37,887 bases of DNA from the IMG/VR virus record IMGVR_UViG_3300048110_000507, positions 1 to 37,887 of that record; one strand, written 5' to 3'. The stretch is from a virus. Below, one piece after another: positions 1-37,887 of the stretch. The notes below the pieces were generated by a model. That model was not told the DNA's origin. It saw only the letters and a program-made list of their open reading frames with translations, and made no database searches. The translations under genes and the position numbers were made by a program. Positions within the stretch are counted from its first letter, which is position 1; every line of letters begins with the position of its first letter.

Positions 1-1
1 A

Positions 2-1717
2 GGACATTTTTCTGATATAATGGCTGCTGAGGTTGGAGAAGATATAGCCAAGTTGGCTACCATGGGTACATATTCAGAAGCATATCAAGTTACGCTTGCA
101 GAGGCTAATGCTAAATTAGGAATTAATGTTGCTAAACAAGCACAAATTACTACAGGTGCTCAAGAAATAACTGACCAGTTTAAAGAGGACCCAAGTAATA
201 AATATTACGAGCGTAATGCTTTAGGTGCAAACTTAGATGATACAATTGAAGCAGGAGGTTTAAATACAACAAGAAATGAATTAGATAAGTCTTTTGAATA
301 TTTTAAAAACAATACTAAAAATATTAAAGATGGTGTTGTTAGAACAGATTTTCAATCAAAACTTGGAGAGATAGTAGAAAAAGTAGAAAAAACAGGTGGT
401 TTGAGTAATGTAAATTCAGAGTTTGCACAGTTTACTAAAACATCTGATGGTCAAAAATTTGTTACGGGATATACTTATGATCCTGTTAATCGTATGTATG
501 TTCCTGCTTTTGATAGCACTAAACTACCTCCAAGAGGATTAGTTGAATTGTATAAAGGTATAGACGATGCTGCGGCAACTTTAATGGGTGAGTATGTAAA
601 TGAAATGCATAAGATAAATGCGGACGACCCAACTAAACCAATAACTGAAGTTGCTAAAGATAATTATGAAAGAAGATTTGTGTTAGAAGAAATGAAAAAA
701 CTTGCTCCTGGTGGATCTATGCAGGATATAGAATCAACAGAGTTTAGAGGTAGAAGAGCCCCAGTGCAAGAAAATGATTCTGCAAGCAAACTTAGATTGC
801 AAAGAGAAACAAATTATGGTTCTTTAGATGCACAATTAAATAGAATAGAACAAGTTTTAATGTTGGATGCTGCACAGATGGCAACTAACAATCAAGTAGT
901 TAACTATGTAGACGTAGATCCTACAGGTAATGGAAATCCAGTAAGAATGATTGATCTTTCTGGAACACAAGACTTGGATATTGCTATAGCAAAGCAAAAA
1001 ATTGTAAATCCACAAACTAGAGAAATAACGGAAACATATGTTGCTCCAGATAAAGTTTATTTAGATATTGATGAAAACAGTGGTATGAATTCACTTTATT
1101 TAGTCACAGGAGATCCAGGTAACGAAACTTATACTGTTTATAATGATAGAAATGTATCTGCACTTGCTTTAAGAATATCTAACGCAAATTTTGGTGGACC
1201 AACAGTTTATAAAGACTGGCTTCAAGTATCAAAAGATAGAGGCCAAATATCACAAGATGGGTTGTCAACTAATCAATCTAATAATTCTAGCAGAACAATT
1301 CCTGCAAAAGCAGATGGAGTAAGAAAGAAAAACGATGTTACAAATGTAGGAGCCGAACAACCTGCTTTTGAGTATGATACACTTGCAGCAACGTTAAATA
1401 CTTCTAACAAACCTGAAATCAAAAAAGCCTTGGAACCTGTGAACGATTATTTTGCCATGAAAGGTTATACTCAAAAAGGTCTTACAGATAGAGATAATAA
1501 CAATCTGACAGATGAAAACGTGAAGTTTCTCCGTTTTGATCAAACTGGACCACAAGCACGAGATATGATAAACACTTGGGGTAAACTAACTTATAAAGTT
1601 ATAAAACCTAATGGACAACTTGGGCCTGAGCAATATGCAGAAATACGAACCGATGAAATTGTTAAACTAGTATCAGGTGGTGGGCAACAAACATTTGATC
1701 TTAATAAAGAACAATAA
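2..1717 (+). CDS. Virion-associated protein of unknown function, 5' partial
   Basis: The reading frame is open to the left edge of the window, so the first ATG (position 20) may be an internal methionine and the gene probably begins upstream. The visible part is about 570 residues, rich in N, D, T and E, with no membrane segment or enzyme motif that I recognise. It ends TAA three bases before the ATG of the giant polyvalent protein and is followed by the lysis genes, so it lies in the late virion region. By position it could be an internal virion, ejection or tail-associated protein. That role is inferred from context only. Confidence 0.75.
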   Translation, partial: GHFSDIMAAEVGEDIAKLATMGTYSEAYQVTLAEANAKLGINVAKQAQITTGAQEITDQFKEDPSNKYYERNALGANLDDTIEAGGLNTTRNELDKSFEYFKNNTKNIKDGVVRTDFQSKLGEIVEKVEKTGGLSNVNSEFAQFTKTSDGQKFVTGYTYDPVNRMYVPAFDSTKLPPRGLVELYKGIDDAAATLMGEYVNEMHKINADDPTKPITEVAKDNYERRFVLEEMKKLAPGGSMQDIESTEFRGRRAPVQENDSASKLRLQRETNYGSLDAQLNRIEQVLMLDAAQMATNNQVVNYVDVDPTGNGNPVRMIDLSGTQDLDIAIAKQKIVNPQTREITETYVAPDKVYLDIDENSGMNSLYLVTGDPGNETYTVYNDRNVSALALRISNANFGGPTVYKDWLQVSKDRGQISQDGLSTNQSNNSSRTIPAKADGVRKKNDVTNVGAEQPAFEYDTLAATLNTSNKPEIKKALEPVNDYFAMKGYTQKGLTDRDNNNLTDENVKFLRFDQTGPQARDMINTWGKLTYKVIKPNGQLGPEQYAEIRTDEIVKLVSGGGQQTFDLNKEQ

Positions 1718-1720
1718 AAT

Positions 1721-4700
1721 ATGGAAGACGAAGAAATTTTAGGAATTGACCCTTTTGTCGATTTAAGTATTGAGGATAGAGAAGACCAATTAATTATATT
1801 GGCTGACAAATTAAAAAAACAAAAAGGTACTGGATTGAATAATTTTTCAATAAGAGACATTCAAACCACTATACCTGGATTAAATCAAACAGAATTTCAA
1901 GAGGCTGTTGCCTGGGGTAACACATACAATAGAGGTCGATATAAGGAGAGTGATGAGTTAAATTCAAAGTTTAATAATTTATTTCCTGAGTTAGAAGGGT
2001 TGCAATTTCCTGAATATGAAAATGTTAGTGGATCTATAAATGTATTAAACGCACAAAAAAACCCTGAAAATGCTCAAGGCAAATGGGAGGGTATAACTTC
2101 GGCAATTGATAAAGGTACTCAAATGTATAACAACCAACAGGTTGATGGAGTTATCGCTAACCCAGGGCTTTTGCCAGAAGGAACTGATGAAAGTGTTAAA
2201 AAGAACCTTATTCAATATGGCCAGGTAATTAGACATACTGATCCTGAGTTTACTCAAAAATATCAATCAGGAGAAGATCCTTTTGAAGATCCTAAATCAG
2301 CATACGAGTTTACAAAACAAGCAAGAAACTTTCAAGGGACAAAATTTAAAGTAAATGCTTTAAGATATATTGCTAAAAATTACGATAAAAATCTATATGA
2401 TTTTATAGATAAAAATGAGGATTTCTTTAGGCTCATGCCTGAACTTCGTGAGGATGATGAGTTTATGAAAATGTATAAATCTCATGAGGATGTAGCATCT
2501 AAATATCATGATCATTTAAAAGCAAACTTTGGTGATATGTATTCTCAGGAAGCAAGAGATATATTACAAACCGCTAGACTAAGTGGTGCTATGGGTCCAG
2601 GTGGAATGATGGGGCCTGGTTATCTTGACACTTCTGTAGCAGTAGGTTTAGGTGGAGTTGTAGAATCTGTAGGAAACTTAGCAGGTGGTATGTATGAGTT
2701 TTTTGCAAAGTATGGCGATAAGATAAATCCAGGGCTGTATTTAGCAGACGCTATAGGAAGTTCACTTGTTTCTGATGAAACAAATGATAAGTTAGCCGAA
2801 CTAGATGAAATATATGACAGACAAGCAGAAGTAACAGCAGATAAAATTTCACATTTTTTCTCATCAGACAACTGGAAAGATACATCTTTAGGTCAATTTG
2901 CTTATGTACCTGATCAGGTAGCAGGAGCAGATTTGTCTGAAAACCCTATGTATATATTACCAATGACATTAAAGACTGTAGGAGAAATGGCTCCTGCCTT
3001 AGTTGCAGCCGCTTATTCAGGCGGAGGTACATTAGTAGCAGGTTCTATAATGGGGGGTGACCAATTCTTTAAAGCATACCATACTACAAACAAAGAGGCC
3101 AGAGAATTAGGAGTAGATGCAGAAGATGCTGAAGCAATGGCATTAAGTATAGGTCTTGTTACTGGTGGTACAAGTGCTTTATTCAATAACCCTTTAGCAA
3201 GAAAAGGTGTTGGTGCTATGATGGGTGTAAGAAACAGGGCAACAAACGAAGCGGTAAAAACCTTAGCATCATCAGGAAGTAGACAGGCTGCAATCAAAGC
3301 AGGAACGAAAGCATACTTAAAAGAAGTTGGATCTGAGGAAATAGAAGAACTTGTACAGGGAGGATTTGAAAATTATACTAAATATAAGTATGATCAAAAC
3401 TCTCCTAACCCAGTATATGGTGTAGATAAATTTATGTCTAAAGAAGAATTTACAAATACGTTAATTCTTACTGCAACTGCAACTACTTTAATGGCTAGTC
3501 CTAACTTAGGAGTATCTTCTTCTCAATTAGAAAAAGAAGCATGGACTACAGCAGGGTTGGATTATGCAAATTTTGAAAAATCTGTACAAAAAGAATTAAG
3601 TAAAAAGAACCCTAAGTTCACTGAGGAAACTGCCCAAGGCATGTTAGAAAAGGCTAAAGTATATGAAACTATAGTTAAGCCATTAAAAGACTCAGGGGTT
3701 AAAATAAACGAGATTACAGAGTTGGCTGATGTTGTTTATAATTCTATGAATGCACCTACAGCACCTGAAGCAGAAACGTCTGCGGAACCAACTGTAGAAG
3801 AAAAGAAAGCAGAAATCAAAAATGGTATACCTAAACAAGGTGCTATTGTTGATGGAGGTAAAGTTGTTTCTGTAATAGAAAATATAGGAGATAGTGCTAC
3901 AGATTCTGATTTAAAAACTAAACTAGATAACATCCAGGGTAGAACTTTTAAAATGAAAAGAACTTCTCTTGAAACATTATACGAAACAAACAAAGAATTT
4001 AAAAAGTTTGTAGATGAAAACCCTGATATGGTTTATGATGGCAAGAACAAAAATGCTCCTGCTGTTATTGACAATGAAGGAAATGTTCTAGATGGTATGA
4101 AACGTTTGGCCGCAGCATACAACAGAGGTCAAAAAGGAATTAGAGTTTTTAACGAACAAGAAACTACTGTTTCTAAAGATGAAGAGACATCTATTGTAAA
4201 CGCTTTAGATAATATTATTTCTCCAAAATTAGAAAACACTAATCAATCTATGGAAGACATAGAGAAAATTGGTAACCATTTTCAAAGAGTATTTAAAGGA
4301 TCAACAATAGAATTTGATCAAGAAGTATTTAATGCAGAGGCCCAAAAAAGAGGGTTAGATCCTGCAAAAAACAAAGGGTTTAGAGATAGAAATACAAATC
4401 AAATTTATATAAACCCTAAACTTGCTACGCTTGATACACCTATACATGAGTTTGCTCATATATGGGAGGATATGTTGGCTGAAGTAAATCCAGATGCCCA
4501 TAAAAAAGCAATGGCTTTAATTAAAGGTACAAAGTTTCATAAAGAAGCGGTTGCTAACGGTTATGGAGATAGAGCACTAAATGAGGCTTTAGTACAGGCT
4601 ATTGGTGAGAAAAGTGCTAAAATATTTAAAGATCCTAAGAGACAATCACAGTTTGAAAAGATTATAAGCCAGGTAAAAGAGATTATTAAATCTGCTTTAA

Positions 4701-7700
4701 ACGTACCAATGGATGCAGACTTTGATATACAAACAAGTAGTTTAGATGATGTTATAAATTCTAGTGCAGAGAAAATTATGTCTGCCACAAGTATTGATCC
4801 TGATGCAAAGAAAGAATCTATTGATGTAGATGCAATTGATGCACAGAGATATAAAAACCCTGAGCGTGAAGCAATAAAAGAATTTAAAGCATTACAAGAA
4901 ACAATACAGAACGACCCAACACTATCACCAATTGATCCTGTGATGAAGGATGGTAAGTATCAATTCAAAAAAAATAAAAAATCTGGAAAAATAAGTGTAA
5001 AGATTTCAGGTAAGTCTTATGCTTTAATTAACGGAATTAATGAATATTTTGAAGGAACTGTAGAGGAAAAAGTAAACCAAATTGGTGACAGAATTGTTGA
5101 TGAGTTCAATGCTAACAAAAATGTTCCTGAGGTTGTTAAAGGCCTAGGATGGTATAAAGATTTACATCTGAAGATGAGAAATCTTTTTGGAGGTAGAACT
5201 AATTTCTTTGGTAGATTATTAGGGGCAACTTCAGGTCAGACAAATGTTGAACAAAATTATAAATATGCTACGCAAGCCTTAGAAGCCTATTCAAAAGGAG
5301 CCTATGATAAATACCTTGAAGAATATAAAGAGTTTATTGACAGAGTAGAGCAGTTTGAAAATGAAGAAGAATTAAATCAATTCTTTAATGAGTATAAAGG
5401 TAGAGCAGTAAATGCTATTAAAAAACAAGGTAAAACTGCATACAACGAATCAAGAATTAAGCCTGATAAAAAAGACATTAACGAAACAAAAAGAAAGTTA
5501 TTAAATCTATGGCCAAAGGCTAATCCTTTGTATAGAACTGATAATCCAAAAAAACTTTATGGAATTAATAGTCCTGCTACTGCAAAAGTCTTAGTAGGTA
5601 TATGGTTGCAACAAACACAACAAACGAAAACAAACAACTTTTATGAAAATGTTGTAGGTCTGACTACAAACCCTACTATTGATTTGTGGGCCGCTCGTAC
5701 AATTAGACGAATGATCTATGATGGTAATGTTGATAGATATAGAATTGCAGAAAGAGCAGAGCAAGGGGTAGATGAAAGAGTTTATGCTGCTGAAGCAGGT
5801 GGTTTGTCAGATTATCAATTAGCAGAAGAGGTTATAAAAAATGCTTCAGAAAAACTAGGGATGGATCCAGATGATCTTCAAGCATATTTATGGTTTGCTG
5901 AAAAAGATTTATGGTTGAAAAATGGTTGGTCAAAAGGAACAGCCGCAAAAAAATCAGACTTTAGAGAAGAGGCTGATAAAAATGATATCAGCAGATATTA
6001 TTTAGGTTTAAGTACAGAGAGAGATCAGTATACAGATCCTGTATTAGAAGCACAAGAAAACATTGAAATATTAAATCAGGAAAAAGAGTCAATTACTAAT
6101 GACTTGAGAGAGGGTGACCTCATATCATTAAAGGTGAATACAACACAAGGTCAGTATTTGATATATCCTGAAAGAAGTTTTGATGCTGAGATGATTGTAG
6201 CAACAGGCCAAGATATGACTCCTGTTTTAAAAAGAGCACTAGAGTCAGCAAAGAAGTATGAACAAGAGTCTGTATTCTTATCAGAAGTTTTACCTATTGA
6301 TGAGAGAATGGATCCTGAAACTATGGAGAGAGAGTTAGCAAAAAAGCCAAACGCTAGACCTGCTGTTGAAATGCAATTTAGAACTCCGATGAGTTTTGAA
6401 GCAGCATCAGAATTTGCACAACAAAATTTAGACAAAGAAGGTGTACAATTAGGTCCTGTTAAAACAGATATTTCAGGTTACACTTTTATAACTAATGAAA
6501 AAGGGACTGAAGTTTTAGGTGTTAAATATCAGTTTGTTCCTGAATTTGTTTTTGAAAACGAAGAGGATATAACAGAAGAAAACCTAAACCAAGCAGTTGC
6601 TGATTGGGTTTTGAACGCAAAAGAAACTAAATTAAACTTAGAGAATAACGAAAATGTTTTGTACTTTTACAACCATTATGTAGATACATTCGTTGCTCAC
6701 AACAATCAATACAACGGAATCTTAAATAATATAGACAATGGATCAAAAGACATTTTTAAAGGCACTCGCAAGTCACGCACTAAGCAATACTACCAATCCA
6801 AAGGAACAAGACTTGAACAAGGACAAGAAAGTTCAAGTGTCGATGCACAAAGACAACAAGATGAAGGAGATAGATCCAGATTCTCTGGAACTGTTTCGAG
6901 AGATGATGTCGGATCGATTTCAGCAGTCGAACACCGAAGAATAGATCAGGCAAAACTACCTGATCAACTTACACAGTTACTTACTACATTAAGTGGACAA
7001 GGCATGGTGCCTTCTAAACTTATACCTGCAATTAAGATTTATTCTCAAAGAGTAGATGGTAAAGAAATATCTACTGAAGAAGCGAGAATGCTACTTAATA
7101 AATTTATGGGGTCAGAAGGTTTCAGACAAAGAGGCTTTGAGACAGGATCAATAACAAAAGCCAAAGATCAAGATGTAGGTAAACACGAAGTTTATGATTG
7201 GATAAATAACAATCCAAACTATTATAAAACCATGAACATGAAAGAAACCATGGAAATGGTGGTTGAAGAAATAAACAATCGTGGTGGTTTTGAAAACGAA
7301 GGAGTTATAAAAGATCTACTTAGAGAAAATCCAACAATAAAAGAGTTGCCTAGAGTTCAACTTGCTAGACAAGCAGCAGTTCATCATTATGGATTAAAAG
7401 TTAGCAAACTTAGATCTGATGGGGCCTCAGAGGCTGAAATTAATAACGTTCTTGAAACAATGTCTTCTATTGAACGTGTTTTAGCAGAAGATGGAACTTT
7501 ATCTGGACAAGCATCAGCCGCTTTAAGATCTTGGACCGCACAAACTTCTGCTACCGTTATAGACAGGATTGAAATTCAAATGGAAAAGTTTAATAAAACT
7601 ATGGATGAAAAAACCTCAATTGGTCATTTTATTCATAGACTTTTTGGAGGTAAGAAAAAATTGGAAAGTACAACACTTACAGAAGAACAAAAAAATAAAA

Positions 7701-9964
7701 TCACAAAATTGCATGAAATAATTAAAAAAACTCCTGAAAATAGTGAGTTGGCAAATGTGGCTATGAGATCTATGTATAAATACATGGACTCAATAGTCCC
7801 TGCATACTCTTCTTCAGATACGTTTTTTGCGTTACAATATGCTGCTATGCTTTCAGGAGCATCAACTCATGTGTTAAACGCTACTTCAGGTAGTGCAAAC
7901 ATTGTGTTACAGCCAATAATGGAGATGTCTAGAGTAGACAAAATATTTACTGGTGGTTATTTAAATTTTATAAGAAAGATCGGTTCAGGCACAAATAGAA
8001 GAGGTATGCAACAAGGCTATAACATGGCTATGGATATCATGTTAAACGGTGCTAGAGTAGATAAATATCAAGGATCTGAAACTAATGCAGATGCAGGTAA
8101 ATACAATGCACTTGAGACTACATTTTTTAAAGAATTAAACATACCTGGTATAACAAGAAAAGGTAAACCAGTAGACTTTAACCCTTATAACTATTATAAA
8201 TTTGTAGGTAGACTTTTAAATTCAACAGATAGATATATAAGTAAAGTTGGTTATGAAGGCAGGTATTACAGTTACTTATTAGATCAACTCCGTAAGGATG
8301 GTGTTCCTAAAAGTCAATTGAGACAAAAGGCTTCTGATCTTTATTTAGCAACTGAGGTTAGTAAACATGCAAAAGAACAAATGGAAAGTCTAATGAAAGA
8401 TATGCGTGAGGCTGATCCTGATACTGACTTTAGTAATATAGAAGTAGTAAGAGCAAGAGAATTGATGAACGAAGCACTTGTTAAAAAGTATAGCGAGGAC
8501 TTTATTGACAAGTCAGATTCTGAACTTGAAACAATGAAAGAAAAAGAAAACTTTGATGGTTCTTTAGAAGATTTTAAAGAATACATGAAAATGATGAAGG
8601 AGGCTGAAATAAAAAATATTTCAATTGATGCAAACTTAGCAAGTAATGCACAAGTATTTATTGACAATAGACAAGGAAAATGGTACACTCATCCTATTGC
8701 TACTGTGGCTAATTACATAAGACAAGTTTCTAATGATCCTAACGCTAGTTTTACACGAAAACTTTTATTAAAATCTTTTGTACCATTTACAAGTATTATT
8801 GGTTCTATTGGTGAATATATGATCGATGTTACACCTGGTATAGGTTTAGCAAGAGCATATATTGCTGAAGATGGTTTAGGTGATAAGGGTACAAAGATGA
8901 GGGAAGAACAGTTATCAAGAGCATATTTTGGTACCATGTCTTTTATGGGTCTAGCAGCACTTGCCGCTATGGCATATGAGGATGACGATGATGATCCATT
9001 TTTTGAAGTAAGCGGTGGAGGTTATAACAACTCTAATCAATATACTAGAAACGACATGAAAAATGCACCTTTACCTCCGTATACGGTAAAAGTAGGTAAA
9101 AAAATGATGGATTACAGAAATATAATTCCTTTATCAATTCCATTGGCTATTATAGGAAACTACATGGAAACACATAAAATGACTGGAGGAAAAGGAGAAG
9201 TTTTCGATGATATGATATATAGATTGATGATTGCTTATGGGAACTCTGCAAATCTAATAATGGACTCTTCTGTATTAACTTCAGTAAAAGAATTTTCAGA
9301 CGCTATATTTGGACAAATAGATGGTCGTGGATCTCAATATGATCCTAATTCAGTTGGCGATTCAAGTGTTGAAAAAATATTTGATCGTTTTGCTAAAACA
9401 TCTTTAAGATCTGTAGGTGGAACTATTTTAAGACCACTACCTCAAAATGCAAATGCATTTAGACAAGCAACTAAAATTCTTGATGCAAGGTCTTATAGTG
9501 CAGGTGACGCCAAAAATGCTTTAATATATGCCGCAGGACTAAGTCAAATAGCAGGTCAACCTAAGATTGACATATTTGGTGAAGAGGCGAAAAGTTATCC
9601 TGGTGAAACAGTAATTCCTTATACTCATTGGTTTGAATTAAGAGGAGTAGATCCTAGATGGATATATATAGATAAGTACAACGCTTATCCTAGTAAAATC
9701 CAAAACAGACCTATTCAAATAGGAACAATTAAAGAAGCACTTAACGATGAGAACTTATATCAACACCAAATAACTACTGGTCAAGAATTTAGTAGGTTAC
9801 TTAGTAATTACATGAATGGTGCAGGTAAAGTAAAAGATAATATAAATACTTATAGTGGTAGATCTAAAAGCATGCATAAAACTAATATTCAAAAAATGTG
9901 GATAGCAGCCCAAGCAATATCTAGAGGAAAAAATATGAATAATTGGATAAAAAATAACAAATAA
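1721..9964 (+). CDS. Giant phage polyvalent protein with ParB-like and zincin-metallopeptidase domains
   Basis: The 2747-aa product is far larger than a normal enzyme. At residues 779-815 the pattern A-P-A-V-I-D...V-L-D-G-M-K-R resembles the ParB/sulfiredoxin-type nucleotide-binding motif, with D791-G792. At residues 907-918 TPIHEFAHIWED is an HExxH zincin site (H909, E910, H913). Around residue 1321 the motif D-L-W-A-A-R-x-x-R-R recurs in other large phage proteins as I remember them. Gly/Ala-rich hydrophobic stretches near residues 425-450 and 2410-2425 could contact membranes. The combination fits the polyvalent proteins described by Iyer and co-workers, which are thought to enter the cell with phage DNA and act against host factors. 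It sits between a virion gene and the amidase, with a 3-bp gap upstream and a 2-bp gap downstream. The ejection role is inferred; the motifs are visible. Confidence 0.85.
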   Translation: MEDEEILGIDPFVDLSIEDREDQLIILADKLKKQKGTGLNNFSIRDIQTTIPGLNQTEFQEAVAWGNTYNRGRYKESDELNSKFNNLFPELEGLQFPEYENVSGSINVLNAQKNPENAQGKWEGITSAIDKGTQMYNNQQVDGVIANPGLLPEGTDESVKKNLIQYGQVIRHTDPEFTQKYQSGEDPFEDPKSAYEFTKQARNFQGTKFKVNALRYIAKNYDKNLYDFIDKNEDFFRLMPELREDDEFMKMYKSHEDVASKYHDHLKANFGDMYSQEARDILQTARLSGAMGPGGMMGPGYLDTSVAVGLGGVVESVGNLAGGMYEFFAKYGDKINPGLYLADAIGSSLVSDETNDKLAELDEIYDRQAEVTADKISHFFSSDNWKDTSLGQFAYVPDQVAGADLSENPMYILPMTLKTVGEMAPALVAAAYSGGGTLVAGSIMGGDQFFKAYHTTNKEARELGVDAEDAEAMALSIGLVTGGTSALFNNPLARKGVGAMMGVRNRATNEAVKTLASSGSRQAAIKAGTKAYLKEVGSEEIEELVQGGFENYTKYKYDQNSPNPVYGVDKFMSKEEFTNTLILTATATTLMASPNLGVSSSQLEKEAWTTAGLDYANFEKSVQKELSKKNPKFTEETAQGMLEKAKVYETIVKPLKDSGVKINEITELADVVYNSMNAPTAPEAETSAEPTVEEKKAEIKNGIPKQGAIVDGGKVVSVIENIGDSATDSDLKTKLDNIQGRTFKMKRTSLETLYETNKEFKKFVDENPDMVYDGKNKNAPAVIDNEGNVLDGMKRLAAAYNRGQKGIRVFNEQETTVSKDEETSIVNALDNIISPKLENTNQSMEDIEKIGNHFQRVFKGSTIEFDQEVFNAEAQKRGLDPAKNKGFRDRNTNQIYINPKLATLDTPIHEFAHIWEDMLAEVNPDAHKKAMALIKGTKFHKEAVANGYGDRALNEALVQAIGEKSAKIFKDPKRQSQFEKIISQVKEIIKSALNVPMDADFDIQTSSLDDVINSSAEKIMSATSIDPDAKKESIDVDAIDAQRYKNPEREAIKEFKALQETIQNDPTLSPIDPVMKDGKYQFKKNKKSGKISVKISGKSYALINGINEYFEGTVEEKVNQIGDRIVDEFNANKNVPEVVKGLGWYKDLHLKMRNLFGGRTNFFGRLLGATSGQTNVEQNYKYATQALEAYSKGAYDKYLEEYKEFIDRVEQFENEEELNQFFNEYKGRAVNAIKKQGKTAYNESRIKPDKKDINETKRKLLNLWPKANPLYRTDNPKKLYGINSPATAKVLVGIWLQQTQQTKTNNFYENVVGLTTNPTIDLWAARTIRRMIYDGNVDRYRIAERAEQGVDERVYAAEAGGLSDYQLAEEVIKNASEKLGMDPDDLQAYLWFAEKDLWLKNGWSKGTAAKKSDFREEADKNDISRYYLGLSTERDQYTDPVLEAQENIEILNQEKESITNDLREGDLISLKVNTTQGQYLIYPERSFDAEMIVATGQDMTPVLKRALESAKKYEQESVFLSEVLPIDERMDPETMERELAKKPNARPAVEMQFRTPMSFEAASEFAQQNLDKEGVQLGPVKTDISGYTFITNEKGTEVLGVKYQFVPEFVFENEEDITEENLNQAVADWVLNAKETKLNLENNENVLYFYNHYVDTFVAHNNQYNGILNNIDNGSKDIFKGTRKSRTKQYYQSKGTRLEQGQESSSVDAQRQQDEGDRSRFSGTVSRDDVGSISAVEHRRIDQAKLPDQLTQLLTTLSGQGMVPSKLIPAIKIYSQRVDGKEISTEEARMLLNKFMGSEGFRQRGFETGSITKAKDQDVGKHEVYDWINNNPNYYKTMNMKETMEMVVEEINNRGGFENEGVIKDLLRENPTIKELPRVQLARQAAVHHYGLKVSKLRSDGASEAEINNVLETMSSIERVLAEDGTLSGQASAALRSWTAQTSATVIDRIEIQMEKFNKTMDEKTSIGHFIHRLFGGKKKLESTTLTEEQKNKITKLHEIIKKTPENSELANVAMRSMYKYMDSIVPAYSSSDTFFALQYAAMLSGASTHVLNATSGSANIVLQPIMEMSRVDKIFTGGYLNFIRKIGSGTNRRGMQQGYNMAMDIMLNGARVDKYQGSETNADAGKYNALETTFFKELNIPGITRKGKPVDFNPYNYYKFVGRLLNSTDRYISKVGYEGRYYSYLLDQLRKDGVPKSQLRQKASDLYLATEVSKHAKEQMESLMKDMREADPDTDFSNIEVVRARELMNEALVKKYSEDFIDKSDSELETMKEKENFDGSLEDFKEYMKMMKEAEIKNISIDANLASNAQVFIDNRQGKWYTHPIATVANYIRQVSNDPNASFTRKLLLKSFVPFTSIIGSIGEYMIDVTPGIGLARAYIAEDGLGDKGTKMREEQLSRAYFGTMSFMGLAALAAMAYEDDDDDPFFEVSGGGYNNSNQYTRNDMKNAPLPPYTVKVGKKMMDYRNIIPLSIPLAIIGNYMETHKMTGGKGEVFDDMIYRLMIAYGNSANLIMDSSVLTSVKEFSDAIFGQIDGRGSQYDPNSVGDSSVEKIFDRFAKTSLRSVGGTILRPLPQNANAFRQATKILDARSYSAGDAKNALIYAAGLSQIAGQPKIDIFGEEAKSYPGETVIPYTHWFELRGVDPRWIYIDKYNAYPSKIQNRPIQIGTIKEALNDENLYQHQITTGQEFSRLLSNYMNGAGKVKDNINTYSGRSKSMHKTNIQKMWIAAQAISRGKNMNNWIKNNK

Positions 9965-9966
9965 CT

Positions 9967-10410
9967 ATGAGAGAAATAGACAAGATCATTGTGCATTGCA
10001 CAGCGACACAAGAGGGTAAGCCTATATCAGTTAGTACCATTGATAAATGGCATAAGAAAAGAGGTTGGTCAGGAATTGGGTATCATTATGTTGTACAACT
10101 AGATGGTACTATAAATCCTGGGCGACCTATAGAGAGACAAGGTGCCCATGTTAAGAATCAGAATAAAGACAGCATCGGCATCACATATGTCGGAGGAGTA
10201 GAATCTGAACGAGGTGAAGATGGTAAATGGATTGCGAAAGATACAAGAACGCAAGAACAAAAAGATAGTCTAGAGTATTTGATTGGTTATCTTTGTGCTA
10301 GTTATCCAGGGGCAGAGGTTTCTGGTCATAATAATTGGTCCAGTAAAAGTTGCCCATGCTTTGATGCAAAAGAAGAGTATAAATCCATACAAGAAAAATA
10401 TGTTCGATAA
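9967..10410 (+). CDS. N-acetylmuramoyl-L-alanine amidase endolysin, T7-lysozyme-like
   Basis: This 147-aa single-domain amidase_2 protein cuts the bond between N-acetylmuramic acid and L-alanine in peptidoglycan. The expected zinc ligands are H10 (in IIVHCTAT), H121 and C129. Y39 and K127 occupy the positions of T7 lysozyme Y46 and K128. The H-to-C spacing of eight residues matches T7 (H122/C130). There is no signal peptide, so release needs the holin encoded just downstream at 10706. The gene starts 2 bp after the polyvalent-protein stop. T7 lysozyme also inhibits its own phage RNA polymerase; no such polymerase is visible here, so only the lytic role is supported. Confidence 0.93.
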   Translation: MREIDKIIVHCTATQEGKPISVSTIDKWHKKRGWSGIGYHYVVQLDGTINPGRPIERQGAHVKNQNKDSIGITYVGGVESERGEDGKWIAKDTRTQEQKDSLEYLIGYLCASYPGAEVSGHNNWSSKSCPCFDAKEEYKSIQEKYVR

Positions 10411-10567
10411 TTTAGGTTATGAGGTTGCAATATCAGAAAGATTTAGAATTGGTCCATTATTAGGTTGGGCATTCTATTGTCCGGATGACGAAGATGATTG
10501 CTATGAGTTAAATATATATTTTATATTTATAATGTTACATATTAAATGGTGGGAAAACAATGAGTAG
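10400..10567 (+). CDS. Small protein of the lysis region, unknown function
   Basis: This 55-aa ORF starts with an ATG that overlaps the last 11 bases of the amidase gene, and its end overlaps the start of the next small ORF. The centre carries an acidic run (PDDEDDCYE), followed by a hydrophobic segment rich in I, F and L and a C-terminal KWWENNE. A longer open frame extends upstream inside the amidase gene, but the ATG at 10400 is the natural start given the tight packing. It lies between endolysin and holin, so a lysis accessory role is possible. I do not recognise the family. Confidence 0.55.
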   Translation: MFDNLGYEVAISERFRIGPLLGWAFYCPDDEDDCYELNIYFIFIMLHIKWWENNE

Positions 10568-10700
10568 TCCAAGTAGTGGTAGTGGTCCACAATTAAACAG
10601 TCTTAGAAATAATTATAATAAATTAGTTTCTAAAAAACTTTACTTATCAAAAAGTAAAAAAGTACAATGGGAATCTAAAAGAAGATTTGGTAATATCTAA
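10560..10700 (+). CDS. Very short basic protein, unknown function
   Basis: The ORF encodes 46 aa. It begins with a Ser/Gly/Pro-rich stretch (MSSPSSGSGPQLNSL) and ends in a Lys/Arg-rich tail (VQWESKRRFGNI). The ATG overlaps the end of the preceding 55-aa ORF by 8 bp and the stop lies 5 bp before the holin start, so it fits the late operon with no waste. No known motif was recognised. Its short length limits confidence. Confidence 0.5.
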   Translation: MSSPSSGSGPQLNSLRNNYNKLVSKKLYLSKSKKVQWESKRRFGNI

Positions 10701-10705
10701 TTATT

Positions 10706-11173
10706 ATGAGTGATAAAAAATCAAAAAAGAAATTTAAAGACACTAAAGTTGGTCAATTTTTAACCGACAAAGTACCTGCGATTTTAGGCATTGTAGGGGA
10801 TGTATTGCCTGATGCAGGAGTATTAGGTGTAGTTAAAGGTCTAATTGAAAAAGAGGATCCTGCTATTCTACCTCCTGAAGACAAAGAAAAAGCAATGAAA
10901 CTTTTAGAACTTGATATGATTGAGTTGCAAGAGGTAAGTAAGCGTTGGCAATCAGACATGAAATCAGACTCATGGCTCTCAAAAAATACACGTCCTATGA
11001 CATTGATATACTTAACTGTAATGATGTCTTTATATATTATCTTAGACAGTTTAAATATTGCTTTTGATATTGATGAGAGTTGGATAGAACTTTTAAAAAC
11101 CCTTTTAGTTACAATTTATGTTGCCTACTTCGGATCGAGAGGATTTGAAAAGTATAGTTCAATAAAAAAATAG
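10706..11173 (+). CDS. Holin, three-TM gene-transfer-release type
   Basis: The 155-aa product has a basic N-terminus (MSDKKSKKKF), a first hydrophobic stretch near residues 22-45, the segment KRWQSDMKSDSWLSKNTRPM near residues 78-97, and two strong hydrophobic helices near residues 98-116 and 124-145. The W-x-S-D-M-x-S-D-S-W-L-S-K-x-x-R-P pattern is the hallmark of the GTA_holin_3TM family (PF11351, from memory). Holins permeabilise the inner membrane so that the amidase can reach the wall. It is the last gene of the plus-strand late block and ends at a terminator shared with the convergent minus-strand operon. Confidence 0.88.
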   Translation: MSDKKSKKKFKDTKVGQFLTDKVPAILGIVGDVLPDAGVLGVVKGLIEKEDPAILPPEDKEKAMKLLELDMIELQEVSKRWQSDMKSDSWLSKNTRPMTLIYLTVMMSLYIILDSLNIAFDIDESWIELLKTLLVTIYVAYFGSRGFEKYSSIKK

Positions 11174-11200
11174 TTGAGAGAATTAAATCCCCCAACTATT
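11164..11200 (-). terminator. Rho-independent terminator at convergent gene ends
   Basis: AATAGTTG at 11169-11176 pairs with CAACTATT at 11193-11200 across a 16-nt loop. Read on the minus strand, the hairpin is followed by a run of seven T (plus-strand A at 11164-11170), as expected for an intrinsic terminator of the minus-strand operon. The structure overlaps the stop codons of both the holin gene and the DUF1599-like gene. On the plus strand no T run follows, so it should work less well in that direction. Confidence 0.7.
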
Positions 11201-11533
11201 ATTAGTATAACCAAACCATCCTTTGTGATCTTCAGGTGGTTTATTTCTATTTTTCATTTGATTTAATGGTTCTTCTTTGTCTTTTAATGCAATAAGTAAA
11301 AGAATTAAATAACCTACAAGATCTTTAACAGTATCTTCTGTTTTATCATAGATCCCTTTTTGTTTTATCCTAGATATTTTATCATCTATTCTTGCACATA
11401 AAGATTTAACAGGATCTCCATCACCAAATATACTTACAGGAGATGTTGCGGAATCTCCGTAGTCTGCGTTTTTAGAGATAAGAAGGCCGATGATTTCGGC
11501 ACCGACCCTCTCAATTTTTTCTCTAGTATCCAT
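11183..11533 (-). CDS. DUF1599/Nmad1-like nucleotide-metabolism protein
   Basis: This 116-aa protein has the pattern K-N-A-D-Y-G-D...I-F-G...D-K-I-S-R-I-K-Q...E-D-T-V-K-D-L-V-G-Y-L-I-L-L-L-I-A-L. It matches my memory of DUF1599 (nucleotide-modification-associated domain 1), an all-alpha MazG/dUTPase-like group frequent in phages. Residues D24-Y-G-D and the later E..D pair would be the metal-binding acidic positions. The C-terminal 30 residues are a polar tail. It is the last gene of the minus-strand replication operon, and its ATG overlaps the TAA of the upstream DUF3127 gene (TAATG). A role in phage nucleotide pools or modified bases is inferred. Confidence 0.7.
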   Translation of the reverse strand: MDTREKIERVGAEIIGLLISKNADYGDSATSPVSIFGDGDPVKSLCARIDDKISRIKQKGIYDKTEDTVKDLVGYLILLLIALKDKEEPLNQMKNRNKPPEDHKGWFGYTNNSWGI

Positions 11534-11898
11534 TAAAACGTTAAGCCATCATTGACAGCCGCCTCAACGTTGTTAGCGTGAGTGTTGTTACTGTTAGGAA
11601 TATTACCATCCGCATAAGTAATTTTCCAAGCATTAGCGTTAGCAGTTCTAAGATTATTATCTCGGTCTCTGTAACTTCTTAAGTTAATAGAAACTTTAAC
11701 TTCATCTCCTGCTTTGTATGCATTAAACAAATTTGCTTTAGCACCAATTGCTTCAACAGGATAGTCAACAGGATACTGAGAATCAGCACCTAATTCAACT
11801 GTTAATACTCTTTTTTCAATCTCTCCTTTTTGAGTTTGAATGGTTTGTGCATCTGAGATTTCTTTGATGCGACCTTGTAATTCTACTGAATTTGACAT
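11533..11898 (-). CDS. DUF3127-type OB-fold protein, probable ssDNA-binding protein
   Basis: The 121-aa product reads like the Bacteroidota DUF3127 family: an N-terminal beta strand (VELQGRIKEISDAQ), a central strand pair (KRVLTVELG...YPVDYPVEAIG), the loop N-L-F-N-A-Y-K-A-G-D-E-V-K-V-S and a final strand (NAWKITYA). An N-rich linker leads to the C-terminal tip V-N-D-G-L-T-F, which resembles the acidic-phobic tail that bacterial SSB uses to recruit partners. It probably coats single-stranded DNA during replication and recombination. The neighbours are a Hjc-like resolvase and a primase-helicase. The OB-fold assignment is firm; the SSB role is inferred. Confidence 0.78.
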   Translation of the reverse strand: MSNSVELQGRIKEISDAQTIQTQKGEIEKRVLTVELGADSQYPVDYPVEAIGAKANLFNAYKAGDEVKVSINLRSYRDRDNNLRTANANAWKITYADGNIPNSNNTHANNVEAAVNDGLTF

Positions 11899-11915
11899 AA
11901 TTATTAATTAAAGTG

Positions 11916-12152
11916 TTATATATATTCAGAGGTTTTTACACCTCTCGCCTGAAGATATTCCAGGACTTCACAGACAATGATATTTACATCATCTATTTTC
12001 GTTGCAAGAGTTTCATCTAACTCTTTTAATTTTTTTATTTCTTCTTCTGTATTGTTTACCGATATAATGTTTACATGATCTTCATTATGATCTTTAAGCA
12101 ACTTATCTATTGTAGGTATTCTTATTTTATATTTTACTGGCATCTCTTCCAT
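11916..12152 (-). CDS. Small conserved-looking protein of unknown function
   Basis: This 78-aa, charged, mostly helical protein (EEEIKKLKELDETLATKIDDVNIIVCEVLEYLQARG) could form a short coiled coil. There is no catalytic motif. It starts next to the stop of the upstream resolvase gene and lies 17 bp before the DUF3127 gene, so it belongs to the replication operon. I cannot assign a function. Confidence 0.65.
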   Translation of the reverse strand: MEEMPVKYKIRIPTIDKLLKDHNEDHVNIISVNNTEEEIKKLKELDETLATKIDDVNIIVCEVLEYLQARGVKTSEYI

Positions 12153-12500
12153 TTATGGTGTGTTTATGATCTTGTTTTGCACAAGCATTTCTATTAATTC
12201 TAACATATCTTCTTTGTATAAAATACAATATTGTTTACCTCCAGGTGCCTTATGAAATACAATAGGGATGTCTGTTGGTTTGATATCCATATCATCTAAA
12301 ACCTTTTTATATTGTGGATTTCGTTTATAACATTTTGCTTGTACTACAAAATCTCCTGTGTTCATAAGATCTATACCTTTATCATCTAACATTTTAGATC
12401 CATATCTAGATGTGACACAGTCTGTAAAACCTAAGGCTTTGAAATCCTTGACTAATTCTCTTTCATAGTTATGTCCTTTTGTTCTATTAGTGTTTGCCAT
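12153..12500 (-). CDS. Hjc-like Holliday-junction resolvase (PD-(D/E)XK fold)
   Basis: The chosen start gives 115 aa beginning MANTNRTKGHNYERELV. An ATG at 12524 is also in frame but would add a non-conserved leader and lengthen the overlap with the upstream gene. Motifs match archaeal-type Hjc and phage relatives: E13 in YERELV, SRYGS at 31-35, D44 in KGIDLMN, and Q54-A-K56. These acidic and lysine residues form the metal-dependent nuclease centre that cuts branched DNA. In phages such enzymes clear junctions before packaging. The surrounding genes (annealing protein, exonuclease, primase-helicase) support a recombination role. Confidence 0.78.
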   Translation of the reverse strand: MANTNRTKGHNYERELVKDFKALGFTDCVTSRYGSKMLDDKGIDLMNTGDFVVQAKCYKRNPQYKKVLDDMDIKPTDIPIVFHKAPGGKQYCILYKEDMLELIEMLVQNKIINTP

Positions 12501-12822
12501 ATTTATTAAATTCATTATAGACATATACCATTTTGTTCTTTACAAAAGTCTTGATGTCTGAATATTCTACTGATTCATGAAAACCTTGATACAAAAGATA
12601 ATAATCTGGACCTTGACCGTTTGGTCTTATAAAATAATCTTCACGATTTGGAATTACTTCATCTAACATAGCAACTCTCAAAAGGTTATCACCTGTTTCA
12701 AACTTTTTATTTTTTCCTATTTTGCCTCCCCAATTATTTCTACTCCAATCAACCTTATAAAGGTTTTGTTTATTGGCCTTTGAATGAAGGGAACTGCCCA
12801 CTCTTTGTTTCAATTTCGCCAT
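12487..12822 (-). CDS. Unknown protein of the replication operon
   Basis: The 111-aa product is rich in K, N, Y and aromatic residues (WSRNNWGGKIGKNKKF, PDYYLLYQGFHESVEY). No known motif is seen. The ATG lies 53 bp inside the end of the primase-helicase gene, a longer overlap than elsewhere in this operon, so the true start could be a later alternative codon. The 3' end overlaps the start of the resolvase gene by 14 bp with the start chosen there. A DNA-binding or nuclease-accessory role is possible but unsupported. Confidence 0.65.
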   Translation of the reverse strand: MAKLKQRVGSSLHSKANKQNLYKVDWSRNNWGGKIGKNKKFETGDNLLRVAMLDEVIPNREDYFIRPNGQGPDYYLLYQGFHESVEYSDIKTFVKNKMVYVYNEFNKYGKH

Positions 12823-14494
12823 TATTATATTCTGAATAACATGTTGTATCTAAATTATATTTAAATTCCTGCATACCGGTTTTTCCTGTGAATCTCCATC
12901 GTACCTTCCAAACATGTACCTCGACTAATTCCTTTTCAAAATCTCGATACACAGTAATTCCATTATCTACTTTATTAAAGAAGTGGGAAGAGCCACTTAC
13001 GCTGTAACCTGAAGCGACCTCTACCTTCCCATTTTCTTTCTTTAATTTCTGTGGGTGTGCTACTAACATAACTCCACAGTCATACGCTTCTTTAAATATT
13101 TTTATCTTTGATAATTGAAGTCCGGTATATTGATGTTCATTCATACCTCTTTCAATTTTATGCTCAACAAAAGCCCAATTATCTATTATCAGGCAATTAA
13201 TCCCTAATTTTTTAACTAACTCTTTTCCTTTATTTAGTATACCTTCAACTGTTAGATCATTATCTTTTAAGTTTATAAAAAAGAAATGTTTATTTATAAA
13301 ATCAATTGCAGGATCTAATTCCTCAGGCTGTAAACTATCTACTGATCCTCTACCAAACTTCTTACCTGCATATTTTTCTATTAATTCAGCAACATGCACT
13401 TTAATTGGTTGTTTTTCAGCAGAAAACACTCCAAACTTCCATCCTTTTTTAGCAAGTTCTATAACTACCTGATCCACAAAACTTGATTTACCATGTCCAG
13501 GAACACCTGTTACTAAAGTAAATTCTGATGGCCTCCAAGACATAAGTTTATCAAAATTATCATAACCTATAGTATCTCCTTGAGGCATTCCATAATTATA
13601 TAAATTATGTATTTCTTTACGAGAATCTGATGCTTTACTTACACCTTCTAGTGGAAAAGGTTTTGCAGAATCAATACACTTGACTAATACTTCTGATCCA
13701 TGCTTAAGTAAAACATCATTGGCATCCTTACATCCTTCCGGAAAATTTACTAACCAAATTCTATCCTTGCCAATTCTTCTCGATAACTCATCTCTTAATT
13801 TAATACCTGGTGCATCGTTATCTAATGCTAAATATATCTTCTCTTTATTTTCAAACTCGTTTATACTGTTGTCTAAATATGTAAGGTTTTGATTTCCTGT
13901 TGATGCTCCATTAGGTACAGAACAGGCAAACATAAGTCGCTCCTGCTGTAATCCTGCTTCATAAAAAGCCATAGCATCAAACTCTCCTTCAGTTATAATA
14001 CACCATGAAGAGTCTTTAATAACATCTAAACCATACATAATAAGTTCAGATCCTTTGTTTAATTTAAAGTTCTTTTCAGCGTCTCTAAACTTAACATTGA
14101 CCCTTCTACCCTTTCTTATGTAATTAAATTGAATAACAGCCCTCTCAGACTGTACTTGAGGCATATACTCCATGCCTTCAGTAATCCCATAGTATCCTAT
14201 TGTGTCTTCATTAATACCTCTTTCTTTAAAAAAAGAAATAATTTTATCAGATATTGGTAATGATCTAACGGTAGGAATTTCATATTCTGTTTCATATTCT
14301 GCAACAGATCCGTTATCTCCACAATGGTGACAGTAATAAGTTCCTGTTTCTACCCATACCCTTAAACATTTTTCATTCTTGTTTTTTCTCCTGGTATGAG
14401 AACACTTTGGACAAGTGGTTTTTTGAGGCTCGGTGCCTGTGTTACTCTTGACATCGATGCCAAGTGCTTGCAGTTTAGATAAATTGTCTGTCAT
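12770..14494 (-). CDS. Primase-helicase, T7 gp4-like: zinc ribbon, TOPRIM and DnaB/RecA domains
   Basis: The 574-aa protein has all expected parts. C28, C31, C55 and C58 form a zinc ribbon. The TOPRIM centre has E169 in IITEGEFDA and D225/D227 in ALDNDAPG. The RecA-type helicase core has the Walker A site at residues 330-338 (GVPGHGKSS), a Walker B-like LIIDNW ending at D438 and a conserved H480 in VAHPQK. It should unwind the replication fork and make primers, as T7 gp4 does. Its ATG overlaps the stop of the upstream replisome-organiser gene (ATGA type). No DNA polymerase is in the window, so the phage either encodes one elsewhere or uses the host enzyme. Confidence 0.93.
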   Translation of the reverse strand: MTDNLSKLQALGIDVKSNTGTEPQKTTCPKCSHTRRKNKNEKCLRVWVETGTYYCHHCGDNGSVAEYETEYEIPTVRSLPISDKIISFFKERGINEDTIGYYGITEGMEYMPQVQSERAVIQFNYIRKGRRVNVKFRDAEKNFKLNKGSELIMYGLDVIKDSSWCIITEGEFDAMAFYEAGLQQERLMFACSVPNGASTGNQNLTYLDNSINEFENKEKIYLALDNDAPGIKLRDELSRRIGKDRIWLVNFPEGCKDANDVLLKHGSEVLVKCIDSAKPFPLEGVSKASDSRKEIHNLYNYGMPQGDTIGYDNFDKLMSWRPSEFTLVTGVPGHGKSSFVDQVVIELAKKGWKFGVFSAEKQPIKVHVAELIEKYAGKKFGRGSVDSLQPEELDPAIDFINKHFFFINLKDNDLTVEGILNKGKELVKKLGINCLIIDNWAFVEHKIERGMNEHQYTGLQLSKIKIFKEAYDCGVMLVAHPQKLKKENGKVEVASGYSVSGSSHFFNKVDNGITVYRDFEKELVEVHVWKVRWRFTGKTGMQEFKYNLDTTCYSEYNNGEIETKSGQFPSFKGQ

Positions 14495-15111
14495 ATTATT
14501 GCTATATTCTTTCGATTGGGGGCGACCTTACTCATTGTCTCCCACTCTGTATATTGTATTAAATACTTTTCTATAAATTTCTTCCCAAATATTACCTCAG
14601 GAGTAACTGAAGACTGATACTTTTGGCTCCAATTATCTTTACACCACATAAATACTTTAACCATTGTTGATCCTGTAATTGGCTTTCCATTAAACTTTTT
14701 AGATAAGATGCTTTTAAATCTTTTCTCATAAGTTCTAGGAACGTACTTGTTTCCGTACCTTTCATTAATGTAGTTTATAACATCCGCACATACTTCCTGG
14801 TACTCCAAGGAAACACTATCATCATTTTTATTATCTGAAACAGCGATCTTAAACCAAAGAGGTGTAGTCCTAAACTTTGGGTGTGCCTTTGTGCCTATGT
14901 TCTCAATTAAACTTTTATCTATTAATTCTAATACATATCTGCTCATCGTCCTGGAGGATGAATTTAATTGATCAGCCAGGTCAGATAATGTTACATCACA
15001 AAAACCATCATTTGATGTATACTTATAAATAAGATCGCACAACATATATGCTACAGGAGACATGTCCTGTTTTCTTAATACATCATATATAATTGTTGTT
15101 GATCTAATCAT
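14491..15111 (-). CDS. Replisome organiser: winged-helix N-terminus, DnaD-like phage C-terminal domain
   Basis: Residues 1-90 form a winged helix-turn-helix (CDVTLSDLADQLNSSSRTMSRYVLELIDKSL). Residues about 105-195 match the conserved phage C-terminal domain found in replisome organisers (ADVINYINERYG...RFKSIL...VFMWCKDNWSQKY...PEVIFGKKFIEKYL; PF09524-like from memory). Such proteins bind the phage origin and load the replicative helicase, here the gene immediately downstream with an ATGA overlap. The family, the gene order and the domain order all agree. The binding site is unknown; the repeats near 24399 are one candidate. Confidence 0.82.
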   Translation of the reverse strand: MIRSTTIIYDVLRKQDMSPVAYMLCDLIYKYTSNDGFCDVTLSDLADQLNSSSRTMSRYVLELIDKSLIENIGTKAHPKFRTTPLWFKIAVSDNKNDDSVSLEYQEVCADVINYINERYGNKYVPRTYEKRFKSILSKKFNGKPITGSTMVKVFMWCKDNWSQKYQSSVTPEVIFGKKFIEKYLIQYTEWETMSKVAPNRKNIAII

Positions 15112-15365
15112 GTAAGCAAAAGTTTATGATAAAATAAATCTTGATTTTTTTTGTTTCTGTGAGACTCTAATCGACATTTTAAAGTAACTATTCCATCGAT
15201 CTTAAAGTCTTTAGTTTTTTCTATGTGTTCATCCCAACAATTAATTGCTAAGTATGAGTCTTCTAATGTCTTTAACCATACAGTAACAAAAGAATGACTC
15301 CCTTCTCCTTTAACTTCTTTAGGTTTTGATATATATTTTATTTGTCCTAATACTTCTATTTTCAT
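15108..15365 (-). CDS. Second small OB-fold protein, DUF3127/SSB-like
   Basis: The 85-aa protein looks like a single OB barrel: KIEVLGQIKYISKPKEV, then SFVTVWLKT, YLAINCWDEHIEKTKDFKIDGIVTLKCRLES and a last strand FYHKLLLT. The order of strands and the N-C-W-D turn are close to the DUF3127 group represented at 11533-11898, but the C-terminal recruiting tip is missing. It overlaps both neighbours by 4 bp, so it is translationally coupled to the replisome organiser. Binding of single-stranded DNA at the fork is the likely role, but it is inferred from fold and context. Confidence 0.6.
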   Translation of the reverse strand: MKIEVLGQIKYISKPKEVKGEGSHSFVTVWLKTLEDSYLAINCWDEHIEKTKDFKIDGIVTLKCRLESHRNKKNQDLFYHKLLLT

Positions 15366-15727
15366 TTAATTTTTTCTTTAATTATTTCTGCAAGAGAAAT
15401 GGTTTTACTATGCTCTATTCTAATGTGATTAAGAAGTAAATTTGTTTTTACAAAAAACGCTTTGGCTGTTGTACTAGGATCTTTAGTGTTAAAGTAATCA
15501 TCTAAAATTGTTAAAAATTTATCTTCTAAAAACTTTATGTGATGAAGGTCCTCTGACAAAAACTCTGCTATTTCTTTTTCAGAAAAATTAAACATTCTTG
15601 AAATACCTACAAATATGCAAACTCCAAAATAAGAATTACCTTCAATAACTGAATCCACTTCTAATGTGTGACGATTTTTAACCGCTAAATTATTTAGTAT
15701 GCCTTTTCTTATATCTGTTAATTTCAT
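15362..15727 (-). CDS. Unknown helical protein with faint similarity to DnaA domain IV
   Basis: The 121-aa protein is mostly alpha-helical. Residues 35-75 (F-G-V-C-I-F-V-G-I-S-R-M-F-N-F-S-E-K-E-I-A-E-F-L) share spacing with the better DnaA-domain-IV-like segment at 19176-19721: hydrophobic helix, N-x-S turn, E/R-I pair, then H and a final F-x-x-L. The basic patch expected for DnaA-box recognition is weak. It lies between the YqaJ exonuclease and an OB-fold gene in a tightly coupled operon. Function is unknown. Confidence 0.6.
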   Translation of the reverse strand: MKLTDIRKGILNNLAVKNRHTLEVDSVIEGNSYFGVCIFVGISRMFNFSEKEIAEFLSEDLHHIKFLEDKFLTILDDYFNTKDPSTTAKAFFVKTNLLLNHIRIEHSKTISLAEIIKEKIK

Positions 15728-15728
15728 A

Positions 15729-16754
15729 TTAAAAATTTATTTTTTCTACTTCTTTAAACCTTACGTTAAAGGTCTTTCCCCAAACGATCTTACCACTATC
15801 TCCAAAGTCTACTTCTTGTGCACCTCTGTGAATAAGAATTTGTTTTATTTGTTGCATTGCTAATTGCTTTATGTTTTTAGCATTTTTTTCTTTATCTCTG
15901 CTTTCAACATATCTTCTTGTAAGACTTAATAATTCTTCGTCAGAATCTATTTTCACTCGATCAACCATTGCTTTATGTTTCTCAGATAAAAACTGATCAA
16001 GATCAACTTTATATTCATCCTCTACATCAGGTTCTAGATGAGATATGAGTCTATATTTTTCGTTGGTGTTTATTACTTCACCTTTAATATCTATAATGTT
16101 TCTTGCTTCCTGGACGCTTAGGTAAAATCTCTCGGCCTCTTCAAGAATAGTCTCCTGTATATTAGGATTTGCTTCTACAGTAAACACATCCATATGTCTA
16201 CCATCTTTTAAGAAAGCAAACTGTCCGTATTCATATCCCAGGACAAGCATGTATAATTGGATCTGAGCAATATAGTAAGGAGGAATTCCTCCCGACCATT
16301 TATCAGCATTATATCCTGATATAGTTTTTATTTCTAGAACCCCTTTACCATGTTGTTCATCGTGCATGGTGATCTGTCTGTCAATATTAGCAAATAGAAA
16401 AGGATACTTAGGGTTTATAAAAATAGAATTTCTTCTAATTGATTTTCTTAATTTAGTTTTCGACTGATAATTGTTTATCATTTCAATCGGATCTCCTGTC
16501 CAATATTGCCATAGATCAGCAACATAGTCCTCTAATAAACGACCATGAAACATAATTTCATTGTCAATATTTTTAATGTTAGCAGTCCCTACAGATTGGT
16601 TCCATCTTGTAATTTTAGATGTCCAAGGATTTAATCCAAGTAGTGTTGATGCGTCTGATCCTCCGACCATTCCTTTGTAAACTAAACTTTTTCTAAGTTC
16701 AACCCACTCTTCATAGGTTAGTTTTGCAGTTGGTATTCTTTGAATTTTGCTCAT
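15729..16754 (-). CDS. YqaJ-family viral recombinase exonuclease (lambda Exo-like)
   Basis: The 341-aa protein has the YqaJ signature: GGSDASTLLGLNPWTS at residues 31-46, F-H-G-R-L-L-E-D near 69-76 with E75, D125 in FANIDRQ, G-V-L-E-I-K-T with E141 and K143, and Q164 in YYIAQIQLYML. These are the lambda-exonuclease catalytic positions for two-metal cleavage. The enzyme resects double-stranded ends to give 3' tails that an annealing protein pairs with homologous DNA. The probable partner is encoded upstream at 16988-17527. An ATGA overlap couples it to the ribbon-helix-helix gene. Confidence 0.9.
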   Translation of the reverse strand: MSKIQRIPTAKLTYEEWVELRKSLVYKGMVGGSDASTLLGLNPWTSKITRWNQSVGTANIKNIDNEIMFHGRLLEDYVADLWQYWTGDPIEMINNYQSKTKLRKSIRRNSIFINPKYPFLFANIDRQITMHDEQHGKGVLEIKTISGYNADKWSGGIPPYYIAQIQLYMLVLGYEYGQFAFLKDGRHMDVFTVEANPNIQETILEEAERFYLSVQEARNIIDIKGEVINTNEKYRLISHLEPDVEDEYKVDLDQFLSEKHKAMVDRVKIDSDEELLSLTRRYVESRDKEKNAKNIKQLAMQQIKQILIHRGAQEVDFGDSGKIVWGKTFNVRFKEVEKINF

Positions 16755-16906
16755 ATTTTATAGGTTTGTTTTAATGCAGTTCTAATTAACTGAGACACGT
16801 TCATGTCGCTTTCAGATGACACAAAATTTAAACTTCTAACCTCGCTAGGTGTAAGTCTAAATGTGATTCTATTTGATTTTTTTTCTATGATTTCTCCTCT
16901 ATCCAT
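16751..16906 (-). CDS. Ribbon-helix-helix DNA-binding protein
   Basis: This 51-aa protein is a compact RHH fold: strand N-R-I-T-F-R-L-T-P (residues 12-20), helix S-E-V-R-S-L-N-F-V, turn S-D-M-N-V-S (34-39) and helix Q-L-I-R-T-A-L-K. Dimers of such proteins insert the strands into the major groove, usually to repress nearby promoters. It lies directly after the hairpin at 16919-16982 and its TGA overlaps the ATG of the exonuclease gene. It may therefore control the recombination operon. Nothing in the sequence identifies the operator. Confidence 0.8.
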   Translation of the reverse strand: MDRGEIIEKKSNRITFRLTPSEVRSLNFVSSESDMNVSQLIRTALKQTYKI

Positions 16907-16918
16907 TTCTACGTTTTT

Positions 16919-16982
16919 AAAAAAAAGGGAGGGCAGTAAAGAGCGGTTGCTTTTACATTTTGTTGTTGGTTAAACCCTCCCT
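16919..16982 (-). terminator. Strong hairpin plus T run between the annealing-protein and RHH genes
   Basis: AGGGAGGG (16926-16933) pairs with CCCTCCCT (16975-16982). Inside, GTAAA and AGC pair with GCT and TTTAC around a four-base loop, with one bulged G. On the minus strand a T8 run follows at once (16926-16919). This is the most GC-rich structure in an AT-rich stretch. It lies 5 bp after the annealing-protein stop, so it should end or attenuate transcription before the RHH-exonuclease operon. Confidence 0.72.
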
Positions 16983-16987
16983 AAATG

Positions 16988-17527
16988 TTACTTTTTCTTG
17001 GCTTGTTTTATAGCCACTTTTGATTTCTCAGCGTTTATTAAAGACTTTAATTCTTTAAGTTGATCGCTTGTAAGTAAGTTTTTATTTGCGGGTAATCTTG
17101 CCTCAACAACAGAATAGTCTACAGGAATATGTGCTTTCATATTTTCAAAAACACTAGTCTGTTCTTGGGCTTTTACTTGCTGTAATTCTTTAGCATCATC
17201 CTCATCCATAATGCTATCTTCAGCACTATCAACAATGCCCAATATAAATAAGGCTCTGTTTAATGCTCCTGATTGACATTTTTGAAATGAAAATGGCTCT
17301 GTAGTTCTTTTGTGAGCAACACCATCAGCGACAGGATTTTTCTCAGGATCTAAAACAATCCCTTTCATGACGACAATACTATCGTTCATGTCAATTATCT
17401 CTGTGTTTAGTGAGTAACCTTCAACTCTGAAGTAATCGTTGAAGTAATTTAGTCTTTCGACCCATGGCACAATTTCTATGCCTCTACCTATTGTTGTTTT
17501 TTTTAGTTTTCTTTTCAGTTTTCCCAT
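16988..17527 (-). CDS. Probable single-strand annealing protein (ERF/Rad52-like)
   Basis: In this 179-aa protein residues 20-100 resemble the core of Rad52/ERF-type annealing proteins: I-V-P-W-V-E-R-L-N-Y-F-N-D-Y-F, then strands E-I-I-D-M-N-D-S-I-V-V-M-K-G-I-V-L, then the helix K-C-Q-S-G-A-L-N-R-A-L-F-I-L-G-I, which parallels the A-E-T-S-A-I-G-R-A-L segment. The C-terminal half is charged and linker-like, ending in a Lys-rich tail. The YqaJ exonuclease lies just downstream, and phages usually encode exonuclease and annealing protein together. The assignment rests on both arguments and is moderate. Confidence 0.55.
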   Translation of the reverse strand: MGKLKRKLKKTTIGRGIEIVPWVERLNYFNDYFRVEGYSLNTEIIDMNDSIVVMKGIVLDPEKNPVADGVAHKRTTEPFSFQKCQSGALNRALFILGIVDSAEDSIMDEDDAKELQQVKAQEQTSVFENMKAHIPVDYSVVEARLPANKNLLTSDQLKELKSLINAEKSKVAIKQAKKK

Positions 17528-17741
17528 GTTTATTTTTAATTATATTATTAAGATAAAAGTTTACTATGTAATATTTTCTTGCGTGAAACAAGATTGATTC
17601 CCAGTCAAATATCCAATTCTTAATTCTTCGCTCCATACAGATGTCTTCGTGATGTGTGAGCATGAAAAGTTTGAAATCTCTAAGAGAAAACCTTTTACGA
17701 TCATGAATGATCTCGCTATTTTTGTAGTCAAATCTGACCAT
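17484..17741 (-). CDS. Small unknown protein, possibly the 3' part of a frameshifted gene
   Basis: The ORF gives 85 aa, rich in K, R, I, F and Y (RRIKNWIFDWESILFHARKYYIVNFYLNN), with a Lys-rich tail. Its composition is typical of genes here. Its stop lies 44 bp inside the annealing-protein gene. A TAA sits two codons before its ATG. A second frame (17821 to 17564) begins just after the integrase stop and reads across the same DNA. The first 27 codons of that frame followed by this ORF would make one coherent protein, so a frameshift is possible. Function is unknown. Confidence 0.45.
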   Translation of the reverse strand: MVRFDYKNSEIIHDRKRFSLRDFKLFMLTHHEDICMERRIKNWIFDWESILFHARKYYIVNFYLNNIIKNKHGKTEKKTKKNNNR

Positions 17742-17827
17742 CTTTTAAGAGAATTAATCATGTCGTGGTTGTTTACCTCGAAGGTAAGACAATTTATATT
17801 ATATGCACCATCGTTCGTCAATTATCT

Positions 17828-18790
17828 TTAAGATTTTATTAACAATTTATGGTTAAGTTCCTGTTTCTTTAAAGATTCTGTATCGCTATGTCTAACATAC
17901 CTATAGAAGGCTTCAGATCCATTTGCATGACCTGATATTCTTCTGACCTCCATCTCACTTAAACCTTTAGATAAATGATATGTAATACCACTACTTCTTA
18001 ATTTATGTGGTTTTATTAATTGATATAAAAATTGTTGTGAGGCAACAGGGTTTCCTTCATGATCAAAAGTATACACAGTTTTAGACTGCATAAACTCAGG
18101 ATAAAATTGCAACAGTTCCTCTAACCCTCTTCTAAATGTTTTTAATGTCCAAGAAAATGTACCATTTTTTGCAATGTAACTATTCACATCATCAGGCAGA
18201 AAAAATGTTGACAAAGATCCCATTCCTTTTTTAGTAATGATGGTAACTGTATTGCCATCACTTGTAGCCTGAAAGTTTGTGAGATCTGAAATCCTCATGC
18301 AAGAGTACAGCATCAGTCTTGTGTAATACCATATGTTTTCAAGTTCCTCTCCTGGGTTGTTGTTGTGAATCATCTCTACCTGATCAGGTGTAAGAGCAAT
18401 AACTTCTGTTTGTAACTCTCTCATTGACTGTAGTTTAGGAAAAACATAACCGTAGTAAGACTCTGCTTTCATAAGCGTTGCTCTTATATTTTTAAGGTGT
18501 GTTTTCCTGGTGTTAGGATGTTTACAATCGTCAAGCATTAAATTCAAATAACCATTTACATGGCTCTGTAATTTTCGGGTGACCTTAAGCCTATCCTTTC
18601 TATTGTTAACGTTGTTAAGATCTAACTCCTCAATATTGAAGTTATAATTATAATGGTCCATGCCACTACGCAATTGTTTGTATGCTCTTATAGTAAGAGG
18701 AGAAAACCTTTTACCATAATTTAGTATTTCTCCCTTTTCTAGGAGATCTATTATGTCTGTAAGTAAATATATAAATGTATTCTTCTTCAT
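17828..18790 (-). CDS. int: Tyrosine recombinase / phage integrase
   Basis: The 320-aa protein has a SAM-like N-terminal core-binding region (about residues 20-115) and a catalytic domain from about 130. Active-site residues are visible: R166 in CMRISDL, K187 or K188 in TKKG, H262-x-x-R265 in PHKLRSSG, H288 in ISGHAN, and the nucleophile Y298 (or Y296) in FYRYV. It would cut and rejoin attP and attB through a 3'-phosphotyrosine link. A tRNA-3'-end-like sequence lies about 85 bp upstream at 18873-18899, a usual place for attP. This points to a temperate lifestyle, or to a recombinase used for other site-specific events. Confidence 0.9.
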   Translation of the reverse strand: MKKNTFIYLLTDIIDLLEKGEILNYGKRFSPLTIRAYKQLRSGMDHYNYNFNIEELDLNNVNNRKDRLKVTRKLQSHVNGYLNLMLDDCKHPNTRKTHLKNIRATLMKAESYYGYVFPKLQSMRELQTEVIALTPDQVEMIHNNNPGEELENIWYYTRLMLYSCMRISDLTNFQATSDGNTVTIITKKGMGSLSTFFLPDDVNSYIAKNGTFSWTLKTFRRGLEELLQFYPEFMQSKTVYTFDHEGNPVASQQFLYQLIKPHKLRSSGITYHLSKGLSEMEVRRISGHANGSEAFYRYVRHSDTESLKKQELNHKLLIKS

Positions 18791-18872
18791 TGAAGTGTGA
18801 TTAAAAGTTAAACAAATCAGGTTGTTTTTTCAGTTTTCCGAAATCGCCCCATACTGAACGTATGAGGCATAA

Positions 18873-18899
18873 GGTTGTAGTCCCTAGGGGACTTGAACC
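18873..18899 (-). other. attP: Candidate attP: copy of the 3' end of a tRNA gene, palindromic
   Basis: Read on the minus strand, 18897-18878 has TTCAAGT (T-loop), CCCCT (T-stem 3' strand), AGGGACT (acceptor 3' strand) and A (discriminator). The 5' half of a tRNA is absent, so this is not a functional tRNA. Integrases often use the 3' end of a tRNA gene as attB, with a matching copy in the phage next to int. The site is also an imperfect inverted repeat: GGTT / AGTCCC, then GGGACT / AACC. A terminator for the gene ending at 18905 is the main alternative, but no T run follows. Confidence 0.5.
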
Positions 18900-18904
18900 A
18901 TCGT

Positions 18905-19165
18905 TCAACTGTTTATAATCTCATCTATTTCTTCAGAAAGCCGACCATAGTACTCTATGATCTTACATGACTCTTCAAATAATAGTGGAGATTGACCTGT
19001 TTTCTTTTGATTTAATGTACTCTTTTTAGATTTAGAGCCATATATATATTCACACACTTCTGTAGTTGGCACGCTAGGAATCTGTAGTAACTTATGTGCT
19101 TTAGATTTCAGAACGCTATGTGTTCTATGTCGTTTCATTTTCAGTTTAGGTTTTGTAGTTGTCAT
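18905..19165 (-). CDS. Small basic protein, possible HTH regulator
   Basis: The start at 19165 gives 86 aa (MTTTKPKLKMKRHRTHSVL...) and follows an A-rich leader; the longer frame to 19201 would overlap the upstream gene. A basic N-terminus precedes V-C-E-Y-I-Y-G-S-K-S-K-K-S-T-L-N-Q-K-K-T-G...L-L-F-E-E-S-C-K-I-I-E-Y-Y-G. That pattern recalls phage proteins with a short HTH (Y-L-x-x-K-L-N-G...E-L-x-x-I-x-x-x-F). It lies between the integrase with its candidate attP and the DnaA-IV-like gene. A role in control of integration or early genes is possible but not shown. Confidence 0.6.
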   Translation of the reverse strand: MTTTKPKLKMKRHRTHSVLKSKAHKLLQIPSVPTTEVCEYIYGSKSKKSTLNQKKTGQSPLLFEESCKIIEYYGRLSEEIDEIINS

Positions 19166-19175
19166 TATTTTTAAT

Positions 19176-19721
19176 TTAGTTATAAATTTCTTTTGTTGCA
19201 AGAACCTTACTTAAAGTTTGGTTTAAATGCTTACCACATCCTGAATCTTCCATTATTTTTTTAATAACAGAATTACTTACGGTATAGAACATTCCAACTA
19301 TATACTGATCACTTCCTTTTACAAACTCTGCTAAAGTTTTTTCATGAACAGATTTAAGGTCTTCGTATTTACTTTTTATTGTTACATAATCACTTAAAAA
19401 TTCAGTAGAATCTATTTTGCTTTGCAACTCCACATCATTTATTAATAGTATAACAGCCTCGTAGTTGTTTCTAAACTCACGATCAGTAACTATTAGATCA
19501 TCGAACTGTCTACAGCCATACAAAATTGTTGCATGATGTTTATTAGTTAATTGACCTATTCTACATAATGAAAGATTTAAAATTGATCGGCAGATTTTAA
19601 ATAAAATAAATCTAGCATCTACGTTTCGTCTCTGTCTGTTATTAGACATTGGATCTGACTTTGTAACTGTTTTAATTGCGTTGACAATAGTGTTGTAATC
19701 GTTTTCTAGTAACGTTCTCAT
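19176..19721 (-). CDS. DnaA-domain-IV-like DNA-binding protein
   Basis: The 181-aa protein has at residues 36-80 a segment that fits DnaA domain IV: A-R-F-I-L-F-K-I-C-R-S-I-L-N-L-S-L-C-R-I-G-Q-L-T-N-K-H-H-A-T-I-L-Y-G-C-R. Compare the DnaA signature L-S-x-x-x-I-G-x-x-F-x-x-R-D-H-T-T-V-L-H-A. The AAA+ ATPase part of DnaA is absent. It may bind DnaA boxes or phage origin DNA, or compete with host DnaA. The remainder is helical and unassigned. It lies in the minus early operon, 28 bp after the next upstream ORF. Confidence 0.68.
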   Translation of the reverse strand: MRTLLENDYNTIVNAIKTVTKSDPMSNNRQRRNVDARFILFKICRSILNLSLCRIGQLTNKHHATILYGCRQFDDLIVTDREFRNNYEAVILLINDVELQSKIDSTEFLSDYVTIKSKYEDLKSVHEKTLAEFVKGSDQYIVGMFYTVSNSVIKKIMEDSGCGKHLNQTLSKVLATKEIYN

Positions 19722-19749
19722 TTCTTGTTGGTTTTTAAGGGTTGTTTTT

Positions 19750-20055
19750 TTATGCGTTTAGAAATACGCTCTTGCCAATTTCTTGTGATACATTCCATGG
19801 ATCGCTCCAAAACTTTTTAGATCTGTGCATTGATCCATAATCATTTGGAGAAACTTGATACCTAGAAGGTACAGTCACAAAAATGTTGATCTTAATTGAA
19901 TGATATGGTAGATAACAGGCTCCGCTTTTTAGTGCTTCTTTACAGTTTTTTGTTGTCTCTCCGCCTATTCTCCATGCCTCACCTGAATTGATAAGGTCTT
20001 GTAGCATTTGGTAATTGAATTGCTTTTGTAACTCTTTTATTTTACGCTCGTTCAT
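19750..20055 (-). CDS. Conserved-looking phage protein of unknown function
   Basis: The 101-aa protein has the pattern L-I-N-S-G-E-A-W-R-I-G-G...A-L-K-S-G-A-C-Y-L-P...V-P-S-R-Y-Q-V-S-P-N-D-Y-G-S. I recall a similar GExWRxxG...LP...PSRxxxxPxxxG motif from small proteins of many phages, without known function. It starts after the leader motif AATTTAAACTGAAA and a run of ten A. No catalytic motif is seen. Confidence 0.68.
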   Translation of the reverse strand: MNERKIKELQKQFNYQMLQDLINSGEAWRIGGETTKNCKEALKSGACYLPYHSIKINIFVTVPSRYQVSPNDYGSMHRSKKFWSDPWNVSQEIGKSVFLNA

Positions 20056-20111
20056 AATAGTAGTTTTTTTTTTCAGTTTAAATTGTGGTCTGACAGGGCT
20101 AATTTAACCTT

Positions 20112-20291
20112 TTAGTCTGACATACCAAAATAATTTGTATCCGAAATTGAATCATCGTTCACCTGAAAGTGACCTAATAAGTTCTGTTTACCTCTTATGT
20201 TATGAAATAAAGTAAATATAAAATCATCACTTGCTCCAGGATATAAGGTTTTAATATTTTCAATTAGTTGTTGATCTCTTTTATTATGCAT
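20112..20291 (-). CDS. Small unknown protein (59 aa)
   Basis: The product begins MHNKRDQQLIENIKTLYPGA and continues with D-D-F-I-F-T-L-F-H-N and an acidic C-terminus (VNDDSISDTNYFGMSD). It is soluble, with a typical phage composition. The ATG overlaps the stop of the upstream 77-aa gene by 8 bp, which supports it. A 56-bp leader separates it from the gene starting at 20055. The family is not recognised. Confidence 0.6.
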   Translation of the reverse strand: MHNKRDQQLIENIKTLYPGASDDFIFTLFHNIRGKQNLLGHFQVNDDSISDTNYFGMSD

Positions 20292-20517
20292 GTGTCCCTC
20301 TATTTAAAAATTCTTTATTCTCTTCTTTTTCTTTTATTTTAATGACAGCATTCATATATACTTTTGTTTCATCAACTAAAACCTGAACCTCTTTCAGTTG
20401 TTCTGTAATTTCATTTAGGTATATCAAAGATCTTGTTGGATCATATTTATATTTCCTAGAGACAGTATCTAGAATGTTTGTCTTTAAAAACTTTCCCATT
20501 TTAATATTAGTAGCCAT
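20284..20517 (-). CDS. Small coiled-coil protein, unknown function
   Basis: The 77-aa product is charged and helical: YLNEITEQLKEVQVLVDETK continuing into VYMNAVIKIKEKEENKEF. It is compatible with a short coiled coil and has no enzyme motif. It is packed 2 bp after the upstream 119-aa gene and overlaps the 59-aa gene. It belongs to the cluster of small early proteins that often act on host factors in phages. Confidence 0.62.
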   Translation of the reverse strand: MATNIKMGKFLKTNILDTVSRKYKYDPTRSLIYLNEITEQLKEVQVLVDETKVYMNAVIKIKEKEENKEFLNRGTHA

Positions 20518-20519
20518 AA

Positions 20520-20879
20520 TTATTTTTTTATTTCGTTAAATTGAATTACTAAATTTTCCTTCCAATGATCTTTGTCGTTGAGGTATTCATCTATAATTTT
20601 ATTAACTAATGGAAGTTCCTCTACTCCAAGACTTGACAACTTACTTACTAAAGCATCTATATGATTTTGAATATTCATAAAAAATTCTTCGTCATTTTTA
20701 GCAAACAGATTTACATATTTTTCCAACTCTCTCTCTAGTTCTTGTTCTGCTTGTTTCACTTTAAATTTTAAAGAGTGCTTAAATATTTTAAGTTCCTTTA
20801 CTTCGTCCAATGCTTCTAGCATTAATTGTCCATAGATGACAGCCTTGGTCACACTATAGAATACCTCTTGTTTTTCCAT
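20520..20879 (-). CDS. Helical protein of unknown function
   Basis: The start at 20879 (MEKQEVFYSV, 119 aa) is preferred because it overlaps the upstream stop as TAATG. An ATG at 20936 would place 57 bp inside the upstream gene. The sequence is dominated by charged helices (FKVKQAEQELERELEKYVN), likely a coiled coil. No domain is recognised. The TAATG coupling suggests joint expression with the zinc-ribbon gene upstream. Confidence 0.65.
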   Translation of the reverse strand: MEKQEVFYSVTKAVIYGQLMLEALDEVKELKIFKHSLKFKVKQAEQELERELEKYVNLFAKNDEEFFMNIQNHIDALVSKLSSLGVEELPLVNKIIDEYLNDKDHWKENLVIQFNEIKK

Positions 20880-21463
20880 TATGTTAGTGATGTTTTTAAT
20901 TGTTCTCTTGTCATACCATATTCTTCTACTAGCCATTTTAAAAATTGATCTTCGTCTTTAGTTTTGACAATTACAGATGTTGCAGAAGAAAATAAATTAC
21001 TTGTCAAACTAGTCACAATAGAAAACATTACAGGACAGTCCGTTTCTTCTTTAATTATAGCATCCATTAGATCATTTAATTTATGCTTCCAAGTAACGTC
21101 TTCATATCTACCTGTAATCCATCCTGACTCTATTTCTTTATAGCCTTCTTTAAATTCTACATCCATATACCCTCTCCATGCAGATGAATTTACCCATTTA
21201 CAATCTTTAACAGGTTGATGGTCTTCGTCATCATCTGTATAAATTTCTTCGTAATAAGTATTGAAGGCTTTACCTAATTCCATTGGGAAGTAATACTTCT
21301 TTGTCTCCTGATCTTGGGGTGACCATGTCTGAATTACAGTAGAGCGGTCTAAGGCCTGTGAATAACATTCTTCACATAGGATCTCATCGTTACGATCGTA
21401 TTGGTAAAAGTCTAGATCTTGATCTATCTCTTGTTCACAGCAATCACAAAAATTATTTTTCAT
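20879..21463 (-). CDS. Protein with an N-terminal zinc ribbon, unknown function
   Basis: The 194-aa product starts MKNNFCDCCEQEI, and a second cysteine pair follows in ILCEECY (residues 29-34), giving a four-Cys zinc ribbon. Residues 75-85 are very acidic (YTDDDEDHQ). The rest has no motif I know. Its start lies exactly 27 nt after the predicted cleavage site of the hammerhead ribozyme at 21486-21569, so its mRNA would begin with a ribozyme-made 5' end. Confidence 0.68.
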   Translation of the reverse strand: MKNNFCDCCEQEIDQDLDFYQYDRNDEILCEECYSQALDRSTVIQTWSPQDQETKKYYFPMELGKAFNTYYEEIYTDDDEDHQPVKDCKWVNSSAWRGYMDVEFKEGYKEIESGWITGRYEDVTWKHKLNDLMDAIIKEETDCPVMFSIVTSLTSNLFSSATSVIVKTKDEDQFLKWLVEEYGMTREQLKTSLT

Positions 21464-21485
21464 TTGTTTCAGTTTTAATTATTAT

Positions 21486-21569
21486 ACAAAGACGAGGGAG
21501 CCAAAATCATGGAGTCGTTCAAAACATTCTCCCTCGTTTCGCCTGAATTACACAGGCTCATCAGTCTGT
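21486..21569 (-). ncRNA. Type I hammerhead ribozyme, copy A
   Basis: On the minus strand: stem I 5' strand ACAGA (21569-21565), core CUGAUGA (21564-21558), stem II GCCUG/CAGGC (21557-21553, 21545-21541) with a 7-nt loop, GAAA (21540-21537), stem III CGAGGGAG/CUCCCUCG (21536-21529, 21500-21493) with a 28-nt loop, then UC, then stem I 3' strand UUUGU (21490-21486). All invariant hammerhead bases are present. Predicted cleavage is after C at 21491. The core contains the UGA stop of the 43-aa gene, and a 27-nt leader follows to the ATG at 21463. Confidence 0.92.
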
Positions 21570-21692
21570 TTTCTTTTTACGTTTAGGTTTCTCATAAACT
21601 ATATAACCGTTCTCATTTAGAAAACTTTTATACTTTTTTACTTTCCGTTGTTGAGCCCTGTAGTACTCGAATATTTCATTAGTAATTGCCAT
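21561..21692 (-). CDS. Tiny basic protein (43 aa) whose stop lies in a ribozyme core
   Basis: The product starts MAITNEIFEYYRAQQRKVKK and ends in a Lys/Arg-rich tail (KPKRKKKTD). Its TGA at 21563-21561 is part of the CUGAUGA core of hammerhead copy A. Ribosomes ending translation here would cover the ribozyme core, so translation and cleavage could compete. The leader upstream is A-rich. Family unknown. Confidence 0.6.
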   Translation of the reverse strand: MAITNEIFEYYRAQQRKVKKYKSFLNENGYIVYEKPKRKKKTD

Positions 21693-21723
21693 AGTTTTAA
21701 TTTTTATTAGTTAATAATTAATA

Positions 21724-21882
21724 TCAATCGTATTCTCTCATGTTTATTGGTTCAACTTTAAATGTTACACATAGTTCATTATATGTTTCTACTCCACAGC
21801 GAGACATTCTTTGTGTCTCCCAACCAAGGTCAACTAATTGCTCTTGGATCTCTGCTAATTTTTTTGATGTGATTACAGCCAT
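21724..21882 (-). CDS. Small unknown protein (52 aa)
   Basis: The product begins MAVITSKKLAEIQEQLVDLG and contains W-E-T-Q-R-M-S-R-C-G-V-E-T-Y-N-E-L-C-V-T-F-K-V. This looks like a helix followed by a beta hairpin. Its ATG shares the A of the upstream stop (TAATG), so it is translationally coupled to the 135-aa gene. No function is recognised. Confidence 0.6.
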   Translation of the reverse strand: MAVITSKKLAEIQEQLVDLGWETQRMSRCGVETYNELCVTFKVEPINMREYD

Positions 21883-22289
21883 TATGAATTATATTTTAAA
21901 GTGAAGTAGATCATATCTAACAATTCATCTTTTGGTTCATCTAAATCCATGATGCTCATAATCTCGTCAATTACTCTCATCATTCCTTTACCTTCGGCAG
22001 CATCGTGAGAGTCTCCGGCATCAAGTAATTCCTGTGCTTGTTCTTCTAGGCTGTAACGATTTGGGGTGACCTCCTCTTTATTCTCAACCCAAGGACATGC
22101 TTTATTGTATAGAGAGAGAGCAAGATCTTTATTACCTATAGCGGTCATAAGAACATTTAACTCGTTACGTTGTGATGTACCTCTACGGTATACTCCAGGA
22201 TCCTCAGATCTTTGGTAGTGCCAATCATGACTGTTCAAAGCATTTTGTAGTTTGATGATTGCATTTAATTTTTGAATTTCAGTTTGCAT
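21882..22289 (-). CDS. Unknown protein (135 aa) expressed behind hammerhead copy B
   Basis: This soluble protein begins MQTEIQKLNAIIKLQNALN with helical, acidic stretches (SLEEQAQELLDAGDSHDAAE; DEIMSIMDLDEPKDELLDMI). No domain is recognised. The ATG lies 27 nt after the predicted cleavage site of hammerhead copy B (22317|22316), the same distance as for the gene behind copy A. The repeat motif TTGGGGTGACC occurs inside the gene at 22061. Confidence 0.68.
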   Translation of the reverse strand: MQTEIQKLNAIIKLQNALNSHDWHYQRSEDPGVYRRGTSQRNELNVLMTAIGNKDLALSLYNKACPWVENKEEVTPNRYSLEEQAQELLDAGDSHDAAEGKGMMRVIDEIMSIMDLDEPKDELLDMIYFTLKYNS

Positions 22290-22311
22290 TGTAATAGTTT
22301 TTTTTAGTTAT

Positions 22312-22365
22312 ACAAAGACGCTCCGTAGAGCGTTTCGCCTGAATCTCACAGGCTCGTCAGTTTGT
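22312..22365 (-). ncRNA. Type I hammerhead ribozyme, copy B
   Basis: On the minus strand: stem I ACAAA (22365-22361), core CUGACGA (22360-22354), stem II GCCUG/CAGGC (22353-22349, 22341-22337), GAAA (22336-22333), stem III CGCUC/GAGCG (22332-22328, 22323-22319) closed by UACG, UC, then UUUGU (22316-22312), which pairs perfectly with ACAAA. Predicted cleavage is between 22317 and 22316. It begins directly after the TAA of the 47-aa membrane-protein gene and leaves a 27-nt leader to the ATG at 22289. Confidence 0.94.
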
Positions 22366-22509
22366 TTATCCTAGATATCCGAAACTTGCGTTAGGATCTA
22401 TACCTTCTGTTAATAGATGAAAGATCAGCATTATGAATGACACAGCCCATAGTGTGAATAAAGATCCTAAAAGGCTATTGATTACGATTGGTTGAATTTT
22501 GTTTAACAT
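22366..22509 (-). CDS. Small membrane protein (47 aa)
   Basis: The product begins MLNKIQPIVINSLLGSLFTL and continues with W-A-V-S-F-I-M-L-I-F-H-L-L, one transmembrane helix of about 22 residues, then a short polar tail (TEGIDPNASFGYLG). Its TAA is adjacent to the first base of hammerhead copy B. The leader carries AATTTAAACTGAAA. Phage early membrane peptides sometimes block superinfection or change the envelope; nothing here shows which. Confidence 0.6.
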   Translation of the reverse strand: MLNKIQPIVINSLLGSLFTLWAVSFIMLIFHLLTEGIDPNASFGYLG

Positions 22510-22536
22510 AGTTTTTCAGTTTAAATTATTAATTGA

Positions 22537-22677
22537 TTAATTAAAGTTTGTAAGATTCATTAGATCAGATTGTCTCTCAATAAGATCCATAGCGGACAGC
22601 AATGCTAGTCCTAGAAAAGTAATTGCTATTGCGACTACTGTTGCGATTAATACTAATTTCAGTTTTGATTTTTTCAC
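22537..22677 (-). CDS. Small membrane protein (46 aa) with a GTG start
   Basis: The product begins (M)KKSKLKLVLIATVVAIAITF and continues into a single hydrophobic helix, then M-D-L-I-E-R-Q-S-D-L-M-N. The Lys-rich N-terminus predicts that it stays in the cytoplasm. The GTG at 22677 is chosen because it gives a 28-nt leader from the cleavage site of hammerhead copy C, matching the 27 nt of the two other units. No upstream ATG is in frame. Confidence 0.58.
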   Translation of the reverse strand: MKKSKLKLVLIATVVAIAITFLGLALLSAMDLIERQSDLMNLTNFN

Positions 22678-22699
22678 TTTGTTTATTTTTTAGTGATTT

Positions 22700-22750
22700 G
22701 ACAATGACGCTCCGCAGAGCGTTTCGATCATTAGATCTCATCAGATTGCC
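22700..22750 (-). ncRNA. Type I hammerhead ribozyme, copy C
   Basis: On the minus strand: stem I GGCAAU (22750-22745), core CUGAUGA (22744-22738), stem II GAUC/GAUC (22737-22734, 22729-22726) with loop UAAU, GAAA (22725-22722), stem III CGCUC/GAGCG (22721-22717, 22712-22708) with loop UGCG, UC, then stem I AUUGUC (22705-22700), six pairs including one G-U. Predicted cleavage is between 22706 and 22705. It begins 3 bp after the stop of the 88-aa gene and leaves a 28-nt leader to the GTG at 22677. Stems I and II differ in sequence from copies A and B but stay paired. Confidence 0.93.
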
Positions 22751-22753
22751 TTG

Positions 22754-23020
22754 TTATTCAAACATTTCTTTAGTAAGGTGAATTTGGTAAAGATCAGTCA
22801 TCTGCAATGCTCCATGTACAGACATTAAAAGATCATATCTGTTTTGGTGGTGCTTATAACCCTTCATTGTTCTGACGTTATAAAGCATTGTTTGGTGGTA
22901 AGTAATTCCTAGTTTTAAAACAGACATTTGAAAGATGATGTCTTCTAGGTTTAAGAAACGTCTTCTACTAGTGTTAGACTTTACGTTTTGGTGTTGTGTA
23001 CTTGAAATTTGAACTCTCAT
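22754..23020 (-). CDS. First gene of the ribozyme-containing operon, unknown function
   Basis: The 88-aa product has a basic, Ser/Arg-rich N-terminus (MRVQISSTQHQNVKSNTSRRR) and a helical C-terminal half rich in H, Y and Q (TYHQTMLYNVRTMKGYKHHQ). It is possibly a nucleic-acid-binding protein but has no known motif. A good Bacteroidota-type promoter lies 41 bp upstream, so this is probably the promoter-proximal gene of the transcript that contains all three hammerheads. Confidence 0.65.
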   Translation of the reverse strand: MRVQISSTQHQNVKSNTSRRRFLNLEDIIFQMSVLKLGITYHQTMLYNVRTMKGYKHHQNRYDLLMSVHGALQMTDLYQIHLTKEMFE

Positions 23021-23060
23021 GATTTTTAGTTTTAATTAATATTTGTTTTGAACGTTGGTA

Positions 23061-23093
23061 CAAATATAACGAATTATTTTCTTAACAACCAAA
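23061..23093 (-). promoter_or_regulatory. Bacteroidota-type promoter for the small-gene operon
   Basis: On the minus strand, TATATTTG (23068-23061) is a perfect TAnnTTTG -7 element, and TTTG (23093-23090) lies 21 bp upstream at the -33 position. A start about 5 nt downstream would give a leader of about 35 nt to the ATG at 23020. The pattern is the consensus for Bacteroidota housekeeping sigma factors, so the host polymerase probably reads it. Confidence 0.68.
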
Positions 23094-23210
23094 TGTTAAT
23101 AAAAGAAAAAGCCTAGAAATCTGCGTTTTAACCTGTAAAATCAAGGAAAAATAATTTAAAAAAACTTTTGAACGGTCGTCCGAGCGGGGGGTATTTGGGT
23201 GGTAATTTTG

Positions 23211-23284
23211 TTACCTCGGAGAGATTCGAACTCTCAACCTACAGATTAGAAGTCTGTTGTTCTATCCAGTTGAACTACGAGGCA
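23211..23284 (-). tRNA. tRNA-Arg, anticodon UCU
   Basis: The 74-nt gene folds fully: acceptor TGCCTCG with CGAGGTA (one G-U pair), D-stem GTTC/GAAC, anticodon stem ACAGA/TCTGT with loop CTTCTAA (anticodon TCT), 5-nt variable region, T-stem GAGAG/CTCTC with loop TTCGAAT, discriminator A. CCA is not encoded. It decodes AGA, the dominant Arg codon in this AT-rich phage. It lies downstream of the winged-helix gene on the same strand and upstream of the small-gene promoter. Confidence 0.95.
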
Positions 23285-23366
23285 TTTTGCTTTACATATT
23301 GTCTGTAACGTGTAAAGGTTTTTGGGTTTTCTTATCAGATCATTTTGGGGTGACCTTATTGAATTA

Positions 23367-23756
23367 CTATAGGGGGGAATACAAATCTCGTATAAGATAA
23401 TTATAAATACGTCTTAACTGAATACGTCCATAGACTGTAATACAAAACTGTTGTCCTTTGAAACTTTGTTTCTTGGTTAACCTATCTACAAAACCTAACC
23501 TTAGTAACTTCTTATGTTCTCTGTAAATCGGTGTCTGATTGGATCTATTGGCTAACCATCCCATACGTTCACATATGGTTATAACTTCTGGCATAGTATA
23601 ATAACTAAAGTCCTGTTTGTTCTCACTCTCTCGTATTGCACAGGCTAAGAAGATCATGACTGTTCTGTACTGTAGTTCATGGTCCAAACTCTTAATGTAT
23701 TTGTTTACGCTGTGATGATGGCTGAACAACTCAACCAATTTCTTGGCTACAACCAT
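23367..23756 (-). CDS. Winged-helix DNA-binding protein
   Basis: The 129-aa product has a helix-turn-helix and wing in residues 55-115: M-P-E-V-I-T-I-C-E-R-M-G-W...Q-T-P-I-Y-R-E-H-K-K-L-L-R-L-G-F-V-D-R-L, followed by the wing strands G-Q-Q-F-C-I-T-V-Y-G. The N-terminal half is helical and could form the dimer. It is probably a transcription regulator. The candidate promoter at 24224 and the repeats at 24399 lie upstream and could be its targets. Its 3' end lies about 80 bp before the tRNA. Confidence 0.65.
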   Translation of the reverse strand: MVVAKKLVELFSHHHSVNKYIKSLDHELQYRTVMIFLACAIRESENKQDFSYYTMPEVITICERMGWLANRSNQTPIYREHKKLLRLGFVDRLTKKQSFKGQQFCITVYGRIQLRRIYNYLIRDLYSPL

Positions 23757-23884
23757 GGACGTAATACTAAGTAAATCACAAAGGATATTAAACCAATACT
23801 GTACATGAATTGTAATACTTTGTAATTCTGATTGTGTTGATGTTTACTTCTTCCTTGTCTCAATTCTCTGTCTTCTCTTGTCAT
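23747..23884 (-). CDS. Small membrane-anchored protein (45 aa)
   Basis: The product has a polar, basic N-terminal half (MTREDRELRQGRSKHQHNQN) and then one hydrophobic helix (F-M-Y-S-I-G-L-I-S-F-V-I-Y-L-V-L). Its stop region overlaps the start of the winged-helix gene by 10 bp, which supports it as a real gene. Function is unknown. Confidence 0.55.
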   Translation of the reverse strand: MTREDRELRQGRSKHQHNQNYKVLQFMYSIGLISFVIYLVLRPWL

Positions 23885-23904
23885 CTCTTATTTAGTTTTA
23901 ATTG

Positions 23905-24021
23905 TTAGTACTCAAAATCTTCAGGACGTTGCATCGTTAACATAACGAGGTCAAAATATTTACAGATCCTGCGAACGTTTCCCCTTTTGTGTGATATCCA
24001 GGCCAAAAAAGCATCCATCAT
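23905..24021 (-). CDS. Very short ORF, start uncertain
   Basis: The 38-aa frame (MMDAFLAWISHKRGNVRRIC...) reads like a real amphipathic, basic peptide. The frame stays open further upstream, where a TTG at 24039 could add six residues. It is the first possible gene after the promoter candidate at 24224 and the branched RNA at 24074-24137. No family is recognised. Confidence 0.35.
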   Translation of the reverse strand: MMDAFLAWISHKRGNVRRICKYFDLVMLTMQRPEDFEY

Positions 24022-24073
24022 GTCAATAACGTATAACAAACGATCATAACATACTGGTTATCAGGTAGGTGGG

Positions 24074-24137
24074 TGGGTATGTCTGAGTCCTAAGTGGACT
24101 GTTTTCGGATTTCAATGCCGATTTCTCAGGGTACCCA
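24074..24137 (-). ncRNA. Branched RNA structure candidate in the leader
   Basis: Nested complementary segments: TGGGTA (24074-24079) with TACCCA (24132-24137); CTGAG (24083-24087) with CTCAG (24125-24129); TCC (24088-24090) with GGA (24096-24098); CGG (24106-24108) with CCG (24118-24120). Together they make a three-way junction. It lies in the transcribed leader below the promoter at 24224. The same segments pair on both strands, so orientation rests on that promoter. It is not a canonical hammerhead. It could be a riboregulator, an attenuator or a DNA cruciform site. Confidence 0.45.
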
Positions 24138-24223
24138 GTTCCTCTTTTCTCGTTCCCCTTTTCGATCTGTGACCCCATATACTAGGTGTTGCCACACAAA
24201 GACATCTACAATGACGTTCTGAG

Positions 24224-24231
24224 CAAATATA
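24224..24231 (-). promoter_or_regulatory. Candidate -7 promoter element (TATATTTG)
   Basis: On the minus strand TATATTTG matches TAnnTTTG and is identical to the element at 23061-23068. The expected -33 TTTG is not clear here, so the promoter may be weak or activator-dependent. It would drive the genes at 24021-23367 and the tRNA. Confidence 0.42.
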
Positions 24232-24335
24232 AGAAACTTTATTTAATTTTTAATGGTGTTATGCCGGACCATTTTTTAGACCATCTTAGAACCTTTTAAA
24301 ATGATTCGGGGTGACAAACATGTAGTATATTGGTT

Positions 24336-24392
24336 TAATATAATATACTAGTATTATATATTATATATATTATATATTATACTATATATATA
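24336..24392. other. Pure A/T tract, possible DNA-unwinding element
   Basis: About 57 bp of alternating TATA/ATAT sequence with only isolated C and G, in a non-coding stretch between divergent transcription units. It adjoins the 22-bp repeats at 24399-24442. AT tracts beside repeats are typical of replication origins, but a strong divergent promoter region is an equally simple reading. Confidence 0.45.
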
Positions 24393-24398
24393 GAGGGG

Positions 24399-24442
24399 TA
24401 GCCAATTTGTCTAGCCAAGATAGCCATTATGTCTAGCAGTTA
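24399..24442. repeat. Two 22-bp imperfect direct repeats built on TAGCC
   Basis: Units at 24399-24420 and 24421-24442 share TAGCCA.T.TGTCTAGC. Within them TAGC recurs after 13, 9 and 13 bp. Such phased repeats can be iterons bound by an initiator, or operators for the plus-strand co-chaperonin gene that starts 64 bp downstream. Confidence 0.5.
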
Positions 24443-24505
24443 ATATTAATGTTAAAAACTTGTTAATTGATTGCATCTGAACAGTCGTTCATTTCGTTAA
24501 ATTGC

Positions 24506-25111
24506 ATGACAATGAATATGATTGGACAACGAATAGCAGTTAAGGTTTCAAAGAAATACAACGATGAGGTTGAGTTTTCTTCTGGAGAAAAACTGTTTTT
24601 AGACGTTACCTGGAATCCAGAACATCACGTTACGATATGTGGAGAGGTCGTGGCTTTGCCTAGAGGAGAGTGGTGTAAAAACACAAGAGGAGATTGGATC
24701 AAGCAGGAGTTACAAGTAGGCGACCTAGTCTATTTCAATTATCTAACTGTAGATACTGAAAATCTTGTAACAGGGGAAAGGGATGTCTACCTTGTCGATT
24801 TAGAGGAGTGCTTTAGTTTTGTGAGGAGCGGAAGCCTAACTGCTATTTCCAATCATGTATTAGTGGAACCGGAAGTCATCGAGGAAAAGGTAGGATCTAT
24901 ATATGTAGGTGTACCAAAGAAAAGCGAGACAGAAGGATATGTTAGGCATATAGGTGCTCCACTTAAAAACAAAGATGAACTGGGTTTGATTAGTGGGGAT
25001 AAGGTAAGATTTCATGAGAGAAATTCTTTTCTAAACAAAATCGAGGGTGTTGAATATTATGTGATGAAACAGGACGATTTATTAGGGAAGATAATTGGAG
25101 GGACCGTATAA
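24506..25111 (+). CDS. Tandem GroES-like co-chaperonin (two Cpn10 domains)
   Basis: From the ATG at 24506 the protein has 201 aa. Residues about 117-196 match GroES: N-H-V-L-V-E-P...E-E-K-V-G-S-I-Y-V, G-Y-V-R-H-I-G, I-S-G-D-K-V-R-F, and V-E-Y-Y-V-M-K-Q-D-D-L-L-G-K-I. Residues about 5-107 repeat the same plan: R-I-A-V-K-V, C-G-E-V-V-A-L-P, V-G-D-L-V-Y-F, Y-L-V-D-L-E-E-C. A single GroES is about 95 aa, so this is a fused pair, as in chloroplast Cpn20. It probably works with host GroEL to fold phage proteins such as the capsid, like T4 gp31. The frame extends to a TTG at 24467, but M14 fits the domain start. Confidence 0.78.
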   Translation: MTMNMIGQRIAVKVSKKYNDEVEFSSGEKLFLDVTWNPEHHVTICGEVVALPRGEWCKNTRGDWIKQELQVGDLVYFNYLTVDTENLVTGERDVYLVDLEECFSFVRSGSLTAISNHVLVEPEVIEEKVGSIYVGVPKKSETEGYVRHIGAPLKNKDELGLISGDKVRFHERNSFLNKIEGVEYYVMKQDDLLGKIIGGTV

Positions 25112-25646
25112 CATACCAAAATGTATTTTTGATCATGCGAGATTATATGTCGACACACGAGTCATGGCCAATCGTGACCACTACAAAAAACTATACTGGA
25201 AGTCTAGGAGTTACAAATACAAGAATCCTATTCTATTTGACGAGCCAGTAGACAACGAATTCTATACAGATTTTAAGGGAATATTAGCAGAACTGTTAGT
25301 TAGACACCACTTTGATTTAAAAGGGACTAATTATACTACCTCAGCCTTTGTAAAAGAAAAGGGAGTTTCTGATGCTGATTTAATTGTAAATGATAAAAAG
25401 ATTGATGTTAAGGGTTGTGAGAGATCCCTTAAGGTTAATATGTTTACTATAGAAAAATTAGATGTAGACTATGTATTGTTTGTTTTATTCCTATCAGGTC
25501 AAAGATATGTTTTATTAAACTTTAAAAAGAAGGATATAAAGGATTGGGAAGTGGTTACAATAAACGATCGTAATAAATACTATGAGTTTAAGGTTGATAA
25601 ACGTAGGTTTAGATATGACACCCCAAATCAAACTACCCCCAAATAA
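25095..25646 (+). CDS. PD-(D/E)XK nuclease-like protein
   Basis: The 183-aa product has a plausible nuclease core: E66 in F-K-G-I-L-A-E-L-L-V, D95 in S-D-A-D-L-I-V, and D104-V-K106 in K-K-I-D-V-K-G, followed by a hydrophobic strand (DYVLFVLFL) typical of the fold. The start is a TTG that overlaps the co-chaperonin gene by 17 bp; the first ATG (25164) would drop 23 residues that look protein-like. The HNH gene follows 39 bp downstream. Likely DNA processing or host-DNA cutting; the substrate is not evident. Confidence 0.6.
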   Translation: MEGPYNIPKCIFDHARLYVDTRVMANRDHYKKLYWKSRSYKYKNPILFDEPVDNEFYTDFKGILAELLVRHHFDLKGTNYTTSAFVKEKGVSDADLIVNDKKIDVKGCERSLKVNMFTIEKLDVDYVLFVLFLSGQRYVLLNFKKKDIKDWEVVTINDRNKYYEFKVDKRRFRYDTPNQTTPK

Positions 25647-25685
25647 AAATTTTTAAAAAACGAGTAGCGAAAATAAGCCCCCGAA

Positions 25686-25970
25686 ATGAAAAAACACGTT
25701 AAATTATACCATGAAGCCTTTATGCACGAGCCGGGTGATTGGATAGGGTGCGAAGTTTGTGATACTACTGCTGTCGATATACACCATATAGATCCCAGAG
25801 GAATGGGAGGTTCAACAGAAAAAGATAGTCCGGAGAATTTAATGGCATTATGTAGAGAGTGTCATTCATATTTTGGAGATAAGAAAAAGTTTAAAAACCT
25901 ACTAAGAATAATGCATCGTGAAAAAGTTAAAAATATCTTTGAATCATTTAGCAGCGACCAAACTGCCTAA
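25686..25970 (+). CDS. HNH endonuclease
   Basis: The 94-aa protein has a standard HNH fold: C22-x-x-C25 zinc pair, D-I-H-H-I-D with H33/H34 and D36, N51 in P-E-N-L-M-A-L, and C56-R-E-C59-H60. The Zn-stabilised beta-beta-alpha-metal site should cut DNA. Small HNH proteins near terminase genes often assist cos or headful cleavage, and the terminase is about 5 kb away. It may also be a homing-type nuclease. The basic tail (LRIMHREKVKN) could bind DNA. Confidence 0.85.
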   Translation: MKKHVKLYHEAFMHEPGDWIGCEVCDTTAVDIHHIDPRGMGGSTEKDSPENLMALCRECHSYFGDKKKFKNLLRIMHREKVKNIFESFSSDQTA

Positions 25971-26067
25971 ACCTTTATTAAGAGATTATATCTTACAAAT
26001 GAAGATAGATCAACCATACCACCCTGCGATAAAGGTACTTCAACTTCATTGGGATAGAATGTTATAA
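25918..26067 (+). CDS. Short overlapping ORF after the HNH gene
   Basis: A frame with GTG at 25918 (or TTG at 25939) encodes up to 49 aa, including K-L-P-K-P-L-L-R-D-Y-I-L-Q-M-K and P-Y-H-P-A-I-K-V-L-Q-L-H-W-D. It looks like a folded peptide and fills the only gap between the HNH stop and the convergent minus-strand gene. The 53-bp overlap with the HNH gene and the lack of an early ATG lower confidence. Confidence 0.42.
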   Translation: MKKLKISLNHLAATKLPKPLLRDYILQMKIDQPYHPAIKVLQLHWDRML

Positions 26068-26247
26068 GTTTTGTATTGCTCGTTCGATTTTGTCTACTAC
26101 AGACATCTTCACACCATATAGATCTGGTGAGTTAGCATTTTCTAATGCTGCTAATACATCTAGAAGTAATTCAACCTTTCTTATTGCTAGTACATCTACT
26201 GCGTTTTGGTCACTAAGTATAAACGATTGATTTTCTCCTGCTGACAT
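26062..26247 (-). CDS. Small unknown protein (61 aa)
   Basis: The product has a polar N-terminus (MSAGENQSFILSDQNAVDVL) and then a long helix (KVELLLDVLAALENA). It is the last gene of the minus-strand block 30627-26062 and overlaps the convergent plus-strand ORF by 6 bp. No terminator hairpin is seen at this junction. It could be a minor virion protein by neighbourhood. Confidence 0.62.
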   Translation of the reverse strand: MSAGENQSFILSDQNAVDVLAIRKVELLLDVLAALENANSPDLYGVKMSVVDKIERAIQNL

Positions 26248-26248
26248 A

Positions 26249-26389
26249 TTATTGATCCTTTTTAATTTTTTTAATTTGCTGAATCATTTGTTTAGATGGT
26301 TTTTTTCCTGAACCTTTTGCTGCTCTTATATTATCCCATAATCCTCTTTGAGAATAACTTCCATCTTTTCGTTTTATTAAATCTCCCAT
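26249..26389 (-). CDS. Tiny basic protein of the virion-linked block (46 aa)
   Basis: The sequence contains R-G-L-W-D-N-I-R-A-A-K-G-S-G-K-K-P-S-K, close to the W-x-x-I-x-A-K...G-S-G-x-K-x-x-x-P motif I remember from short marine-phage proteins encoded near virion genes. It is highly basic, so it may bind DNA or act inside the head. It is packed 1 bp before the 61-aa gene. Confidence 0.62.
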   Translation of the reverse strand: MGDLIKRKDGSYSQRGLWDNIRAAKGSGKKPSKQMIQQIKKIKKDQ

Positions 26390-26441
26390 AACTTAGTATT
26401 TAGATTTCGGTTTTACCTTAGGTTTAACTTTTTTGATTATT

Positions 26442-26612
26442 TTATGAACCACACCCTACACATTCAATATACGAATCTGTAGGTTTTACACCATTAATTT
26501 TCATGGTTAGATTATGAATCTTGTCAGCAATTTCCATTTGCTCTCCAAAATCAGAAGTCATAGATTTTAATATTTCTAATTCTTCTACTTGTTGTTTTAA
26601 ATCTTTAGCCAT
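26442..26612 (-). CDS. Small coiled-coil protein with a C-terminal CxxC (56 aa)
   Basis: The product starts MAKDLKQQVEELEILKSMTS, a heptad-like helix, and ends in E-C-V-G-C-G-S, a possible metal or disulfide pair. Its ATG is coupled to the upstream stop as TAATG. The 52 bp that follow it hold only a 19-codon frame that I do not annotate. Function is unknown. Confidence 0.58.
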   Translation of the reverse strand: MAKDLKQQVEELEILKSMTSDFGEQMEIADKIHNLTMKINGVKPTDSYIECVGCGS

Positions 26613-27547
26613 TATTTAAACTTTCCTTTACCAGTAGTTGTAACAGATCCTCTACCATCTCGACCCCCTAATAAATAACCATATCCATTTGCTCTAGCCC
26701 ATTTAGCAGACTCTTTTTCAGATGTTTGTGATTTGAATATTTCATATAGTTCTTTAGGAGTCATATCACCACCTCTTTTTCTCATTTGAATTGCCAATTT
26801 TGATATTAAACCTTTAGGTAACCCTTCAGCCCAATGTTGTGTTTTAATCCAGTCTTCTCTAGTTTGAGTAATAATTTTTTCTTCTCTAGTAGGAACTTTT
26901 TTTATAATTTTTTCTTCAGAAACAACTTCTATAGGTTTTTTACCTTTATTAAATTTATCTCCTTCTCTTATAAAGTTTTCTATAGAACCAAATTCTCTTT
27001 TCTTACCATCAGGTAATTTATCCCACGCTGTCTGCCAAAGAACTCCAGTAGGCTTATGACCAGGCTCTAATCTTTTCTTTTTTATTATTTCTTCTACTTC
27101 TTTTTCTCCTTCGATAATTTCAATTCTCTGTCTTTTATTTGCAGTGTTTTCATCACCACCTATATAATTCCAGTCATAATTATCATCTTCTGCTTTTTTC
27201 GCAATCTCTCCCGCTCTTCTAATAGCCTCTTCCTTATCAAAATCTGTAGCAAGTTTTTTAGTTTCTTCTTCACGATCTGTCTTTGCTTTTCTTATAGAAA
27301 GAAGTCTATCTTTTTTTGCTTTAATTTCATCATTACGCTTTTGAGTAAAGGCTTCTCTTTCTGCTTTTCGTGCTTCCAATTTTTCTGTAAGAAGTGCTTT
27401 TTTTTCAGCAGCATCCTTTTCTCTTTCAGACATAGCATTTGCTCTAGCCTCCATAGTAGCCTTACGTTTTGCGATAAGAGCCGCTATTCTTGCTTTTCTC
27501 TCATTTATTTTTTTTTGCCTTGGGTCAATAATTTCTTCGTCTTCCAT
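26612..27547 (-). CDS. Long charged coiled-coil protein, probable virion or scaffold component
   Basis: The start at 27547 (MEDEEIIDPRQKK) gives 311 aa; an ATG at 27580 would overlap the upstream gene. Residues 1-120 are an almost unbroken K/E/R/A-rich helix. The C-terminal part has a compact region with W-x-x-A-W-D-K-L-P-D and a short domain M-T-P-K-E-L-Y-E-I-F-K-S, ending in a Gly-rich tail. Such architecture suits an internal head or structural protein. No enzyme motif is seen. Confidence 0.65.
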   Translation of the reverse strand: MEDEEIIDPRQKKINERKARIAALIAKRKATMEARANAMSEREKDAAEKKALLTEKLEARKAEREAFTQKRNDEIKAKKDRLLSIRKAKTDREEETKKLATDFDKEEAIRRAGEIAKKAEDDNYDWNYIGGDENTANKRQRIEIIEGEKEVEEIIKKKRLEPGHKPTGVLWQTAWDKLPDGKKREFGSIENFIREGDKFNKGKKPIEVVSEEKIIKKVPTREEKIITQTREDWIKTQHWAEGLPKGLISKLAIQMRKRGGDMTPKELYEIFKSQTSEKESAKWARANGYGYLLGGRDGRGSVTTTGKGKFK

Positions 27548-27560
27548 AATATTTATTTGT

Positions 27561-27830
27561 TTATTTAAACATTGCTTCACTCATAGCATTATAATTAACG
27601 CTTGCGTTAGGATCTAATGTAGAAGTATTATAAGTACTTGATTTCTCTTGCGGTTTTTTGTTTGCTAACCTAGCAGCACGAACTCTAGCCGCTTTTTCTC
27701 GCCTTAACTGCCTCTTATTTTTTGTAACAGGTTTAGGTGCCTTCATTGCAACTTCATCAGGTTTTATTTGCATAGGTTTTATACCAATTTTTTTAATTAC
27801 ACTAACTGGTTTCAATTTAGGTCTATCCAT
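27561..27830 (-). CDS. Basic low-complexity protein (89 aa)
   Basis: It is rich in K, R, P and A (RQLRREKAARVRAARLANKK), with an Asn/Ser-rich C-terminus. The charge suggests nucleic-acid contact. It lies among small basic proteins that recur next to one another, which suggests one morphogenesis or head-content module. I do not recognise the family. Confidence 0.6.
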   Translation of the reverse strand: MDRPKLKPVSVIKKIGIKPMQIKPDEVAMKAPKPVTKNKRQLRREKAARVRAARLANKKPQEKSSTYNTSTLDPNASVNYNAMSEAMFK

Positions 27831-27833
27831 AAC

Positions 27834-27908
27834 TTACTTATTACATTTTTTACACTTACTGTAAGGTTTTCCACACTTACACATTTTTTTTATTTTTGAA
27901 TATGCCAT
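27834..27908 (-). CDS. 24-aa peptide with a four-cysteine knuckle
   Basis: The peptide contains M-C-K-C-G-K-P-Y-S-K-C-K-K-C, four Cys spaced to bind one zinc ion, in a Lys-rich context. It is flanked by genes 3 and 2 bp away, so the space is used with no slack. It is short, and expression is unproven. Confidence 0.48.
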   Translation of the reverse strand: MAYSKIKKMCKCGKPYSKCKKCNK

Positions 27909-27910
27909 AA

Positions 27911-28129
27911 CTATGCTTTTTTAATTCTACTTTTTTCTATTCTACCTCTATTTGTAGATTGATCTTCAAATCCTACAATCACACCATTTTTATGTGATGC
28001 ATCTTTCTTGTCTCCATTCCCATATGTACCCTTCTTACGATTGTACTTATTAAGAAGTGCTCTATATCTTATCATAGCAGGAGAAGACTGAAACTTTTTA
28101 TATTCGTCTTTGTAATCTCTACCCGCCAT
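27911..28129 (-). CDS. Small conserved phage protein (72 aa), KGTYGNGDxKDASHK type
   Basis: The core K-Y-N-R-K-K-G-T-Y-G-N-G-D-K-K-D-A-S-H-K-N-G-V-I-V-G-F-E followed by N-R-G-R-I-E-K-S-R reads like a family I recall from many marine and gut phages, always small and basic and near virion genes. Its role is unknown to me. The ATG overlaps the upstream stop by 1 bp. Confidence 0.7.
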   Translation of the reverse strand: MAGRDYKDEYKKFQSSPAMIRYRALLNKYNRKKGTYGNGDKKDASHKNGVIVGFEDQSTNRGRIEKSRIKKA

Positions 28130-28653
28130 TATTTCTTTTTATTTTTTTTAATTCTTTTTATAGTCTCTTCTTTTTTATTAGACTGTGCTAATAATTCTGC
28201 TGCTGCGGCATCAAAACCTTCATCACCAGGCTTAAGTGTAACTCCATTTTTAGTTACTGATGCAACACCTTTTTTACCATCTGTTCCATATGCTAACCCA
28301 ACTGTACCTGATAATGATGTTGTGACTGAAGTATTTTTATTTATACTTTTTAATGGTTTGCCTTCAGGGTTATCTGCGTTGACAACAGGAGGTTTTTCAT
28401 CTTTTTTAACTACAGGAGGTTTTTTATCTTTTTTAATTTTAGGTATATCTTGTTTAACTTTTTCTATAACTTCTTTACTTTTCTTTTTTACTTTTTTTAT
28501 AATTTTATTTAAACCAGAAGGTCCTTTGGCTTTTTTGTATTCTGACTTAGCCTGCAACTCTTTAATTTTCTTTCTTATATTATATGCTTTCTGATGCTTA
28601 CCAGAATCCTCAGCAAGTTTCGCTTTTAATCTAAGTTTTTCAATTTTATCCAT
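28129..28653 (-). CDS. Lys-rich protein with short internal repeats
   Basis: The 174-aa product has a helical basic N-terminal half, two copies of K-K-D-x-K-P-P-V-V near residues 75-92, and a small C-terminal region with S-L-S-G-T-V-G-L-A-Y-G-T-D-G-K-K-G-V and A-A-A-A-E-L-L-A-Q-S. Low complexity makes function calls unsafe. Position suggests a virion or assembly role. Confidence 0.6.
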   Translation of the reverse strand: MDKIEKLRLKAKLAEDSGKHQKAYNIRKKIKELQAKSEYKKAKGPSGLNKIIKKVKKKSKEVIEKVKQDIPKIKKDKKPPVVKKDEKPPVVNADNPEGKPLKSINKNTSVTTSLSGTVGLAYGTDGKKGVASVTKNGVTLKPGDEGFDAAAAELLAQSNKKEETIKRIKKNKKK

Positions 28654-29726
28654 TATAATTTTAAGTTTATACCAATCTTTGTAAAGACTAGGTTTTTATC
28701 CCAAAACTGGGTTCTTTCGTGTTCTGTAAAGATACCTAAGTTCTTGCTAATATTCCATCCAAAAACGACTCCGTAATTGAAATCAAGCCAATTGTCTTTG
28801 CCAATAAATGTTTCATAACTGTAATCTTCATCACCATATATGTGTTGATGTTTAGGAAATATATTTCCCCAACTATGAAGCCAGAATTTATCTCTAAAAT
28901 AATAGTAATCTGCACCCACTACAAAAGATAATGTTCCTAGTATACCTATAGCATCTAATTCTCTTTCATTATAATCTGTAACAATATCTGTATAATCATT
29001 TTTTCTAAAATCTAAATCTGTATCAGCAATTCTTTCTCCATCTTCATTTAACCAATACCAGTCTATTTCATCTGCTTCTCCATCAAAGTCATAATCAATG
29101 TAATATCCAATATCTTGAAATCCATAATCATATGCTAAGTCCCACCAATTGTTGTCATCTAGATAATCCGAGATTGGGGAATAACCATAAGGTAAATGTG
29201 TTCTTACAGCCGCACCCGCAGATACACTAAACTTTTTACCTATAGGTAGTCTCAGTCTTAAATCTGCTGTTTTATAATCTAAACAAATTAAACCATTGTG
29301 TTGCATCTCTACTTTAGCAATCCAATAGTCAGCAATATATCTAATTAAATATCTTTCACTTTTAAAATCTCTACCCTGCTGTCTTCCTTTACTAAACTGA
29401 AATAAATATTCAAGCCCTTTAACAGATCCAATATTACTAGACAAAGACATGTTTTGTTCAGATCCATCATAAAATCTGTTTTCTCTGTTTTCATAATCCA
29501 TTCTAGCAATTTTTCTAATACCAAATGAAATAGTATAATCGTTAGATGTTTCTGGAGTGATATTAATAACGTCACCCGCTTGTGTTACAAAATATTGTTC
29601 AGGTGTAAACAAAGGGCTAGTTTCAGTATAAGATCCAAATACTGTAGAGTATTTAAATATGTCTTTGAAAATTTGAGCATTAACTGATGTGCTCACCAAC
29701 AATAAGAGTAATAATATTTTTTTCAT
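28653..29726 (-). CDS. Secreted outer-membrane beta-barrel-like protein
   Basis: The 357-aa product begins with a clear signal peptide (MKKILLLLLLVSTSVNA, cut before Q18). The mature part is rich in alternating aromatic strands (Y-T-I-S-F-G-I-R-K, W-I-A-K-V-E-M, R-L-R-L-P-I-G-K-K-F-S-V-S-A-G-A) and ends in K-I-G-I-N-L-K-L, a typical last barrel strand. It would be exported and inserted in the outer membrane of the infected cell. Roles could be superinfection exclusion, receptor masking or lysis. The gene is directly coupled to the secreted thioredoxin-like gene upstream, so the two probably act together. Confidence 0.7.
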   Translation of the reverse strand: MKKILLLLLLVSTSVNAQIFKDIFKYSTVFGSYTETSPLFTPEQYFVTQAGDVINITPETSNDYTISFGIRKIARMDYENRENRFYDGSEQNMSLSSNIGSVKGLEYLFQFSKGRQQGRDFKSERYLIRYIADYWIAKVEMQHNGLICLDYKTADLRLRLPIGKKFSVSAGAAVRTHLPYGYSPISDYLDDNNWWDLAYDYGFQDIGYYIDYDFDGEADEIDWYWLNEDGERIADTDLDFRKNDYTDIVTDYNERELDAIGILGTLSFVVGADYYYFRDKFWLHSWGNIFPKHQHIYGDEDYSYETFIGKDNWLDFNYGVVFGWNISKNLGIFTEHERTQFWDKNLVFTKIGINLKL

Positions 29727-30067
29727 TAAAATTTATTTCCGATTAATTCTTCTACTTTTTTTCTTATTTGTTTGTTGGTGTTTTCTGGAAATTTCATGCT
29801 AATACCTGTTTCTACTCTCATTACTTCTTTACCATTTTGAAATAATAAAATTGTAGGTAAATATTTTATAGATTCAGCATCGAAATATTTTTTATTTTTT
29901 TCTATATAAAAAGTGTATACATGACACTCTCTAAAATTATTTAAATTGATTTCAGATTCTTTAACAAACCCTGCTGAAAATTGAACTACGCTAATTTCAT
30001 CTTTGTATTCCTGTGCTGAAATTGCAAATGATGTAAGGAATAGTATTGATAAAATTAAATATCTCAT
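29726..30067 (-). CDS. Secreted thioredoxin-fold protein without CxxC
   Basis: The 113-aa product has a signal peptide (MRYLILSILFLTSFAISA before Q19). The mature part follows the thioredoxin plan: strand I-S-V-V-Q-F-S-A-G-F, helix, strand V-Y-T-F-Y-I, then K-Y-L-P-T-I-L-L-F-Q-N-G-K-E-V-M-R, with the cis-Pro loop L-P-T. The redox pair expected after the first strand is replaced by F-V-K-E-S, and only one Cys (in RECHVY) remains. It may be a periplasmic chaperone or binding protein rather than an oxidoreductase. Start and stop codons overlap with both neighbours. Confidence 0.68.
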   Translation of the reverse strand: MRYLILSILFLTSFAISAQEYKDEISVVQFSAGFVKESEINLNNFRECHVYTFYIEKNKKYFDAESIKYLPTILLFQNGKEVMRVETGISMKFPENTNKQIRKKVEELIGNKF

Positions 30068-30369
30068 TATTTTTTGGTTAGTTCATAAAGCCTTTCATCC
30101 ATTTTGTCTAATTGAGATTTAATCTCTTGAATGTTATTCTTTATATTATTTACATCTGCTTGTACACCTTCAACGGTCGCTCTAGTCAATTCATCTTTAT
30201 AACTAAATTCAATTTTTGATACCTCAGGAACAGGTTCGACCATAGCCTTGGCGATGTCCGCCTTGAGTGTAAACCACATTGTTGCTAAACTTATAGTAAA
30301 TGTTACTATTAGTCCAATCGTTTTAAGATCTAATGTTACTTTAGTTTGTTCAGAAATCTGTTGAGCCAT
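30067..30369 (-). CDS. Membrane-anchored coiled-coil protein (100 aa), spanin-like architecture
   Basis: A short cytoplasmic N-terminus is followed by one transmembrane helix (about residues 17-35, GLIVTFTISLATMWFTL) and then a periplasmic coiled coil (VQADVNNIKNNIQEIKSQLDKMDERLYEL). This is the layout of an inner-membrane spanin. No outer-membrane lipoprotein partner gene is seen next to it, although the beta-barrel gene lies 0.3 kb downstream. An envelope role is likely; the spanin call is tentative. Confidence 0.6.
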   Translation of the reverse strand: MAQQISEQTKVTLDLKTIGLIVTFTISLATMWFTLKADIAKAMVEPVPEVSKIEFSYKDELTRATVEGVQADVNNIKNNIQEIKSQLDKMDERLYELTKK

Positions 30370-30381
30370 TATTATTTATTT

Positions 30382-30627
30382 TTACCAAGTTTTACAAGCC
30401 CAATATCTCGCTTTCCATCTTGGGCCTGGATTATCACATTTATGTCTAGCCCTAAAAGATTTTCTTCTGCTAGGAATATTTTTTTTAATTTTCATGTTAG
30501 GATCACCAAAGTGAACAACAGTAACTTTTCCATTAGGTTTTTTTACATAAACCTTGCTTTTTTTTGCTGCTCGTTCTGACTTCATCACTTTATTAAGCGT
30601 AACAGTCTTACCTTGATATAGTGCCAT
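30382..30627 (-). CDS. Basic conserved marine-phage protein (FGDPNMxIKK...RRKSFRARHxC type)
   Basis: The start at 30627 (MALYQGKTVTLNKV) gives 81 aa; an ATG at 30672 would overlap the promoter region. The C-terminal half V-V-H-F-G-D-P-N-M-K-I-K-K-N-I-P-S-R-R-K-S-F-R-A-R-H-K-C...N-P-G-P...K-A-R-Y-W-A-C-K-T-W matches a small family I remember from T4-like cyanophages and other marine phages. The two Cys and His could bind metal. Function unknown; virion assembly is suspected by context. It is the first gene of its block. Confidence 0.75.
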   Translation of the reverse strand: MALYQGKTVTLNKVMKSERAAKKSKVYVKKPNGKVTVVHFGDPNMKIKKNIPSRRKSFRARHKCDNPGPRWKARYWACKTW

Positions 30628-30644
30628 AACAATTAAATAATGAG

Positions 30645-30678
30645 TAAATATAATATTTGCACCAAGTACCATAGCAAA
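30645..30678 (-). promoter_or_regulatory. Possible promoter for the minus-strand virion-linked block
   Basis: On the minus strand TATATTTA (30652-30645) departs from TAnnTTTG only in the last base, and TTTG (30678-30675) lies 22 bp upstream. It stands about 18 bp before the ATG at 30627, in the divergent intergenic region. The divergent terminase operon starts at 30771, but I see no convincing plus-strand promoter there. Confidence 0.35.
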
Positions 30679-30770
30679 AATTTAAGACCCAAAGCAGTGT
30701 AATAAAACTGAGATATAAATTTTAACACCTGTACTATAATAATCATTTACTTTTACCAAAAACCAACAAT

Positions 30771-31367
30771 ATGTCGTTAACTGAAATCTTCAATTCAGAA
30801 GACTTTAACAAAATGATATTTAGCCCATTCAAGGTTAAAGGATCATTAAAAAAGAAATATCCTAAAATGAAGATGTTTAGCAGTTTTCAATCTGCTGAAG
30901 ATCAGATGATTGCATATGTTCTTTATATGTATGACCAAAACACTCCTATGAAAGAACAATTTCCAGATCTTAAAATAAGAAAAGAACAAGCAGCAATATT
31001 ATCAGGGTTTGATCTTGTTAAAGACAATGAGAAATTGCATGATATATTTTTCTTTCAGTCAAGCAAATTGGTAGACATGGTAGACGAGTTTTTAAGAAAA
31101 CAAAATAATAGAATATGGTCAATGATTGTTTCAAATGAGCAAACATTTTTTGAATACCAAACGAAATTATTAAGTCCAGTTGAGGGCGACCGAGATAAAG
31201 ACATTCTACAGGCTTTGCAAATTAAGTCAAAAATTATGGATGATCTTAATACTATTAATGATAGGTTAGATTCATACTATATGAAATTGTATGGAGAGGA
31301 TCAAGAATTATTAAAAGTAATCAAAGCAGATAAGAGGCTTACACCAGAATTTATTGCAAACTTATGA
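30771..31367 (+). CDS. Probable terminase small subunit
   Basis: The 198-aa helical protein is encoded just before the large terminase with an ATGA overlap, the usual place of the small subunit. It has no clear HTH, but long amphipathic helices (residues 95-180) suit a ring-forming small terminase. The function is positional only. It starts the plus-strand packaging and head operon. Confidence 0.5.
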   Translation: MSLTEIFNSEDFNKMIFSPFKVKGSLKKKYPKMKMFSSFQSAEDQMIAYVLYMYDQNTPMKEQFPDLKIRKEQAAILSGFDLVKDNEKLHDIFFFQSSKLVDMVDEFLRKQNNRIWSMIVSNEQTFFEYQTKLLSPVEGDRDKDILQALQIKSKIMDDLNTINDRLDSYYMKLYGEDQELLKVIKADKRLTPEFIANL

Positions 31368-33349
31368 CAGTAAACATTCAAGGAGTTGAATATACTATTC
31401 CACCAAAAGGAAAGGTCTTTAATGTTATAACTAAAGAAACAGAAAAGCGTCCTATAATAACTAGTTCTTCAAAAAAAACAGATCAGGTTTGGATAAGAAC
31501 AGAATTGCCTGAAAACTATGAATATAAAAGAAAAGAAGAGTTAATAAGGCAAGCAGAAGATAAAGACTATTTTGATATTGAGTTAGAAAACTTTAGATCC
31601 CAAGAATGGGATAGAAGATTAAATGGTGTGTGGTTTATGAATAACGGTAAGGCTGAATATATTACCGGAATGCACTATTTATTTTTAAACTGGTGGAAAA
31701 TAGATATAGGCTATCCAAGTTTTAGAAAAGTAGATCAAGAATATTTTTACTTTTTACAATCTTGTGTAGACAACCCTGAGTGTTTAGGAATGATAGAATT
31801 AACTAAACGAAGACAAGGTAAAACTGTAAGAGCCGGTGTATTTATGTTTGATCTTATATCTAGATCTAAGAATAAAAATGGTGGTATACAATCAAAAACT
31901 GCAAGCGATGCGAAAAACAATGTATTTGCAAAATCTATTGTTGGACCATTTAAAAAACTACCAGATTTCTTTAGACCGGTTTATGATCAGTCAAAAGGGG
32001 TCACCCCAACCTCAGAATTAAGATTTTATAGAACAACTAAACGTGGGAGAAAGTCTCTCGAAGATTTAGGTAAACCCGAACTCGAATCACAAATAGATTG
32101 GAAGAGTTCAGATAAATATGCATATGATGGAACAAAATTACACAGATACCTCGGAGACGAGGTTGGAAAAACTATGGAAGTGGATGTCTGGGAAAGGCAC
32201 AATGTTGTTAGATTCTGTTCAGAATTGGATGGACAATATATTGGAAAATTACTTTATACAACCACTGTGGAGGAAATGGAATCAGGTGGAGAGTCTTTTA
32301 AGAAACTATGGAACGCTAGTAATCAAGAAGATAGAAATGTACATGGTAGAACTTCCAGTGGATTATTTCGATTCTTTACTCCCGCATATAAAACCTTATA
32401 CTTTGACAAGTATGGGTATGCAAATGAAGAACGTGCTAAGGACTATTATTTGGCTGAACGTGCAAATCTTGTCAATGACGATCGTGCTCTTTCGAGTATT
32501 ATTAGGAGGAATCCGTTTACTATTGAAGAGGCTTTTAGGATAGATGGAGAAAGATCTTTATTTAATGCAATGAAGTTAAATGATCAAATAGATCGTATTT
32601 CTTGGAATGAAAATCTTTATACAAAAGGAAATTTCGAATGGGTAGGTGACAAAGAAACTGGACATGTAGAATTCAAACCTATGTCAAATGGTAGATTTAA
32701 GGTATCATATTTGTTTGAAGATTTCAAAGATGCTAATAATGTTATAAAAAGAGGTAAAAATTATTTTCCAACAAGAAAAGGAGAGTTTACTATGGGGTGT
32801 GATCCTTATGATCATGACTCTACTGTTGACCAAAGAAGGTCTAACGGTGCTTTCTATGTATATAAGAAACACAACTCAATATCAAATTTTTATGACAGTT
32901 CATTTATAGTTGAATATATTTACCGACCAAGTACCGCAAGACAATTTTACGAAGATGTTTTGAAGTGCTGTCACTATTATTCTTGTGACCTTCTTTTTGA
33001 AGATAACAAGATTGGTATAAAAAATTATTTTGAAGATAGAGGTTATTCTGCCTTTTTAATGTATTTACCTGGTAGTGCTAAACCTGGGATGAGTGGATCT
33101 GTGAAGACACATCAGCAAATTGCAGAAGTAAGTGAAGACTATATAGAAACTAATGTAGAGAAAGTTTGTTTTCCAGAATTGTTAAAAGACTGGTTAGAGT
33201 TTGATATAAGTAAAACGACAAAATTTGATGCGGCAATGGCAGCAGGATATACACTTATAGCAGATAAAAATATACTTCTAAAAAACTACCTCAGAAAGGG
33301 AAATTTAGTAGAGGCAAAAAATATGTTTAAAAAGTTTAAGGTAGGATGA
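31364..33349 (+). CDS. terL: Terminase large subunit
   Basis: The 661-aa packaging motor has an ATPase with a Walker A-like T147-K-R-R-Q-G-K-T154 and Walker B D265-E266 in Y-L-G-D-E-V-G-K, plus a coupling motif near T-T-T-V-E-E. The C-terminal RNase-H-like nuclease has D480 in M-G-C-D-P-Y-D-H-D, E546-D547 in L-L-F-E-D-N-K, and D622 in F-D-A-A-M-A. The stretch S-R-S-K-N-K-N-G-G-I-Q-S-K-T followed by F-F-R-P-V-Y-D resembles crAss-like phage terminases as I remember them. It pumps DNA through the portal, encoded downstream with a 4-bp overlap. Confidence 0.92.
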   Translation: MTVNIQGVEYTIPPKGKVFNVITKETEKRPIITSSSKKTDQVWIRTELPENYEYKRKEELIRQAEDKDYFDIELENFRSQEWDRRLNGVWFMNNGKAEYITGMHYLFLNWWKIDIGYPSFRKVDQEYFYFLQSCVDNPECLGMIELTKRRQGKTVRAGVFMFDLISRSKNKNGGIQSKTASDAKNNVFAKSIVGPFKKLPDFFRPVYDQSKGVTPTSELRFYRTTKRGRKSLEDLGKPELESQIDWKSSDKYAYDGTKLHRYLGDEVGKTMEVDVWERHNVVRFCSELDGQYIGKLLYTTTVEEMESGGESFKKLWNASNQEDRNVHGRTSSGLFRFFTPAYKTLYFDKYGYANEERAKDYYLAERANLVNDDRALSSIIRRNPFTIEEAFRIDGERSLFNAMKLNDQIDRISWNENLYTKGNFEWVGDKETGHVEFKPMSNGRFKVSYLFEDFKDANNVIKRGKNYFPTRKGEFTMGCDPYDHDSTVDQRRSNGAFYVYKKHNSISNFYDSSFIVEYIYRPSTARQFYEDVLKCCHYYSCDLLFEDNKIGIKNYFEDRGYSAFLMYLPGSAKPGMSGSVKTHQQIAEVSEDYIETNVEKVCFPELLKDWLEFDISKTTKFDAAMAAGYTLIADKNILLKNYLRKGNLVEAKNMFKKFKVG

Positions 33350-35661
33350 TAAAACACAAAGAAAAAGCAAACTATCCAAACCATAATGTAGACCCTGCTC
33401 AGAAGGGTAAGGATTGGTGTTTGTCATACGCTAAAGCAGCGTGGTCAGATTATACACAACATGGAACTCAATCTTTCCATAATAATAGAGGTACATATCC
33501 AAAAATAAAAGACTATGCACAAGGCAATCAGTCTATTAATAAGTATAAACAATTATTAAATGTTGATGAAGCAGATAATGAAAGTTGGTTTGCTATTGAC
33601 TGGACTGTATTACCTATAGTTCCAAAATTCAGAAGAATTGCTTTAGGTAAATTAAGTAAGTCAGAATATAATATTACAGCGACTCCTATAGATTCATTAG
33701 CACAGTCAGATATAGAAACATATTATAAGACTACAAAAGCAAAAATGGATCTTAGAAATATGGCTGCTAAATCTGCACCAGGAATAGAAGAGTTTAGTGC
33801 CTTAAAAGCCAAGCCAAACGAACCATTAAATGACGAAGAATTAGAAATGCATATGGCTTATACATATAAGCATAATGCTTCTATTGAGATGGAACAAGGT
33901 ATTGATTTGATCTTTCATACTAATGATATGGAAGAAAAAAGAAAACAAGTAAATGAATATTTGTTTGATTATGGTGTTGCAGGATATAAAGAGTTTATTG
34001 ATAGTAATGGTGCTGTAAAAATTAGAGTTGTAGATCCCGCTAAATTATTAATATCTCATTGTAATAAAAGAGATTTTACCGATAAAATTCATATTGGAGA
34101 AATCACCGAAATGACTATTGCTGATCTAAAACAAAGAGCAGGAAATCAATTTGATGAAAAAGAATATCAAGATATAGCAGATAGGTTTTCTGGAAGACAG
34201 GGAAATACTAAAATGTTTCCATCAAACAAAAAGTTCTACAAGCATTATGATGATAGAAAAATATTAGTTTTAGATATGGAGTTTTTCTCTGTAGATGAAA
34301 TGGTACACGAATCTAGAACAGATAAAAGAGGAAATAAAAGATTTGGCAGAGCAGGATATAATAGTAGTAATAAAAGAAAAAAGAAATATTTAAGATCATC
34401 CTACAAGACTGTTTATAAGATTTCTTGGATTGTAGACTCTGAATACTGTTTTAATTTTGGCTTGTGTTCTAATATGAAAAGAGTCAAGTCAAATTTGATG
34501 GATACAGATTTATCTTATCATTTGTTTTCTCCTGACTTTCATAATATGAAGCCATTAGGTATTATGGAACAATTAATACCTATTGCAGATCAGATACAAA
34601 TATCATGGTACAGACTTCAAAATACAATTAATCAAGCAAGACCAAAAGGTATTATGATTGAACTAGGTGCGTTAGAGGACATTCCTTTAGGTGCCGGAGG
34701 ACAACAAATGAAGCCAATGGATGTTATTGACTTATTTAATAAGACAGGTACGCTTGTTTACAGGAAAAATGATATAGGAGGTAAGCCAACTAATTATAAA
34801 CCTATAGAAGAGTTAGAAAATGGATTAGGTAGAGATGCCATGACTTATTATCAAGTTATACAAAACAACATTGAGATGATAAGACAAATAACAGGTCTTA
34901 ATGAATTTACAGATGGCTCTACACCTGATGCAAGATCACTAACAACTACTGCAAAACTAGCCGCTCAAGCAACTAATAATGCGTTAGCACATATTGAACA
35001 AGGCGAAAGAAGATTACTAGAAAGACTTGCATCTGCTGTTATAGTAAGATTACAGGATTCAGTAAAAAAGAAACCAATAGAAGGGTATATCAGATCTTTA
35101 GGTAAAAACACTATGGAGTTTTTTAAAATGACTCCAACTGTTTCTAAACATGAGTTTGGTGTAAAAATTGAAGATAGACCTACAGAGGAACAAAAAGCAA
35201 GACTTATGCAAATACTTCAAGCAAGTGTAGCACAAGGGCAAGTTGATTTTGAAGATGCTGTATTTATTGAGCAAATAACTAATTTAAAACAGGCTCAACA
35301 AGTATTAGCATATCGTATAAAAAAGAAACGAGAAGAAGCACAGCAACAGGCTATGCAACAGCAACAGCAAAATGGCCAGATTCAAATGCAATCTGCACAG
35401 GCTGCTGAACAATCTAAGCAACAAACTTTGCAAATGGAAATGCAGGCTAAAATGCAAATGGAAAAACTCAAAGCAGAACTACAATCTCAACTACAAAAAG
35501 AGAAATACCAGTTTGAATTAGAGTTAGCAGGCATGAGAGAGCAAGGTTCAAGCGAAAGAAGTTTGATGGACAATTTACCAACAAAAGAGGCTTTTATGGC
35601 GGGTATGCAGGAGCAACCTGAAGAAGAACCGGTACCTGGAGGAATGCCTCAACAACAATAA
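33346..35661 (+). CDS. Portal protein
   Basis: The 771-aa protein follows the large terminase with an ATGA overlap, the standard place. Residues 100-600 form the mixed alpha/beta clip and stem, including a long region with W-Y-R-L-Q-N-T-I-N-Q-A-R-P-K-G-I-M-I-E and I-R-Q-I-T-G-L-N-E-F-T-D-G-S. Residues about 655-745 are a Gln/Met-rich helix, the barrel-like extension found in large podovirus portals. Size and tail recall crAss-like portals. It makes the dodecameric gate at the capsid vertex. Confidence 0.88.
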   Translation: MIKHKEKANYPNHNVDPAQKGKDWCLSYAKAAWSDYTQHGTQSFHNNRGTYPKIKDYAQGNQSINKYKQLLNVDEADNESWFAIDWTVLPIVPKFRRIALGKLSKSEYNITATPIDSLAQSDIETYYKTTKAKMDLRNMAAKSAPGIEEFSALKAKPNEPLNDEELEMHMAYTYKHNASIEMEQGIDLIFHTNDMEEKRKQVNEYLFDYGVAGYKEFIDSNGAVKIRVVDPAKLLISHCNKRDFTDKIHIGEITEMTIADLKQRAGNQFDEKEYQDIADRFSGRQGNTKMFPSNKKFYKHYDDRKILVLDMEFFSVDEMVHESRTDKRGNKRFGRAGYNSSNKRKKKYLRSSYKTVYKISWIVDSEYCFNFGLCSNMKRVKSNLMDTDLSYHLFSPDFHNMKPLGIMEQLIPIADQIQISWYRLQNTINQARPKGIMIELGALEDIPLGAGGQQMKPMDVIDLFNKTGTLVYRKNDIGGKPTNYKPIEELENGLGRDAMTYYQVIQNNIEMIRQITGLNEFTDGSTPDARSLTTTAKLAAQATNNALAHIEQGERRLLERLASAVIVRLQDSVKKKPIEGYIRSLGKNTMEFFKMTPTVSKHEFGVKIEDRPTEEQKARLMQILQASVAQGQVDFEDAVFIEQITNLKQAQQVLAYRIKKKREEAQQQAMQQQQQNGQIQMQSAQAAEQSKQQTLQMEMQAKMQMEKLKAELQSQLQKEKYQFELELAGMREQGSSERSLMDNLPTKEAFMAGMQEQPEEEPVPGGMPQQQ

Positions 35662-35688
35662 ATAAATTAAAACAAAACACAAACAATT

Positions 35689-36849
35689 ATGGAAGAATTC
35701 GATTTATCAGAAGTCAAAGTCATTGACGACAATGGTGAGGCTCAACCTGTAGTAGTTCCTGTAGAAGAAACTAAAACAGAAAATCCTGAAACAGAAAATG
35801 TAGAAGGGGATACAGAGGTAGAAAATACCTCCGAAGAGCAAACAGAGGTAAAAGAGGAGCCTAAAGCAGAAGAAACTGCGGCTCAAGAAGAAACTGCTGA
35901 AGAATCTGTACAAGAAACTTCAGAAAGTAATCTGCAAGATACTGTAGAGTTATTTGATCAATTAGATAGTATATCAAAAGACTTGACAGGTGGGAAAGCA
36001 GAAACATTAGAAGACTTTTTTGAAGAGTATAAAAAGATGAGAGATTCATCTGGTGCTCAATTTAAAGATGACTACATTAAAAATGCAGTCGAATATTACA
36101 ATAAAACTGGATCGCTTACACCGTATTTAGAAGCAACTTCAGTTAACTATGGGGAAATGTCTGACGAACAAATCATGAGACGTGAACTAGAACAGGCGAA
36201 CCCTACCCTATCTGCAAAAGCAATTGAGCGTTTGTATAGTAGAGACATAGTTAACAAGTATTCTTTAGACGAGGATAAGTATGATCAGGAAGAGGTAGAA
36301 CTTGGTAAGGAACTTCTGAAAGCAGATGCGACCAAACTAAGAGATAAGTTTGTTGACGAACAAAAAAACTTTACTCAACCTGAAATTGAAAAGACTGAAG
36401 AAAATGAAACTGTAGACAATACTGCCCAAATGGAGAAATGGACAGAGACCGTTAAATCTAATGATTTTACTAAAGACGTTTTAGAAAACAAACGTATTTT
36501 AATAGATTATAATGATCAAAAGTTTTCTTATGAAGTGGAGAATCCTGAAGAGTTACAGGCTATGACAGTCGATAACAATAAGTTTTTTGCACTTTTTAAA
36601 GATGACCAAGGTCAAGTCGATTTTGATAAATGGTATAGAGTATTGGCTTATGCTTCAGACCCTGATGTTTACGATTCATCTCTTATTGGACATGGACAAG
36701 AGTTAGGACAAGAAAAGGTTGTTTCAGATTTGAAAAACCCTACAAAGCCCACAAAAAGTACACAACAATATAAAACACCATCTAGCCCTTTAGAGGGACT
36801 AATAGGTGCACTGAGTAGAGGTGACTCAGATGTTAAAATTATTCGTTAA
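35689..36849 (+). CDS. Scaffolding-type protein
   Basis: The 386-aa protein has a very acidic, E/T-rich first 80 residues (EVENTSEEQTEVKEEPKAEE and similar) and then charged helices, and is encoded between portal and major capsid protein. Composition and location match internal scaffold proteins that shape the procapsid and then leave. No protease motif is seen. The C-terminus S-P-L-E-G-L-I-G-A-L-S-R-G could bind the capsid shell. Confidence 0.75.
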   Translation: MEEFDLSEVKVIDDNGEAQPVVVPVEETKTENPETENVEGDTEVENTSEEQTEVKEEPKAEETAAQEETAEESVQETSESNLQDTVELFDQLDSISKDLTGGKAETLEDFFEEYKKMRDSSGAQFKDDYIKNAVEYYNKTGSLTPYLEATSVNYGEMSDEQIMRRELEQANPTLSAKAIERLYSRDIVNKYSLDEDKYDQEEVELGKELLKADATKLRDKFVDEQKNFTQPEIEKTEENETVDNTAQMEKWTETVKSNDFTKDVLENKRILIDYNDQKFSYEVENPEELQAMTVDNNKFFALFKDDQGQVDFDKWYRVLAYASDPDVYDSSLIGHGQELGQEKVVSDLKNPTKPTKSTQQYKTPSSPLEGLIGALSRGDSDVKIIR

Positions 36850-36869
36850 ATAAAATTAAAAATTAAAAT

Positions 36870-37887
36870 ATGGAAAATTCTAGTTATATAAGTTCTCTAT
36901 CATTCCTACAACATTCATTTGTTCAAGGAAGAGAGATCTTATCAAGCGTCTTAGACGTACAAAACGAAGAGGAAGGATTCCTTGACGTTATGCAGGCATT
37001 AGGCAAATTAAAGCCTACTAGCCAACCAGTATACCATGCATTCGTAAATGAAGCATTGTATAAGGATAATGTAATCACTATTTCTGAAGCAGGAGCAAAC
37101 AATACAGGAAAACAAGCCGGTATTTCAACTTCAGCAAGAGGAAATGCAAGAGTTGGTGACTTAATGATGGGAGTATCAGGTAATGTATATTTACTTACTG
37201 CGATTGCTGCCAATGGAGACATTGATTTTGTACCAGTAGATGGTGCAGGTGTTGCAGGTGATTATAATGCATCAGGAGACAAATTTGTTGTTTTCTCTAA
37301 TGCACAAGGTGAAGGATCTGGATCTCCAGACCCAATTAAGTATGGCCTTACAAAGCAGTCTAACAGAGTGCAAATCTTTAAAAACAAATACAGAATCTCT
37401 GATGTTGCTAAAGCATCTAAGATTACTGTTGAGTATAAAGGTAAGCCTTACTTCATGTACAAAGGTACTTACGAAGCATTACAAAGATTTAGAGGTGATA
37501 TCTCTAACGCTTTAATGTTTGGTGCAGGATCTGGTGACTTCTACGCAGGAGCAACCGTAGGTGATATGGCAATTGGCGGAAACGCAGTACAAACTACTAA
37601 TGGTCTTAAGCAAGAACTTAAGGCAGGTGGTATTTTGAACTCTTCTTCTCCTTATGGTTTTACTACAGACGTACTTACTACACTATCTAATCTTACTTCT
37701 GCTTTAAACAAAGCAAGAGCACCAAAAGATTACTGGATGTGGTTAGGAACTTCTGCTAACATTAAAATTGATAACGCTCTTAATGGTTTAACTAGTGCAG
37801 GATTAACTGGTGCTAGATTTGCTGTTGATGGTAAAAACATCGATTTAGGTGTTGACAAGTTTAGCCTATATGGAAGAACTTGGAACA
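36870..37887 (+). CDS. Major capsid protein, 3' truncated by the window edge
   Basis: The ATG at 36870 follows an A-rich leader 20 bp after the scaffold stop, and the frame stays open to the last base (339 codons seen). The product starts MENSSYISSLSFLQHSFVQG. It has Gly/Ala/Thr-rich beta segments and the patterns Y-R-I-S-D-V-A-K-A-S-K and R-G-D-I-S-N-A-L-M-F-G-A-G-S-G-D, as in HK97-fold capsid proteins of Bacteroidota podoviruses. Codons are more C/G-rich at highly used positions (AAC, TAC, GAC), as in strongly expressed genes. Confidence 0.82.
   Translation, partial: MENSSYISSLSFLQHSFVQGREILSSVLDVQNEEEGFLDVMQALGKLKPTSQPVYHAFVNEALYKDNVITISEAGANNTGKQAGISTSARGNARVGDLMMGVSGNVYLLTAIAANGDIDFVPVDGAGVAGDYNASGDKFVVFSNAQGEGSGSPDPIKYGLTKQSNRVQIFKNKYRISDVAKASKITVEYKGKPYFMYKGTYEALQRFRGDISNALMFGAGSGDFYAGATVGDMAIGGNAVQTTNGLKQELKAGGILNSSSPYGFTTDVLTTLSNLTSALNKARAPKDYWMWLGTSANIKIDNALNGLTSAGLTGARFAVDGKNIDLGVDKFSLYGRTWN

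Follow-up and report, generated by a model that had tools for sequence, protein, structure and literature searches.

The mRNA of one operon in a Bacteroidota phage probably contains three self-cleaving type I hammerhead ribozymes, HH1, HH2 and HH3, which would split it into separate mRNAs. The operon lies in the window, by which we mean the whole stretch of DNA that was analysed, the 37,887-base virus record IMGVR_UViG_3300048110_000507. The value of the finding lies in a spacing rule, in the linkage of each ribozyme to the gene downstream of it and in a cultured test system.

The hammerheads and their gene map

HH1, HH2 and HH3 all contain the exact hammerhead core, CUGANGA, GAAA and UH in that order, with a UC cleavage site, and three helices surround the core with the open end at stem I (Table 1). 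Stem I measures 5-6 bp, stem II 4-5 bp and stem III 7-9 bp counting the A15.1-U16.1 pair. In HH1 a long stem III is capped by a conserved loop of 28-30 nt. A descriptor demanding CUGANGA, stem II of at least 4 bp, GAA, stem III of at least 5 bp, UH and stem I of at least 4 bp returned exactly these three elements from the window, compared with 0.005 hits per Markov-shuffled window. The scan agrees in coordinates, strand, core and cut sites with an earlier note on this DNA, which had claimed three type I hammerheads. All of the stems listed there are present as well; for stem III the note fell short by at least one pair in every copy, because A15.1-U16.1 closes the helix. The array is dense, with three hammerheads within 1.3 kb and 3-4 in relatives.

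Stem I of HH1 and HH2 consists of five weak pairs that have near-zero probability in a thermodynamic fold in context, and stem II of HH1 also faces competition from the local fold. Activity of these two ribozymes must therefore rest on tertiary contacts, for which we did not identify the partner. Loop II has the sequence UGAGAY in several phages, but no tertiary partner was found for it; stem I is short and unlooped, and inspection by eye for a pseudoknot between loop II and the leader gave no shared complement. Intrinsic terminators were set aside as an identity for these elements. The stem III hairpins run into UC and stem I with no clear U-run, and the conserved core would be needless for a terminator.

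The operon begins behind a match to a Bacteroidota-type promoter and comprises a run of small genes of 88, 46, 47, 135, 52, 43 and 194 aa, followed by more, all on the minus strand. In three of its gaps the coding strand carries a hammerhead. The earlier note's placement of the ribozymes at gene borders of one co-directional unit is thus borne out. A tRNA also lies beside a hammerhead array in two related loci (L053, L039). The window comes from a tailed phage, as its genes for a terminase, a portal, a primase/helicase, a RecE-like exonuclease and an integrase show, and the integrase-like gene a few kb downstream of the array suggests that the phage is temperate. The closest annotated terminases and primases share about 31-37% identity and come mostly from phages of Flavobacterium, Cellulophaga and Tenacibaculum, and also from unassigned records. 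Together with the promoter match these relatives support the assignment to a Bacteroidota phage made earlier. Searches of Pfam, PHROG and the PDB gave no convincing match for the proteins neighbouring the hammerheads, and their AlphaFold models are of low confidence (mean pLDDT 60 and 58). The tRNA is the only DNA that we found to be shared with named phages or plasmids. Three long intergenic gaps on the array strand (20056-20283, 18791-19175 and 16755-16987) contain no hammerhead and no Rfam match.

Table 1. Features of the ribozyme operon and its surroundings in the window, in the direction of transcription.
Feature	Position	Strand	Description
tRNA-Arg(TCT)	23284-23211	(-)	just upstream of the ribozyme operon's promoter
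Promoter match, Bacteroidota-type (TTG-N-TAnnTTTG)	23061..23092	(-)	ahead of the 88-aa gene
88-aa gene	22754..23020	(-)	function unassigned; precedes HH3, with its stop codon 3 nt ahead of stem I
HH3, predicted type I hammerhead	22700..22750	(-)	stem I GGCAAU/AUUGUC, II GAUC/GAUC, III ACGCUCU/GGAGCGU; predicted cut 22706/22705
HH3 leader, 28 nt	22678..22705	(-)	cut to GTG of the 46-aa gene
46-aa gene	22537..22677	(-)	small membrane-type protein (membrane segment inferred from sequence); downstream of HH3; GTG start
47-aa gene	22366..22509	(-)	small membrane-type protein; upstream of HH2; TAA abuts stem I
HH2, predicted type I hammerhead	22312..22365	(-)	stem I ACAAA/UUUGU, II GCCUG/CAGGC, III ACGCUCU/GGAGCGU; predicted cut 22317/22316
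HH2 leader, 27 nt	22290..22316	(-)	cut to ATG of the 135-aa gene
135-aa gene	21882..22289	(-)	function unassigned; directly downstream of HH2; ATG start
52-aa gene	21882-21724	(-)	same run of small genes
43-aa gene	21561..21692	(-)	basic protein; upstream of HH1; TGA stop inside ribozyme core
HH1, predicted type I hammerhead	21486..21569	(-)	stem I ACAGA/UUUGU, II GCCUG/CAGGC, III ACGAGGGAG/CUCCCUCGU; predicted cut 21491/21490
HH1 leader, 27 nt	21464..21490	(-)	cut to ATG of the 194-aa gene
194-aa gene	20879..21463	(-)	CxxC pairs near start; downstream of HH1; ATG start
Tyrosine-type integrase-like gene	17828-18790	(-)	few kb downstream of array, same strand

Covariance models and pairing in related phages

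The Rfam 15 models all scored below their gathering thresholds on the window. The best Rfam alignment for HH2 was to RAGATH-1-hammerhead (RF03152), with 21.5 bits against a gathering score of 56.3; Hammerhead_3 reached 18.5 and 15.9 (gathering 48.5) and HH9 reached 13 (gathering 52). The elements share the core and three-stem architecture with RF00163, RF00008, RF02275, RF02276 and RF02277, but the forms in the window lie below the gathering scores of these families. With RF03152 they share a type I-like layout, although its extra upstream hairpin is poorly matched in the window. We then found that Rfam at gathering thresholds, applied to 15 related viral loci with more than 20 perfect-core hammerheads, reports one type II and zero type I elements. 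Since Rfam is blind to the type I relatives, its sub-threshold scores are uninformative on HH1-HH3, and we dropped it as a judge of membership. It follows that Rfam annotation overlooks phage type I hammerheads of this group. The type II element lies in a phage locus (L026, 5747-5683, minus strand; RF02276, 46.3 bits) that also contains a type I hammerhead.

A covariance model was trained on 39 hammerheads from other phages, the lineage of the window being excluded. This held-out model finds HH2 (E 9.2e-17), HH3 (E 3.4e-15) and HH1 (E 1.5e-4) and gives no other match in the window; the lower score of HH1 arises because its long stem III lies partly outside the model. The earlier note had named sub-threshold covariance scores for all three elements as one half of what would count against them. 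Taken literally, the Rfam scores are that half, but the held-out model recovers all three.

Two pattern scans of viral contigs yielded at least 181 distinct type I hammerheads in at least 146 loci. Because the scanner itself demands pairing, we tested pairing on matches chosen without regard to it. With a pattern of the core and the stem III base only, 156 of the 165 unique matches listed can form 4 bp or more of stem I at the predicted register, compared with 0.8% for slid registers. With a pattern of stem II only, stems III and I are present in 39 of 44 contexts among the matches listed, compared with 0.2% for shuffled flanks. The GCCUG/CAGGC pattern has 5 exact matches in cellular genomes, at least two of which lack stems I and III. 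The 100% pairing seen in one family alignment follows from the way its sequences were selected and is not counted as evidence.

Changes between the window and its positional orthologues point the same way. Stem II of HH3 changes from GAUC/GAUC to GACC/GGUC, and its stem I from GGCAAU/AUUGUC to GGCAUU/AAUGUC or GACAUU/AAUGUC. In HH1, stem II changes from GCCUG/CAGGC to GCCCG/CGGGC and stem III from ACGAGGGAG/CUCCCUCGU to ACGGAGGG/CCCUCCGU. The helices of HH1-HH3 thus appear to be kept by compensatory changes, and the architecture and conserved pairing of the ribozymes can be read from the sequence itself. The earlier argument from pairing kept through change was right, but thin on three elements alone; its real support comes from the comparative data.

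The covariance model also finds a hammerhead in cultured phages, the Elemovirus isolates of Flavobacterium sp. BAL314 (L200 to L204; MT497078.1 27096-27151). Its stem I is GGCAAA/UUUGUC, a TAG stop codon overlaps its first base, and 28 nt separate the predicted cut from the ATG. Stem II is intact in those elemoA, B and C isolates that were examined (GGUU/AACC) and in elemoE 6-9C (GACU/AGUC), a double compensatory difference between otherwise near-identical phages. In elemoE 10-3D stem II is mismatched (GACU/AACC), as it is in elemoD 13-5B and elemoF 6-3D, for which this follows from 100% identity. The mismatched form occurs beside both intact versions, as if recombination had taken place inside the Elemovirus ribozyme. 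Its presence in isolates shows that loss of stem II is tolerated, and cleavage may be dispensable for laboratory growth. The intact and naturally broken cassettes provide a natural pair of putatively active and weakened ribozymes for direct testing.

Position between stop codon and start codon

The geometry of the gene borders was analyzed in 173 non-redundant phage contexts among the matches listed. A stop codon abuts stem I in 57 of these, compared with 8.3 expected from a flat upstream background per position. Two more stop-codon peaks fall at +6 within stem I and at +8 in the core. Part of the latter is a given, since every CUGANGA carries a UGA, which does not apply to the abutting peak. 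Downstream, the density of ATG rises to 8.0 per position at 20-37 nt past the cut; the range 0-15 nt has 1.5 and the range 42-56 nt has 3.1. Of the 173 contexts, 140 contain an ATG between 18 and 39 nt past the cut. The leaders predicted in the window are of similar length to ribozyme-free gaps on the array strand, three of which measure 27, 31 and 28 nt; the other gaps overlap, are near zero or are longer. The ribozyme therefore looks like a cassette placed between a stop codon and an ordinary leader.

The ribozymes also stay with the gene that follows them. HH2 (ACAAA/UUUGU) lies directly before the 135-aa gene in 19/19 loci that have this gene, while the upstream gene differs in 5. The 194-aa gene follows HH1 in 18/18 loci that have this gene, with an extra small frame in between in L024 and L029, and HH1 is absent from eight loci that span the site without the 194-aa gene; many of these loci are near-duplicates of a few phages, so that independent cases are fewer than the counts. 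The linkage suggests that each ribozyme is passed on together with the downstream gene, as its 5' part. Like the order of stop codon, ribozyme, leader and start codon, this tie is a direct observation on the gene maps. We did not find the spacing rule or the downstream tie in the openly accessible literature covered, and we claim no priority for either.

Both observations bear on the possibility that the folded ribozyme shields the upstream mRNA from 3' exonucleases and that the new downstream end is incidental. Abutment on the upstream stop codon is the tightest possible placement for a 3' cap structure. Within the lineage of the window, however, the ribozyme tracks the downstream gene and not the upstream one, and the length of the leader downstream is constrained as well. 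We consider protection of the 3' end as the sole purpose to be unlikely.

Proposed processing of the operon mRNA and competing readings

The best reading of the array is mRNA processing. Each ribozyme would cut the polycistronic transcript during its synthesis. Hammerheads cleave after H17. Of the two products, the upstream one then ends in a 2',3'-cyclic phosphate and the downstream one starts with a 5'-OH (PMC6155905). The last part of the upstream mRNA, directly after its stop codon, would be the compactly folded ribozyme and its cyclic phosphate, and the downstream mRNA would begin with a 5'-hydroxyl and a leader of 27-28 nt, just enough for ribosome loading. The likely benefit would be that each small accessory gene has its own stability and translation under one common promoter. 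We infer both cleavage in the infected cell and selection for a separate fate of the mRNAs. The role of bacterial and phage hammerheads is called open in a review that repeats the link to phages (PMC6155905) and likewise in a 2023 paper (PMC10085705). The regular spacing of stop codon, ribozyme, leader and start codon gives a concrete and testable idea of that role.

The array joins an already known kind of clustered phage hammerheads. According to Perreault et al. 2011 (PMC3088659), clustered hammerheads flank single genes in prophages, with arrays in Agrobacterium tumefaciens, Azorhizobium caulinodans and Clostridium scindens, and processing into single-gene mRNAs was proposed for them. The paper describes cleavage of three arrays, with a triple array cut in vitro and in E. 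coli, and notes hammerheads near integrases. Like these prophage arrays (PMC3088659), the window has several hammerheads per transcription unit flanking small phage genes, in a triple array near an integrase gene. It differs from them in host group and genes, and cleavage here is predicted from sequence. The "dedicated mRNA-processing system" that had been proposed for the window thus points in the right direction, but the claims that three hammerheads in series are unusual and that they indicate a newly dedicated system are not supported, as arrays of this kind were described in that study (PMC3088659).

Tandem hammerheads in retrozymes and viroid-like RNAs are likewise repeated ribozymes that release defined RNA segments. 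The ribozymes of the window, unlike those, are not alike in sequence, and they sit between protein-coding genes of a DNA phage. In retrozymes, hammerheads in near-identical direct repeats bound a non-coding retroelement. We rejected membership in this class, as the stems and loops of HH1-HH3 differ and protein genes flank them.

A different product would result if ligation were the point of the array, with a common stem I allowing cut segments to circularize or join into circular or spliced mRNAs. HH1 and HH2 do both have UUUGU in stem I. Among the matches listed, in the 37 phages with at least two hammerheads, 51% of ordered pairs have stem I strands that cross-pair over 4 bp or more, compared with 7% when permuted (0/1000). 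In the same 37 phages and matches stem III is not common within a phage (33% compared with 35% permuted) and stem II is so more weakly (36% compared with 17%). Sharing of stem I within a phage can be seen, for example, in loci L085, L081, L177 and L164. However, stem I of HH3 differs from that of HH1 and HH2, and in relatives stem I of HH2 has changed (ACCU, AACCU) while HH1 kept GCAAA, so that sharing is not kept in the lineage of the window. Sharing could also go back to a common ancestor, with the stop codon or tertiary contacts constraining stem I. Circular and spliced products were sought by Perreault et al., who saw none (PMC3088659). We regard ligation as quite unlikely to be what the array serves. 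The narrower proposal, that interchangeable stems I in one phage genome are kept for re-ligation into circular mRNAs or reordered gene combinations, seems very unlikely; if true, such molecules would be made from a single transcript.

Cleavage by HH1-HH3 could also be regulated, with terminating ribosomes or a factor bound to the conserved loop III of HH1 deciding whether the cut is made. The stop codon of the 43-aa gene lies in the HH1 core itself (GAC UGA UGA; C-UGA-UGA), so that a terminating ribosome would cover the core, a point in favor of regulation. Loop III of HH1, UGUUUUGAACGA..CAUGAUUUU, is conserved above a stem that changes, and may possibly be a binding site. This type of loop was found in 16 viral contigs, and every copy examined sits in an HH1-type ribozyme. 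These contigs represent one lineage only, though; the loop has no known ligand, and most other hammerheads have 2-4 nt at this position. We give regulation of this kind a very small chance. The 28-30 nt loop III, in the region 21531-21491 of the window, also occurs in loci L018, L022, L024, L029, L039 and L189.

That HH1-HH3 are decayed, inactive hammerhead-like sequences with no present role would fit the sub-threshold Rfam scores, the weak stem I and the broken stem II of some cultured relatives, but is highly improbable, since the cores are invariant and compensatory changes occur in orthologues flanked by proteins with identity as low as about 47%.

Returning to mRNA processing, a general 5' hairpin in the released mRNA was considered and dropped, as AT-rich phages including the window give a value of 0.57 compared with 0.475 for the control, which is not clearly above it. 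Several GC-richer phages (GC 0.52 and above) give 0.45-0.50 at the released 5' end compared with about 0.24 for controls. In loci L164, L134, L141, L006, L011, L037 and L058 the released end can refold into such a hairpin, with the 3' strand of stem I paired with a copy of its partner in the leader, for example UACGGAAUCCACCGUA.
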